Assembly (NCBI GenBank): GCA_010909725.1
Contig: JAACMV010000011.1
Coordinates: 434,001-498,000 of the forward strand
Direction of reading: 5' to 3'
Origin: Picochlorum sp. 'celeri'
Taxonomy: Eukaryota; Chlorophyta; Trebouxiophyceae
DNA length: 64,000 nucleotides
Below, piece by piece: positions 1 through 64,000 of this stretch. Below the pieces are notes generated by a model that saw only the letters and a program-made list of their open reading frames with translations, ran no database searches and was not told where the DNA came from. Both the position numbers and the translations under genes were made by a program. The stretch's first letter is position 1. Each line of letters opens with the position of its first letter.

Positions 1-2291
1 ATATGGTTGTGATTCAGGGTGGGATAGGGCCATCAGGGCTGTCTCCTGAGGATTTACACGTCTTGGATTTTACAGATTTCAACAAACCAAAATGGCATAG
101 AGTAATTGTACAAGGTGGGGGTCCAACTGCACGGTATGCGCATTCGCTGGCGCTCGTGGGGAATCGCTTCTTGGTTGTGAGTGGGGGTAATGATGGGAAG
201 CAAACATTGGGTGATTCGTGGGCTTTGGATACCTCAGAGAAGCCGTATCAGTGGCGAAAAATAGTACCTGAAAATGGAAACGAGCCTTCCCCAAGAATGT
301 ATGCTGCAGCTGCATCACGTTCTGATGGTTTGCTCTTGTTGTGTGGAGGCAGAGGTGCAAATGGAAGTCCCTTGGCAGATGCATTTGGTTTGGCTCGCCA
401 TAGAGATGGTCGGTGGGAATGGGCAGCGGCCCCAGGGTCTATGCCATCTCCGAGATATCAGCATGGATCTGTTTTTATCAATGGGCGTTTGCATGTGATG
501 GGTGGCGCGATTGGTGGCGGGAGAATGGTGGAAAAGGCACCGGCAGTAGTCACGCTGGACACATCTCCAGGCATGTGGGTCGGACAGGCTGATCCTGGAG
601 CTGAAGGAGATCTCATGAGACGTTGCAGACATGCAGTTGCTTCTATAGGACCATATATATTTATTCATGGTGGTCTGAAGGGTAGCACACTGCTTGAAGA
701 TTTTCTTTTGGCTGAAGATGCAACTGGAGCAGGGGAGCTTTCCGTATGTGACCCAAGGGCTCCTCCCTGGCAGGAATGGATTGCTGCAGCCCACGGGGCA
801 GCTGCTGCGCAGCATTTAGCTTCTGCTGCTGCCGAGGAAGCTGAAGCTGCGGCGGCTTTGAATATAAAAAGAGTTGATAACTCTGGGGATTTGAAGCAAA
901 TGGATGCAAGCATGCCTGGTGCAAGAGGATCAGAGCCTCCTGGCTCTGTGAGTCTCGCCCAAAGGCGAGGAGAATTCCCAGCAGGTAGAGATATGCCGAC
1001 TCCAGATATCCGATTGTATCATAGGGCAGTTGTTGTCGCGCAGGAGCCAGATGGTCAGTTGAGAGGACTCGTTCGGCAGTTGTCAATTGAGCAGTTCAAA
1101 AACGAAGGACGGCGTGTCAGTCTTCTTGATAGCGGTAACGATACACCGGGTGAGCAAAAGGTTTCCCCGGTTTTAGATAGAGCATACTCGGAAGTGGGAG
1201 TTCAGAAGTCATTTTTGCAACTACTGAATCCCAGAGAATGGAGAGAGTCTGAAGATACCAGAGACTTCCCCTACACCTACGAACAAATTGCATTGTTATG
1301 CGATGCCGCAGAGATCTTGTTCAAATCGGAGGAGACGGTTCTAACGCTTCAAGCACCTGTGAAGATATTTGGTGATTTACATGGGCAATTTGGAGATTTG
1401 ATGCGCTTGTTTGATGAGTATGGCACTCCCTCAACTGCTGGAGACATTACATATATTGACTACTTGTTCCTGGGTGATTATGTGGACCGAGGAGCTCATT
1501 CGCTAGAGACAATTTGTCTCCTTCTAGCTTTGAAAGTTGAACATCCCGATCATGTTCATCTGATCAGAGGTAACCATGAAGCTGCAGACATTAATGCACT
1601 GTTTGGATTCCGACTTGAATGTCTTGAAAGGTTGGGCGAGATTAATGGCATTAAAGCATGGCAGCGGCTAAATGATTTGTTCAACTGGCTTCCATTGGCT
1701 GCCGTCATTGAAGACCGGGTCATATGCATGCATGGCGGCATTGGCCGATCAATCACAACCATTGACCAAATACGAGAATTACAGAGACCGCTGACAATGG
1801 AAGACGGTGGCATGGTCTTGATGGATCTCCTATGGTCTGATCCTACCGTCAACGATGCTGTGGAAGGGGTGCAGCCTTCTCCTAGAGGTCCTGGGCTGGT
1901 GACATATGGACCAGACAGGGTGATGGAATTCTGTGAGAACAATGGGCTGCAAATGATTGTTCGAGCACACGAATGTGTGATGGATGGCTTTGAAAGGTTT
2001 GCGCAAGGTCATTTGATCACTCTGTTTTCGGCTACAAACTATTGTGGAACAGCGAACAATGCCGGTGCAATTTTAGTTCTGGGCAGAGATAATGTCATGG
2101 TACCAAAATTAATCCACCCTCTACCACCATCGACTCCTCGTGGAAGCCCAATCAATTCTGATTTGAAGCTTGAGGAAGAACCTCCAACTCCGTATGCTGG
2201 CGCTTCAGACACATGGATGGCATCTGTCAATGAAGAGCGGCCACCAACTCCACCAAGAGGACGTCCAGGAGGCCCATCTGTTTTCATCTAG
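1..2291 (+). CDS. Kelch-repeat serine/threonine phosphatase (PPKL, BSU1-like), 5' partial
   Basis: The reading frame is open from the window edge, so the true start lies outside; 762 residues are visible from the first ATG at 3. Residues 1 to about 235 are Kelch-type beta-propeller blades, with repeated GG pairs followed by spaced Tyr and Trp. A low-complexity linker (about 240-420, Ala-rich near 265) leads into a PPP-family catalytic domain. The metal-site motifs are all present: GDLHG near 456, GDYVDRG near 491 and RGNHE near 521. This Kelch plus PP1-like order defines the PPKL family, known from plants (BSU1 in brassinosteroid signalling), green algae and alveolates. In an alga it is more likely a cell-cycle phosphatase than a hormone component (inference). 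A TGTAA motif at 2343-2347 may be its poly(A) signal. Confidence 0.93.
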   Translation, partial: MVVIQGGIGPSGLSPEDLHVLDFTDFNKPKWHRVIVQGGGPTARYAHSLALVGNRFLVVSGGNDGKQTLGDSWALDTSEKPYQWRKIVPENGNEPSPRMYAAAASRSDGLLLLCGGRGANGSPLADAFGLARHRDGRWEWAAAPGSMPSPRYQHGSVFINGRLHVMGGAIGGGRMVEKAPAVVTLDTSPGMWVGQADPGAEGDLMRRCRHAVASIGPYIFIHGGLKGSTLLEDFLLAEDATGAGELSVCDPRAPPWQEWIAAAHGAAAAQHLASAAAEEAEAAAALNIKRVDNSGDLKQMDASMPGARGSEPPGSVSLAQRRGEFPAGRDMPTPDIRLYHRAVVVAQEPDGQLRGLVRQLSIEQFKNEGRRVSLLDSGNDTPGEQKVSPVLDRAYSEVGVQKSFLQLLNPREWRESEDTRDFPYTYEQIALLCDAAEILFKSEETVLTLQAPVKIFGDLHGQFGDLMRLFDEYGTPSTAGDITYIDYLFLGDYVDRGAHSLETICLLLALKVEHPDHVHLIRGNHEAADINALFGFRLECLERLGEINGIKAWQRLNDLFNWLPLAAVIEDRVICMHGGIGRSITTIDQIRELQRPLTMEDGGMVLMDLLWSDPTVNDAVEGVQPSPRGPGLVTYGPDRVMEFCENNGLQMIVRAHECVMDGFERFAQGHLITLFSATNYCGTANNAGAILVLGRDNVMVPKLIHPLPPSTPRGSPINSDLKLEEEPPTPYAGASDTWMASVNEERPPTPPRGRPGGPSVFI

Positions 2292-2359
2292 TACAACCAT
2301 ACATATTTCCAATAATTTATTGACGTACATCCATACGATTTCTGTAAATTATTATCCAT

Positions 2360-3796
2360 TTACTGCAAGGTAATATCATCCATGTACGGCAAACCAGGGC
2401 GAGCACCCAGCTTGCAGCATTTCACAGCAGCCACAAGACAACCCAATTCAGCCCCTTTGACTGGGGGCATACCGGCAGCAATGGAGAACAGCATTGATCC
2501 AATAAAAGCATCACCAGCTCCTGTAGTATCTACAATTCTCTCGGGAGGAATCTCAGCCGACTCAATGGCAGTCAGGCACAGGAAACGCTGTGACGTTGCA
2601 CCATCACTTTCCAATGGTGATGATTCGTACTTTTCCGGATTGGCAGAGTCTGCATTCATGATTGCAGCCAATTTTGCCGATTCTTTCGCTTTTCTAATCT
2701 CTTCTTGTCTCTTATTCTGATCATTCTCAGTTCCAGAGAACATGAAAGGTCCAGATGAGGCAATGGATCTACTCTGTACTTGGCACTCACTGTCAATGGT
2801 GACAAATGACTTGGTCGTCGTGTTACCTGAAATTTCCCTCAGTTTCGACGCTTCTTTGAACAAGGACTCTGCAAAAGATCCATCCAAAGCGTCGACACAC
2901 GCTGCTTCCCCATGGCACTCGGAAGCATCCAGTTGTTCCAGCAACAAGGCCCCCTTGGAGCCCAGCGTTGTTGCAATCCAGGAGACGTGAGGGAGTCGAT
3001 CCATGATGGAGACCATGGCATCATCTATATCATCTTTCCCTGTCCATTCCCTGGGGAACTTTGCTGACGTGACAATGTAATCTGCCTGTTCCAGAAGCTC
3101 ATCCAACCCTGGCCGTAATCGCTCTGCTTCCACCAAGATTGGAATATCACGCGCCTTGGCCTCCTTTGCCAGCAGTAACGCAGCCTCTGCGAGCCTTCCA
3201 TCAAAATACACTGCAGATGCATCCTGTAGAATAACATTGATGAGCTCTGATGTCATTTCATCCACAGAAAATGCTTCTCCAGGTGTATGGATACATGTCC
3301 TTGTATTTGTCTCTCGATCAACAATGATATACGTGAATGGAGATTTTCCGCTTTTGGATCGCAGCATGTAGTCTGTGTTTACACCATCTGCCTCAAATTC
3401 AGCCAAAATAGCATCTCCCACAGAATCTGCTCCTATTTTGGAGACAATTGTTGGGAGCATCCCCAGCCTTGCAGCCGCTGTGAGGGCATTTCCACAATTC
3501 CCTCCACCTTGCAACTCTAGATTCTCAGTTCTCATCTTGTCATCTGGCTTTGGGAACGAAGCAACTTCTGCCAGATAGTCCATGCCAGCGCTCCCCATCC
3601 CCACAACTTTTTTTACCTGCTGCTCTGGTCCACCCTGAAACTTTCCAGCCATGCAGATCCCGTGCTCCTTCCCGTGTGATTTTTTCATTATAAAATTAGT
3701 AATGCGATGCAACTGCCCCACATTATGAGCAACATTGGACTGAGAATGAGAAAGAAAGCTGAGTGAGCCACATGTGAGTGCCATTGACATTGACAT
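2360..3796 (-). CDS. pfkB-family carbohydrate/nucleoside kinase, probably organellar
   Basis: A 478-residue ribokinase-like protein. The ATG at 3796 is used because the open frame upstream of it contains no other ATG. The leader of about 60 residues is Ser-rich and basic and could be a transit peptide. Kinase signatures are a Gly-rich GGGNCGNA motif near residue 95, which contacts sugar, and the C-terminal DTTGAGDAF motif near 423-431 that forms the anion hole and catalytic Asp. Between the ATP-side strands, about residues 275-410, is a long hydrophilic insertion (Ser/Glu/Lys-rich) that a typical 300-330 residue pfkB protein lacks. Similar plant proteins are annotated only as pfkB-like; the substrate cannot be told. 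The gene is tail to tail with the Kelch-phosphatase, with 68 bp between stop codons. Confidence 0.85.
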   Translation of the reverse strand: MSMSMALTCGSLSFLSHSQSNVAHNVGQLHRITNFIMKKSHGKEHGICMAGKFQGGPEQQVKKVVGMGSAGMDYLAEVASFPKPDDKMRTENLELQGGGNCGNALTAAARLGMLPTIVSKIGADSVGDAILAEFEADGVNTDYMLRSKSGKSPFTYIIVDRETNTRTCIHTPGEAFSVDEMTSELINVILQDASAVYFDGRLAEAALLLAKEAKARDIPILVEAERLRPGLDELLEQADYIVTSAKFPREWTGKDDIDDAMVSIMDRLPHVSWIATTLGSKGALLLEQLDASECHGEAACVDALDGSFAESLFKEASKLREISGNTTTKSFVTIDSECQVQSRSIASSGPFMFSGTENDQNKRQEEIRKAKESAKLAAIMNADSANPEKYESSPLESDGATSQRFLCLTAIESAEIPPERIVDTTGAGDAFIGSMLFSIAAGMPPVKGAELGCLVAAVKCCKLGARPGLPYMDDITLQ

Positions 3797-4024
3797 GTGT
3801 GTGGGGATGATGCGAGATTCTTCTTTTTCTGGGGGATGGAAAGAATATTTTCTTTTATTTGACAGCAAGGCTCATTATTGCTTATTATGTGTGTAGCACA
3901 CATCACATGTGAGCAGTGTGCCATCTATGCACTCATTACAGGTAATAATAATAAAACGTAATATGTATGTAAGTATATCAATATAGGTACCCTATGTCCG
4001 CACAAGGGACAAGAATATGAACAT

Positions 4025-6001
4025 TCATGCTACTACTGTCTGTGGAGGACAGACAATCTTTCCATGATTATAGTGGCACACTTGGCCTTTGGAGAGTTTG
4101 GTTCGTTCCTGTGGATGCTCAGATACATCAACAACCATGTGAATTCTCATCTCATCGCCATCATTCTTCACAAAGTGCTTGAGTCGATTATTCAACTCAA
4201 AGACAAGCCCTTCTTCTGTGTGAAGTTTCAGGCATGATGATTGCTCGCACACCTTGAAGGTGACATCTGGATTTGACGCAATGACCACGTGAATCCGATG
4301 CCCCTTTTCCGAGTATCCTCCAGAATCGACATGCGGCTTGATCTCAGAATGCGCCGGCATTTTCGCGAATTGAACCCTGATGATATTTTGGACATCACTG
4401 CCGAGCAACCTATGGAGGATTGGCTCCACAAGGGTCGAGAACTTTTCTGAATACCATGGGAATTCAAATACATCTTCACCTTGACGATCTGAAAAAATCA
4501 AATGAATGGCTGACGTTCCTGGCTTGAATTGATTCAAATTTCCTTCCCGCCCTGCCAAGAATGCATTTTCCTTCTTCTGCACCTCTGGGCTCCACACATC
4601 CTCTGGCATCTGAAGCAATGCCTGCTTCAGTTTGCTCACATCCTCCTTGTACAGGAGCATTTGAACACCACCTGCAAACCCTGTCTTTCTATTTTTCAGA
4701 CTATTATCCAGTCGCGGATGCCCACTGTCCCAATATCCTCCGATTTGAGGAGGATATGCCAGCAACGGGTCACCAGGTGGCAGTTCCAGTCCTTGATTCT
4801 TCTCTACCCTTGTCATCACTGCTTTCGCAGTACTTTCGATATCCAAATGGGGTGCAGAGACGACATTCAACAATCCTTTCGTCGGCAACACTCGTCTCCA
4901 CAACAGCGACTTTGTGTTCAAATCAAATGCCGCAAGCTCACAATTCAATGACTCATCTGCGCGACTCTTTCTCTCCTGGGAAATGGCAATACCAAAGTAC
5001 GCAATATCATCCACAATACACAGCCCTTTCAAGTAATACTTTTGTTCAGACATATCAACACTCCACAGGATTTCTGGACTGGCAACATGTTCCTCTTCGG
5101 TGCTCACAATCTCTACTCTTGCAAGAGACCCATGATCAGAATCCAAATAGATCATGTAATCATCCTTCCATCGAACAACCCCATGCGCACGAAGCCCAAC
5201 ATTTTTAATACGTTGAACAACCTTTCCATTCCGCACATCCACCTTTACCATGGCAGACTTGCCAAGATTGTGGAGCATGGCCCACACATGCCCATCATCC
5301 GTTGGAGAGAGCGTATTCACATGCTGTTTCAGTGTAAACAGCTTTAATCGCGACCGCTCCTTCATACTAGGAAAATCAAGTACGATTATATCCCCATGCC
5401 CTGTGTCAGAAACATACACACGATTTCCTTTTCGAACCACATCATGTGTAAACTTTGACTGGATCTGAACCTCGCTCAGCTCTTCCCCAGTGACGGCATC
5501 AATCTCCAGCAAGTATTCTGCAGTGCTATCAGGCCTCCAATTATGAGGCCTCGACACAACCCATACACTATCTGTATTCTCTCCTGGAAAACCACCATAA
5601 TAGATTCCTCTATTCTCATGAAGCACATCCACTGTATCCTGCTGGATGTTGTACCACATGACTCTCCCATGACTCACAATCAACAGCCTGTCATTGACAA
5701 GTTTCCTTCTTCCTTCAGAAGAGTCTACGTGTTGTGTGTTGCTTCCTGGCTGATCCGACCATCCAGTCGCAAAGCTCCTTGAAAAATTCCCCTCAGGCTC
5801 CCCATGAAATCTATTCACCCCAACGATGAGAAGACATAGCCCACAGAAGAGTGACCCAAAAATTACAGCATGCTTGATCAATGACCCTCTCTGTCCACCA
5901 CTCCCTGAGTGCACACCTCCTCCTTTGTTCCGCAGTATTATTCCACCCTTCTTCTTCTTCTTGTTGCTGTTGTTGTTGTTGTTGAAGCTCAAAGGAGCCA
6001 T
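4025..6001 (-). CDS. Type II membrane beta-propeller protein with C-terminal Asp/Asn beta-hydroxylase-like domain
   Basis: 658 residues from the ATG at 6001. The N-terminus has an Asn/Lys run, then one hydrophobic segment at about 43-62, so the rest should be lumenal. Residues about 105-400 look like a beta-propeller (repeated short strands ending in Trp, Asp-His-Gly and similar turns). Residues about 480-640 resemble the aspartyl/asparaginyl beta-hydroxylase family of 2-oxoglutarate oxygenases: a PHVD motif near 555-558, an RIH a little later, the second His in LKHFVKND near 610, and a closing RIH near 620. Unlike human AspH, which has Gly in the third metal position, this one has HxD. Human AspH has a TPR region instead of a propeller, so this architecture is unusual. 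The substrate is unknown; an ER or Golgi location is inferred. Confidence 0.75.
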   Translation of the reverse strand: MAPLSFNNNNNSNKKKKKGGIILRNKGGGVHSGSGGQRGSLIKHAVIFGSLFCGLCLLIVGVNRFHGEPEGNFSRSFATGWSDQPGSNTQHVDSSEGRRKLVNDRLLIVSHGRVMWYNIQQDTVDVLHENRGIYYGGFPGENTDSVWVVSRPHNWRPDSTAEYLLEIDAVTGEELSEVQIQSKFTHDVVRKGNRVYVSDTGHGDIIVLDFPSMKERSRLKLFTLKQHVNTLSPTDDGHVWAMLHNLGKSAMVKVDVRNGKVVQRIKNVGLRAHGVVRWKDDYMIYLDSDHGSLARVEIVSTEEEHVASPEILWSVDMSEQKYYLKGLCIVDDIAYFGIAISQERKSRADESLNCELAAFDLNTKSLLWRRVLPTKGLLNVVSAPHLDIESTAKAVMTRVEKNQGLELPPGDPLLAYPPQIGGYWDSGHPRLDNSLKNRKTGFAGGVQMLLYKEDVSKLKQALLQMPEDVWSPEVQKKENAFLAGREGNLNQFKPGTSAIHLIFSDRQGEDVFEFPWYSEKFSTLVEPILHRLLGSDVQNIIRVQFAKMPAHSEIKPHVDSGGYSEKGHRIHVVIASNPDVTFKVCEQSSCLKLHTEEGLVFELNNRLKHFVKNDGDEMRIHMVVDVSEHPQERTKLSKGQVCHYNHGKIVCPPQTVVA

Positions 6002-6307
6002 GGGTTAATTAATTTAATTAATTAATTAATGTGTCTTCTTTTTCTTCTTCTTAGTTGTAGTAGTAGTAGTAGTAGTAGTACCTAATTTTTTTTACTTTAT
6101 ATTATATTCCTTAGAAAAAGTCGCATTGCGATGTAATGATTGAGAGACAAACGTAAGTACAGTAGCAGTAGCAGTGGCGATCTTCCATAATAAAAAAAAG
6201 ACAAAGGAGATTTCTTTTGTGTTTCGTACCGCCAAAGGCCATCACATTGGTGGATGGATGTCGTGTCCTTCTAGACACATTTTGAAAATAATATAGTGTC
6301 ATTCTAG
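6002..6307. promoter_or_regulatory. Shared intergenic region between divergent genes, with simple repeats
   Basis: 306 bp lie between the start codons of the hydroxylase-like gene (minus) and the ABC transporter gene (plus), so it must hold both promoters. It contains a TTAA-type low-complexity run at about 6005-6030, a pyrimidine stretch (6032-6051) and a TAG trinucleotide run at 6058-6080. No clear TATA box stands out above the AT-rich background. Confidence 0.5.
6058..6080 (+). repeat. TAG trinucleotide run
   Basis: Uninterrupted TAG repeats of about 7.5 units in the divergent promoter of the hydroxylase-like and ABC transporter genes. Confidence 0.8.
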
Positions 6308-6500
6308 ATGGTGCGTCTGGCTGGGCTCTGGAAAAGCCCCACTCTTCGTCTCACAGTGTGTGGTGCTCGTGTTGGGGGCAAGGGCGCTCAGCAACACCCA
6401 TCATCATTCCCATCATCAGGTCAAAAGGCGGCACATTGTGTTGTTAATAGTAGTAGGAGAACAATACAATCATCACATGGATATACGAGGACGACCAAGG

Positions 6501-6532
<32 letters not shown>

Positions 6533-8359
6533 GTTGCTGAGAATTGGTCAGAGGTTGCTTGGGACTTTTTTCCTAGGCAGGACAAGCTCATGGTGGCAGC
6601 ATGCTTGGGTATCAATGTGTTGAGTGTGATATCGTATGTGTTGGTAGCACCGTGTTTGGGGCGAGTGATTGATGTGATTTCGAATTCATCATCGTATGGA
6701 GCATTGGCCAAGGCTGTGGGTGCCTTGACCTTGGCGTACATTGTATCCAATTCAACCTTGGCTGCTCAGGTTCGGTTGGCATCGTGTGTTGGTGAGAGGG
6801 TGGCGAGCAGAGTTCGCTCGAAATTATTCGGCACAATGATGTGGACCAATCACTCTGAGGAGGCAGACTCTGGGACCATGATGTCGTGGCTGTCTAACGA
6901 TGTGCAGGTATTACAGACAACCATTACCAAGCTTCTCGGCGCGCGAGGTATTCGTTCAGGGTTGGAAACAATAGGCATTATATGCGTGCTGATGTGGTTG
7001 AACTGGGTGTTGGCGCTCATGCTGTTGATATCTGCTCCTGTGCTGACACCCCTTGTGTTGTCTGCTGCCGCCAAGATTAAAAGCTTGTCTGAGAATGTGC
7101 AAGCGTCGACGGCACAGACATCGTCTGCGGCAAGTGAAATCATAGAAAATCAAAAAATAATTAGAGTGAATCAGGCTGAAGATGCTCAGATTGATAGGTT
7201 TAGAGGTCTCGTTGATGAACAGAGCAGAGTGAATACGCAGTTAATTGTGTACCAGTCGCTCTTGGATGTGTCTGGGAGGCTGAGGAATGTATTTTGCGTG
7301 TTATTAACGGTAGGATTAGGAGCTCACTTGGCTCTGATGAATCAAGTGTCAATAGGAACGTGTTATTCGTTTTTTATTTATGGGTTTGGTTTTGCGTTTG
7401 CGCTCAGTAATGTTGCGCAGAGCATTGGGGAAGTGTTCAAAGTGGTGGGGACGATGAAGCAAGTCATGTCTCACTTTATGTCGGACATCTCCTCTTCCAG
7501 GAAACAGACATCCAGTGAGAATACTACTAATAATAATTTGATCAGATCGGGACTGGATGGTATTACTGTCGAGTTTAGGAATGTCTCGTTTACGCACAAT
7601 AGTAGTAGTAGTGAGGAGGGTGATTCCTGGTCCATGGAGAATTTGAACTTTACCATGCCAGCACATACAACCACGGCACTCGTCGGGCCCAGTGGGGGAG
7701 GAAAGTCTACAATTGCTTCCTTGCTGCTAGGATTTTACAAGCCAACGTCTGGGGAAATTTATGTGGATGGCGTCCCGTTGTCAGAGATTGATCCATCGTG
7801 GTGGAAGGAGCAGATTGGCATGGTGGAGCAAAAGCCTGGGCTTTTGGTCGGCAAGGTATCTGATGTTGTCTCGTATGGAAATGAGGATGCCACGCGTGAG
7901 GACATTGTAAAGGTCTTGGAGCAAACACAAGCACTGAATTTTGTCAATAATTTACCCCAAGGATTGGACAGCCTTGTTGGTGGTGATGGCATTGGAATCA
8001 GCGGAGGACAAGCCCAGCGGCTTGCCCTTGCTAGAGCATTACTGCGAAAGCCTCGATTGCTGATTTTGGATGAAGCAACCTCGGCGCTGGACGTGAATAC
8101 AGAGTCTGCTATCAACATATTTGATGCTTCTCAGGATGACTGCCCAACAACCCTGGTGATTGCCCATAGATTGAACACAGTTCGGGATGCAGACAATATC
8201 ATTGTTGTCGCTCATGGAAAAATTGTAGAGACGGGAACGCATGACGAACTTATATCGAATACTGATGGCATCTATGCCAGACTTGTCCAAGGAAATAGCA
8301 CATTCCTTGATGAGGAACATGCCAATGAGGAGAATCCTGCTGCTGTGGTCGTGTTTTGA
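6308..8359 (+). CDS. Half-size ABC transporter, ABCB type, probably organellar
   Basis: 683 residues, one transmembrane domain followed by one nucleotide-binding domain, the layout of half-size ABCB (TAP/ATM-like) exporters that act as dimers. The leader of about 85 residues is basic and rich in Ser (poly-Ser near 60-72), suggesting import into plastid or mitochondrion. About six hydrophobic segments lie between residues 95 and 380. In the ATPase domain the Walker A is GPSGGGKST near 459, the signature is ISGGQ near 563 and Walker B is LLILDEATSALD near 583, followed by the H-loop in IAHRLNT. All catalytic motifs look intact. No intron is seen. Substrate unknown; related plant proteins are ABCB half-transporters. 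The stop codon is only 10 bp from the stop of the opposing gene. Confidence 0.9.
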
Positions 8360-8369
8360 GTGATGCATA

Positions 8370-8939
8370 TCAATTATTACTGTATATAAGAGATCTCTGT
8401 GCTTCTCTTACAATCTGACTTTTGTAACGCTTGCAGTCCCTCTTGAGAGCGTTGTCTATGTCGTTAAATGGCCCGGCGCAGGTACCGCGAACTCTCAGTG
8501 CCCGGGCATTGGCTTTGAGCACGATGAAAGAATACAGCAAGACAAGTGCACACAGTCGCTGGGAAGGTTTCATGTCGCTACTGATATTTGTTATCGGCTG
8601 TGATGCCTCATGCACAATAGAAAGATGTTGTTTCGCCTGCTCATCTGTCTGGTATGATTCCTCCAGCGAAGATTTGAGATTGCTAGACACAAACACAAAA
8701 AACCCTATATCCTCACCAAGTACTGTCTTGAAACTTGAAATGACTGCTTTCACGTTTACCTCGGTGGGGAAGACGATTTTATAATGACGAAGTGGCAGTG
8801 GTACATCATCATTTGGAAGACAAAACATGTCTCTGGTATACGAATCAGATCCACCAAGGATGGTGCACGTTTCTTTGATTCCATTCTCAGATAGTATCTT
8901 GTGGAATGTCTCGCTGCAGATGCCATTGGTGGTGGCCAT
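8370..8939 (-). CDS. Hypothetical protein, 189 residues
   Basis: An uninterrupted frame from the ATG at 8939, preceded by AACC and ending 10 bp from the ABC transporter stop on the other strand. I do not recognise a family. The sequence is mixed alpha/beta in character, with a hydrophobic helix near residues 128-145 and a basic C-terminus. Length, amino-acid balance and the tail-to-tail arrangement typical of this genome support a real gene. An upstream or downstream exon cannot be excluded. Confidence 0.55.
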   Translation of the reverse strand: MATTNGICSETFHKILSENGIKETCTILGGSDSYTRDMFCLPNDDVPLPLRHYKIVFPTEVNVKAVISSFKTVLGEDIGFFVFVSSNLKSSLEESYQTDEQAKQHLSIVHEASQPITNISSDMKPSQRLCALVLLYSFIVLKANARALRVRGTCAGPFNDIDNALKRDCKRYKSQIVREAQRSLIYSNN

Positions 8940-9039
8940 GGTTTGTTTGTTCGCTTGGCGAAAAAAGAAAGCAAGAAAAACCCGAAAAGCACTCTATGCT
9001 ATATCACCGTTCCCTCTGCATATCGAAAATAGCAACATC

Positions 9040-9321
9040 ATGTCTATGAATGGTTGTGAATCAGATAGAACAAGCCGCGACAAAGTATTTGTTGATTCGA
9101 GCGCTGATCGGCTTCATCTAGTAGTAGATGTTTCCGGCAGCGAGCTCGCAGCACTTGGAACCGTTTCGAGCGGTGATCAGCTTGAAAAAATAGATTCCAG
9201 CCAAATATATACATATATATGTGATACTAATGACATACGATTGCACGTACACGAGCTTCGGTCTGAAGTTGACTTCCGTCGCCTTTGGCTACTTTACTGC
9301 TCTCGATATCCTCTACTCTAG
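9040..9321 (+). CDS. Hypothetical small protein, 93 residues
   Basis: A short frame starting ATGTCTATG at 9040, divergent from the 8370-8939 gene. No family is recognised. It is acidic and holds an imperfect internal DNA repeat (9096-9114 versus 9166-9184, 17 of 19 bases the same), giving related SADRL and SGDQL peptides. The stop codon TAG is followed immediately by GTGAG, a good splice donor, so the frame could instead be part of a spliced transcript. It may be a chance ORF at the edge of the accessory island. Confidence 0.3.
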   Translation: MSMNGCESDRTSRDKVFVDSSADRLHLVVDVSGSELAALGTVSSGDQLEKIDSSQIYTYICDTNDIRLHVHELRSEVDFRRLWLLYCSRYPLL

Positions 9322-9450
9322 GTGAGAAGAATAGATAGTCGGTATTTGGAGAGATAATTATGTATTTAAATTGGAGGGGGTAACAAGATGTACTCATAAT
9401 TCTGTTGTTTGCTGCAAATTCATTGAATAAAGCGCGCTTAAATTCAAATC

Positions 9451-9534
9451 CGCACTGGGCGGGCGGGAGAGCGTTTGGCCTCGTGATTTTCGTGCATCGC
9501 GGAGCGTCATCGCGTGGACGAGTCCACTATATAA
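9451..9534 (+). promoter_or_regulatory. Candidate promoter: GC-rich box and TATA box
   Basis: A GGGCGGGCGGG block (about 9457-9468) is followed by TATATAA at 9528-9534, about 85 bp before the ATG at 9620. The spacing fits a pol II promoter driving the transposase-like frame downstream, but no transcript evidence exists. Confidence 0.4.
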
Positions 9535-9619
9535 GAATGAGAAAGTCACAACAAGAAGTGCCAGCCCTTTTTCTTTGCTGGTACAGCCTATCAATTTCCT
9601 AAATACTATAGAAACTTAA

Positions 9620-10223
9620 ATGAAGCAAATGTACGCTCTTGGATTAAAGCAAAGGAGAAGGCCTGGGAGACAGTGTGTCCTCAAACATGAGACAAGGGAG
9701 GCTATTGTTCAGCATATTAAAGATTTGCTGCCAGAGGAGCATGATTCAACAGGCTTAAGCACTCATGTTTTGTCTGAAACAGTGAATTCGACTACGTTGA
9801 TACCTCAAATACAGGCATTGATCAGGAAACATGGGGAGGGTAGCCATTGACTGCACCTATAAAGCATGGCAGCAAATCGAGACAAGTCTAGTCCAGAAAG
9901 CTTGGCTCGATTGCACTATATTAGATGCTTGGGATATTGAAGTTCAAGAAGAAGCCCTGAGATTGTTTGAGAATGGCCTTCTTTTCCCGATGGACCCAGA
10001 GACAAACAGAGTCAATGTGTTCCCGGATGCTGTGCCTTGTGATCCACCACTCCAAGTGTTTGAGGACAAAGCTACAACAAGCGAGGATGAAATCGAGTAT
10101 TCTATACATGATACAGACGACGAGAGCCAGAATGAAGAGCCATCAGAAGGAGACCATCCCTATGACCCATCCAATCATCCCAGGGGAAGGAGGTCTGGAA
10201 CAAGATCAAGCAATCGATCATAA
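9620..10223 (+). pseudogene. Degenerate pogo/Tigger-like DDE transposase fragment in two frames
   Basis: Two overlapping frames run in series: 9620-9850 (76 aa) and 9831-10223 (130 aa). The first has the sequence GRQCVLKHETREAIVQHI, similar in pattern to the segment after the first helix-turn-helix of CENP-B/pogo-type transposases. The second opens with AIDCTYKAWQQIETSLVQKAW, similar to the end of the DDE domain in Tigger/pogo proteins, where an AW pair is followed by an Ile-x-x-CW helix, and then has an acidic tail. The catalytic core between them is absent and the frames differ, so this is read as a deleted, frameshifted relic. Assignment rests on pattern resemblance only. No terminal inverted repeats were identified. 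Confidence 0.35.
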
Positions 10224-10785
10224 CCACGTCTATCTTTGGACGTCTACCGCATCTAAGGGATTTATTTACATCTATTGTAATCTATTGCACCCTGCAGGGA
10301 AACAGCTGTTTCCACCTCAGATCGGCCAGAAATCCAATTTTGGCACTCGAAAACTTTGCAGGACAAGAAAAGGAGGGAAAATCCTGAAATCACGAAGAGT
10401 ACTCAAGCTTGAGCTCAGACTGCTTGGGCAGGAACTCAATGATATAGGTTCAGAACACGTGTGTGCGTTCTATCACTTTAGATGTTAGTACAAGTTACAA
10501 TAGTTACTTGCTTATATATCTTCGTTGACTATTATTGTCGTCGCAATGCTTATATACCTTGGCAACCATCATGAGTAAGTGGTTGTTCTAATTTAGATGA
10601 TTTAAGACGTAACAACATCAATGGATGGAAACGACCGTATGACTTGGGCCTAGAAACATTGGCTTCGTTCTCCGCGTATACTACACAATATTCGCTAAAT
10701 ATCATATCAGAAGACGTAGAATGCAACACAAATTAATAATATATTTATTGTAGTGAATATAATGCACTGTGGAGGGAGGAAATTC
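10224..10785. other. Non-coding stretch of the accessory island
   Basis: No convincing gene. A 173-residue open frame ending at 10488 overlaps the transposase relic out of frame and lacks recognisable domains. A short direct repeat, TTGCTTATATATCTT and ATGCTTATATACCTT, occurs near 10508 and 10547. The rest is AT-rich with stop codons in all frames. Confidence 0.4.
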
Positions 10786-10810
10786 CGTATAAGACCTCAC
10801 TTATGAGGTC
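10786..10810 (+). promoter_or_regulatory. TATA-like element and perfect inverted repeat upstream of the permuted tRNA
   Basis: GTATAAG (about 10787-10793) overlaps the start of a perfect 7-bp inverted repeat, GACCTCA at 10793-10799 and TGAGGTC at 10804-10810, with a 4-nt loop. It lies about 65-90 bp upstream of the tRNA 3'-half. A role in transcription of the tRNA is inferred from position only. Confidence 0.3.
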
Positions 10811-10875
10811 CTGGCTAAGGATCAGAGGCTTATTGACAATGGAAGAATTCCGCTTTTGTACTATTTCCCAGAATA

Positions 10876-11012
10876 TCCATATTCGAAAGAGCGCAGGTTC
10901 GAACCCTGTCACGATCATAATGAAATACTAAAAAGAATCGGAGTTTCGAAATCGACAGAAGCTTCCCATCAAAGCGATCGTGTGGCCGAGAGGTTAAGGC
11001 GTATGGTTCAGG
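10876..11012 (+). tRNA. Circularly permuted tRNA-Leu(CAG)
   Basis: The 3' half lies upstream of the 5' half. 10876-10917: base 38, anticodon-stem 3' side CCATA (10877-10881), an 11-nt variable arm with a GAAA loop, T arm (stem GCAGG/CCTGT, loop TTCGAAC, 10893-10909), acceptor 3' strand CACGATC (10910-10916) and discriminator A (10917). A 58-nt spacer follows (10918-10975). 10976-11012: acceptor 5' strand GATCGTG (10976-10982), TG, D arm GCC/GGC with GG in the loop, G26, anticodon-stem TATGG (11002-11006) and loop TTCAGG with anticodon CAG at 11009-11011. The acceptor pairs 7 of 7, the anticodon stem 5 of 5 and the T stem 5 of 5 with one G-U. The long variable arm and A73 fit leucine. The break falls at 37/38, the canonical tRNA intron site. 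The A box and B box are both present but in reversed order. Flanks TTCCC (10865-10869) and GGGAA (11011-11015) can pair to bring the ends together for splicing. Confidence 0.9.
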
Positions 11013-11036
11013 GAATTTTATTAAGGAAAGAGAAGC

Positions 11037-11041
11037 TTTTT
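11037..11041 (+). terminator. Pol III terminator (T5) after the permuted tRNA
   Basis: Five T residues lie 24 nt after the end of the 5' half, the first such run downstream, matching the RNA polymerase III termination signal. Confidence 0.65.
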
Positions 11042-11063
11042 GCAAGACTCTGTTGGCTTCCAC

Positions 11064-11109
11064 CAATAAGTAGCGTACTTCCTTCCAGAAGGAAGTACAC
11101 CACTTATTG
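11064..11109 (+). repeat. Strong hairpin downstream of the tRNA gene
   Basis: Outer arms CAATAAGT (11064-11071) and ACTTATTG (11102-11109) are perfectly complementary. After a 3x3 internal loop, inner arms GTACTTCCTTC (11075-11085) and GAAGGAAGTAC (11088-11098) pair perfectly over 11 bp with a 2-nt loop. It could be a small mobile element relic or a structured RNA. Function is unknown. Confidence 0.6.
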
Positions 11110-11184
11110 CTTCCAGCTTTGTATGTTACTTTCACAAGTCGATACAGACATGCCTTCCATGGTATTACTGTACCACCGCCAACT

Positions 11185-11760
11185 CTAGTAACCAGCCAGG
11201 AAGAGCACCATGTCCTCGTCATCCGCCTGCTTCATATCAGCCATCTTGACCATAAGACGTCCTTGATAACCATGCCCATTCAAGAATTCCATCAGCTTGC
11301 GGGCTGTCTCGCCCCAGGCATCCCAACCTTCGTTGCCTGAGTTGGCCTCCTGGGCGTCTTTGAACCAAGTCAAGACGCGGTCCGCATGCACGAACGCTTT
11401 TGCTTGTTGCAACATGTGAACAAAGTCTTCACAACTCACAGGAAGAGCCTGAGACCATCGAATGCTCCGACGAGTCCACAAAGCAACGCCCAAAGGATCC
11501 ATTTTGGGATCTGGAGGCAGATCTGGGAGCCCTTTTCCCAGCTTGGACCTCTCAATGGGACTGCACGAGCGGATCGGAGGCACCGAGACATTTTGAACAT
11601 GCCCCGAATTACCTTGGACCTCTCCATTGGCTTGCGGCGGCGAGACCGGCGGCGGCTGGCCACGGTTTTCCTCTGCCCCTGGAGGTGCCGTACGACCTCC
11701 TGTCACTTCCCGGCGACGCGGGTTCGACAAATTGCTTTGATTACTCCTGGTATTAGCCAT
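11185..11760 (-). CDS. Gag-like or hypothetical protein, probably a retroelement fragment
   Basis: 191 residues from the ATG at 11760. The N-terminus (MANTRSNQ) and the Pro/Gln-rich first 80 residues followed by a helical, Trp-containing region (about 105-175) resemble the opening of retrotransposon Gag proteins. There is no zinc knuckle, protease or polymerase: the frame ends about 75 bp from a hairpin and 170 bp from the tRNA gene, so any element is truncated. No long terminal repeats were recognised. It could equally be an unrelated lineage-specific protein. Confidence 0.3.
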   Translation of the reverse strand: MANTRSNQSNLSNPRRREVTGGRTAPPGAEENRGQPPPVSPPQANGEVQGNSGHVQNVSVPPIRSCSPIERSKLGKGLPDLPPDPKMDPLGVALWTRRSIRWSQALPVSCEDFVHMLQQAKAFVHADRVLTWFKDAQEANSGNEGWDAWGETARKLMEFLNGHGYQGRLMVKMADMKQADDEDMVLFLAGY

Positions 11761-12109
11761 AGTACCAATTCACTGTGTTTTGGTAGGATCACCAAATATT
11801 AGCTGTTGATTTGCAATAGATATTGACTGATCTGGAAGTTCAACTCGCTCTTGGGTTTGAAAGTTCGTGCGAATGTCTTCGGGACACTGTGTGTGGGCAA
11901 GACGCACTGATATCGATGCAAACCCCATACATTCTTAATAAATAGAAGCAAATGAGGTCTAATGGCTCAAATGTGTTGCTGATACGAACGAGAAACTCAC
12001 CCATTGCCTATGACTTTTCAACGCCTAATGCCCACACATCCAGGAGGATAAGTCAATGTTATTAGCATCAAGTGATTAAGAAATCTGCTTTAGCCACGCT
12101 CCACTGTCG
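11761..12109. other. Intergenic region between divergent ORFs
   Basis: About 350 bp separating the gag-like frame (minus) from the TAZ-finger frame (plus). No RNA gene, long repeat or conserved element was recognised. It should contain the start region of the TAZ-finger gene. Confidence 0.4.
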
Positions 12110-12850
12110 ATGATGCTCAATCGACAGTATGAGGGGATTGCCAACCATTATGAGCGTGTGTTTGCCCAGGTACCATCGCAGGGACGTTTCCAGCCCAGCT
12201 GTAATGCTCCGAGGGCCAAGATAAAAGAGTGCACTGAAACCATAGAAACGCTTCATCTTCTTCATCGTGTATCAATGTGCGCCTCGGATCCTTGTCGAGG
12301 AAAGTATTGCCCACTAGGCTTGCAAGAGTGTGACAGGCTCAATGCCTTGGGGCATCACATCCGAGGTTGCCAGGATCCTCAATGCACATTTCCAGAGTGC
12401 CAAAAATGGAACGTGGCTACTAAAAAGCATTGGAAAGATGTGGAAAGCGAGAAATGCAGGAATAGTGGGTGTCTCATGTGCGCACTCAATCGGCCAACAA
12501 CTTTGGATACTGGTGAGAGAAACAGGATTGGTGGAAACTCTTTCCGCAGCTGCCGCGGGGGGATCCGATCTCAACTACTCAGAATTTACAATGCGAAAAG
12601 GAAAACCAATCAAGACCAAGCAGGAGGAAGCCGGAGGATCAAAGAGCATACGTCCAAGTGCCGCTCTTGTTTGATGCATGCAATCCAACTCATGCCAGCA
12701 GAGAATGCACACAAGACCTTTTTGTGGTCCTTGGATGGCTACGGGGGTAAAACGTCGAACAACAATTGTGACATTCTCAAATCTATGATTCAGAACATCA
12801 TCAATCACCGAGGAGAGATTTTATTTTACTTCTATTTATATTCGATGTGA
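12110..12850 (+). CDS. TAZ-type zinc-finger protein
   Basis: 246 residues from the tandem ATG at 12110. Residues about 48-124 carry a series of Cys and His with the spacing seen in TAZ domains: His pair near 49-52, then CASDPC, CPLG, H near 82-83, C-DPQC, C, HW near 107-108 and CRNSGCLMC. TAZ domains occur in p300/CBP acetyltransferases and in plant BTB-TAZ proteins, where they bind activation domains. Neither an acetyltransferase nor a BTB domain is present here, so this is either a stand-alone TAZ protein or a fragment. The C-terminal 100 residues are basic. Its last 19 bp overlap the coding end of the opposing ASC-1 homologue. Confidence 0.55.
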   Translation: MMLNRQYEGIANHYERVFAQVPSQGRFQPSCNAPRAKIKECTETIETLHLLHRVSMCASDPCRGKYCPLGLQECDRLNALGHHIRGCQDPQCTFPECQKWNVATKKHWKDVESEKCRNSGCLMCALNRPTTLDTGERNRIGGNSFRSCRGGIRSQLLRIYNAKRKTNQDQAGGSRRIKEHTSKCRSCLMHAIQLMPAENAHKTFLWSLDGYGGKTSNNNCDILKSMIQNIINHRGEILFYFYLYSM

Positions 12851-13575
12851 AGTGTTTTGGGAAAAAAGTCCTCCACAAACGACTGATTCTGACCCTTCCT
12901 TCCCTGCATTACATAATTTGCATTACATAATGCAGCATCAGGCCCAACGACCGAGCGACCACCACCATACGGTCGTTCTTCCATTGCTCTATCCTGTGCC
13001 ACCTTGAGCAACTGCTGCACCTCTGATGATGACTCTTCTTCATCGTGAACAACAACAATGCAAGGTGCCGCTGACCGCCGACCAAACACATCAAACGTGA
13101 CCATCATTGTTGATGATGTCTCCTGCTCTGCTTCCAACATTCGCATCCTGGATGCCATTTCCTGCCTCTCTTCATCAGACAACCACGCATTCTCCTGAAG
13201 AATGTCATAATAATCATTCTGATCATCAATCACTTTGGTCCGCGACGCTGAATCTCTATCATACTCTACCAAACGATCCTTCAATTCATACGCCTCATCT
13301 TGCCTGTCGCTCACTGGCATGGGCATGTCTGAAAAGAGCTCTTGTGCTATTCGTGGGACTAGACTGTTACAAAAGGTACACACACCCCCATTCTCCACCA
13401 CCCTTCTGTCCACCCGGCAGTCATATATTTTGCCACATGATAAACAATTACATACAATATCAAGAGGGGCCTTCTCCTTGTGTTTGTTCTCGCCACGAGA
13501 ACGAATGGTTGTCGTTTTAATGTTCACTCCAAAATCGATAATGTCCGAACCATCCTCTTTTTTTTTCTTCATCAT
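12832..13575 (-). CDS. ASC-1/TRIP4-like zinc-finger protein
   Basis: 247 residues from ATG at 13575. The diagnostic part is the C2HC5 zinc finger near residues 41-72 (CNCLSCGKIYDC, then GGVCTFCNSLV), which closely matches the finger of activating signal cointegrator 1 (TRIP4). Downstream, about 155-165, a FDVFGRRS segment resembles the conserved stretch that follows in that family. In animals and fungi this protein is part of the ASCC/RQT complex that clears stalled ribosomes and supports transcription. Human TRIP4 is 581 residues and carries an ASCH domain that is not visible here, so this is a short form. It is followed on the same strand by the PP4 catalytic gene, 19 bp upstream of its start. 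Confidence 0.75.
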   Translation of the reverse strand: MMKKKKEDGSDIIDFGVNIKTTTIRSRGENKHKEKAPLDIVCNCLSCGKIYDCRVDRRVVENGGVCTFCNSLVPRIAQELFSDMPMPVSDRQDEAYELKDRLVEYDRDSASRTKVIDDQNDYYDILQENAWLSDEERQEMASRMRMLEAEQETSSTMMVTFDVFGRRSAAPCIVVVHDEEESSSEVQQLLKVAQDRAMEERPYGGGRSVVGPDAALCNANYVMQGRKGQNQSFVEDFFPKTLHIEYK

Positions 13576-13594
13576 TGAGTAATAATTACAGTAG

Positions 13595-14524
13595 TCATAA
13601 AAAGTATTCCGAAAACAGTGTTGCTGGTCGCCCTTGTTGTTGTTGAATCAAATACTGGTGATGACTTGCCGCATGGAAGACGCTGTAGCGTCGCTCCAGG
13701 TGCTCATCGAGAGTCAAGATGGCAGCTACATTCCCACATCGATAGCAATAATTTGGTGCAGACCACACCGTGACCAGCCTATCATTAAACATGGATTTAT
13801 ATCCTTCCATCACGAGCTGATGTGCGCGCGCAATCAGATCAATTCCATTGTAGTTGCAAAAGGCATTGGTCATTTCTTCTCCAAACAAGTAGCCAGCCCC
13901 GCGCGGACTCAGTCCCCACTTTTCAATCCCTTCCTCGGGGTCAGACCATAGTAAATCACACATGGGGCCTTCATGAGGAACTTCCTGCTTTCTATCAATC
14001 CATCGTATTCGATCTATCGACTGCACGCTCGGAGACAAGCCGCCGTGGACACAAAATACCTTGCCATCGACAAGGGCAGCCAGCGCCAGGTAATCAAACA
14101 CTTCTGTGCAATATCGCCACACGCTCGCAGAACTATACTTTTTCACGCATTCGTCATAAAATCCATACACTTGTGTAATCTGTCTACTCTCGTGGTTTCC
14201 TCGAATCAACGTGACGCGATCGGGATACCGGACTTTGAGGGTCAATAAGAGCAGAAAGGTTTCCACGCTGTACAGCCCTCTGTCCACAAAGTCGCCTAAA
14301 AATAAGTAATTTGTGCCCGGGCAGTCCCCTCCTACCTTGAATAATTCGCATAAATCATAAAATTGGCCATGAATGTCTCCGCATATAGTCACAGGGCTAT
14401 CAACGTGCTGTACATTTGATTCTTCAACCAAAATCTCAATGGCCCGATCACACAAGAGTTTGACTTCGAATTCCTTCAAGCATTCGCATCGTTTCAGCCG
14501 CTCTATCCAATTATCTAGATCCAT
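13595..14524 (-). CDS. PP4C: Protein phosphatase 4 catalytic subunit
   Basis: 309 residues, full length for a PP2A-group phosphatase (PP4 is about 305). Metal-binding motifs are GDIHG (49-53), GDFVDRG (77-83) and RGNHE (108-112), then HGGL and the [11 protein letters not shown] block with its terminal loop. The first 45 residues ([13 protein letters not shown] and ILVEESNVQ) follow PP4/PPX more closely than PP2A or PP6. The C-terminus ends YFL, the methylated tail of this group. PP4 acts in DNA-damage signalling, centrosome or microtubule organisation and splicing. A single exon; start ATG at 14524. It is divergent from the KH-domain gene with 148 bp between start codons. Confidence 0.95.
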
Positions 14525-14672
14525 TATTATGAATTTCTACCACGCAGCGTGTATGCAATGGTGGGCATTTTTAATGAATCGCACATTTTCTTCTTTTTTT
14601 AAGGACGACACGACCCGCGATGAACTTCTTGTTCTTCTTCTTCTCTTCCGAAACGAAAAAAAATTAATCATC

Positions 14673-15482
14673 ATGGTAAATCTCAAGATATTGGTGTCGA
14701 ATGCTAGCGTTGGGTGCATCATTGGAAAGGGTGGACGGACCATTTCAGAGATACAGGCGGATACTGGGGCAAAAGTGGTCGTATCCCGGTCGAATGAATT
14801 TTATCCTGATGCGATTGGTAATAAAGATAGGGTTGTGTTGATCAGTGGGGATGTGGCTGAGATTGTAAAGGGATTGACAGCTGTGTTGGACAAGTTGCAG
14901 CAGGAGGAGGGTTCTGCTGCGGTTGTGGTTCGTTTGCTGGTGCACATGCGTCTGTGTGGTGCGCTGATTGGTAAGAATGGGTCGACGATTAAATCATTAT
15001 CGGAACAGGGTGGTGAGTCGGTGAGTGTCAAGGTGGGATCTCCTCCTGTGGGCGTTCCTGGGCTGCATGAACGGGTGGTATGGGTTGAGAGTTCTGATCC
15101 GGATTCTGTCGCACAGACGGTGGGTGCCATACTAAACACATTATTGGAGACGCCTCAAAGTGCCTCATTGATGGATGATGTGGTGAATTATGGGTCTGCC
15201 AATCACCACCACCATCATCATGCACCTGCCGGCAATGGTGGAGAAATGCACGAGGTGCATCTCAATGTTCCCGAGAGTCGGGCGGGGGCAGTTATCGGTA
15301 GAAATGGCCATGTTATGACTGGTATTCAAGATTTGTTGGGAGTGACAATGTCGATGAGCAAAAAGGGAGAGTTTGTTGATGGGACAGAGGATCAGAGGAA
15401 ATGTACCATCAAGGGGCATGCTGAAAAAGCTGTAGAGCTCGCTGAGCGCATTGTTCGACTCAAAATTGAAGGCGTGATATAA
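14673..15482 (+). CDS. Triple KH-domain RNA-binding protein (PCBP/NOVA-like)
   Basis: 269 residues from ATG at 14673, which starts two residues before the first KH domain; the open frame continues further upstream but through the opposing gene. Three KH domains carry the RNA-contacting GxxG loops GKGG (about 18-21), GKNG (about 100) and GRNG (about 211). The three-domain plan with a linker between KH2 and KH3 (here with a His run near 175-181) is that of poly(C)-binding and NOVA-type proteins, which control splicing, stability or translation of mRNA. A TTA trinucleotide run lies just after the stop. Tail to tail with the CCCH protein gene, 19 bp apart. Confidence 0.9.
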   Translation: MVNLKILVSNASVGCIIGKGGRTISEIQADTGAKVVVSRSNEFYPDAIGNKDRVVLISGDVAEIVKGLTAVLDKLQQEEGSAAVVVRLLVHMRLCGALIGKNGSTIKSLSEQGGESVSVKVGSPPVGVPGLHERVVWVESSDPDSVAQTVGAILNTLLETPQSASLMDDVVNYGSANHHHHHHAPAGNGGEMHEVHLNVPESRAGAVIGRNGHVMTGIQDLLGVTMSMSKKGEFVDGTEDQRKCTIKGHAEKAVELAERIVRLKIEGVI

Positions 15483-15501
15483 TATATTACTATTATTATT
15501 A

Positions 15502-16591
15502 TTATTCCCCACCTGAATCCGCATACGGATTTTCTCTAAATGCACGTCCATCCTCCAAGGATGCGGTTGCGTGTCTCATGTCTGCATCTGTGGTCACCTG
15601 CTCTGCCTGTCCAACTCCAGCAACGGCACTCATCGCGCGGGCACGGGCTTGTTCTTGCGTATTCACGCGTCTACGTGACTCGTCATTCTGCTCGTCATCA
15701 TCGCTATCATCATGTGTGTCTGCTACCTTGTTGTTATCCTGACCCAACAGTCTCAAATCTTCATATCCATGTGCAAACGTGCACGCATTACCCTTCACGC
15801 AATATCCGCTCTGCATGAATCTAATACAGAGTCTAGTCTTATAATACATTTGCGACTTTGTTTTCTGATCTGGGTCCTCCTGCACGTGCCGCTGAGGATG
15901 AGCATCTTCCTGCACTTGCGCCAACAATTCTGGGGACACCCTTCTCAATTCATGCTGCCCGTGTGCATACGTACACTTATCTCCGAATGGGCACGAACCA
16001 CTCCTCCACTTATTACACATCCTTGTCTTGTAAAACACATTCCCTTGCGGCTGGACCCCCATCTGTGCCTGTGGCATTCCACCCATCATGGTTGCTTGGG
16101 GCAGTGGCATGGGAACTGGCATCATATTCCCTGGATATGCTACCATTGCAGCGGGACCATACGGCTGGAACTGCGGCATCATCATTGGTTGCTGCAAGAA
16201 AAAGATGAACGTGTTAGAGTCTCCTCTGACACGTAAGCCCAACCCAACCACGGGCGAATCTACCATTCCCTCCGAGGGACACCATTGCCTTTAGAGTATT
16301 ATGTAAACACATTATAACCCGTTTCTACGCAACTCGCACGCGTGCCGAAGAGAATTGGGGTCGATGACCTCAAAAATCCACGTGGTTCACGTGCGTGTCA
16401 CCCCAAGACAACCGTACCTGCATCATTTCTGGATGTCTCATGTGTTGTGGATGCATCGGAGTACCCATATGAGGCATGTATCCCATCTGTGGGTAGGGTG
16501 CCCCACCTTGCTGCTGCTGCTGCTGCTGCCCGGAAGTTCGCCTATTAGGCGACTCCCTGTGGTGCTGCTGTTGGGTTCCATCCTCTTCCAT
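15502..16591 (-). CDS. Tandem CCCH zinc-finger RNA-binding protein
   Basis: Two exons: 16418-16591 (58 codons, phase 0) and 15502-16191. The 226-nt intron 16192-16417 has GTACGG and TTGCAG ends. The product is 287 residues. The first 110 residues are rich in Gln, Met and Pro (a Gln run near 22-28). Two CX8CX5CX3H fingers follow, each preceded by YKTR(M/L)C, the lead-in typical of the tristetraprolin/TIS11 type, separated by about 35 residues rather than the usual 18. TIS11-type proteins bind AU-rich elements and promote mRNA decay. The C-terminal third is acidic. The intron interrupts the Met/Gln-rich leader. Confidence 0.85.
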
Positions 16592-16717
16592 AATTACATA
16601 TATATCTACTAAATCTAAGAATTAACGAACGCACTGCCAACAATTGAGTTCGTTCTGGCCTCTGGGTGGACGTTGACAAGGCTTTCTTTCAATGAATGTT
16701 TCGGTCGGACGAGAGGG

Positions 16718-16782
16718 TACCATCCGGATGGTATCGGATCCGATTGGATCTCCATCGCGATGGGATCCGCTATATATAGCGG
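16718..16782 (+). promoter_or_regulatory. Cluster of four perfect palindromes around a TATA core
   Basis: Back to back within 65 bp lie TACCATCCGGATGGTA (16718-16733), ATCGGATCCGAT (16733-16744), CCATCGCGATGG (16752-16763, itself flanked by GGATC and GATCC) and CCGCTATATATAGCGG (16767-16782). All are perfect palindromes. The last has a TATA core, about 140 bp before the ATG at 16923. They are likely binding sites for dimeric factors or a TATA-containing promoter. The arrangement is seen directly; the function is inferred. Confidence 0.6.
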
Positions 16783-16922
16783 AATCGATTCAATACCAAT
16801 TTGATTGGGCGTCTCGTAATACTCACCATGATCCGCTCGGAGCGAAAAACCCCAGGATTTTTTGCATGCTCTTTGGTTTTTTCCTTTATAATAGAGATTA
16901 GTTACGAATTGATACAAGGAGC

Positions 16923-18359
16923 ATGGTCATACACAATGCATCGGCGTTGGGTGCCGTTGCTGGACTGTTGCTCCTCTCCGTGCTTGTTGTGGCCAGAGGC
17001 CAAGCGCAGACGCAGCAATGCTTTGGTTTTGTAAATGGTGGTAAATCTATTGCACAGACGACGTTCGAGTACTACGTCTCGGATGAATCATCGCTGGCAT
17101 TGGCCAACCAGGGTGATGTCATAGAGCTGGGGTGTGCGTCAGTGATATGCCCCATGCCTCCCGTGCGGGATTGCTTTTTCGACTCATCCGTCTGCTCATC
17201 GTCTGAATGGTGCATGATTGACACAGAGACAATGTGGGGGCCTTGGGCCATGGGGAATGGAGGGCAAACGCCTGGTGCGAATGGGCGTGCTGGGCTGCAG
17301 TGCTCGCAGGCAAAAGAATATGGCATGGACTATTGGTTTGATACTGTGTGTTCTCGGAATACAAGCTGGGGGCCTTGGACGAGTATGAGAGGTAGATGTG
17401 TTCCATATAGAAACGAGCAAGAATCGTGTCGGGAGGAACTGAGTATTTCTCCATACGGGCCTCTGTATACCGTGTCTGCAGACAAGGGCAAGCTGATGAC
17501 CAGACCGTTGCTGTGTCGACCAGATCTGATATGCACCGGCGATGCAGAGCCGACGCCTCACACGTGTGTCAAGAGGAGACCACCAAATGTGTGCTTCATA
17601 GGGCCTTGGTGGGATAGCACAAGCTGGTGCAAGGTTGGTGCAGAAGAAAATGTGGGTGGGAATTACGAAACCGGCCTTCCCAAGGATGTTCTCATGGATG
17701 CTGCTCAGGGTATTTTGTTGCAAATACCCCAGGAACATATGGTGGCAACCGAAGCCAATTTTTGGTATTCTGCTGAAGGGAATCGCTCGAGAGATCTCAT
17801 TCAGGGAATTGTAGAGACACTGTGGCCAGATGTGTACAGAGATTCCACGACGTTTCCCCTCCCAATACCGGATCCAAGGCTCACGGGGCCTCCCTACACA
17901 CAGGCATGGAATGAAACAGCATCGCAAGCTCAGTCAATCATGATACAGACGCCTCGAGTGTGGAGCACTGTGCATTCTCTCATTGCCAATGTGAATGATG
18001 TCATGACACAAGACCAAGTCTCAGCATCGCAAGGACTGGCCATGTTTTTATCTCAGAGCTTTATATGCCCTGATTGTAGGGGATTTTGGCGGGCAGAGGT
18101 GCTAAACACAATCGGAATACCGCCAATGACTACAGAAAAGGAAGCTCATGAGAAATGGTGGTGGTTGGCTCACAACATGGTGAGTGAACATACAGCTGCT
18201 ACTCGGGGAGGATATCCATGGATTTATCCATCTCTAACAGATGTTCAGTTCAAAGAATACTTTGGAAACTTGGCCAATAATACAGAACTCTTGAATTGTC
18301 AGAATCCATTCTTCCTTTCGTACAGCGATGCCAAGGCCATGTGGCGGATCGTCGTGTAA
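16923..18359 (+). CDS. Secreted Cys-rich protein with C-terminal Erv/ALR-like sulfhydryl oxidase domain
   Basis: 478 residues. A signal peptide is clear (residues about 1-29, hydrophobic stretch ending ARGQAQ). The first 220 residues contain many Cys in pairs and repeated WGPW motifs. Near residues 375-395 a CPDC motif is followed about 30 residues later by a KWWWLAHNMVSEH segment. This matches the CxxC active site and the Trp/His/Asn FAD-contact helix of Erv1/ALR/QSOX enzymes, which make disulfides using oxygen. No thioredoxin domain is visible, so it is not a standard QSOX. Location would be the secretory pathway or outside the cell. The family match is by motif only, and the N-terminal region was not recognised. 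Confidence 0.65.
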   Translation: MVIHNASALGAVAGLLLLSVLVVARGQAQTQQCFGFVNGGKSIAQTTFEYYVSDESSLALANQGDVIELGCASVICPMPPVRDCFFDSSVCSSSEWCMIDTETMWGPWAMGNGGQTPGANGRAGLQCSQAKEYGMDYWFDTVCSRNTSWGPWTSMRGRCVPYRNEQESCREELSISPYGPLYTVSADKGKLMTRPLLCRPDLICTGDAEPTPHTCVKRRPPNVCFIGPWWDSTSWCKVGAEENVGGNYETGLPKDVLMDAAQGILLQIPQEHMVATEANFWYSAEGNRSRDLIQGIVETLWPDVYRDSTTFPLPIPDPRLTGPPYTQAWNETASQAQSIMIQTPRVWSTVHSLIANVNDVMTQDQVSASQGLAMFLSQSFICPDCRGFWRAEVLNTIGIPPMTTEKEAHEKWWWLAHNMVSEHTAATRGGYPWIYPSLTDVQFKEYFGNLANNTELLNCQNPFFLSYSDAKAMWRIVV

Positions 18360-18509
18360 TACATGATATCCCATTGGGCAATGTGTTTGACCGAGAGAAA
18401 TGCGCATCGAATCGCGATCCAATCTCTTGCCTGTGCAAATCTCAGTCATCATCCCGAGATTTCGTAGACATGTCCATCGCCACAACAAATTCATATAATT
18501 CCATCCAAG

Positions 18510-18585
18510 GTAGGTTGTGTGCCAACTCTGATGGTGTCCTAGCGTGTCGATGATGGTCTCACGAATTGTAATTCGTTCATTGCAG
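18510..18585 (+). other. Probable 5'-UTR intron of the PsaG gene
   Basis: AAG|GTAGGT at 18510 and TTGCAG at 18585 bound a 76-nt intron with consensus ends. It holds an inverted repeat, ACGAATT and AATTCGT. If it is spliced, an in-frame ATG at 18470 would extend the protein by 21 residues, so the choice of start depends on it. Confidence 0.6.
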
Positions 18586-18608
18586 TGTATTATTCCAAGA
18601 CAACAACA

Positions 18609-19025
18609 ATGATTGCCACTGCCCCAGTCGCTAGAATGACCTCTATGGTCCCAACCAACACTAGACGTGTCGGAGGAATGAGCAGCTACAAGCCAATGGC
18701 TGCCCGCAAGGTCACCACCAAGGCCATCTCTGATGTGAACCTCGTGGTTGGAGGAGCCACCATGGCCTCTCTTGCCTTGGGACGCTTTGTGTTCTTGCCA
18801 TTCCACAGAAACTCTTTGGCCAAGGCCGGAATGCCAAAGCAGAATGGAGTGACCCACTTGGAGGCTGGTGACCGCCTTGCCGAGGAAGTGACCTTTTTCA
18901 CAAACACCAATGATCCAGCTGGATTCTCTCTCGTCGATGTGATGGCATGGGGAGCTCTTGGTCACGCAGCTGCCTTTTATATTTTGGCCACTGCCTCTTT
19001 GAGCAAGAGCCCAATCCCATTCTAA
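18609..19025 (+). CDS. psaG: Photosystem I reaction centre subunit V (PsaG), plastid precursor
   Basis: 138 residues from ATG at 18609, in strong context (AACAATG). The first 39 residues are Ala/Ser/Thr/Arg/Lys-rich, a typical plastid transit peptide. The mature part has two transmembrane helices joined by a basic-acidic loop. Its blocks GRFVFLPF, then [13 protein letters not shown], then [26 protein letters not shown], match PsaG rather than its paralogue PsaK. PsaG stabilises photosystem I and its antenna contacts and is restricted to the green lineage, so it helps place the organism. An upstream in-frame ATG at 18470 would be joined by splicing. A TGTAA motif at 19059-19063 is a likely poly(A) signal. 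Confidence 0.93.
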   Translation: [138 protein letters not shown]

Positions 19026-19058
19026 ATTCTTCTTCCGTATCAATTCTACTTTACACCA

Positions 19059-19063
19059 TGTAA
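19059..19063 (+). terminator. Poly(A) signal TGTAA of psaG
   Basis: TGTAA, 34 bp after the stop codon, is the poly(A) signal characteristic of chlorophyte nuclear genes. The same motif follows other stop codons here, for example at 2343, 25219, 32453, 35488 and 58462 on the plus strand. Confidence 0.6.
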
Positions 19064-19123
19064 TTGATATTGGTCTTGTTACATCAATCATCATCCTATG
19101 TATATGTGTCACGATTATTAATT

Positions 19124-20170
19124 TTAGGTGAATGTACTACTTCGTATCCATCGAGTCGCAATCCACTTTTCCCCCTTTTTGACAGGGCACCCACTATGCT
19201 GTGCTCCTGGGACTGGCGTTGCCTGACCATCTTCAGGCTTTGCAGTATCCCCGGGATCAAGCGGTTTATAGTCCCAGAAGAGAATACCGTCTCCAGATTT
19301 TGGTGTCACGCCAAGGATTTCCTCCTGATCACAGTACCAGTCTGCACCTGACACGCGTTTTACGCCAGCCATTCTCTTATTGGAAATATCTGCCACTGGA
19401 AAGACGGTACGCCCTCCTTCTTCTGGGGCCTGCAGAACCAGAATGAATGTCGCTATTCGATCCCCGCAAGAGACCCCTCCATGGCCTGGACCACATTGTG
19501 GCCCACCAGCTCTCTTCAAAAAGTCCTGGCAGGCAGAATCGAGTATTCCTCCTTTATGAGACACACAATTATCTTCGTGCGACTTGTACTGCTGACCTTG
19601 CTTGTAATCTAAAACATATATACCCTCACCAAACTCGTTCGGTATGCCCACGAGGCGATGGATCCGATCCTCCAGCATCTGCATGAAATCATCATGCTTT
19701 GGCCAGGACCCGTATGACGTCCTTGCGTCATTCACCTGCTCTGACACATTTGATGACACGACATGCGACCGATGCAAATCACGCTTTGCGAGATTAATTA
19801 AATGCGTCCTCTCCTCCGCCGACAGGAACGATGGGAACTGAATCAACCTGGGATTGTCCTCACTCAATACGTGTGCATTCGGATGATTGAACGCCGTGTC
19901 ATACACCTCCCGTGTCAATTTCCACGACCCAGTCCGCTCTTCTATCGACGCTGTTTGCAACGGTGCCATGTTCAAGTACTTTGAATGGACAGCATGCTCC
20001 TTGTATTCTGGAGAATTCAAACTAGACACTCTGGTATAGATCATAACAAGACTTGCTATTACCAATACGACAAGCAGCGCCCATGGCGTGGGATTACGTT
20101 GCTTTCTCTTCGCTTCTACATTCCTAAATTTGTGATACTTGATGGATGACGCCGTAATTGTCGGCAACAT
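19124..20170 (-). CDS. Prolyl 4-hydroxylase alpha-subunit-like protein
   Basis: 348 residues. One N-terminal transmembrane segment (about 30-46) makes it a type II membrane protein of the ER/Golgi, as for plant P4Hs. The 2-oxoglutarate/iron oxygenase domain shows the HxD pair in YKSHED near 197-199, the distal His in HSGCPV near 324 and the 2-oxoglutarate Lys in KKGEKW just after it. TSYGSW near 145 matches the conserved lead-in. Such enzymes hydroxylate proline in secreted and cell-wall glycoproteins, which are then O-glycosylated. Extra Cys residues between the two metal sites are common in algal forms. Single exon; ATG at 20170. Confidence 0.9.
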   Translation of the reverse strand: MLPTITASSIKYHKFRNVEAKRKQRNPTPWALLVVLVIASLVMIYTRVSSLNSPEYKEHAVHSKYLNMAPLQTASIEERTGSWKLTREVYDTAFNHPNAHVLSEDNPRLIQFPSFLSAEERTHLINLAKRDLHRSHVVSSNVSEQVNDARTSYGSWPKHDDFMQMLEDRIHRLVGIPNEFGEGIYVLDYKQGQQYKSHEDNCVSHKGGILDSACQDFLKRAGGPQCGPGHGGVSCGDRIATFILVLQAPEEGGRTVFPVADISNKRMAGVKRVSGADWYCDQEEILGVTPKSGDGILFWDYKPLDPGDTAKPEDGQATPVPGAQHSGCPVKKGEKWIATRWIRSSTFT

Positions 20171-20249
20171 GCTGTTGGTCTACCAATGGAATCGCGAAAA
20201 AGAATGCGTTACTTGTAGACAATCATACCATAGGTATTTGTGTATAATT

Positions 20250-21612
20250 TTATAATGCACCAAAGAATGGATTATTCAGGGCACTGTCCAGGGATTCTAA
20301 AGCACTCTGCAGGGTAGGGAGACACGTGTCGCCTTCATCCATGGTCAGCACCGAGTCCTGGAGACGGAACCCAGCGATTTGAAGAAACTCGATGGCCTCT
20401 GGAAACTTGCCAACCCGCTTTTGGATTGCTGGATTTTCTAATTTGATCGTCCGGAATTTGGGATTGTCCGGTTGCGCAACGACATTGCCAACGAGTTTGT
20501 TGAGCGTTTCAAATCCAACTCTGGAATCCTCATGTGCCTTTTTCATGGCAACAAGAAGATTTCTCATCGCGTCAGCCTTTTCCCTCGATTTGATTGGGAG
20601 TTTTGCTTTGGCTTCTTCTTTCGCCCGTTGTTCCAGTCGGCGGCGCTCTTCCTCTTTTTCCTCCTCTGTCAGTTCTGGGGGCAAGCCCATGGCTGCCCTT
20701 CGCTCCATCCGATCTTGCTCTGCATTATTACACGTGTAAAATGAATTCCCATGGCTGTTCTTTTTTATTTTCTGCGACATCAAACCAAAGTACATACCTA
20801 ATTTCTTTTTAATCTTTTCCTTGGCCCGCAGAGCTTCCTCCTTCTCCCTCTTGCGCTCATCTGCCATCCTCTTCAACCGCTGCTCCTCCTCCTTTCGTGC
20901 CATCGCCGCCAACTCCTTCCCACTCCGTATCCTCTCTGCCTCCCTCAACTTTTCCATCTCCCTTTCTTCTGCCTCTCGTTTCGCTTTAGCCTTTCGGAGC
21001 AACTCGTCTGCCTTGGCCTTGGCCTCTTCTGGCGTCAGCTTTGGTTGCTCCTTCTTTGCAGGCACCAGCAATGGCTCATCAGAATTCTTTGGATCATCCT
21101 CATGAGATGATATCCATTCCAACGCCCCCTCCACCCCAGTAGTATCTGGGGAGAAATACAACGATCGAATGGCCTTGTTCTTTGAAAATCCCATGGCCAC
21201 CAACTGCTCCACCCACTCCTGATTCACCTCTGGCTCCACCATCATCATGTCAGTATCCTCCTCCTCCTCCTCCTGTTCTTGGCGTAGAAGAGACATTTCC
21301 TTCTCTGTATCCACCCCATCACACGTCTGATCCTCAAAGGTTGCGTGTTGTGTAAATCTGGTGTGGGATTCTTCCTCGACCGTCGTCCGGCACACTTTGC
21401 CGCATTCCACACATTTCCTCACAGTCAGCTTTTCCGCACTCTCCTCAAAATTACTATGCCCTGTAGCCTCAGCATGAGCCTGCAATGCAACACCCAGGTG
21501 TCGGATCGTCATCCCCACGGATGAACATGTTCAATTCAAATACACGCACTTCTGCCTCTTTGACAGAGGCGAGACTACAATGACAATCTTTACACACTAA
21601 ACTTCCAGCCAT
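20250..21612 (-). CDS. UBA and PUB domain protein with N-terminal C2H2-like fingers
   Basis: Three exons: 21550-21612, 20798-21479 and 20250-20719, giving 404 residues. Exon 1 supplies the CKDC half of the first finger, completed in exon 2 by HAEATGHSNF; a second finger CVECGKVC with two His follows. A UBA domain (WVEQLVAMGFSKNKAIRSLYF) lies near residues 110-150, then a long Glu/Lys/Arg coiled coil, then a C-terminal PUB/PUG-like domain (about 305-395), which binds p97/CDC48 tails. This order matches a plant UBA/TS-N-PUG family. The second intron (20720-20797, 78 nt) is a multiple of three and has no in-frame stop, so unspliced mRNA would still be open. Intron 1 is 70 nt (21480-21549). Confidence 0.88.
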
Positions 21613-21630
21613 GAAATACAGAAATAATTA

Positions 21631-22714
21631 TTATGACGCCGCGGCGGGGGCGTGCTTGTCCAACAGATGAGCTATTGGCAGGATGAACTGCTTGTACAGC
21701 AATCGCAAGGATGATCCATTCTTGCCTATATTCGACTCTTCCATGTGAAACTGTCTCGCTATATTGGACCATGACTTGTCCTCAACAGATTTATCATACC
21801 CTCCATGATCCCGTACGACCAAAAATAACCGCAGATAATTGATTTCTCTTCTATTCACTGTGGGGACGCTAAGCTTGCCCACCAAGGCCCAGACTCGATG
21901 ATTTTCACTCTTCCACGCGCGAACAATCTTCTCTACTAATCTTTCTTTATCTTCAAGAGACATATCTGCAATTTGTCCACCAACAGAGCTAGCCTTCTTT
22001 GCCGCTTTCTGCATTTTCTTCTCCTCCTGCTCCCGCTTCCTATGGGCATCCAATCCTGTGAATGCAGACACCTTGCCCTTCTTCACACCCGCGCTCTTCT
22101 CCAACACGGGAGGTATACTATTACTTGTTTCTGTCAGTAGTGCCATTTCATACAAGCTTTGCTGGCTGTACGCGTTCACATTCACCACATCATATCCATC
22201 AACAACCTCTTGATAGCACATTGCCTCTTGAGACATGCCTGCCTGTCCATCATTCATGATTGTATCGCTCTCCAACGGCTCCCCCGGTCTCTTCCCAATC
22301 GATCTACACACAACAATCATAATGATGATGATGGGTAATATTCTATGAATGAGATATCTCGACTCGTATATGCATTCACAGGACGTACATTTTAGCCAAA
22401 TGCTTTTCAATCCATTCCACATTCTTCTCCTTCTTCGTCGGCCTTCCAGGACGACGCAAGGACTGAGGACCCTCTGACATCTCATATGAACGCCACCGAG
22501 GTGGCTTTGGAACTCGCTTCCCCGCACCTCGACCAGCTGCTAACGACCCATCGCTGGATGTCCCATCCGCATCACCAGCAATCTCCGCACGGAGTGCATC
22601 AGGGACAGCGTTCTTCTTCTTCTTCTTTTTCTTCCCAACAACAACAGTTTTTGCACTCAAAAGAGTCAGCGCAGCGTCCTTGTCGGCATCAGAAATGGAC
22701 ATTTCCCGGTCCAT
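21631..22714 (-). CDS. ARID/BRIGHT-domain DNA-binding protein
   Basis: Two exons, 22389-22714 and 21631-22303, with an 85-nt intron (GTACGT to TGTAG); 332 residues. The first exon encodes a Lys run (near 28-35) and an AT-hook-like RRPGRPTKKEK segment. Residues about 220-315 contain an ARID-like domain: an LVGKLSVPTVNRREINYLRLFLVVRDHGGYD block, a KSWSNIARQF block and LRLLYKQFILP. ARID proteins bind AT-rich DNA and often belong to SWI/SNF remodellers. The stop is only 18 bp before the start of the UBA/PUB gene. It is divergent from PIG-P, with 184 bp between start codons. Confidence 0.8.
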
Positions 22715-22898
22715 GTTGTGTCAAATTGTGCCTTGTGTGTATGCAATCTCTGCCAGCGCGGAGACCTCTCCATACAAAGGGTTTGTATTTATTTCTTGTA
22801 CATCAGTCGATGGAGATGGCATTGATTGCATGAGGAAAAAAAGACGACCTTGTCTTCATTTGTTTCCTTGATTGAAGACTATAAAAATCGAAATCAAC

Positions 22899-23809
22899 AT
22901 GTGGAGCCATCGCTTGGCATTCTTCTTCGTTATTATACTCGAATACAATCAGAATACAACTGATACATCTCCTGCATATATTCACGACAGTCTAGTCATC
23001 TATGATGAAGAAGAGGAACATAGTGTCAATGACAACGCAGGGCAAGGCACACCAACAACCACAATGACACCCTCAGTCTTGCCAGTTGAAGTCTATGGGT
23101 TCCTTGGGTGGATCACCTCCTCTACATTCTACGTTGTATTCCTCGTCTGGGCATTCACTCCTGATTTCATCCTTCATTGGTATGGGATAACGTATTATCC
23201 GAGTAAATACTGGGCTATTGCTCTGCCTACATGGTTGTGTGTTACTGTTATCTGTATCCACCTAGCCTATATGTGGTATGTGAATCATGAGGATTTTTTT
23301 TTTTAATTGGTTTCTTGTGGTATTTAACAGTATTCCTGTCAAAAAGACACACACACACACATATATATATATATAGAGAGAGAGTGTGTGTGTATGCTGC
23401 TGTGTTGAAGATGCGGTGGTCTCAAGAGTAGTACAACTGTTACTTATGCAGTGTGAATTCAATGCTCGAGTCTCAAATCAAGACTGCCAGAGCAGAACAC
23501 GAGGACATACAGATTGGTGGGAATCATCAAGATTCCAATGAATGCTTGTTTTTCAATACATCTTCTGATCAAGGCATCTTGCCTCTTGTTGAGCTGCCAC
23601 CAGATATTGTGAGAATGGTGATGGAAGAATCATTGCCTCCCCTGGGTACGTGTCAGATTGTACTTTTTTTGTGTATTCAATGGCGATGATTGCTGCTAAT
23701 GATGATGCATGGATGTGTAGAAGCTGAGAAGAAGTATCATCTTGAGAAGAAGAAGAAGAAGAAGAAGAAGGTCCATGAAGACTTGTCTGAAATTATAGGA
23801 CAGTCGTGA
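22899..23809 (+). CDS. PIGP: PIG-P, subunit of GPI N-acetylglucosaminyltransferase
   Basis: Three exons: 22899-23275, 23452-23645 and 23721-23809; introns 176 nt (GTATGT to TGCAG) and 75 nt (GTACGT to TGTAG); 219 residues. The core VEVYGFLGWITSS, then VFLVWAFTP, then the YPSKYWAIALPTW block and a second hydrophobic helix is the PIG-P domain. This small ER membrane subunit supports the first step of GPI-anchor synthesis, GlcNAc transfer to phosphatidylinositol. The conserved C-terminal part (LPPDIVRMV) is carried by exon 2, followed by a Lys-rich tail in exon 3. The N-terminal 60 residues are an extension compared with human PIG-P, possibly a signal-like segment. Confidence 0.85.
23347..23393 (+). 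repeat. Compound microsatellite inside PIGP intron 1
   Basis: Four dinucleotide tracts follow one another: (AC)n, (AT)n, (AG)n, (TG)n. The AC and TG tracts are complementary, so the transcript can fold into a hairpin with the AT tract in the stem. It lies fully within the 176-nt intron. Confidence 0.8.
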
Positions 23810-23946
23810 GCAGAATGAAAGTGAATTGAATTGAATTGTTTAATGCGCATCTTTTCTTTTCTTTTCTCTCTCTCCATATATATCATTCATGAATTCTATT
23901 CCCGAGTGAAGAAAGAAAAAACAAAAGAGAGCTGTAAAGAAAACAT

Positions 23947-25206
23947 ATGCAATTCTCCCCTTTGAAAGCGCACGCGTCTCTACTGTACCCGTACGTCTGA
24001 TTATTATTAACATTTGCATGGTATGGATGGTCTGTAATGCAAGAATGGCGTTTGTGATGCAGTCGTGATACTCAAATTGAAGAACTTGGTCGCGTGTTTT
24101 ACATTTCCTCTCGTCTTATCGCGAATGATATAGAGACGATTGAAATTCCATTTGAAACGAACATATATTCAAGACGAGAAGGGAGTATTATCGTCAGATT
24201 GTTGCCCTCGTTTCCTAGAAGAAGACCCGACGTGTTTGTTCTGTCCTCTTCTTCTGCCGAGAGAACAACAAGTCCCAGAGAGAGGCGAGGAAGACAAAGA
24301 ATAGCCGAGGACGGCAAGAAAGAAGAAGAGCGTATAGAGTTTGCGTGGGGGGAGCCTCATATACGATTGGTGACTGTTGTGTCTGATATTTGGGCTTCTC
24401 TTGGGTGTGTGGAGTCTCCCAGAAAAAAGGCATTTCGGCAACGTGAAGAAGAGAATAGAGCATTGAACACTAGGCTCGAATTGCACTCTGTTAGAAATAG
24501 TATGGATCGGTTGGGATTTGCGTTTTATGGACAGAGTGGGACGTCTACAGAAAGGGAACAGGGTGGATCTCGAATAGTGAGTCCTGTGCGGCGAGCACAG
24601 GGAGAGGATTCCCTGGGTCTTGGTGGGCTCGCGTTGGATGATGATGATGATCAAGATCCTGCACTGCGTGGAACAGATTCTCCTGGTGTTCCAGAAATAC
24701 CGTTTGATCGAGTGGAGTCGTTTGTTCGGTCCATGAGTAAGGATGCTGTTGTGGCTGCTCTGTCCAGCCGGGCCGAGTTTGACCGTATTCTGGGAGATGG
24801 CCTGGGAGAGTTCGGTCGAGCGGAAGAAAAGCGACAGCGCGTGATAGATATAGCGAGGAAGAATACCGATTTGGCCGCCGAAGTGAAAACGCTCAAGCAG
24901 CAGGTGGCGATTCAGCGGTCAGAGTATGATGAAAAGATGGCAGAGTTTCGGCGAAAGCATGCGAGGCAGGAGAATGCACGGGCAGGGTTTGGTCCCGAGT
25001 CGTTGATACAACAGCTTTATATGTCGATAGATGAGTCAAATAGAAGAGTGTCGTTGCTTGTGGAACGATGGAAGCGGCGTGAGATTAGTAATGATGTGTT
25101 TGTGAGAGAGTACATTGAACACAAGTCTGTCAGCCATGCTCGTGCCATGAAATATCAATGGGCGAAAGAGAGTATTCCAATTCCGATCCAATCAAACATG
25201 CATTAA
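23947..25206 (+). CDS. VPS37-like ESCRT-I subunit (Mod(r) domain)
   Basis: Two exons, 23947-23990 and 24063-25206, joined across a 72-nt intron (GTACGT to TGCAG); 395 residues. The first exon gives MQFSPLKAHASLLYP and joins to RDTQIEELGRVF; the N-terminal 60 residues resemble a UEV-like segment. A Ser/Arg/Glu-rich middle region is followed by a C-terminal helical domain (about 225-385) with SRAEFDRILG, a long coiled coil and a final WKRREISNDVFVREYIEHKSVSH helix. That pattern fits the Mod(r) domain of VPS37, part of ESCRT-I in endosomal sorting. Tail to tail with the rhodanese gene, 24 bp apart; TGTAA at 25219. Confidence 0.7.
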
Positions 25207-25230
25207 TAATAATAATACTGTAACAATGAA

Positions 25231-26058
25231 TCAATCAAGGGGATATCCTTTGTAGCGCCATTCTGAGAGTCCTCCTTCCAAATGCACAACATTTTTATAT
25301 CCGGCACGGAGCAGTTCATAGCATGCTTTCAAGGATCTCGATTCCCGTCCAAACGATCGATCTTTATCCGTCTTTGTCAATTTCCCAGTCGATGCAACCT
25401 TGATCACTGTATCCAGAGTTCCCCCAATATTGCACATGACAATAATCTTTCTACGCTTGTTGTTCTTCACAAGTGCATTCACATTCTCAATAAAATCAGG
25501 ATCTCTCTCAGTCGCCTTCATATTCAATCCCGCCATAACCACTCGCTTCACATTATCCCAGCTAGAATTTCCAGCCGTGATTCTAAACAGGGGAACATTC
25601 TCTGCCCCTTGTGCATGCTGATTTTCAAAATCCATTGCCAAGCGGACATCCAAAAGAAGAGCACCTTTTTTCATTTCTGCGAGAGCTTGATCCTGATTGA
25701 TTGTCTTCAACTTTTTCCTCACCAAATATGTATACATGACTGGCCAGACAGTATACGGCATGCCACTCTTGGGCGTGACAACCAACATTGATCGATCAAT
25801 CTTTTTGTTGGGTGCTCGAACCCATCGCTGCATGGATGGATCGAAGACAAACCCTTGCATCATCTTTTCCAACTCCTCATCTTCATCTTCCTTTTGACCT
25901 CCAAACAAGAATGCTTTGCTAGGAGAAATATGTCTCATCGTCGTGTGTTGCCTGATTGTATGACGATGGTGGTGCCGCTGAGCAGCAGGACCACCACCAC
26001 CACCCAGTGGCTTTGATGTAAGGGTGGTGGCAGAACGTCCTAGAGTCAAGGGCATCAT
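25231..26058 (-). CDS. Rhodanese-domain protein, plastid-targeted
   Basis: 275 residues from the tandem ATG at 26058. The first 55 residues are rich in His, Arg, Gly, Ser and Thr and look like a transit peptide. After a stretch containing DPSMQRWVRAPNK, a rhodanese domain covers about residues 120-272: LLLDVRLAMDFENQHAQGAENVPLF, then IIVMCNIGG with the likely catalytic Cys, then the closing GYKNVVHLEGGLSEWRYKGYP. Plant plastid rhodanese-like proteins act in thylakoid anchoring or sulfur transfer. The substrate here is unknown. Intact Cys suggests activity. Confidence 0.88.
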   Translation of the reverse strand: MMPLTLGRSATTLTSKPLGGGGGPAAQRHHHRHTIRQHTTMRHISPSKAFLFGGQKEDEDEELEKMMQGFVFDPSMQRWVRAPNKKIDRSMLVVTPKSGMPYTVWPVMYTYLVRKKLKTINQDQALAEMKKGALLLDVRLAMDFENQHAQGAENVPLFRITAGNSSWDNVKRVVMAGLNMKATERDPDFIENVNALVKNNKRRKIIVMCNIGGTLDTVIKVASTGKLTKTDKDRSFGRESRSLKACYELLRAGYKNVVHLEGGLSEWRYKGYPLD

Positions 26059-26465
26059 GAATATTATTGTAAATAAAAATTACCCTGATACAACAGAAAT
26101 GATGAGAAACTCGCTTTTTGTGATAGTATTGTTGGTCTCTCTCTAGGTTTTAGATTCGAATCCACTCTGACACGCTAATCCTCCTCTTTTTGAATTTTCA
26201 GCGTGGATTGGTGTATATATATGACACGTGTTTTTGAATTCTGGATGATTAGGCCGAGGCTTGAGTGACTTGAGAGAATTGAGAGAAGAATAAAACACCC
26301 GATGCCATCTGGATAGATCTTAAGATCTCTCGACCTAGAGATCTAGAGATCTCTAGAGATCTTTAAAGACTCGGTGCGTGGAATCCATTTCAAGTAGGTG
26401 TCGAGTACCCTTGCAGCACGGCAATTTTAATTACGCATTGTTAAAAAATTAAAGATTCCGTCGAT
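26059..26465. promoter_or_regulatory. Shared promoter region with an AGATCT palindrome cluster
   Basis: 407 bp between the divergent rhodanese gene and the plastid membrane-protein gene. At 26315-26369 it contains AGATCTTAAGATCT (26315-26328), CTAGAGATCTCTAG (26343-26356), AGATCTCTAGAGATCT (26347-26362) and TCTTTAAAGA (26360-26369), all perfect palindromes, 97 to 151 bp before the ATG at 26466. Confidence 0.55.
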
Positions 26466-28172
26466 ATGGATGTACATCGACAATCAATTCGGCATGTGTC
26501 GATGGCCCACCTGTCGAACGAACGGTCAATATGTTCAAAGAGTCCTATATTTGCTCGGAAATATGTGAGAGATACTGATAGAGGTTTTCATAATGAGGTG
26601 TGCCTGGGCGATCGACGTGAGAATGCTTGGAAAGGCAAGTCTGTGTTGGCTGTACAGAGTGTCAGTGGCTGTCGCAGTCATGATGATGGCGACCCTGAGT
26701 CGTATTTTGATTCTTCGGATGTATTGCATAGTGTGATGGATGAGAGTGGGACTCAACGCCAAAAGAGTGCGGTAGTTGGGTGGGTTGCGTTTGTCGTCTC
26801 TCTAGGCACAGTTGGGGTCCCAGCTGCAAGGGGCAACGAATGGTATCCGAGGCGTCATAGCCGTAGGATGAAATCTCAAAGTAGTCTTGATGCCCTTTTG
26901 TTGAAGAATGATCGAAGAAAGAAGAGACAGAGAGAGCGGGAGAAGAAACTGGCACAGCAAAAGGAAGAGGAGGAGTTGCGGTTGAAGATCAATGAGGCTC
27001 GGTCTGAAGATGCTCTTGTTGCACATGTGAAAAAGGCCATGTCAAATGTATTTGGAGGAAATCAAGGTCATAAAAGGGCAGTGCATTCTGTTGGTGTGTC
27101 TGCAAGACCTCCCCCTTCAGCGTATTATGGACATGCTATTCGCCAGAGGGATTCTCCAGTGTCTGCTGGTATGCTGCTGGTATGGGGTATGGTGGGACTT
27201 GGTATTTTTGTCGTGTTAAAAAATAAGTTTGGATGGACGTTTCCGTTTGGTGGAATGGGACGGGGTACCCAGAAGAGTGGGAGATGGGTTCGTGATAGAT
27301 CACTTGGAGGGAAAATGGTGTTTATTGAGGACTCGCCTTCGTCCTCGCGAAGAACTCAGCCTCGGCCGTTGTGGGAAGATTTGCCTGGTGATGAGGATGA
27401 TATCAAGGTTGGTGCGCTTCCTGGGTATGGTTCGGATGACATAGCTGAAGAACAGCAGCAGAGTGCAAACAAAACACCCCTATGGTATGCCCCTCCATCT
27501 GGTGCGACATATGTGAGTGCGAGTAGAAGAGAAGAGTTACAGAAACAAGCAAATTCGTTGGTGAGACAGCTACAGAATCAGAAAATTGAGTCTGGATTGG
27601 ATTATTCACTCTCAGAGCTTGTGTCGTTGCGGTTGACGTGTCATAAAAGTGGTGGTCTCACGGTGACGCCGTCTACCCAGAGTGGACGGGATTCCATGTT
27701 GCGTATGGCAGTGAAACACTCTCTGTCGAACCCTAGTTCCTCGTTGGGAGGGTACGAGCCTGCGAGATTTGTGAGTGGTATTGCGAGTGATCTCGGAGTG
27801 CCGCAGGAGAGGGCAATAACCATTGTGCATGCGGAAATTGCGTCCTTGTGTAGAAATGCGTTAATTGACGCAGAAGCGGCATTTAGGTCTCAAGATGAGC
27901 CTCTCTTATCTAGGTCGTTGTCAAAGGTGATTCATGCACTGCAGAATTTCCCCATTCCAGTGGGTTCTGCAGAAATGGACCTGGTTGGAAGATCTGTGAT
28001 GCAGTCGACATCGCTTGAATTCAGGAAGGCAGTCTTCTTTTCTGCAGGGTCAATAGACATGTCCATTGCGCCAATCATTGCAGAGGCTGTAGGGTTTGAT
28101 CCAGACTTGGTCATGCCCCAGCTGTTGATGGAGATGCAGAGCCGACAACAGGCTCAAAAGGGTGAGGAATGA
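26466..28172 (+). CDS. Plastid membrane protein of unknown function
   Basis: 568 residues. The basic, Ser/His-rich N-terminus could be a transit peptide. A hydrophobic stretch near 102-122 ends in VPAARGNEW, which resembles a thylakoid-type processing site. After a Lys/Arg/Glu coiled coil (150-190) a second hydrophobic helix lies near 236-252. The C-terminal half begins with PLWYAPPSGATYVSASRREELQKQANSLV and continues with a folded-looking domain of about 190 residues. I recall plant plastid proteins of unknown function with a similar middle segment but cannot name the family with confidence. Single exon. Confidence 0.6.
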   Translation: MDVHRQSIRHVSMAHLSNERSICSKSPIFARKYVRDTDRGFHNEVCLGDRRENAWKGKSVLAVQSVSGCRSHDDGDPESYFDSSDVLHSVMDESGTQRQKSAVVGWVAFVVSLGTVGVPAARGNEWYPRRHSRRMKSQSSLDALLLKNDRRKKRQREREKKLAQQKEEEELRLKINEARSEDALVAHVKKAMSNVFGGNQGHKRAVHSVGVSARPPPSAYYGHAIRQRDSPVSAGMLLVWGMVGLGIFVVLKNKFGWTFPFGGMGRGTQKSGRWVRDRSLGGKMVFIEDSPSSSRRTQPRPLWEDLPGDEDDIKVGALPGYGSDDIAEEQQQSANKTPLWYAPPSGATYVSASRREELQKQANSLVRQLQNQKIESGLDYSLSELVSLRLTCHKSGGLTVTPSTQSGRDSMLRMAVKHSLSNPSSSLGGYEPARFVSGIASDLGVPQERAITIVHAEIASLCRNALIDAEAAFRSQDEPLLSRSLSKVIHALQNFPIPVGSAEMDLVGRSVMQSTSLEFRKAVFFSAGSIDMSIAPIIAEAVGFDPDLVMPQLLMEMQSRQQAQKGEE

Positions 28173-28188
28173 TTCTTCTTACACGGGT

Positions 28189-31100
28189 TCAGGGCATTTT
28201 ATTTTGAATCTGACGATGTAAGAAACACAAATACTCAACATACGACATTCCTGATAACAAATGCCTATCTTCAATGAGGGCAGTTTGGAACAACGTCTCA
28301 TGGGGGTGGCCTTTGGCAACAAACCTCATATGCATGTAACTCCGTCGCAATCTTCTCATATTTGCAATCATGCGTCTCGTCAGATCTGATAAAGGATTAT
28401 TCTGGTTGGGGAAGTCTGCAAAGCTGGATGCATCAATGGCCTCGAGAGATGATGTACCGAGGACTGCATCCATGGTGTTTGGAGCCACATCCCGGCCTAC
28501 CAATACAAAGAGATCGAATCCATTCTCCAGAACGTAGATGCTATCTGAGGAGAGCTTTTCGGCAGAAAGAGGTAGGCGCTCAGGCATCGGGACGTCATTC
28601 TCGCCAGCAAGTTCCACTGGCACTCTTACAAATCGTGGGTGGACAGCTGGGAGCAGGCGGTCAATTGGCAGTGATAACAATCTCGACATCCACACTGCCC
28701 GTGCATCCGCTCGAGAGTCTGTTCTAAAACATGGTAATTTCATCAAACCCAAACAGAAGAGTGGGAGAAGCTTCAATGATTCTGGCAAGATGAGTTGCCC
28801 TGACGATGAAGATGATGCACACTGCACAAGTATCATTAATCAGTCACTGGATGAGGCAAATTATGGCAATGCATAATAACATACATGTTTTCTATACGCT
28901 AAAAGAGTTCCTATGGCAGACTTGTGAATGATGTCTTTGCTAAACGAAAGGCTCTTCCCTGGAATTCCCATGGACACTTTCCGAGCAAGGTAACTCAAAT
29001 AAACCTCCAAATCCGCACCCCGGAAAACAGAGCCAAGGGATCGAGTCACAGGCAGAGCCAACGAGTGTACTCTCACTCTTCGCTGTCCAAAAGTCGTGGA
29101 ATACAATACTGCAAACTGGAAAAATGCCTGTGAACCTTCTTTTAGACGCTCTTCATGCACAATCTTCAAGCAGAGAGTTGAATCAGATGTAATGGCTGGA
29201 AACTGAAGATCTGTTTGACCAGCCCTATGGAACGAACCCAATGTCTCATCCACTGCCAAGCCTGAAGAAACACGCATCCTTCCAACCGCCTCAAAGCCTA
29301 TTGGGCGAGTCAAATTCCATCGGAGATCGTCAAAGAACCTGGCAGAGTCTGCAATGCACGAGAATGGACTATACCGGTACACGCTTCCACTTGTCCCGGA
29401 TGATAACAGCGACATAGTGGCAAGATCAATGTACGACTTTGACAATGCAAACACGTCAATAGAAACTTGATGCTGCGCAGCTTGCTTTGCAATATCTGAA
29501 TACTGCTTTCCATTCCCAACAGGAGTCATGATATCCAAAGCATCCTTCTCAGATGGAGGTTTTCCCGCCTCTCGAGGTCTCAGTGACAATGCACCTTTGT
29601 GTGGCAAGGAGCAGATGAAAGACACCAGCCTGCCACCTCCAACGACACGCAGTGCATCAATGCATGACTGGATTGCTGCCCCTCCAGCACTCTCTGCGGT
29701 CTTGGTGTCTTTATAAAGCTCTGGTATCCGGGCCAGCAATTGCTTCAGTTTATTTGAATGTCCTTCCAAAGGTACAAAGGCATTAGCACCAAGAGGACAA
29801 AATGGATCCTGGACATCACCCATCACAAACATTTTGGGATCTTCGCTCGCCGAGTGTAAATCATAAAATTGGACGGACGAGTCAAATGTCACAATTGCAA
29901 TCCTAGCCCGTTCTTTGCCGGCAACAGAATCTATCAGCGACGACAGGGCAGAGCACACAGTTGCTGTGACACCTGTGGCCACAGAATCCAGCGTACAGTC
30001 AATCAAAAAGACATACGTAGGAAGCATGGGCTCTCTAATCTGGTACTTTCCACTTACTATATGTTCCACAGTACCAAATGAGAATTCAGGTTTGACATCT
30101 GCATCAACCCTTCTACCATTCATTCCTACTTGACCGACATGCTCTGATGGAACTTGCGTCTGTGACCCACAGAAACAGCACGTCATTTTTGTGCCATTTG
30201 AACTAAATTTCATGAAAGGACACGCATATGCATTGCAGTTTGAGCATCGAAAGGGTCCATCTAATGTGCTGTCTATCAAGGGTATTGCAGAATCCCCTTT
30301 TCCTTGTAATGCAAGAGGCTGAACAGCAACAACAAACGGCACAGAAGATGACTTGACTAGATCATTTCCTTGAGGAACTGAGTTCATTGAGCTTCTCATA
30401 AACCGTGGCCCAGCATTGCCAGTATCCCGTACGGCAATAGGCACCTCTGTACTGGGAGGAACACTATGCATCCCATCCTTCATGGTCTCAAACACTTGTG
30501 TCGGCAATATCTTACTCGGTGGTCGAGGCATTTGATTCGGATCTATGCTTTTACTCTGCTGTGTAGGTGCTGGCTTACTGGGAGATGTCACTGAAAATGG
30601 AGGAGGGGCAATCATGCTGTTCATACTTGGCTGTGCTGCATTTCCAGTTGGTGGTGGTGGTTGTTGAAACGGCGCTGTATTTCCACTTGGTGGTGGTGGT
30701 GGTGGTTGAAACTGTGCTGAACTGCCAATTGGCGGAGCTGGCTGTGGTCGAAACGCATTTCCCATTGGTGGAGGAGCCTGCATGGTACTCCCCATTCCTG
30801 CAGTAGTAGTAGTAGGAGGAGGAGGACCCTGTGCCTGCATTGTATTTCCAACTGCTGCTGATGCTGCACTCTGCCCAAATGGTGGCGCTGCCTGTCCCTG
30901 CCTCCCAGGATGAATACCGCCATACCCCTGCGGTCCCACTGCACTGCCTCCAAACCTATTCCCTGGACCCTGAGCACTCTGCCCTGGATTCATGTGGGCA
31001 CCACCATTCTGCTGCCCAGGAACTCCACCAAACGGAGGCGGTCCAACCCTTGTCTTGATTGGAGGCAGCCCATGCTGCTCCTGACCGCCTCCGCCAGGAG

Positions 31101-31191
31101 TCACACCAGCACCAGGTGGTCCTGCAAACTGTTGCTGCTGATAAGGAGCCCCAGGCTGCCCTCCGCTATGCATATATCCTTGTTGAGTCAT
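28189..31191 (-). CDS. SEC24: COPII coat subunit SEC24
   Basis: Two exons, 28885-31191 and 28189-28821, separated by a 63-nt intron (GTATGT to GTGCAG) in phase 0; 979 residues. The first 290 residues are Pro/Gln/Gly-rich. A zinc ribbon follows (FRCSNCNAYACPF, then CCFCGSQTQVP), next the trunk (YVFLIDCTLDSV and neighbouring strands), the beta-sandwich and the helical domain. The join restores the family motif at LLAYRKHCASSSSSGQLILPE. The C-terminus is the gelsolin-like domain, with NPLSDLTRRMIANMR. SEC24 selects cargo for ER export. The gene is head to head with RAB1, 355 bp between starts. Confidence 0.93.
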
Positions 31192-31546
31192 TCAAACATA
31201 AGAAAAACCGATGAACCACGCCGTAAAACGAGTTCGCGTGTCAACGAGTCAACGAACAATGAAATCAACTACCGCAGAGTCCGTTGGTACGCAGAATTCT
31301 GCAAGCATACCAGGTCCAGACTCGGGTGCTCTGTACTACAAGAGCAATACGAACCAAATAAATGTACTCAATCAGGAGGCATCCATGCTCATGAGATGTA
31401 AGACCAGCGTCCCATAATATATCTATTTACGGACATTTCCCCGCGGTCGGTGAAATCGCCTCATACAGTCTTGTAACCGTCACTCTGTTCCATACAAATT
31501 TCATAGTATATGCATCTATTGTTTTCTCTGTAAAGAAATCAACAGA
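31192..31546. promoter_or_regulatory. Bidirectional promoter region between SEC24 and RAB1
   Basis: 355 bp separate the two divergent start codons. A CCCCGCGGTCGG block near 31440-31452 is the main GC-rich feature in otherwise AT-leaning sequence. No gene or RNA was recognised in it. Confidence 0.5.
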
Positions 31547-32406
31547 ATGTCAAACCCAGAGTATGATTATCTGTTCAAGGTGCGTGATCATTGTCGTTGG
31601 TGTTACTGTCAGCCTCTCCATGCCTTGGCAGGGCAAGAAATCTTGTTTTAGAATCCGTATTTGCAACCATGTGTACCATATGGGGGTATAGTGTGGGCAG
31701 AGAGTAGGAATGAGACGTGTTTCGCTCGACTGTTCATGTTTGGGATTCTGATCCGACCGCAAGGGCGGATGTGTGGGGTTTTTATTCGCATGGCACATAC
31801 TATGACATTTGAATGATTGTGCAGCTTTTACTTATCGGGGATTCAGGGGTAGGAAAGTCGTGTTTGCTGCTTCGGTTTGCAGATGACACCTACACAGAGA
31901 GTTACATTTCAACGATAGGGGTGGATTTCAAGATTCGCACTGTAGAATTGGACTCTAAAGTGATCAAATTGCAGATCTGGGATACAGCTGGGCAGGAGCG
32001 ATTTAGAACCATCACGTCCAGTTATTACAGAGGGGCACATGGCATTATTGTCACGTTTGATGTGACTGACCAGGAGAGTTTTAATAATGTGAAGCAGTGG
32101 CTGAATGAGATTGATAGATATGCGAATGAAAATGTGAACAAGTTGTTGGTGGGAAACAAGTGTGATTTGGAGGATAAGAGGGTTGTTGATCAGGCGACTG
32201 CAAAGGCATTTGCCGAGGAGATTGGAATTCCGTATATCGAGACGTCTGCGAAGAATGCGACGAATGTCGAAGAGGCTTTTATGACCATGGCTGGGGAGAT
32301 TAAAAACAGGATGGCAAAGGAGCCTGCATTGGCAAATGCGCCAGGAAGTACAATTCGGCCAGGGGAAGGCAAGTCTATTGCAGACCAAAAGTCAAGCTGT
32401 TGCTGA
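31547..32406 (+). CDS. RAB1: RAB1-type small GTPase
   Basis: Exon 1 is only 33 nt (31547-31579, [11 protein letters not shown]) and exon 2 is 31825-32406; the 245-nt intron has GTGCGT and GTGCAG ends. The joined product is 204 residues, normal for Rab1. Motifs: GDSGVGKS (16-23), effector region [28 protein letters not shown] near 122, ETSAK near 150 and a C-terminal CC for double prenylation. The match is to Rab1/RABD, which tethers ER-derived vesicles at the Golgi. An unspliced reading from the ATG at 31813 would lose the conserved start. TGTAA at 32453-32457 is a likely poly(A) signal. Confidence 0.96.
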
Positions 32407-32464
32407 TCAGGGTCTCTCTTGTATGCATGTTTTGAAGTATATATAAATCTAGTGTAATGACGTA

Positions 32465-33448
32465 TCACTGTGTTTTCTTCTTTGGATTCTTGTACATGAT
32501 GATTTGCATGACAACAATGCCATTCATCACCATGGCTGCATACAAGGAAGCAAGGAATCATGTGTGTTAGTACCAGGACCGACTCTATTCTATATGACTC
32601 AAACCACAACAATAAAAAAAATCACGTACACATGATGACACCGCGAAGCATGGCTGCCCCACCCTGTTCCTGAAGTGTGGTGAACACTCGTGCCATGGTT
32701 CCCAAAAAGTTCATCAAGTAGGTGATGAAACTCAACTGCCCTGTACTCTTTGATCTATAATTCTGAGTAATCTGTGGTATCCTTGATACCAACAAGATGA
32801 TGGAGTTGAGGTCAAAGAGCTTGTTGAGCAGTTCTGCTGTGAGATGACCTCCCTGTGCAGCAGCAAGCCAGGTCATGAGGCCTACGAGAACAACCACCCT
32901 TCTACCGAGTGACCTCTTTTGATATTTATAGATGAGGAATAATAGTGCAATGTTTTGCAGCCCAATAGCCTACAGAAATATGATGGCGATGACATCTCGA
33001 AACATGTGTGACTGTACGTCAGTCAACCGTTTTGAACAACACCAGGTCGCTGCCCATCACATATATATACTACACACAACGTACCACACTCTCTCCGAAT
33101 GCATTGAAAGAAAGCTTGTGAACAAAACCGTATGTTGCCGCCACTGTTGCACAGAATGTTTCTATTTCAAACGAGGTTGGATTGAGTCCTTGAGCACTGC
33201 TTGAAGAAACAAGTTTGACAATTTGAGGCACTTTGACAAGGCATGATCCTGCCACAATCCCTAATCCAAGCCCCTATAGATACATAAGTGATGATTTAAT
33301 GGCACTGTACTGACGGAACGTGTCCATATCGATCAGACGTGCGTACCTCGCTGATTATGCTCTTGACGAGATCAGTTGGAGGCACATGTCCTCGCAATAC
33401 GTGCTGTAATGCTATAGACAGCAGTGTAATTATTCTTATTTCCACCAT
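32465..33448 (-). CDS. MPDU1: MPDU1-like PQ-loop protein (dolichol-phosphate-mannose utilisation)
   Basis: Four exons: 33347-33448, 33085-33273, 32630-32969 and 32465-32535; introns of 73, 115 and 94 nt; 233 residues. Two PQ-loop repeats are visible, KVPQIVKLVSSSSAQGLNPTS in exon 2 and SRIPQITQNYRSKSTGQLS in exon 3, embedded in about seven hydrophobic helices. This is the layout of MPDU1/SL15, needed for use of mannose-P-dolichol and glucose-P-dolichol in the ER lumen. The C-terminus ends KNPKKKTQ, a basic tail with an ER-retrieval-like Lys pair. It is tail to tail with RAB1, 58 bp apart. Confidence 0.9.
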
Positions 33449-34379
33449 GGTGATATATATTTTCGCACTATAATTGCATCAAGGACGCTGGTGTTGTTGG
33501 ACGACTATTCGTAGGACAAGAAGAGGCATTGACTGACTGCCTCCCTCGTTTGCATCGAAAGAATCTGTCCGATCTGTCTGATCAGCATATACTGGACCAC
33601 ATCTAGATGTCTATGCTCCATGAGAATGGTTGCTTTGGCGTTTGATGCACTAATTGGCAGTCAGATTCCTTGCTAGATGGGAACCCATACTCACTCACTC
33701 ACTCACCCTAAGTTTGTGTTTGCCTTCTTCTTCAAAGTTGCAGATTTCTTTTCACATCGCATCGTTGCTGCATTTTCTTGATGGGGTGAGAATACACGCG
33801 TGTGTCAATGTGCATTCCCAGATCTTTGGCAATGTGCAGCCTTTCGTATCTGTTTGGAAATCATCTGGAGACAAGCAACAAACATGGAAGAGAACTGCTA
33901 CTACTAGATCTTCCAGATGCGCCTCTCATGGTTGGCCATCACGAAGAAATGATTATTATACAGATGTGTGTCTCAAGAGAGCCTTCGAGAGCAAAGTCCA
34001 GCGTAAGAGACTACTGCTAAAGCTTGCCTGCAGGCAACCAGCTGGTGTACGTCATCATCATGGATCGTGGCCCTAGGAGAGAGGGGGCGTAAGCGCCAAC
34101 AATGCTGAGATCCCTTGTCATGGAATCTTTGCACGCCTTGTGTCCAAAAAGTTCAGTGGATTTTTTAAATGAATTTTGATAGCGTACAAAAGATATAATC
34201 TTGTGTTCAATGCGCATGTGAATCGAGGCACACGTGACGTACAACACGGGGCTATCTTTTGAACTCTCTGTAGGTCGAGCAGGAATTATACACGGTTACT
34301 ACTTCTCAGGGTACAGTTTTCTTACTTTAAAAATACTTTTATATTGATAGGAATAGATGCAGACAAAGTTTGAGGTGGA
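33449..34379. other. 930-bp stretch without a confident gene
   Basis: It holds the MPDU1 promoter and the promoter of the coiled-coil protein. A perfect palindrome ACATCTAGATGT lies at 33599-33610. Two short plus-strand blocks look coding: one near 33500-33602 (containing GRLFVGQEEALTDCLPRL) and one at 33802-34020 (containing GRELLLLDLPDAPLMVGHH). I could not link them with consensus splice sites into a gene model, so they are left unannotated. Confidence 0.35.
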
Positions 34380-35336
34380 ATGGTGAGGTGGCTGCTGTTC
34401 CTGACAAGTGTCTTATTCTTGGCATCTTGCGCGATACCCGTCATAGGGATTGATGATTCTTCACTGACGTCAGCAAAGGATTCTGTTGCTGAAATATCCG
34501 ATACAGCAACGCGGGAATTGCAGCAGCGAGGTCGTGTTAGAGGGAGACAGAGGAAGATGGACGAAGATGAAGAACTAAGGCAAGAAATCGAGCAAGCACT
34601 TCGTGCACAGGAGGCGGAAAAGGCGCATCGAGAGATGGAAGAGAGGCATATGAGAGAGGTCGAAGAAAAGCATAAACAGGAGCTGGAAGCGCGGCGGAAA
34701 AGGGATATGGAAGTGGAAGCAAGAAGAAAAAGACAGGAGGAATTAAAAAGAAGACTAGAGGAGGAGATTAATAGAAGAGTAGAGGAGGAACTACAAAGAA
34801 GACTGGGAGAGGAGGAAAGGCAAAAGAGGGAAGAGGAGGAAAGACAAAGGAGGGAGGAGGAGGAGCGTCGACAGAAGGAAGAAGAGGAGAAGAAAAAGAG
34901 AGAAGAGGAGGAGCGCCGAAAAAAGGAGGAAGAAGAGAAGAAGAAAAAGGAAGAGGAAGAAGAAGAACTGAATTTCCAACACATTTTGGATACTAAAATC
35001 ATCCCAGAATTAAAGCAGAGGTGCAGTACATTCCCAAAATGGACTTCAGCACAAGTTGAACGATGCCTGAGCTTTGCTGAGGATGGCATAGAGTACGATC
35101 CCCTCATTTTTGATTTAGACGATGACGATTTTTCCTTCACCATGAATCCAGTTGGAAACGCAATGGACCATGACGGGAGCACAATGCAAACCATTGTGCT
35201 CAAGGTGATGTTTGTTGTGACCCTGATTGTGGCATACCTGAGGCATGTCAACTGGTTCAGGAAGAGCCAGATGTGGAATTTGGCCATTCTGAAGATTCGG
35301 ACAATTATAAATTCCAAGCATCGGCATGTAGGATAG
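34380..35336 (+). CDS. Signal-peptide protein with a long charged single helix and C-terminal membrane segment
   Basis: 318 residues. A signal peptide occupies about residues 1-23. Residues about 57-205 are almost only Glu, Arg, Lys and Gln with few hydrophobics; the alternating blocks of EEE and RRR/KKK three to four residues apart suggest a stable single alpha-helix rather than a classical coiled coil. A short folded region with two Cys (about 207-245) and a membrane helix near 280-296 (IVLKVMFVVTLIVAYL) complete it. Topology would put the helix in the ER lumen or outside the cell. No family was recognised. TGTAA at 35488. Confidence 0.7.
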   Translation: MVRWLLFLTSVLFLASCAIPVIGIDDSSLTSAKDSVAEISDTATRELQQRGRVRGRQRKMDEDEELRQEIEQALRAQEAEKAHREMEERHMREVEEKHKQELEARRKRDMEVEARRKRQEELKRRLEEEINRRVEEELQRRLGEEERQKREEEERQRREEEERRQKEEEEKKKREEEERRKKEEEEKKKKEEEEEELNFQHILDTKIIPELKQRCSTFPKWTSAQVERCLSFAEDGIEYDPLIFDLDDDDFSFTMNPVGNAMDHDGSTMQTIVLKVMFVVTLIVAYLRHVNWFRKSQMWNLAILKIRTIINSKHRHVG

Positions 35337-35695
35337 TAACTATTAATGTCGGCAAAGATCTTGTGCCTTTGTGATATACCATAGATGGTTGCTGTGGCAC
35401 ACACATCCTTGTCTCTGATACAAACATGACAAAGTATTCCTGTACATATATATACATTTCGTTGTTCATATTGCTTATATATCTGTTTGTAAAGTTATTC
35501 ATGTATAGAAGTGACTTGAGAATACAAGAAGTATCACTATCAATTGCAATTGCAAGTCATTGACTGATTTCATATTCATGGAGATCTGTACAGATCTGTA
35601 CTAGCCTAGTGCAAGTAGTAAATGTGGCGAATGGCAATTGTGACATACAAAACCCTTGCATAGATTAGATCAGGTATCAATTTTAAATCAATTTA
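35337..35695. promoter_or_regulatory. Intergenic region with an AGATCT palindrome upstream of the acyl-CoA oxidase
   Basis: The first part is the 3' region of the coiled-coil gene. AGATCTGTACAGATCT at 35582-35597 is a perfect 16-bp palindrome 99 bp before the ATG at 35696; an imperfect inverted repeat (GTACTAGCCTAGTGC) follows. Confidence 0.5.
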
Positions 35696-37240
35696 ATGGC
35701 AATGGAGGGTGAAAAAAACACCAGAAGAGTTGCGGTGCTCGATCGACACTTACGTGTCGATTCGAGTTCAAGGGAGCAAAACTCCGAAAGCGACCAATTT
35801 CATCAGAATACAACATCGTCCATGCCATTATTCCGAACTCCAGAATTCTCATTCGCTGATTCGATGAAAAAGTTTCCCAAATCAGCAAGCAACGCGTTAG
35901 ATTACGAATCCTTGCTCGGCAGGGAAGAGAAGGAGATTATTGCTCGTGTGAGGAGGTTTTCAGAGGAGCACGTGGCTCCTGTGATATCTGACTACTGGGA
36001 AAAAGCTGAGTTTCCGTTTCCACTGCTTGGTAAATTTGCAGAACTTGGGATTGGTGGGGGCTGTTTACCAAGAGAGTATGGCTGCCAAGGATTGAGCCTT
36101 TTGAGCTGTGCCATGGCTGTTGTGGAGCTTGCTCGGGTGGATGGAAGCATGAGTACATTTTTCTTGGTGCATTCATTCCTAGCGGCATTGACCATTGGGA
36201 TGCTGGGTTCCGAAGAGCAGAAGAGGGAGTTATTGCCAGATATGGCAACATTTGCAAAAGTGGGCTGCTGGGCGTTGACAGAGCCGTCGCATGGTAGTGA
36301 TGCGTCTCACCTTTTATCAACTGCAAGAAAAGTGTCGGGTGGATGGGTTTTAAATGGAAGGAAGCGATGGATCGGAAATGGAACATTTGCTGATATTGTT
36401 GTTGTCTTTGCCCGTAATGAAGATACAAAGGATATCAATGCCTTTCTGGTGAGAAGAGGAAATCCAGGACTCAAGACGACCAAGATTGAGAATAAAATTG
36501 CGCTTCGGTGTGTTCAAAATGCTGATATCGAGCTCACTGATGCTTTTGTTCCAGAGAGTGATCGTTTGTCTGGTTTGAATTCCTTCAAGGATGTCAACAA
36601 GGTATGAATGCTACACGGGTTGGACCCTTGACACTATATACCAAACATTCTCGCATATATTTTGAAACGATGGCGGTGTGTGTGATTCTATGTAGGTGTT
36701 AGCAGTGAGCAGAATCATGGTTGCATGGCAGCCAGTTGGCCTGGCAGTGGGTGTGTATGACATGTACGTGATGCATCTGAGGCATACATATTGCATTCTC
36801 AGTGACGTACGAAATATTATTATGCTCAAAACATTTTTTTCTGTAGGTGTGTTCGGTATACAAAACAGAGATCTCAGTTTGAAACCCCAATAGCAGCATT
36901 TCAGTTGATTCAGGAAAAGATGCAGCGGATCTTGTCGACAACATCTGCCATGTGGCTTATGGCGTGGAGGGTGACACAGCTTGCTGAAAAGGGTGTGATG
37001 ACACATGAACAAGCGTCTCTCGTAAAAGCCTGGACCACACGTCAGGGAAGGGAGGTTGTGAGCTTGGGTCGAGAAATTCTTGGAGGGAACGGGATCCTAT
37101 CAGACTTTTTGGTTGCCAAAGCATTCTGTGATTGCGAAGCATATTACTCATACGAAGGGACCTATGAAGTGAATTCATTAGTCGTTGGACGAGGGATCAC
37201 GGGCATATCTGCCATCCGTCCAAAACAACAAACCAGGTGA
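35696..37240 (+). CDS. ACX4: Short-chain acyl-CoA oxidase (ACX4-like)
   Basis: Three exons: 35696-36601, 36696-36763 and 36847-37240; introns 94 nt and 83 nt; 455 residues. It follows plant ACX4 along its length: VAPVISDYWEKAEFPF, CWALTEPSHGSDAS (FAD/substrate loop), RKRWIGNGTFADI, VLAVSRIMVAWQPVG, LGGNGILSDFLVAKAFCD and YEGTYEVNSLVVGR, with the catalytic Glu in the last block. The family removes the first hydrogens in peroxisomal beta-oxidation and passes electrons to oxygen. Plant ACX4 ends in SRL; this one ends QQTR. Instead, residues 11-19 (RVAVLDRHL) fit the PTS2 pattern R-V-x5-H-L. An AT-rich hairpin-like repeat within the first coding codons (35738-35766) leaves some doubt about the start. 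Confidence 0.92.
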
Positions 37241-37274
37241 TTTGTCTTCTTACCTCATCAACACCATTATTATT

Positions 37275-38915
37275 CTATATCAATTTCGTCAGCTTCATAT
37301 ACAGCATGATTCCGTAGAATGTTAGCAGACAGCATACTGCAGCAAAAATATTCACGCCAAAAAATTGTGATACACTGCTGGTTATTTGTTCTGGAATGAT
37401 GAGGTTCTCTCCCAAAATGCCTGCAACCAAATTGAACGGCATGATTGCAAACGTTGCAACGGAGAGGATAATGTCCATACGGATCAACCTATTTCTAGAA
37501 GAATCCAATTCAATATTGATATATTCCTCTGTATCCTTGATGTACTCTCCAACAGATACGAGCTTGTCATACATGGCATCCACTTGCATAAAATAACTTT
37601 CCAGCAGATTTTCCACCTCAAGATGCGCTTCAGCATCAGCCTCTGCATCCTCTTCTTGAGCAAGGCTACTAGAAATGCCACCCTGCGCTTGAGCAGCAAC
37701 AGATGGGTGTGGTGACATGCTAGAGCGTGCAAGAAAGGGCCGACGCAGGCTGGATGATATCATACTCCTACTCATGGCAGGGTGCAGACCATCACCTGCA
37801 TCATTCAATGCACCCACATCTGGTTGCGATGTGACTCGTATCGCTTCTTCTTCAATTTCCTTTCTCCTTGTCAAGCACATCTTGTCCATATCCTCATCAT
37901 CCTGTAAAAACCTTTCCAATTCATCCCGTACAGCTTCACACCGCACCGTGGTCCGCTGCAACCGAGTTTTAACTTTTCGCACTCGCTCCAAATTCGACGG
38001 ATTCACTGCTTTTACGACCGCATCCATGGCTGGCATAATGACGCCTTCAATGTCAGAAGCCTGCAGAGAAATTGAGGATATCGCCTCCTTTAATGCTGCT
38101 TCTAGCACAATCAACTCAAAGGGCAGCGGCTGAAACTCTTGTTGAACATCTTCACTCATCGAAAGCGTTTCATCATGATGCTCTGGACTCGATGAATCAT
38201 CAACCTGGAACACCTGATTTCCCCGTTCAGGAGATGACTGTGCCAGCTGATCTGCAACCGGAGCCTTGTGATCCAACCATTCATGAATAGCCTCCTCCAG
38301 CAAGTCCAAAAACCTCGCCGTTAAAGGATTACCCTCTATCTCATTCCGCGGAAGAATCACCCTATCACACATGATGATGACCCGCACATGCTCCAACGAT
38401 GCAATAATTGCATTCTCTCTCACCAAAATAATGGAATCACAACTCCCCAAATTATGATCCAGCAATCGCATATCACGAATGGGAATAGAAAGATTTAATT
38501 TACCGATAAGAGCTCGCTTATCAGCATTCATATACGTCCTCCTTCCATCAGAATCCAAGCAAATCCATCCCAACCTCCTGCACACAGATGCTCTCAAGAT
38601 GAACCAAAACACACATGTATGTTCATACAGCATGACGTTTTCAACCCACCGTGCCCGTGGAGCTACTGTACTCGACTTTCTCTTTGACCTCCGCAGCCTA
38701 TGAAGCTGCCTTTTCGATGCCGTGACAGGACTGCTGCCCTGGTCTCGTTGCCCTACCTCTCGTGCTTCTTCACCCGAAAACAAGGCATCGCTCACCATGA
38801 CCGAAGGAGGGGCAAACCTCTCTCCATATCGCCTTCTACGGGTATTTGAACCATCATGAGACTGCCCCTCATCGTCAATATCAGAAAGAAAAGGTTCCGT
38901 AGGGTCGCCACTCAT
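37275..38915 (-). CDS. MRS2/CorA-like metal ion transporter with GEN in place of GMN
   Basis: 546 residues from ATG at 38915. The long N-terminal soluble domain begins with a charged leader and includes the RDMRLLDHNL-type segment of MRS2 proteins, then LPFELIVLEAALKEA and long helices. Two transmembrane helices lie at the C-terminus (about 483-505 and 518-540). The pore signature, normally GMN at the end of the first helix, reads VAGILGENLIIPE, that is Gly-Glu-Asn. In CorA/MRS2 transporters changes in GMN generally abolish magnesium transport or alter selectivity. The rest of the architecture is intact, so it may carry another ion or be regulatory. Tail to tail with the acyl-CoA oxidase, 34 bp apart. 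Confidence 0.85.
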   Translation of the reverse strand: MSGDPTEPFLSDIDDEGQSHDGSNTRRRRYGERFAPPSVMVSDALFSGEEAREVGQRDQGSSPVTASKRQLHRLRRSKRKSSTVAPRARWVENVMLYEHTCVFWFILRASVCRRLGWICLDSDGRRTYMNADKRALIGKLNLSIPIRDMRLLDHNLGSCDSIILVRENAIIASLEHVRVIIMCDRVILPRNEIEGNPLTARFLDLLEEAIHEWLDHKAPVADQLAQSSPERGNQVFQVDDSSSPEHHDETLSMSEDVQQEFQPLPFELIVLEAALKEAISSISLQASDIEGVIMPAMDAVVKAVNPSNLERVRKVKTRLQRTTVRCEAVRDELERFLQDDEDMDKMCLTRRKEIEEEAIRVTSQPDVGALNDAGDGLHPAMSRSMISSSLRRPFLARSSMSPHPSVAAQAQGGISSSLAQEEDAEADAEAHLEVENLLESYFMQVDAMYDKLVSVGEYIKDTEEYINIELDSSRNRLIRMDIILSVATFAIMPFNLVAGILGENLIIPEQITSSVSQFFGVNIFAAVCCLLTFYGIMLYMKLTKLI

Positions 38916-39399
38916 AAGGTCCTACAAACCGAAAAAAGCTCAGAAAATGAACAGAATGGCATGCATTCATATAAAATATTGCATCAATATTGACAGTATA
39001 ACTGAGGATTTGAAATGCAGCGTCAATTGCATACAGGGGTGAATGTAGCTCATGTGGGTTTGCAGCGCCTTTGAAGAATTCTCAGAGTCTTTTTTTTTTT
39101 GTGGCAAACTGAAGGAAGAAAACGTCCCTTAACAACTGATCAGCGTCTACACATGCTGTTACCAGTCAACTACTCTTCTATCTATTGATCTACAAGAACA
39201 CAGATCCCTATAGAAGAGAAGAGACGAGAAGAAGAAGGGAAAATGGTTGCATCTTCCTTGCCAAGGTTGGCCTGAGCAGCAGTCAATGGCTTCATGGCAA
39301 ATCTCTCAGTCTGCTACCAAGGATCTCGCAATGACATGCGATGGTTACAAAAAAACATCATTTACACAATAATAATGTGATAGCAGTGCGATCAGATCC
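38916..39399. promoter_or_regulatory. Intergenic region between divergent MRS2-like and polyprenol reductase genes
   Basis: 484 bp containing both promoters. A T11-type run lies near 39091 and a GAGAAGAAGAAG purine tract near 39222. Nothing else recognised. Confidence 0.4.
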
Positions 39400-40425
39400 A
39401 TGGAGACTGTTATCGACGTTGGCATTCACCTGTACTGGTGGTTGTCAATTTCAGCTGCAAGTCTTGCTGTGTTGCCGATTTATGGTATCGATTGGTTTCG
39501 GTGAGTCTTAAGAGCATATAAAATTGGTATGGGATTGTTCAGAGCATTTCTAATAATCGCATTCCATGCGACGTTGTGTGCAGGAATGCAGTCATCCTTT
39601 CAGCGTGCCGAGGAAAATTGACAGATAAGGCCCCATCGCAGGCTCTAGGGGTTTTGAGTGATGCTTTTGTGCCTCAGAAATGGTTTTCGCACTTTTATAT
39701 CGTTGGGTCTGTGTGGAATGCGGTTGTGTTGTTCTTGTTGTTGCAGAAAACCACACCAGCCTATTTCTCCTCGTTGCTGTGTTCCAGCACGCTAATACTG
39801 TTCCAGGTGCACGTCGTCAGGCGTTTGATAGAGACCGTATATATCATGAAGTATCCAAAGGATGCGCGTATGCACGTGCTTGCGTATGTGTTTGGGTTGA
39901 GTTATTACATCATGGTGCCCATGACCTATGCATATCCACTGTATGCACACCAAGCCTGTCGGCATTCTTCTGTCGTGCGAGAGATCATGGTACGATGTTT
40001 ATGCATGTGTTTGTTCAACCATGGATGATTGCATAGGGATGATGATGTCGGACTGTACATGATGTGAATGTATTCATAACATGTCTGTCATGCAGGGTGT
40101 TGTTATATGCCTTCTAGGGCAGCTTGTTCAATCGCACTCGCATTATATTCTGTCGACGTTGGGAAAGAATAAAAATACACGTCGATATGTGATACCACGT
40201 GGAGGTTTATTTCAGTTTGTCTCATGTCCACACTACTTTGGAGAAATTGTGCTGTATGTTGGGCTTGCACTGACAGGGACAGAGGGTACCCTTTCAGGAT
40301 GGTATCCATGTCTATGGGTGGTGGTGAATTTGATTCTTGCGGCCAGGATGACACATGCGTGGTACAAGGAGCACTTCAAGACCTATCCTGCAACTCGCAA
40401 GGCTTTGATACCTTTCTTGTACTAG
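39400..40425 (+). CDS. Polyprenol reductase (SRD5A3/DFG10-like)
   Basis: Three exons: 39400-39500, 39584-39989 and 40096-40425; introns 83 nt (GTGAGT to TGCAG) and 106 nt (GTACGA to TGCAG); 278 residues. Several hydrophobic helices precede the C-terminal steroid 5-alpha-reductase-type signature YVIPRGGLFQFVSCPHYFGEIVLYVG, then AARMTHAWYKEHF, and a terminus of FPxxRKALIPFLY type. The HAW-Y-x2-F part binds NADPH. The length and the VRRLIETVYI and PHYFGEI blocks fit the SRD5A3/DFG10 branch, which reduces polyprenol to dolichol in the ER for N-glycosylation. This complements MPDU1 in the same region. Convergent with the GATA factor gene. Confidence 0.9.
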
Positions 40426-40726
40426 TAGTAATGTGAGGAATCTGATAATTACATGTTTCTTCATTGGCTGAACAAACACCACAGTATTTATAGGATATAA
40501 TAATAATAATATTGGACAATGAATCTGGGATATTCAATATATATATACGATCAAGTTTTTTTTTGATTTTCTGTCGCCGTTTTCTACAAAAATAAATCTT
40601 CCTTCTTCTCTCTCCTCTATGAGACGATAGAATCCACCTTTTTTCAGGACAAGACAAAGAACAGAGAGAAACCGGATCGATGAGTATTGTGTATTGCAAC
40701 AATCGCATCGCACCATGCTAGCTGCT
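40426..40726. other. Convergent 3' regions
   Basis: 301 bp between the stop codons of the polyprenol reductase and GATA-factor genes. AT-rich with a TA dinucleotide run near 40538-40548 and a T9 tract near 40555. No gene seen. Confidence 0.5.
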
Positions 40727-42497
40727 CTACTTTTTCTTTGGGTCCACCTTCATCCATCTGACACCACACGCATTGCACAGAGTCTTGTGTCCAAATGGGC
40801 CAGCTCTCCACACGGGTGTTGTTGTTGCTGTGCACTGAGTACAAAACACACCTGGTGGAACATCCGAGATCATCATTCCAGTGCGAGGATCCCTGACCTC
40901 TCCCTTGATCCAGACTTGAGGTGCCCTTCGACTTGGAACTCTGCCACCCCTCCTATTCTTCTGCTGCTGCGCTGCAATGTTCACATAACTTCTCTGTGCA
41001 CTTGCCCTTTTACTGCGTGTCGTCACTGGTGCAATCTGCTTCTTGGACGAGGCACGGCTGAGACGTGAACTCTGACGAATTTCCATACTCTCTGGACCAG
41101 TGGGGTTGACTGAATCATCATCACTGGATCCAAAATCGTACCCATCGTCATCATCCACTTTACGCCGCATTCTGCGCCTGGTGCTCTGTCTGACGGCTGG
41201 TTTGTTGATTCCCTGAGAGTTCTCAACAGGCGCCACACGAGCTTCCTCAAGAGACTTGCCCTTGACAGACTCTGCCAGGGCTGCAGCAGCTTCTGGAAGG
41301 GGAATGTCCATCCATGAGCCATCCTCGGTTCTGATTCCAAGCGCTTCCAGCTCTTCTGGCAAGTATGCTCCCGGTCCTGGCACCACTGCACTGGTATCAC
41401 ACATTCCAAAGTGCCCAGGAGACATGGAGCACCATGCTCCGCTTGGGCACCCTTGCCATGATGCCTGATAGCACAAAGCAGCTCCTGCTTGGAGGCATTG
41501 AAGATTCAACAACGCCACCGCCAAAGGAACATGGCGCATTCCTCGCAGCGATTTGCTCTTCTTGGCAGTATCATCCAAGGCACTGCCATCGTCATCACTG
41601 CCATCCTTGGTCGACTGCACCAACATGTCCCAGTTCTCCCCAAGTGGATGAGCTGTCCCAGCCATTGGCGTCTTTGGCAACATTCGAAGCGAGTCGTCCC
41701 CCTCCTCAGAGTCCATCCAAGGCTTTTGTGTCTGGACAGGCACCATGGGATGCACATTTTCATTCCCTCCATTCTCAAAGTCGTTGGAACTGCGAATGAG
41801 AACAGAGGAATTGTTCATCCTGGATGATGCCCCCATTCCAAATGCATCCATAGCCCCAGGATCATTCCTACAACATACATGCATAGATATGATGAGTATA
41901 TTGATATGACACGAAGAAAGGTGGACAAGGGCACTATTCGCAGTACCAAACGATGACTGTATGGTACTGCGAATAATATTCTCCAAGAGAATCGTCTGGA
42001 GACCCTCCGCCTTTCCACCCTACCCCTGCACAAGACTGCATACAAGCACATACCATGCACAATCAGACGCTCCGAGGTCCATCTGGGGTTCATCGAACTT
42101 CCCATCGTGCACCAACGGCCCGGCGGTGGAGCACGTGCCACGTTCGATGGAGCCCTGACCGGGGCCGTTGATACCCTCAAACTCATCGGCGATTTCAAGC
42201 AACCCAACGGATCCATATGGTTGGAGTGGCAAAAGATCTTGCATCTGAGACACATCACTCTCCATAACGTCCGTCAGAGAAGCATCGTTTAATGCCGCGT
42301 ACAGGTCATCTCCAAGCGGTGGAACGGACGACTGCAAACATAGCACCGTCAGAACTGGGCACTCATGACACACATACTATGACAACCATGAATACTATAA
42401 AAGGAAAACGTACCCCACAGCCCATACTATGTTGAGGTATGAGAATAGGCAACGAGTCAACGTCGCACGTCGAAAGCGGTGCTGCTTCAAAGGGCAT
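40727..42497 (-). CDS. GATA-type zinc-finger transcription factor
   Basis: Three exons: 42414-42497, 42054-42331 and 40727-41867; introns 82 nt (GTACGT to TTGCAG) and 186 nt (GTATGT to TGTAG); 500 residues. The single GATA finger is at the extreme C-terminus: [27 protein letters not shown], then VRWMK. The CX2CX18CX2C spacing is the plant type. A basic region (TRRRMRRK) and acidic stretches precede it. Six Cys in a [22 protein letters not shown] region near the middle are unusual for this family. It is presumably a nuclear regulator. Intron 2 contains a 14-bp perfect inverted repeat. Confidence 0.88.
41935..41975 (-). repeat. 14-bp perfect inverted repeat within the GATA-factor intron 2
   Basis: TATTCGCAGTACCA (41935-41948) and TGGTACTGCGAATA (41962-41975) are exact reverse complements with a 13-nt spacer, so the intron transcript can form a stable stem-loop. 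Confidence 0.85.
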
Positions 42498-43400
42498 GTC
42501 GAACTGTATTTCTGGTAACAACCCTGTTTATTCTTTTTATACTATCAAAAGATATATACTATACCTATTTATGAACTATTTTTATGCGACGAGTGGATGG
42601 GAGACATTGGACAACGTACGAGATGCAGCGACGTGGTTGAGTCGGATGCGTCATGTGACACGTTTTCGAGACACACCTGTGGCCCAGTCATGGCGAGTTG
42701 ATTGCCCTAGGAGGCATGGCGTGGTAGTTTCTTGGTCTATCGTCCTGTTTCTAGAGTCATGGGGGGTTGGGAGGATGGGAGCAGGCGTCTAGTGTGCCAA
42801 AGGCACATGGGTCCACTTTTGCTGCAGAGGTCTACGCAGGCCCACACACCAACGCGCGTCAGGCGTGTGCGTGCCCTTGCTCCAGGGGGGCGAAGCTGGT
42901 GAGGAAGATGGCGGGCAGCTATGTGGCGTGCTTCCCCGGAAGGTCGAATGATACATTCTGTACTCGAATACCGAGTTGGGGGAATTCAGCGCGGGCGTTT
43001 CGTGGGCATTTTGCCACCATTTGCCACGATGCAGCGTTGGAGGCTTCTAGAAGCCTCCACCTAGAAGGCTGACGTGGCCGCCTCTCTGTGAGTTATTGGC
43101 CCTAGGGAATGGGCTATTATGGTTGGCCATGCGTCTCTAGTGGTGTCACAGATCCTGTGTTCATGTATGTGATGCGAATATTTGGCGTATGGTGCCTCGA
43201 TGGGGTCGACAGAGGCTGTTAGGCGGTTGTCCCGGTGGTTGTCCCTGGTCATTTTTGAAAAGTGGCGCCGGCTCCGCCGTTGGCGGGAACGAGGGTTTGT
43301 CATTTTAGGAAAGTCGGAATACCACATGTCCAACGTGTTCTCTGGGAATTCTCGGGGAACACGGCGCCACTTCTGTTCCTGTTCTAAGTAGGAAGACATG
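42498..43400. other. 900-bp region with no confident gene
   Basis: The first part is the promoter side of the GATA-factor gene. Open frames up to 160 codons exist on both strands but show no recognisable domains or consistent codon pattern. An 11-bp inverted repeat, AAGTGGCGCCG near 43260 and CGGCGCCACTT near 43364, encloses about 93 bp. Downstream lies the end of the EFR3-like gene. Confidence 0.4.
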
Positions 43401-45909
43401 TTACAATACGTGTGAAAGACGGCGTAGAAACTCTTCTCCACTGGTGAAGATCTCTGCAGAGCTCTGCTGTGGAGGCATGCCTGGGGAAGAAATGGGTTGG
43501 TTGTCATCCATTTCTTCATCACTGCTGTGTGGTCGCTCATATGCGACTTCCATAGAACTATCTTTCACCAATTGGAGAGAAACTGATAGCGTCTTGGAGC
43601 TGGATGGCATGAGGATGCCTTCTGTAAAGCCCATCTGTCCATCTTGGATGCTTGCATGACCAAATATCTTTTGCATGATTGCATCGGGATTGTCATCAGC
43701 AGGGCACGAAAACTGCAAGGGCTCTGCCTGTCTCGGAAAGCTTGCAAATTCATCAATATCCTCGTTTGCTACAGCCATGCCTATGGCATTGATGTGGAGT
43801 AGACCTGTCGAATTGATGCTGGGTTTGAAAGCATCCAGTTGACTTGTAACATGATCTGTGACCACGTTCTTCAGGCATTCCCACATGGCATGAGATATTG
43901 CTGCAGCTGCATTCACTTGGCTGGAAGGCACATCTTTGGTACCGCAAAATTCATGCTCCTGACTGTTTCTGTATCCCACCAGGGATGCATGCAAAGATGC
44001 CAAAAACATTGCCATTGTCGTACTGCCATCTTCACTGCCCATCGTTGTTTCAGATAACGCCCTAAATACACTCTGTAGGGCTACAAATATCCCTGGAGTC
44101 GCACAAGGGCTGCCCAAAAGGGTCCATAGAAAAGACATGAGTGCCCGAACACAGCGTGTGCTGGTCAAAGAACTTGGAGGAGCCGCTTCGAACGTATGCC
44201 TGAGTATGCCCAAGCATTTCATGATTGATATTTTCATAGTGTCTGAACTACTATCGAGTGGCGAGCATATCGACTGCATGGAGGTAACCATGGTCTCTGT
44301 GACATTGCAATCGTCTGCACTGTCCACTGGTATATCCAAATAGGTTGATCCAGCAGCCTCGCAGAGCCACAGAGTACCCACAGATTCATTATCCATATGA
44401 CTTAATGCAGCTTCGATGACAGATGCAACCTGGCAGCGAGAGTGTGTCTGTTTAGCCAGTGTACACACAGCATCATAGACTGCTGATCTCCAACCAGCGT
44501 GATGCATCGTGTACTGCACAGTATCCCGCCCAATATCCTTCTCACTGAAAATCGGTCCCATGATTCGTATCATAAGTAACAAAAGGGCTGCAGAATCAGT
44601 GCTCCGGAGGAGCTGTGCCTGGGAGAGAGTGACATGCAATAGTGCCTTTTTCTGCACCTCTCCAGCATCTGCCTTCAACGATGCCAAATGACGAAGTAAG
44701 GAGCATGACAGAGCATACACTTGATGATCCAATGTACATGAGTCTCTCAAAACACCCAAACCGACTTCCAAAGCAGCACCACCAGACCATCTGGAAGGTT
44801 TCTTCTCCATAAAGTCAATCCAATACTCGGTGACATTCCTACTCTCAACAGAATCCAGAGTTACCGCACCAATCTCTTTGAAAATCAATATGGCGGCCTG
44901 GCATGGAGTCGATGCTCCTATTCTCGCACCGATTGATAACCTACTCATGGCCAAGGAGTTGACATCATCCTTGAGCACTTTGCTTGCCTGGTATGCAGTG
45001 ATGGCAGCATCACCCTCTGCATCAATGATTTTAAAAGCCGATGTGGTAATCATATCCATATGTCTCGCCGCGTACGATATACGAGAGCACAGTCGTAAAT
45101 GCTCCAACAGACATTGCAGAGCCACAGCTGACACAGACTCTGCCATGGCGTCATCTCTGCCTGCAGACGTAGGCACTGCCAATCGACACACCAACGGTAC
45201 AAAATTATCCAGCTTTATAATAAATTCTGCTGAATCTTGGATTTTAATCATATGCAAAAGAAGCTCGATTCCCCATGATTGCACCAACGTGCTCTTATCC
45301 GACAGCAAAACACCAACAACACTCTCCAAATGAGAGGTCCCATGAGCAGGGCTTTGTGTATTCAAGATACCAAAACGGACAGATTTCTTCTGCACAATAT
45401 GATACAATACATTCACTCAATACGTTAGAATTAAAATCTCCCTTCCTCCTATAAAGAGGAACACACACATCATAGACATGCACGCACTGGGAATGCAATC
45501 AGGAGATCTTGGGCATACAACCTTGCAAACCTGTTATCACACGCTTGCAAAAGCACACGGTATGTTTCTACAGCCACCCGTACGTATCCCAACTTCCTCT
45601 TCCGTAAATCAGAATGCAATGTTCTCCCCAGTCGACGAGAAACCTGCACACCATCATGGAATAATAGTAATAATACCTCTTCTTCCACTACTAGAACGTC
45701 CTCTTCCAACAACATACCTTTGGTATACGGTGTTCATTCCTCTCTAAATAATCTGATAATCTCTTAATATTCTTCTCTACCCCAACAGGAAGCTTTTTCG
45801 TCGGACTAGGCTCCGTGACAGGAAACACAGCAGGAACAAGCAGATTGTACCGCTTGACCGGAACTTTAGCTGCCGTCGCAACCCCAAAGCAATTACATCC
45901 GATATCCAT
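43401..45909 (-). CDS. EFR3-like plasma-membrane scaffold protein
   Basis: Three exons: 45718-45909, 45488-45643 and 43401-45389; introns 74 nt (GTATGT to GTGCAG) and 98 nt (GTGCGT to GTGCAG); 778 residues. The start MDIGCNCFG has Cys residues placed like the palmitoylated Cys cluster of EFR3. KRYNLLVPAVFP and KNIKRLSDYLERNEHRIPKVSRRLGRTLHSDLR-type segments parallel the conserved EFR3 N-terminus (the match is clearest in KRY..LVPAVFP). The remainder is HEAT/ARM-like helices with a Ser/Asp-rich tail. EFR3 anchors phosphatidylinositol 4-kinase at the plasma membrane; plants have related proteins such as SEMI-ROLLED LEAF 2. The call is by N-terminal similarity and fold type. Confidence 0.7.
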
Positions 45910-46244
45910 TATGTACTAAATGATCAGTCTATCTGCCCATCAGTACCAGAGACGTTGTTGTTGTTGAGAAGAAGATGAAGAAAAAAAAAGCGAGTTTGAC
46001 AAGTCAGTATCCTATCGGATGATGAAAACGACAAGCCTCGATTCCCTATTCGTTATATTATTATTACAAAGTGCTCTACCATTATTAAAAAGAGCGCCTA
46101 GTTCGAGAGCCCTTTATACGGAACGCCCAGTCCAGATCAATACAGGGACTCATTTCGACAAAAACACAGAATTCTCATGAGCACCATGGATGATTGAATC
46201 ATGTTTACTCTAATCGCATTTACAAGGTACTACTACTACTACTA
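45910..46244. other. Intergenic region upstream of EFR3-like and downstream of MTG1-like genes
   Basis: 335 bp. A TAC trinucleotide run lies at about 46228-46245 next to the MTG1-like stop. TTACA at 46220-46224 is TGTAA on the minus strand, a likely poly(A) signal. A TGCTCTACCA block near 46071 resembles a tRNA D arm on the minus strand but has no matching T arm or acceptor. Confidence 0.4.
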
Positions 46245-47396
46245 CTAACAATGTTTGCTCTTCTCAAAATCCTCTGGCAACTCGAGGCACAGTCTTCCAA
46301 ACTCTAATGATCTGAAATCTCGAAGCAGCCTCTGTCCAGCACGCTCAGGCTCATCATTAAAGTGCTTTTCTGCAACAGCAAGCACATAGTCTTCCACTGT
46401 GCACCCATCTATAGGTATTCCATACCTCTTCTCTACTTTATTTAGTATTCTATCGCCATCTGGCAAGCTATCAAATGTTGCCAACAGTGCTGCAGCAACC
46501 ATGGAAGCAACATATGATGCCTCTCCAATATCATTGCACATTGCCAGCTTTTGGGCAGCGTTCTGATTCTTCAGAGACATGGGGATGATTCCAGGTGCAT
46601 CAAGTAAGTCTAATTCTCCTCCTATTCGCATCCATCGAAGCGATCGGGTGACCCCAGGGCGTGGTGCACTGTCTGCCATCCTCCGACCCAACAAGCGATT
46701 GATGAGAGCAGACTTGCCCACATTGGGAAACCCTACAACAACCGCCCTCACTGGCCTTGGACGCAGCCCTCGACTCGTACGTTTCGCATTCATTTTTTCA
46801 CTCACTTGCAATGCATGTTTCACTACAGATGCCACGCCATCTCCTTTGTTTGCATTGGTCCATGACACAGAATGTCCCCTCTCCTTGAAGAATGCAGACC
46901 ATGCTTTTGCCTCATCATCACTCACCATATCGCGGCGATTCAGAATCATCACCCGAGGCTTTGACCCCACCCATTTAGGAATCGATGGATGCCTCGTGGA
47001 CATTGGTATCCTCCCATCCCTCACCTCGAGCACCATATCCACAGCTCGCAGCTGCTCCTTGAGCTCTTGCTCAGCCTTGGCAATATGCCCTGGATACCAC
47101 TGCACCATTCTCACCGCCTCCACTGGATTGATCTTTTGTTCAATTTCTTTTAAGAGAGGGTCATCCTCGGGAGCTCTCACTGTACGCTGTAGTAAAGATT
47201 TCCCTCGATTGGGCCGTTTTGCCCAAGTGACCACATTCCTGCCGCTCTGATGTATTCGAGATATATGACATGTGTTGTACATGTGTTTCATATTCAAATT
47301 ATTGATATTCACCATCTCTGAATGACAGATGAGACCAATATCAGCACACGACATGCGACATGCAAGGCCTGCGTGTGCATGTAGACCTGTCTGCAT
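46245..47396 (-). CDS. Circularly permuted GTPase of the MTG1/YlqF family, organellar ribosome assembly
   Basis: 383 residues. The GTPase motifs appear in permuted order, as in YlqF/RbgA: G4 (NRRD, 153-156) comes before G1 (GFPNVGKS, 222-230), G2 (GVT, 248-250) and G3 (DAPG, 266-269). WYPGHIAKAEQELKEQL near 100-116 is the family's N-terminal signature. The first 60 or so residues, rich in Cys, His and Arg, may target a mitochondrion or plastid. RbgA-type proteins complete the large ribosomal subunit. G4 has Arg in place of the common Lys (NKxD), a variation also seen in other family members. Single exon; ATG at 47396. Confidence 0.9.
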   Translation of the reverse strand: MQTGLHAHAGLACRMSCADIGLICHSEMVNINNLNMKHMYNTCHISRIHQSGRNVVTWAKRPNRGKSLLQRTVRAPEDDPLLKEIEQKINPVEAVRMVQWYPGHIAKAEQELKEQLRAVDMVLEVRDGRIPMSTRHPSIPKWVGSKPRVMILNRRDMVSDDEAKAWSAFFKERGHSVSWTNANKGDGVASVVKHALQVSEKMNAKRTSRGLRPRPVRAVVVGFPNVGKSALINRLLGRRMADSAPRPGVTRSLRWMRIGGELDLLDAPGIIPMSLKNQNAAQKLAMCNDIGEASYVASMVAAALLATFDSLPDGDRILNKVEKRYGIPIDGCTVEDYVLAVAEKHFNDEPERAGQRLLRDFRSLEFGRLCLELPEDFEKSKHC

Positions 47397-47743
47397 CCTT
47401 AATGCTCGATATCAGCATAGAAATTCAATAATACTATTCCAGGTCTATAATTAATGGATTCTGTTTCCTTGGACGTGGATCTCTATGTCGTACGTAGACC
47501 AGGAGGTCCATGATGCAGTGTAGAGCGTGATTTTATATACATATCATGAATTCCCATCAAAGGGATTCTTGGATGGGAGTATAGGCACTTGAGTGGGTTA
47601 AACCCCGCGTCCCATTTCATCGAGAACGAGCGCGGGCATCTGCGAATAAACACCACGATGTCGTCCTGAGACACTATATACTGAAATTCTTGTAATAAAT
47701 TATTCATCAAAATTGTTGTCTATATACTTCAGTGTCATGGACC
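47397..47743. promoter_or_regulatory. Shared upstream region of MTG1-like and RRM-protein genes
   Basis: 347 bp between divergent starts. TATATA elements occur near 47535 and 47676, the latter about 68 bp upstream of the RRM gene start. No RNA gene recognised. Confidence 0.4.
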
Positions 47744-49220
47744 ATGAATGCTCTGTTCTGCCTTGAACCAATCGATCTCGTCATGGAAGACAAGCACTAT
47801 TCAGTTCCAAGAGGTATGGGAGAGGGGTGGCGTTTTGTTGATCAGAACGCAGCAATAAGACAGTTGAAGAAATACGAGGTACGATTGATAGAGGTTGCTT
47901 GTATCTCGGGTGTGGATGTGAATACATGTTGCCGCGGGACACACTATGCGGCTGTCCGCGCTTGACATTGGCCAATATTGGGTTTGTTTTGTCGACTCTT
48001 CGATGCGGTTCTGTCATCTAGGAGATGTGTTGGATGATATTTGTTGGATAGAATTCGACATGCTGACCAAACGAGTGCGTTGACACGTGCAGGCTGTGTC
48101 TGCTGTGCCTAGTATCTATGTGACAGGTATCCCGCTCTCTGGCCATCCCATGAGTGACGAGGAGGGGTTGCGGAATGAATTCGAAGGGTTCGGTACCATT
48201 TCTGATATATACTTTGTCTCACCACAGTCCCGAGATGGGACCACCCCAAAGAGCAGCAGAGGGGCTTCGCCATCTTGGAGCAACCATGATGATGATGATG
48301 ATGGTGATTCCAATGATGGTGATTCCAATACGTCGTTCCGGACTGCCATTGTCAAATATGAGAACTGGACAGCAGCTGAGAAAGCGTATCTACAATACAA
48401 TAATACGACTAATAATGCTTCGTCAGGGGGAGAATGCGAGGAGGACGCGCCTATTTGTGTTCGGTATGCTCGCCCCAGAAGCTCTGGTGATGAGGCAATC
48501 AGTCCTCGCAGGCTGTTCATAGGACAAATTCCACGTGATTGCACACAAACAGACCTTCAGAATCAGTTTTTAAGATTTGGAAATATCATTGAGCTGTCCA
48601 TGTTTGATAAAAACAGCAAAGGAATGCCCCTGTGTGCATTTATAGAGTATGATTCTTGGGCTGCAAGCGACAAGGCGATTGCTGAATGTCATGGCAAGGT
48701 CGTGTTCTCATCTTCCTCAGCTGACAAGCATCAACATAAAGCAATCGTTGTCAAGTATGCTAAGGCGAAAATGTCTCCGAATACCTCTCAGATGCAGATG
48801 CAGACGCAGGGAGAGATGCACGCAAACCCTGGAGGAGTTTACTGGCCAATTCCGCTGTATCCAGCTTACGTTGGTCCATACGAGCAACCCATGTACCCGG
48901 TATTTTACCAGCCACTCCCAGAAGCAACCATGTATCAAGAACACGTGGACAGGAGAAAGCTCTTTGTAGGTCAATTACCTCTGTATGCAACAGAAGATGC
49001 CTTGATGAGTATCTTCTCCAGCTTTGGTGTTGTGGAGCGCGTCAGCATTCTGCCTCAACGAGGCTGTGGGTTTGTCACATTCCAGTATAGAGATCAGGCT
49101 ACAATAGCCGCGCAGAACATGAATGGTCGCCCATATAGCGAAGGATCACGACCGATGGTTGTCAAATTCGCCTCAAGGAGAACTCGGGCAACAAGCCCAT
49201 CTGGATCTGCAGATTCATGA
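47744..49220 (+). CDS. Triple RRM RNA-binding protein (CELF/Bruno-like)
   Basis: Two exons, 47744-47878 and 48093-49220; intron 214 nt (GTACGA to GTGCAG), phase 0; 420 residues. Three RRMs: the first starts SIYVTGIPLSG and is interrupted by an Asp/Ser-rich insertion (poly-Asp near 114-119), the second has RRLFIGQIP (RNP2) and CAFIEY (RNP1), the third has RKLFVGQLP and GCGFVTFQ. The two-plus-one spacing, with a Met/Gln/Pro/Tyr-rich linker before RRM3, is that of CELF/Bruno proteins, which control splicing and translation. The N-terminal 45 residues from exon 1 are not conserved that I can tell. RRM1 is atypical in RNP1. Confidence 0.85.
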
Positions 49221-49693
49221 AGGTGGCCGTATTCTTTATCTTCAACTCGAGACATGATGGTGATGAATGGACTGGAACATGAGTATTGTTGAGGATGCCA
49301 TCAGCACATAATACCTGTTTATTTGTTTGAGAAGTCTGTCGTTATATATTTTTTAAATGAGAATTCTTATTATGCCACGCTGACATTATTATTACATGTT
49401 GATGTATTTACCTTTCTTATTATATGTGTTTAAGGATTTAGTAGCTCTAGATGAACTCCCTCCACGCATCTGATGCAGCATCCCAATCAAGAGTGAGTGA
49501 TTGTCCAGTCAGATACATCCTGATTGACAGATTCAATCTGGCAGATTGGCATTGCCTTCCAAAGAGGTCTTGAGTGGCCTGAATCGCCCCACCTTCTAAT
49601 ATCTCAATTTTTCTATTTGATTAGAAGATTTTCCCAGCGTTATTTCAGAAATCGCAGCGATAGTCCCAGTCTTTTCTCTTTCCTGTCGCTGAC
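49221..49693. promoter_or_regulatory. Upstream region of the starch synthase gene
   Basis: 473 bp on the same strand between the RRM-protein stop and the GBSS start. AT-rich first half, then pyrimidine-rich (TTTCTATTTGA and TCTTTTCTCTTTCC) near 49607-49682, as expected for a 5' leader. No gene recognised. Confidence 0.45.
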
Positions 49694-52053
49694 ATGCTTG
49701 CTGCCCAGAATACAACAAAAACCTTTGCCTTTGGCACACAGAATGCCATCGGACGCACTTCCAATTACTTTGGTACCTCCAAAGTGTTGAAGAATGCCTC
49801 TAGAGTGACCAGATCAGCATCTCAGAGGAAGAGTACAGTTTCTGTCTCTGCTGCCGTGGAAGCTCCTGCGCCAACAGTTGCCCCACCTGGTGTGACTGAA
49901 CAGGCTGAGAAGCTCTTGGATATTGTTTTTGTGGCCACCGAGGTGTCTCCATGGTCCAAGACAGGTGCGTTCATTGCCAAGAGAGTACAGCGAGCTCCCG
50001 TATGCCAGAATGGCTCGGTTGGGTCAACCAATCTGGCACATCGGGCGATGGTCGATTTCTGAGCTCGATTTCCCGTCTATTGGTTTTTAATAAATATAAT
50101 ATTAATATTCTTGGGTGGATTTTTGATGCAGGTGGTCTTGGTGATGTTACTGGCAGTCTTCCAGTTGAGTTGGCCAAAAGAGGTCACAACGTCTTCTCCA
50201 TTGCTCCACGATATGATCAATACTTTGATGCCTGGGATACTTCCGTGGTTGTGAATGTGGATGGTGAGGATGTGAGGTTCTTCCATAGCATCAAGGATGG
50301 TGTTCACCGCGTGTGGGTTGATCACCCATGGTTTTTGGCCAAGATCAACGGGGTGACTGGAAGCAAACTCTACGGGAAAGAGTCTGGTGCCGATTACGTC
50401 GATAACCAGAAGAGATTCGCCTTGTTCTGCAAAGCTGCGCTTGAATCTTTCACGGCCTTGCCATTCATGCCCGGAGAGGATTCCGTCATTGTTGCCAATG
50501 ACTGGCACACAGCCCTTATCCCAGTCTACATCAAGGATGTGATGCAGCCAGCTGGTCGCTTCATGGATGCCAAGGTTGCATACACAATCCACAACATTGC
50601 TTTCCAGGGACGTTTCTGGCCAGAGACGTTTGGTGATTTGGGTCTTCCAGAGTCATCCAGAGAAAGATTTTCATTTGAGGATGGATACCCAGTGGTGATT
50701 GATGAATCCAACCCAGCCAGTGAGATGTACGAAGGTGCTGTCGGGCAGAGATTTGCCAAGACAAACTGGTTGCGTGCTGGTGTCACTGCGTGCGACAAGT
50801 TGTTGACAGTGTCACCAACCTATGCCAAGGAGATGGCATCTGGTCCACAGCTTGGTGTGGAGTTGAATGAGGTGATTGCTGCCAAGGGTATTGAGGGTGT
50901 TGTGAACGGCATGGACGTTGCTGACTGGAACCCAGCGCTTGATAAATTCTTGTCTTTCAAGTATAATGAGGAGACAATGGATGCTGGAAAGGCATATGCC
51001 AAGGCATCTTTGCAGAGAGAGGCTGGTCTCCCAGTGTCCCCATCTACACCATTGTTTGGGTTTATTGGACGACTTGAGGAACAGAAGGGTGTCGATATTC
51101 TTCTTGCTGCTATTGATAAACTCGGAGATGCTGGAGCTCAGGTTGTGATTTTGGGAACAGGAAAGAAGGACCTGGAGGAAGATGTGAGGAGTCTCAAGAC
51201 CCGCTTCCCAGGTGTTGCGGCAGGTGTTGTGGAGTTCAACTCCCAGGTTGCCCATTTGATTAACGCAGGTGCTGATTTCATGGTCGTCCCATCTCGTTTC
51301 GAGCCATGTGGTTTGATTCAGTTGCACGCCATGTGCTATGGAACTGTGCCATTGGTTGCATCGACTGGAGGATTGGTTGACACTGTCAGTGAGGGTGTGA
51401 CTGGGTTCCAGATGGGCGCTATGGATCCAGATGATCTTCTCGACGAAGATGCTGAAGCTGTTGCTTCTTCTATGAAGAGGGCTATTGAGGTTTATGGAAC
51501 TCCAGCATTTGAGCAGATGAGAAAGGCTTGCATTAGCCAGGATCTTTCCTGGGCCGGTCCAGCAAAGAAGTGGGAAGCAATTTTGACCAATCTCAAGTAT
51601 GGAGTAGAGTCTGCTCCTGAGACCGAGGCAGTGAAGGCTAGCATTCCAACTCCAGTGCAGAAGATTGAGAGCCCAGAGTCTTTCGCACCTACCCCATCAC
51701 CCAAGCCTGCTGATGTTGCTGCTGCCAAGGCTGCTGCCAAGAGCACAAGCACAAGCACCCCACCAGTTTCCCCAGCAGCCAAGACTGTAGCATCTATCAA
51801 GCCACGTGCCCCAGTCATGCCAACTGAGGAAAAGACTGCCGCCAAGAAGGCAGCTGTGATGAGTGTGGATAAGAGCCCAGCCCCAGCCCCACCAAAGGCC
51901 AAGGCTGCTCCTGCCAAGAAGGCAACCAGCAACGGTGCCGCAAAGCCTGCAGCAACTAATGGTGCTGCAAAGCCAACAGAAGCAAGCACGGCAGCTCCAA
52001 CCAAGACTCCCTCTTCTCCAGTCAAACCAGTGAACACACCAAAGAAGGCATAA
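49694..52053 (+). CDS. GBSS1: Granule-bound starch synthase (plastid)
   Basis: Two exons, 49694-49964 and 50132-52053; intron 167 nt (GTGCGT to TGCAG); 730 residues. A Ser/Thr/Ala/Arg-rich transit peptide of about 55 residues is followed by IVFVATEVSPWSKTGGLGDV, where the splice rebuilds the ADP-glucose-binding KTGGL motif. GT5 features include NDWHTALIPVY, the second GT-B domain and its SRFEPCGLIQLHAM and STGGLVDTV motifs. IAPRYDQYFDAWDTSV is typical of GBSS rather than soluble synthases. GBSS makes amylose on starch granules. The C-terminal 170 residues or so form an Ala/Pro/Lys/Thr-rich low-complexity tail, longer than plant GBSS; Chlamydomonas GBSSI is known to have a C-terminal extension too. 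Confidence 0.95.
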
Positions 52054-52173
52054 GATGTATATATTGATGAAACAAGAAAAAATGCGGTGACGGTTTTCGA
52101 TTTTTTTTGCTGAGGCAACATTTTTGATGGATCCGATTTTATCCTTTTATGTTACAAAATGATTGCATAGTTT

Positions 52174-55100
52174 TTATACATGACGACGCAAAACTTTCTG
52201 TATCCATGTGCCCAAGATTCCAGTGTCCTTGTGAGGACTAGAGTATGAGGAGGAGTGATTTGAGACAGGCTGGCTTTCCGAGGTGCCTTTGGAGACTTGT
52301 CTGCTTTCCTCTTTCACACTGCCATACTCTGGTGGATGGGCCATTTTGATTCTTTTACTTTCGTGCTTATCTTCCACTGACTTTGACTGGTGTGCAGCAG
52401 CAACGACACGAAAGGTCCAAGGAGCTTCGTGAGAGAGCTTGGCTGTGAGTCTCTCATGCAGATTTGGGTGTCTCCTGATCATCTGCTTGACCATATATGC
52501 GAAAGGGGCTGATTGTTCGTCCCTCTCAGATACACGTAGGATATTGGATATGATTGAAAACGTCCTACATGTGTCTTGTTGCTCGAATGACAATTGAAGG
52601 ATGTCTCTCCAGTTGTCACAAGGAACTTGATATGTTTGCTGGCACATAGATTGTACAAGCTGTGGAATACACACCATGGGTATTCCAGGAGAGGCTACGT
52701 GATGCATGATGAATTGAGCACTGCACTCATCGCCCAACAAACTCTGCAAATATTGCATATTTGCCTCGTTGAGGGTACTTGTTGTCTCTCCCATCAATAT
52801 GCTCTGACGAAACTTGAGCAATGCCAGTGCTGCATTTTCAGAATGGTCAAACGGCTTCAATGCCTCCATAGTTTGATCGAGCAAGGACATGGCTTCTTCT
52901 TTTTGTTGAGAAGAAAAGAATGCCATGTCCAAATACTCATTTGCTAGCATAGTCATTGCTCGGTATTGTGCATGACGTAATATTTCCGTGACCTTTTCCA
53001 AGTTTCGAACAACATATGGGGCCTTTTCTAGAATGTAAAGACATGCTGCCAGGCATTGGGAGGCACCATCCATAACTTGTACCCTTTTCTTGGATGATGA
53101 ATCATCCATGCCACATTGTGCTGTTTGAAGCACCTGAGCCAGCCGCATTATCTTGGCAAACATTAAACATACTTGCTTGGAAGAGACGTCAGACGTAGCA
53201 TGCAAGGCGGCGTCCACAATATTGTTGAGATCTGTGACAAACGTTTCAGGCAGATCCTTTTCCTTTTCCAAGAACCTCACCAGAATATCGAGACTATCAA
53301 GCAGCCCATGATCGTTACCCTCAATGATTGAATCATAAGGCATTTCTTGAGACTGACAAAGCAGCGTTGATGGATGCTGCACAGGACTATTATAAAATGC
53401 TGCCATCTCGTCCATGGCTTGAAGATCCTCCATACCCCATTGAATACCATTGTGTGCTGAAACACGTGCCATGATGACATCTTTGATTTGACAGGATGTG
53501 ATATCTCCATCGTGATGCTCAAACATCAAGACAAGCGTCATCAGAACGACCAGTGGCTGCCTCATGGATGCCTTCTCAAGCTGATCCAAACATTGCTCTG
53601 CCATGGACTTGTTCTTTGAGAACACATACAACCCCATCAACACAGTCAATGACCACTGTCTCTTGGTAATGGGACCATATCTAAGGCATGCTTGTTGAAA
53701 TAGAATGCAAACATCAATCTTGCCCTTCAAAAACAGCTCATATGCAACCTTCTGGAATGCCTTCCGACACACATCCATATTATCCCTCTTATTTACGACC
53801 ATATTCACTATCCTATCATCTGATATAATATCTAAGAATAGTGGCACAGCAAAATCACACGGCTCTGAGGCAGATTGCAGCATATTGATGAGGACCATGA
53901 ATGCATCTAGACCCACATTGGGCGTCACTCTGAGCAAATTAGAGAATGACTCAGGGATGCATTGATCTCTCACCAAAGGAAATGCGACCATGATTTCCCC
54001 CATCAAGCAACCCAATGACTGAGTGATTTCTCCAAGGATATCCGAGCCCTCTTTCAGCAGTCCTATTGCCTCAGCTACATCTTTCCCAAGGTATGCAAAG
54101 CATTTCAATGGCTCATTTAGCCTCACACAGATCCTGGCTTTCATGAATAAGACCTCAAAACCGATCAAGATTCGAACCGGATCCTCACCATCCTGTAGAG
54201 GTGGAATGCGAGACAGCTCAGCAGATGCATTCTTCATCTCACCCAAGCGCAGCAATGCCTTGGCCATGAGGAGCCTCACCTGATACATGAGTGTCATCAA
54301 CTCATAGGTGTGCTCCAACACCTCAACGTGATCTATCACATTTTCTACCAGCTTGATTGACTGATCACAGTGGCGAATAGATGACCTGGTGAAGTCACCA
54401 GACTCCTCCAAACTGCATGCTTTCTCGTAATGGTGCAGCGCCACCACAGAGCATGCTCTCACCTTTTCATCCGGCATCAAATGATCATAACATTCAGAAA
54501 GAATACGTTTCGCTGTTGAAATACAATTATTTTCGACTAACTGCACAGAATAGTCGAGAAGCACCCGAGTTATCATTTAAATCATAATGAATTACCATTG
54601 CTTGACAACTCACCTCATTCTTTGACTCCTTAGAAACAATCAAATGCCCTCGAATCATAAATTCAAACCAGAATGGGGGGAAATCTCCTTCATCAATTGG
54701 TTTCATATCATTCATACGGGCGAGTACCTCGACTATTTCATCCAAGAGTATTCTTTGATGATCCCTGATGCGGCCATCAAGGCTCTCGAATGGAAAGCAG
54801 TCATACACCTGAAGCAAGTACACCAGACATCCAAATGTGATATGAGGACACAGTCCAGACTTTCCTTCGCGACAGAAAACACCATAGACAGACCACATAG
54901 AATCCAAGCATGCCACACGTGCATCCACTGTGCCCCCATGCAAACCCTCCATGCACTCTGTGTAGCCATGCAAACACGACTCTGAGAGAACTTGTAGAAT
55001 ATCCACGTAGAAAGACCGACAATGATGGCTTTCATAGGAAGTATGCACATCTCCAGGAGCAGAAGACCTCGCCGCTCGGCACTCGCACGGTTTTGATGCA

Positions 55101-55306
55101 TCCCCACCCTCCCTCAGAGCTTTCACCAAACGCTCACAGAGCACCTTGATGGTGTCAGTACACTCCTTCCTCTCCGCATCATTCCCACTTTTAGAAATAG
55201 AAACAAATTGTTTCTCCAGTTCGAGACAGAGCCTCTTGGCATCCCGTCGACCCGTGGCACCCTCCTCTTCCCCGCAGACTACCCCACCAGGCGTATCTCG
55301 AAACAT
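52174..55306 (-). CDS. Large helical-repeat protein, possibly SPO22/ZIP4-like
   Basis: Two exons, 54614-55306 and 52174-54540; intron 73 nt (GTGAGT to GTGCAG); 1019 residues. Almost all alpha-helical by composition, with TPR-like stretches (for example ALHHYEKACSLEESGDF and the following 150 residues, and RLLMAKALLRLGEMKNASAEL). The C-terminal 60 residues are hydrophilic. The overall layout recalls the meiotic TPR protein SPO22/ZIP4, but no single motif is decisive, so the name is only a suggestion. If correct, it would imply meiotic crossing-over machinery. Exon 1 encodes a Cys-containing helical domain not recognised. Confidence 0.45.
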
Positions 55307-55712
55307 CCGAATTCTTAACGGACACTTGTATTAACGAACTCACTATATATAATAATAAAAAAATAATAAAACTGTGTATACATAGATTTTGCATATGCGT
55401 GAAAAGCGAAATCGGACCTTTGTGCATGGACATCAAATTAGGAAGTGCATGAGGCATAGACATCTGCAGTACTGCTGGGTGGTATGCAGTAGAATATCCT
55501 TTTCATTTTCCAAATACTAAATTCGTATGGGGCAAAGGAAAAAAAACCGACAGAATCCCTTCAAAAGGAACCATTTGAAGTTGCTCCCTATCTTTTTGTA
55601 AAGCTAGGCTCCATTCCATTCTTGGGCAGAACAACAACAACCACAGGTCATACAGCACTCGTATGGATCTCTACAGTAGATAGCTTATATCATGTGCATC
55701 CAGTCGCCATGG
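55307..55712. other. Intergenic region
   Basis: 406 bp: promoter side of the helical-repeat gene and 3' side of the small unknown gene. An A-rich run is near 55347-55372. No gene or RNA recognised. Confidence 0.45.
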
Positions 55713-56482
55713 TCAGCCATAGTCATCCACATGGAGCATTCTTGCTGCCACAACCACTCCATCCATCTCGGATTTGGTCAGCGACAGCAATGATGTTGAG
55801 ACTTTGCTGACAAGAGAATCCTGTATTCGACACCAAAAACAATAAAATAAAAATAAAGCATCAAAATACATTTTGAGTGACAACCGTTCAATCCTATCCA
55901 TAAACATACCAAGATGGGTGCATTCTCCAAAAGACAGTCAATCATTGACACATCCTCCACTCGCAATCCGTCCATCTCATCAGCTTGCAGCGATCCAATC
56001 AACTGTTGAATCTCTCCAACAAGCTTGTGTATATACTTCATGGACGTCTCTAAAACCCGCAGCGCTTGAGCACTGGTTTCCATGGATGCATCGCTGAGGC
56101 AGTCTCGAGGAGGCCCTTTGACTCGTGCACACGCATCATCACCATGACGCTTTTCCAACTCTGACCCATAGATCTCCTCAATTTCCTTTACAAGAGCCTC
56201 ATCATCGCGTATAGAGTCCAGCAACGACTGGTATTGCGATGGTGTAGGAAATGGTTCTTGGACAAGACCAAGCCACTCTGCAAGGGTGCCGAGCGCATCG
56301 ATCACATCATCCTCAGCCTGCCAGCATTTCTGCAACAATATGTATTTCATTTCAAAGGATGGTTCGATGCGTATCATGGGTATCCTGGGAATGATGAGTA
56401 CTCATCCGTTTAAAAAAGGGGAATGCAAGGAATGTGAGCGTACCAGCGTGACGGTTTTCAGTGATTCAGCCTTCTCCTGCAT
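55713..56482 (-). CDS. Hypothetical coiled-coil protein, three exons
   Basis: Exons 56444-56482 (MQEKAESLKTVTL), 55910-56329 and 55713-55820; introns 114 nt (GTACGC to TTGCAG) and 89 nt (GTATGT to TACAG), both phase 0; 188 residues. The protein is acidic and helical throughout with heptad-like Leu/Ile spacing (for example ALRVLETSMKYIHKLVGEIQQLI). No family is recognised; the size and shape resemble small subunits of kinetochore or tethering complexes, which is speculation. Exon 1 is short and could be preceded by more exons. Confidence 0.5.
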
Positions 56483-56739
56483 ATACCTGGGTTTCAATTC
56501 ACTGGTAATGGCTTAATGGACACTTGTGAGGGAATCTTGAGCACGTTTGTGGTACTAGAAACCTGAACTCAGGGTGATGTTCTCCTTAAAAAGGACATTA
56601 AATATTCTGATACCCATCTGACTTTGTCCTTGTCTGTGTGCATGGTTTACTCCAACGCGCTACATTTATTTAAATTTCTGTATAATTTAATACGAATATT
56701 CTCTGACACTAAAGAGAAGAGTGTGGAGGAAACTTCGTC

Positions 56740-58406
56740 ATGGTTTTGTTGTCAAGCAGCATTCGCAGCGGCTGCAGCACGGGTATCACGCGAAATGAGA
56801 GGCTGCATGCTATCCACAATGCAAGAAAAGCAACTACAAGCCGTCAGCAAAAGCGTTCGTACGCTCTGTTGAAAGCAGTTGCGGAGCCGTCGGACTCGGT
56901 GCCATTTGCCAGTTCAGCCGAGCATTTATCCGAGTGGAGCGTGGATTCATGGAAAAACTTCACCGCATTGCAGCAACCAAATTATCCGGACAAGGTATGT
57001 GTGGGGATACCGCTCATTGTGTCAATGTTGGGGTAATTTACCTGCAAAGACTGTTGGCGCTTCTTGTGAGTGGTGTTGGAGGATTTTCAAATATCGTCGA
57101 TTCAAGCAACATGTATGGTGTGCAGGATGCATTAGACAAGGGTATTGCTGAAATTGCTTCTATGCCACCGTTGGTTTTCGCTGGAGAGTGCAGAACTCTT
57201 CAGGATAGACTTGCGGCTGCTGCCAGAGGGGATGCTTTCATTGTTCAGGGTGGAGATTGCGCCGAGTCGTTCGATCAGTTCAATGCCAACAGAATAAGAG
57301 ACTTGTACCGTTTGATTCTTCAGATGAGTCTGGTGGTGATGTATGGTGGGGGTGTGCCTGTTGTAAAGATTGGTCGCCTTGCCGGGCAGTTTGCCAAGCC
57401 TCGATCTGCAGATTTGGAGAAGAAGGGTGATGTCGAACTCCCATCATATAGAGGCGATATCATCAATGGACCTGAGTTCACTCCTGAAGCTCGAGTCCCA
57501 GATCCACAAAGGCTGGTCAAGGCGTATCACCAGTCAGCAGCTACATTGAACTTGGTGCGTGGGTTCTCTACAGGAGGATATGCTGCTCTTGATAGAGTGG
57601 CGGATTGGAACCTGGACTTTATGAGTAATAGCGATGAAGGAGAAGCGTACTTGGATCTTGCAAAACGTGTGAAGGAGGCATTGGTGTTTGTCAAAGCTTG
57701 CGGTGCTCAGGAGTTGTCAACATTGTTCAATGAAACCGAATTCTTTGTGAGTCACGAGTGCCTTCTTTTGGACTACGAAGGCGCGTTGACTCGAGTGGAT
57801 TCTACGACTGGACTGTACTATGGATGCTCTGGTCACTTTTTGTGGTGTGGAGAGAGGACACGCCAGTTAGATAATGCTCATGTGGAGTACCTCAAGGGTA
57901 TTGGAAATCCAATTGGCGTCAAGGTATCAGACAAGATGGATCCAAGTGAATTGGTCGCGTTGATTGCAGCATTGAACCCAGAAAATACACCAGGAAGGCT
58001 TGCTGTTATTGTGCGAATGGGTGCTGCCAAATTGAGGGAGAATTTCCCAAGGCTTATTCAAGCTGTCCAGGAGGCTGGACAGATTGTCACCTGGGTGTGT
58101 GACCCAATGCACGGAAACACTGAAAGTTGCAACGGATATAAGACACGCCGCTATGATAATGTGAGGGCGGAAGTAGAAGCATTCTTCGATGTGCATCAGG
58201 AGATGGGATCCATCCCAGGAGGAGTGCATCTTGAGATGACTGGTGATGATGTCACAGAGTGCATTGGCGGCGGGTCATCCGTGTCCGAGACAGACTTAGA
58301 TTCAAGGTACCACACACACTGCGATCCACGCTTAAATGCTGAGCAGGCCCTGGAGATGGCATTCTATGTGGCCTCCCGCCTGAGGGAAAGAAGAAAACAC
58401 GACTAA
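56740..58406 (+). CDS. Class II DAHP synthase, plastid precursor
   Basis: Two exons, 56740-56994 and 57126-58406; intron 131 nt (GTATGT to GTGCAG), phase 0; 511 residues. The N-terminal 55 residues are basic and Ser/Thr-rich (plastid leader). The plant-type (class II) 3-deoxy-D-arabino-heptulosonate 7-phosphate synthase is recognised over its whole length: [58 protein letters not shown] [53 protein letters not shown] and [18 protein letters not shown]. It condenses phosphoenolpyruvate and erythrose 4-phosphate, the first step of the shikimate pathway. An ATG at 56934 in another frame opens into the retained intron and is not the start. Confidence 0.95.
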
Positions 58407-58469
58407 AAAGAACAGGCTTCCTCAGTCCTTTTGATTCATTCATTACAAATGAGATACAACATGTAACGT

Positions 58470-59088
58470 TTACTTTGTCCATAAGCTTTTTACTGGAACT
58501 CTAAAATCTACACCGCTGCCTGGTGCCCAATACTCGCACGCTCGAATCAATTCCTTGAGTGCCCCTGCACTCAACTGCATTTTATTTCTCTTGTGATCCA
58601 TCATCATTGCTGCCACATCATCACCGTGGACCTTTTGTAACTCTGCAACCACCCTTCTCTGTCTATCTGTAGGCCTTTTTGGAGCAGCTGGACCATGGAT
58701 AAGACTCTGCTTACCCAACGTCACGCGCAAATCATCGTCCAAGTCCTCGTCACTCTTGACCTCCGTCTCAAGGTTGATACCCCCACGGGTTTTCCTCCCA
58801 TGACCCTCATTAGGATCCATCACGAAACCCGATTCTTCATAATTGTCTTTCAAATGTTTACTTTCATCCCATTCGAGCCTGTACAGGAGACAAAAAGGAA
58901 GAATGTGAGTGGCATTGCATGCGAGCATGTCAGAGGCAATTTTCGTACTCTGCTCCCAACTTATCCTCAAGTGCTTCTGACCCCTTCTTCAGTTCATGGG
59001 GTATCTTACTTTTAGTGAACCGTGTTTTGCTCTTCCGCTTAATGATTTTAGGCCGAGAGCGTTTGATTCGTCTCAAGGACCTCCCCAT
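58470..59088 (-). CDS. NOP16: NOP16-like ribosome biogenesis protein
   Basis: Two exons, 58949-59088 and 58470-58878; intron 70 nt (GTACGA to TACAG); 182 residues. The start MGRSLRRIKRSRPK is very basic as in NOP16. The splice joins DKLGAE to LEWDESKHLKDNYEESGFVMDPN, matching the family's WDKSKTLKQNYEELGL-type block. The C-terminal RRVVAELQKVHGDDVAAMMMDHKRNKMQLSAGALKELI follows the conserved KHGDDY-type helix. NOP16 is a nucleolar factor of 60S subunit assembly. Tail to tail with DAHP synthase, 63 bp apart. Confidence 0.85.
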
Positions 59089-59203
59089 GTCTGGTACTAG
59101 TAGTAACGCTTCTACTCGCCACCTCGTAAATCGTTTCTTCTAGTTCTTACAGCAACACAAATTCCATCATAAATAGTAATTAGATCTGAGGCCATTGCTT
59201 TCA

Positions 59204-61047
59204 TCACGCTGCAGATAGAGAAACACGTCCAAATGTTCGGATCTTTCCAGCATAATATGGCTTGCCATCTTCATCACCCTCAAAGCCTACTTCAAATCCT
59301 AGCCCAGAGTACGATTTCCCTGGGTATCCACTGAATAATACCTCTGCTCTGATATCCTCTACAGTAGTATCGCGATTTTGAATGCCCTTGGATGATTTCA
59401 AAATGGCTCGAATGGCACCAGTGCTTCCTGCTTCCATAGAGTCAATGCACCATTGAATTCGAGATTCCTGTGGGCTAAACGAGGCCTTGTGAGACGTCTT
59501 CACGAGTCCATCCAACTCTGGGGGTAAACTGAGAGTAACAGACACATCTACTAGTCCGTTGGGCAGAGATGGATTCACTGCAAAAGGGATGACTAGCAAC
59601 ATACTCTTTGCAGGGCCCTTCTCCTCCTCTGGCAAAGCAACAAGCATGTTGCACTGCAGAGGTGGATCTACAGCAGAACTAGGAAGCTGATATTTCAAAT
59701 ATGACGTATCAATCGGTGTACTGGATAAACGAGCTCCAAACTCTCCCACATTCTTCTGTGCATACATCCTATGCACAGATGCGCTGTGCAAACAACTATC
59801 AACGACAAGCGACTCAGACTCAATAATCCGAAAGGCAGCTTTATCCAAATTGTATGGTGCTAGTGCTCTACGAACTTCACCCCGCACGCACGCAGACTCG
59901 ATGGCACCATGTGACACAGATCCTTCCCACACCTCAACCATCACAAGTGCCTCTTGCAAGTCAGACACGGGAATATCATGCGCCACAGTCGCCTCTGTAT
60001 CTTCTACAACACCCTCCCGCAGATTAGATTCTTCCTTTTCATCATGCGACTCCTCCACAACAGTTTCATCGTCATCACCCTCATCAGCTGTTGCCGCACC
60101 AGAGAATGCATGCGTTGAAACACTGTGTACAGGCGGTGCTGGTGGCTTTCGCTTCGCACCCATCACTCGACTAGGCGGAGCAGGAAGCGCCCCAGCTGGT
60201 ATCACAAACTCTGTCGACGTCACCGCGTGCCCACTCGCATCCCAGACCTTTTGCAGCACCTCCTCCCCATCACCCTTTTCTCCCTGCACCACCTCCACAT
60301 CCTCACTCGTCTTGACGAACGAATTCTTCGTCTTTGTCTTTGCCATCTTCTTCAACTTTCTACTCGCATCAGATGCAGACACCGGCATCGACAACATCTT
60401 CTCATTCGTAGGAGGAGCATGAATAAATGCAGATGGCAAATACCCAATCCCTCTCCCTAATATCCTCCCCAGCAACAAATACAAGGTCGCATACTTTTTC
60501 GACAATCTCTTGGTCGAAATTTCAGCTCCCTTGCACACCCCAACCAAAATCTTTGTCGCAGCATCCACATACCGCAAACTCACAATTGGATTGGTGTGTG
60601 GCTCACACACATAAAACACCATGATGCTATCCACCAACCGAAACGTCACCAAATACTTGCTCTGCAACGCATACCTCTGTCCTAATGATACATTATATGC
60701 ATCCTCATCCCCTCTGCATCGCAAATCCAACGTCGCAATCAACATTTGATTAATTTTCATGTCTCAATATAATAATCAAGTCGTTCTCGCATGAATTATT
60801 CGATTCATACCTAGATTTTACCCCTGTGGATGATCGAATCTTCCTCGAGTGATTGTTAAAATCATCGACAATCTCAGTGATAGCATCCTGAACAAGCTTG
60901 GATGGGATCCCGTGCCTGTACTCAAAACACACCGCGTCAGTGCACAGAGCATACAAGCCGATAGAAACTATTGATCACGTACGTTTGTACCATAAAATTC
61001 CCACCTCGAGCTACGCGAAGCAGAAAGGCACCGGGAGAGACACTCAT
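59204..61047 (-). CDS. TML: TPLATE-complex muniscin-like protein (TML), mu-homology adaptor
   Basis: Three exons: 60983-61047, 60811-60915 and 59204-60713; introns 67 nt (GTACGT to TACAG) and 97 nt (GTATGA to TGCAG); 559 residues. The N-terminal part is longin-like: SPGAFLLRVARGGNFM, ITEIVDDFNNH, QSKYLVTFRLVDSIMVFYV, IVSLRYVDAATKILVGVCKG. A long Glu/Pro-rich linker precedes a beta-rich C-terminal mu-homology-type domain (about 300-559). The order fits TML of the plant/algal TPLATE (TSET) complex, which drives clathrin-mediated endocytosis; the exon 1-2 join supplies the HGIPSKLVQDAI segment. Other mu adaptins cannot be wholly excluded, but they lack this linker. Confidence 0.65.
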
Positions 61048-61340
61048 AATACTACTCGATGGGTATCAAAAAGTTCCTCTGATTAATTCTTCTTTGGTTT
61101 CGTGTGAACCAGAGGGCCTATTCAGCCTAGGCTGCTTTTCTTTTTCAATCTTATTTACCCAAGTATTGATTGACAAATAATGATTTTTTCTAGACATTGC
61201 ATGGACCAACGACAGAAGGACACCTTCTTCTTCTTTACACTAGATCTCTACAAATATCTGTAGAGATCTCTGTACAGATTCTGGAATACGGGTATAAATC
61301 GACAAAAAGATGCCGAGACATAGACGCTATAATCAATCAA
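61048..61340. promoter_or_regulatory. TML upstream region with inverted repeat
   Basis: Between the TML start and the neighbouring stop lie AGATCTCTACA (61242-61252) and TGTAGAGATCT (61259-61269), a perfect 11-bp inverted repeat with a 6-nt loop, followed by the palindrome TCTGTACAGA (61269-61278). They are 195-231 bp upstream of the TML ATG and share the AGATCT/TGTACA vocabulary of the other promoter palindromes. A CAAT tetranucleotide run near 61333-61350 runs into the next gene. Confidence 0.5.
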
Positions 61341-62012
61341 TCAATCAATCTTGTTTGCATTGATGGTATAATGCAGATTCTCATCATTGGCTGTCTGCAG
61401 CTTTTGGCTGTCCCGAACAAGTTCAGGAGTATGAAACAGAGCAGTTGGGGACACTGTCGCAGCAGCACCCTTTTGGAGATGGGCAATCCTCTTTTCCACC
61501 CCAACACCTGAGGAATACCGCTGTTTCTCATCGGAAGAACGCTCATCTACACCCCCCGTACCTGCTCCCAAGTACGGGCTGCAGGAAGGAGATGCACTGG
61601 CAGACATGTGTTCCAGTTGCAACTGAGCAATCACAAGCTGCTCTTTCAAATTTGCATTTTCCCTATCAACCTGTTGCATTTTCTGCAACGTTTCTGACTT
61701 TTCCATACTTAGATTTTTTATTTCTGCATTCAGAAAGGCGATTTCCTCGAAAGATTCTCGGAATTTTTCCTTCTCCTCCTCGAGAATCCACTTGAGTGTT
61801 TCGCTCTCGTTCAGGGCCTCTCGAGCCACCTGATCCTTGGCCTTGATCACCTCTTCCACCCCCTGTATGAAATGTTTTACTTTTCTCCATGAAATGTATT
61901 CCCTATCATCGAGTCCAATAGAGAAGTCATTCTTTGTGACGGTTGCACATCGTTCTGCAAGTTGACCGGAACAGGGTCCTTTGTGTCCATCTGAGGGGTT
62001 TTCAGTGACCAT
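61341..62012 (-). CDS. Hypothetical coiled-coil protein, 223 residues
   Basis: Starts at ATG 62012. Residues about 45-140 form a clear coiled coil (VEEVIKAKDQVAREALNESETL, then a Glu/Lys-rich heptad stretch); the remainder is Ser/Thr/Gly-rich. YISWRKVKHFIQG near 38-50 is the only distinctive segment. No family recognised. It is divergent from PSB33, with about 330 bp between starts. Confidence 0.6.
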   Translation of the reverse strand: MVTENPSDGHKGPCSGQLAERCATVTKNDFSIGLDDREYISWRKVKHFIQGVEEVIKAKDQVAREALNESETLKWILEEEKEKFRESFEEIAFLNAEIKNLSMEKSETLQKMQQVDRENANLKEQLVIAQLQLEHMSASASPSCSPYLGAGTGGVDERSSDEKQRYSSGVGVEKRIAHLQKGAAATVSPTALFHTPELVRDSQKLQTANDENLHYTINANKID

Positions 62013-62343
62013 GGCACTACTATTTACGCTATTTTAGATTATAGAAGTATAAAAAGGGAATAATTGGATGCAGCAGGGTATGTGTAGGACGTATAGATGT
62101 GAGAAGCGCCCATGCCATATGGCAAGTCAACGGTTTTTTGGTCCAATGCTAGAAGGATTCAAGGCTTCCCATCGATCATGCCCACTGACGGGATCTTACC
62201 CAATCTCCTCACACTGGATCTGCACACGAGCCATAGGTCCACGTTGGGTGGGCCAATTGAGTATTTTTTTCACTACTTTGTACTATTAGTGCACAGAGAC
62301 TCGTTCTCTTCCACCCATTTTTCATTTACCAGAGTACAGAGAC
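62013..62343. promoter_or_regulatory. Shared upstream region of coiled-coil and PSB33 genes
   Basis: 331 bp between divergent start codons. TATAAAAAG near 62048 points to the minus-strand side of the coiled-coil gene; the PSB33 side shows a T-rich stretch near 62261. No other gene recognised. Confidence 0.4.
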
Positions 62344-63268
62344 ATGTCCCGTCTAGTTCTTGCACCCACGAGCGCACCAGTCGCTCGCGTGGTTCCAAGG
62401 GCATCTATTGCCCACATTTGTGGACAGAAATCACCAGTTCATGGTATCAAGGCAGGTCGAAGGGGGATCGCTGGCATCGTCAAAGGTGCGTGACTCGTGT
62501 GGTGCTCGGGACAGGTTCCACTAGACACACGTCTGTGGATCGAATGATGCAACACATGACCTATGTGTGACGATATATTTGTATTGTACAGGAAATGATG
62601 CCCATCGCAGGGGAGGAATGTGTCTTACCCGGGCAGAGGAGGAGGGAAGCTCTGGTAAGACTGCTGCTCAGACTGACAACTTCATTCCAGTGATGAGGCC
62701 AGAGGATTTGCCAAAGGGCGTGCGCAAGGAGGTTCGAGTAGAGGGAAAGAGTGTATTACTCTTCTGGTATAGGAATCAGATTTATGCGATTGAATCCAGA
62801 TCTCCTGCTGAAGGAGCATACAGTGAGGGATTCATCAGGGCCAAATTCACTCAAGACTACTGCATTGAATGCCCAAGCACTGGTACCCTCTTCTCACTGA
62901 AGGACGGGTCCATTGTGTCATGGTATCCAAATAATCCCGTGTTAAGGGCGTTGACACCATCATCAACATGCAGAAAGATGGAAATTTATCCAGTCAAGTT
63001 GTCCCAGGATGCCATTTCTGTGGATGTCTCTGGATCAGTTTTGTCCGGCGGGTCTGCAGGGTACAATACGACCAAGGGAGGTTCTGATACATCTTTAGAA
63101 AACAACAATGTGTATGGTTTGGAACCAAGAATCTATGTGGAAGGAAGTGATGCTGAGGGAGCAGAAGAATCCATGGTGTCAAAGGTTGCATCCGTTGGAG
63201 TCGGTATTTTTGCCATTGCTGCAGTTGTGACTGTAGGTTTTGCTGTGGTTCAATATATTTCTAGGTAA
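62344..63268 (+). CDS. PSB33: PSB33-like thylakoid protein with degenerate Rieske fold
   Basis: Two exons, 62344-62485 and 62592-63268; intron 106 nt (GTGCGT to TACAG); 272 residues. The first exon is an Ala/Arg/Ser-rich plastid leader. FIPVMRPEDLPKGVRKEVRVEGKSVLLFWYRNQIYAIESRSP, then SEGFIRAKFTQDYCIECPSTGTLFSLKDGSIVSWYP, form a Rieske-like fold; the usual C-x-H and C-x2-H cluster ligands are largely missing, as in PSB33, so no iron-sulfur cluster is expected. A transmembrane helix closes the protein (about 245-268). PSB33 of plants stabilises photosystem II antenna organisation. Tail to tail with COX11, 17 bp apart. Confidence 0.85.
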
Positions 63269-63285
63269 TACAAAGTAATGTTGAT

Positions 63286-64000
63286 TCATTCGTCATCATC
63301 CTCTCCCACTTTGAAAAATGTATAGCTCAGGGTGATGTTATTAATATGATCCACACGGGTATCTGTCGCATATTCTGGATCAATATAGAAAAACACGGGC
63401 ATATCCAGCTTTTCTCCTGGTCGCAATCGCTGTTCTTCAAAGCAAAAACACTGTACTTTATTGAAATACTGGCCCACCTGCTGTGGTGCGACATTATATG
63501 TTGATACCCCTGTGATGGCTTTATCACTCTGGTTTTCCACCGTATAAAATGCAAGCGTACTCTGACCTGGATGAATTTTCACAGATCGCTGCGTCGGAGC
63601 GAATTTCCATTCCAAGCCATCCGCAACATCTGCATTAAATGTTACTGTTAGTTCCCTTGCTGCTGCTGCCTTTTCGACATCCTCATCTCCCCCTTCTTTC
63701 CTCGCTTTGAGCTTCTCTTCTACAGTCTTGCCTTCTTTGATAGTCCCTCCAAACCCTGTCGCCTGGCAAAACATTCTATACAGAGGCACAGATGCATATG
63801 TCAAGCCAACCATACCCACCACCACAGTCACCAAGTACAACCCTTGCTCTGTCACTCGCTTCTGCCGCTGTGCTGCTGCATTACGAGCTGTGCTATAGGA
63901 TAAAGAGCTACAGCAATCGTACGCATTCCTGCTGTACCGAGACCCACGGAAAGAGAGTCCTATGAGGCCACCTTCAGTCTGCTGGCTCTGGCTCAGCAAG
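63286..64000 (-). CDS. COX11: COX11, cytochrome c oxidase copper chaperone, 5' partial
   Basis: The frame is open to the window edge without an ATG, so the start is beyond 64000; 238 residues are visible. After a mitochondrial-type basic leader a transmembrane helix (about 52-72, LYLVTVVVGMVGLTYASVPLY) is followed by the COX11/CtaG domain: FNADVADGLEWKFAPTQRSVKIHPGQ, the copper-binding CFCFEEQ motif, LRPGEKLDMPVFFYIDPE and ITLSYTFFKVGE at the end. It delivers copper to the CuB site of cytochrome oxidase. Confidence 0.95.
   Translation of the reverse strand, partial: LLSQSQQTEGGLIGLSFRGSRYSRNAYDCCSSLSYSTARNAAAQRQKRVTEQGLYLVTVVVGMVGLTYASVPLYRMFCQATGFGGTIKEGKTVEEKLKARKEGGDEDVEKAAAARELTVTFNADVADGLEWKFAPTQRSVKIHPGQSTLAFYTVENQSDKAITGVSTYNVAPQQVGQYFNKVQCFCFEEQRLRPGEKLDMPVFFYIDPEYATDTRVDHINNITLSYTFFKVGEDDDE

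Follow-up and report, generated by a model that had tools for sequence, protein, structure and literature searches.

A very probable circularly permuted tRNA-Leu(CAG) gene, one of 17 permuted tRNA loci found per haploid set in Picochlorum celeri

A locus in the green alga Picochlorum celeri is, with high confidence, a functioning tRNA-Leu(CAG) gene in circularly permuted form (type II, junction 37/38), in which the 3' half of the tRNA is encoded ahead of its 5' half on the same strand. It lies in a 64-kb stretch of contig 11 (C11:434001-498000; GC content, ∼46%), referred to here as the window, and positions are those of the window unless a contig is named. We class the locus as permuted because of the order of its halves, the cloverleaf that they form when re-joined, a splice-site-like motif at its ends, its T-runs, the matching allele, the lack of a normal-order copy in our searches, and 16 further loci of similar build. 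The genome comprises 27,412,692 bases in 30 paired contigs; the published P. celeri assembly is described as 27.43 Mbp in two sets of 15 scaffolds, with 46% GC (PMC7225527).

The 3' half (TCCATA...GATCA; tRNA positions 38 to 73) occupies 10876-10917 of the plus strand, and the 5' half (GATCGTG...TTCAGG; positions 1 to 37, with the anticodon CAG at 11009-11011) occupies 10976-11012, exactly the bases assigned to them in the first-pass annotation from which this analysis started. The split at 37/38 and the 58-nt spacer, both proposed there, were likewise verified in the sequence. The spacer (10918-10975, plus strand) links the 3' end of the acceptor stem to its 5' end and has a predicted hairpin at 10940-10965 but no TTTT. 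The B box, GGTTCGAACCC (10896-10906, plus strand), stands here upstream of the A box, TGGCCGAGAGG (10983-10993, plus strand). Thirty-three bases ahead of the 3' half (-33) is a GAAATTC-like sequence, AAGAATTCC (10843-10851, plus strand), a candidate external Pol III promoter element. The trailer (11013-11041, plus strand) holds two candidate Pol III terminators: the T5 run annotated earlier, found at 11037-11041, and a T4 run already at 11016-11019. A73 is followed by TAA; CCA is absent from the gene.

Re-joined, the two halves give a 79-nt cloverleaf with 7/7 acceptor, 3/3 D-stem, 5/5 anticodon-stem, and 5/5 T-stem pairs (one of them G-U), and the pairing previously given for the acceptor, anticodon, and T arms holds. 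The re-joined tRNA has U8, A14, G15-C48, G18G19, U33, the TTC loop, and A73, the leucine discriminator. ARAGORN labels it Leu(cag), and neither ARAGORN nor Rfam reports anything in the unpermuted window. A structural finder, built after other permuted genes had been seen and seeking the 37/38 junction only, returned exactly one match in the window, this locus, with a score of 42; 1,500 dinucleotide shuffles of the window (96 Mb) gave two matches of 42 or more, or ∼0.001 per window. The locus was also the sole window match of a covariance model made from in silico permuted tRNAs of the same genome, at 64.5 bits, a score that is partly a matter of construction, since the locus is 1 of the 13 training rows. 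CTG makes up 212 of the 11,580 codons in 23 long, mechanically found open reading frames of the window.

Two features of the surroundings were observed. A 302-bp segment upstream of the tRNA (10500-10801) is to all appearances a dispersed repeat, with 89% identity to sequence near 635 kb on C10 and C16 and partial repeats elsewhere. Downstream, at 11064-11160, is a hairpin with 22-nt arms plus a conserved tail, GCTTCCAGCTTT...GATACAGACATGCCTTC. The tail is also present, with another hairpin and at a similar distance, 3' of the permuted Leu(AAG) gene (C2/C22), where the loop of the hairpin is inverted between the C2 and C22 haplotypes; a relative lies downstream of the normal-order gene for Trp (L120 on C15).

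In the minimum-energy fold of 10860-11041, the permuted tRNA keeps its acceptor, T, and anticodon stems, with the D hairpin in a register other than that of the tRNA's own D stem. Its ends face each other as UUCCC-A-GAA-[UAU]-CCAUA and UAUGG-UUC-A-GGGAA, predicted to form the anticodon stem, a 3-nt bulge with U38 as its third base, and a helix between the leader and loop bases 32 to 34. On this fold and the leader-loop comparison given below, the 5' leader ends in UUCCC-A-GAA-UA (10865-10875, plus strand), and a cut is predicted at 10875/10876. The flanks TTCCC (10865-10869) and GGGAA (11011-11015), said in the first-pass annotation to pair, do so in the fold as well; GGGAA takes in G36 and G37, with which the 5' half ends. 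These two are paired in the outer helix instead of bulging out, so that the motif has a relaxed form at the 5' cut. The energy of the precursor fold was considered as a line of evidence and rejected (z = -0.12; 84 of 200 shuffles fold at least as well).

The pairing between leader and anticodon loop recurs among the permuted genes described below. Loop bases 32 to 35 pair with leader positions -3 to -6 at 50 of 64 positions in 16 genes; when the leaders were re-assigned among the genes 20,000 times, the mean was 35.5 and the highest value 48. Three or four of the four positions are paired in 14 of the 16; the poor fits are Ser(GCT), with one of four (four at a one-base shift), and Cys, with two of four. 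These ends resemble the relaxed motif reported for green algae (PMC3978253). Proteins of two kinds with a tRNA-intron endonuclease domain are encoded in the genome. One gene (L113) gives equal-scoring matches at seven places, on C9, C10, C12, C16, C21, C25, and C26; the other is a single allelic pair on C7/C24.

Motif scans of the genome identified 17 permuted loci per haploid set, representing 16 anticodons: Leu(CAG), Leu(AAG), Leu(TAA), Ser(GCT), Ser(AGA), Arg(CCT), Arg(TCT), Arg(TCG) (two loci), Val(AAC), Val(CAC), Thr(AGT), Thr(TGT), Ala(TGC), Ala(CGC), Tyr(GTA), and Cys(GCA). All 17 are split at 37/38, the junction to which the finder was restricted, and their spacers range from 11 to 128 nt. 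The only Cys and Tyr genes found in the scans are permuted. Normal-order genes account for 21 anticodons, 11 of them intron bearing; for three of the genes with an intron, Leu(CAA), Arg(CCG), and Arg(ACG), the ARAGORN labels differ, and anticodons were assigned from the finder and by eye, as was Ser(TGA) by eye alone, with 4/5 anticodon-stem pairs, the finder having chosen another register. Ala(AGC), Gly(GCC), Gly(CCC), Thr(CGT), Gln(CTG), Gln(TTG), His(GTG), Leu(TAG), and a second Met were not found in the motif scans. Because the scans are not exhaustive, the 16 permuted anticodons are a lower bound, and the permuted share may shift in either direction.

Alanine tRNAs are marked by G3-U70, tyrosine tRNAs by C1-G72, cysteine tRNAs by U73, serine tRNAs by G73, and leucine tRNAs by A73, and these identity features, which lay outside the search criteria, fit the permuted genes. 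An 836-nt query of 11 re-joined permuted tRNAs, with Val(CAC), Thr(TGT), and Ala(CGC) left out, gave 50 genomic matches at E ≤ 10, the longest of 53 nt; none of the 50 contained both halves of any one tRNA. The permuted Val(CAC) and Val(AAC) genes (L115 and L100) were seen to lie tail to tail, ∼250 bp apart, at C5:52586-53017.

The spacers were compared with their shuffles. They fold better (Fisher P = 1.6e-4, n = 16), but this is only a weak observation because the downstream controls (P = 0.007, n = 16) and the introns of conventional genes (P = 6e-4, n = 10) do so too; the value for upstream controls was 0.96 (n = 14). The 128-nt Arg(TCG) spacer folds far better than its shuffles (z = -4.35).

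We then considered how such loci might be expressed, including the very unlikely alternative that the halves are transcribed separately and joined in trans like the split tRNAs of some archaea, in which trans-splicing is known (PMC3978253). A run of four or more T's follows within 40 nt in the trailers of all 17 permuted loci, compared with 16% of random segments. None of the 17 spacers contains TTTT, which argues against separate transcripts, though ∼5% of random segment sets also lack it. Against joining in trans are also the shortest spacer, whose 11 nt leave little room for a second promoter, and the placement of the halves, which are always neighbors on one strand. In its favor is a GAAATTC-like element within 3 of the 17 spacers, those of both Arg(TCG) copies (L098 and L099) and of Thr(AGT) (L101), though not that of Leu(CAG). 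The occurrence of the element in these three spacers also rules out its restriction to sequence upstream of 3' halves.

Matches to the pattern [AG]A[AG]?AATTC are present at -60 to -15 in 10 of 15 permuted genes and 9 of 21 conventional ones, compared with ∼1% of background segments. The enrichment overstates that of a blind test because the pattern was chosen after the sequences had been viewed; the excess is still large. The count leaves out the two Arg(TCG) loci, for which the available upstream sequence was too short; in one of these copies, AAAAATTC stands upstream of the C17 allele. No clear TATA box was seen close to the Leu(CAG) locus. That the GAAATTC-like element is common to many permuted and normal genes suggests an external promoter, and we infer that it may carry much of the promoter function. 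The genome encodes a GTF3C1/TFC3-like protein. Its B-block domain would by itself be weak evidence, because the search with that family also passes the cutoff in 4 of 14 prokaryote controls, but the 1,593-amino-acid frame matches the GTF3C1 winged-helix family as well (5e-12). The conventional Asn (L005 and L006) and Phe (L021 and L024) genes are directly preceded by GGTCCCGGGTTCAAA, a T-arm/B-box-like sequence ending at -1, which might be a B box outside the gene or the remnant of a tandem tRNA.

We lean towards the view that permutation is a standard form of tRNA encoding in Picochlorum, with at least 16 of the 37 detected anticodons, including those of the only Cys and Tyr genes found, dependent on circularization by the splicing machinery, and with the arrangement made tolerable by a shared upstream promoter. 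The reversed A and B boxes would then be harmless because of the shared GAAATTC-like promoter, though a B-box-binding TFIIIC subunit is encoded.

Less likely still than joining in trans is that the Leu(CAG) locus is a dead, rearranged pseudogene or a repeat-borne fragment, with the functional tRNA-Leu(CAG) gene elsewhere or missing from the assembly. The first-pass annotation had named a conventional Leu(CAG) gene elsewhere, with the halves here untranscribed, as an observation that would tell against a permuted one, and it was sought with the re-joined sequence and with non-exhaustive motif scans. The re-joined Leu(CAG) query gave eight genomic matches at E ≤ 10, each to a single half; these are the two Leu(CAG) alleles and both alleles of the permuted AAG paralogue on C2/C22. 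An A-box scan allowing up to three mismatches gave 53 places, of which 42 were examined (30 loci with up to two mismatches and 12 regions with three); by position and letters, 8 of the other 11 are haplotype partners of examined places, and the last 3 lie close to the ends of contigs. Seventy-three places matched a class II T-arm motif at two mismatches or fewer. The 16 exact ones correspond to eight Leu/Ser loci on two haplotypes, five of the eight being permuted, and 3 of the 57 inexact ones were examined (L092, L093, and L094), one of which is the Cys gene. Two further A-box pattern scans gave 162 matches and 91, mostly chance places, from which selected places were examined. No conventional Leu(CAG) gene was found with the re-joined query or in the A-box and T-arm scans, over 42 of the 53 A-box places and, for the T-arm, the exact matches and 3 of the 57 inexact ones. 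Despite an A-box- or T-arm-like match, the finder reported no tRNA at L077 to L081, L083 to L088, L092, L094, L102, L116, L117, and L119. Leu(TAG), a possible reader of CUG by wobble, was not found in the non-exhaustive motif scans, and viral contigs contained no relative of the Leu(CAG) 5' half.

A decayed copy would be in keeping with tRNA-like A boxes without a detected T-arm near contig ends, with a motif-based search, and with a genome copy that may lack some sequence. Against it, the stems of the Leu(CAG) tRNA are all intact, and the C19 allele is identical across 901 bases. The halves of the Leu(AAG) paralogue differ from those of Leu(CAG) at three positions, of which two are in the anticodon loop. 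The same build is shared by 15 other anticodons, including those of the only Cys and Tyr genes found. The 37 spacer bases adjoining the 5' half differ from the paralogue at two (C22) or three (C2) positions. As for the contig-end sequences themselves, repeats (GAGTGTGGCCGAGCGGTTAAGACGTGTGG and variants) with a Leu-like A box and 5' half were seen ∼2 kb from many contig ends (for example, C3:1976, C4:1973, C22:1972, and C30:2002), with no T-arm within 400 bases by the criteria used.

Permuted order is present on both haplotypes for 14 of the 16 anticodons; Val(CAC) and Thr(TGT) are the other two, each seen on the second haplotype through its A box alone. It is scarcely conceivable that an assembly or sequencing artifact swapped the halves, for although the assembly was made from long reads without short-read polishing (PMC7225527) and the one-base insertion in the C17 Arg(TCG) allele may be a sequencing error, such an artifact is countered by the permuted order on both haplotypes, by spacers that differ between alleles in Ala and Leu(AAG), and by the 37/38 junction common to all 17 loci. 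The extra base of that C17 allele is in the 3' half, and the finder missed the allele. Taken as a whole, the earlier identification of a permuted tRNA-Leu(CAG) gene stands by sequence: it is intact on both haplotypes, with splice-site-like ends and a T-run downstream and none inside.

The Ala alleles show further differences. Paired changes distinguish the D stems of the two Ala(TGC) alleles and leave the stem closed. The D stem varies between the Ala(CGC) alleles as well, with three pairs retained on C16. For both genes (L103 and L107 for TGC; L105 and L106 for CGC), the D arm and the spacer diverge strongly from one haplotype to the other without loss of pairing in the stems, a divergence above what the genome heterozygosity, reported as 0.8% (PMC7225527), would suggest.

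For the permuted Leu(CAG) gene, we infer the transcription, the circle, and the acting enzymes as follows. RNA polymerase III would make a single transcript that runs from the leader through the 3' half, the spacer, and the 5' half into the trailer and stops at the T-runs. The ends of this RNA would form the splice-site motif of anticodon stem, 3-nt bulge, and leader helix with loop bases 32 to 34, and the bulge would be cut after its second base. By analogy with other algae (PMC3978253), maturation would proceed via a circular RNA intermediate, from which RNase P and tRNase Z would remove the 58-nt spacer at the acceptor end; CCA would be added. In other algae a circular RNA intermediate is already established, and a circle followed by RNase P and tRNase Z is the model published for them (PMC3978253).

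Cas9 editing has been reported in P. celeri, which grows fast. With many permuted genes, some apparently the sole genes for an amino acid, the promoter, the requirement for splicing, and the route through a circle would become open to deletion and swap tests. In such algae, much of the tRNA set can escape standard annotation. Permuted genes in Auxenochlorella were found because tRNAscan-SE had given an incomplete set (PMC12636532). The text consulted of the SENEW3 paper (PMC11092101) reports tRNAs from tRNAscan-SE 2.0 and does not contain the word "permuted," and the main texts of the BPE23 and P. renovo papers do not contain the word "tRNA." In a search that left most subscription papers outside its scope and returned two papers with both terms, no published report of permuted tRNA in Picochlorum was found. 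The genus is placed among the trebouxiophytes in PMC12636532 and in the Chlorophyceae in PMC7225527.

The permuted tRNA gene is a known kind of gene; the novelty, so far as checked, lies in the host and in the extent. Permuted tRNA genes are, as the first-pass annotation stated, already documented in Cyanidioschyzon, prasinophytes, and nucleomorphs (PMC3978253). That 2014 review lists 34 such genes in seven species, with a maximum of 11 in one species and spacers of 1 to 74 nt; it calls their origin and significance unclear and the reversed A and B boxes ill suited to TFIIIC (PMC3978253). If the 17 loci described here are what they seem, we know of no larger set of permuted tRNA genes, the number in Auxenochlorella not being part of the comparison.

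One case for comparison is Cyanidioschyzon merolae, with 11 permuted tRNA genes tabulated in 2014 (Soma 2007, via PMC3978253) against our 17 loci. There, too, the 3' half comes first, the ends are BHB-like, a T-stretch lies downstream, CCA is not encoded, and an upstream promoter has been proposed, and a permuted Leu(CAG) gene is present, with the same 37/38 junction and a 9-bp spacer (PMC3978253). C. merolae differs in also using junctions 20/21, 50/51, and 59/60, whereas all 17 loci here are at 37/38, the only junction sought; in its spacers, which are 7 to 74 nt compared with 11 to 128 nt; and in that homologues of TFC1 and TFC3 have not been identified in it (PMC3978253), whereas a GTF3C1/TFC3-like protein is encoded here. 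In the nucleomorphs of Bigelowiella natans and Amorphochlora amoebiformis, there are two permuted genes each, for Ser only; the permuted tRNA-Ser of B. natans is split at 37/38, as here, but has 5-bp spacers (PMC3978253 and PMC4494063). The green algae Ostreococcus and Micromonas resemble P. celeri in that nearly all of their junctions are at 37/38 and the hBH motif is relaxed (Maruyama 2010, via PMC3978253), but these prasinophytes have three to six genes per species, compared with 17 loci and 16 anticodons here (PMC3978253). Auxenochlorella UTEX 250-A is likewise a trebouxiophyte, vegetatively diploid, with a streamlined genome and permuted tRNA genes (PMC12636532).
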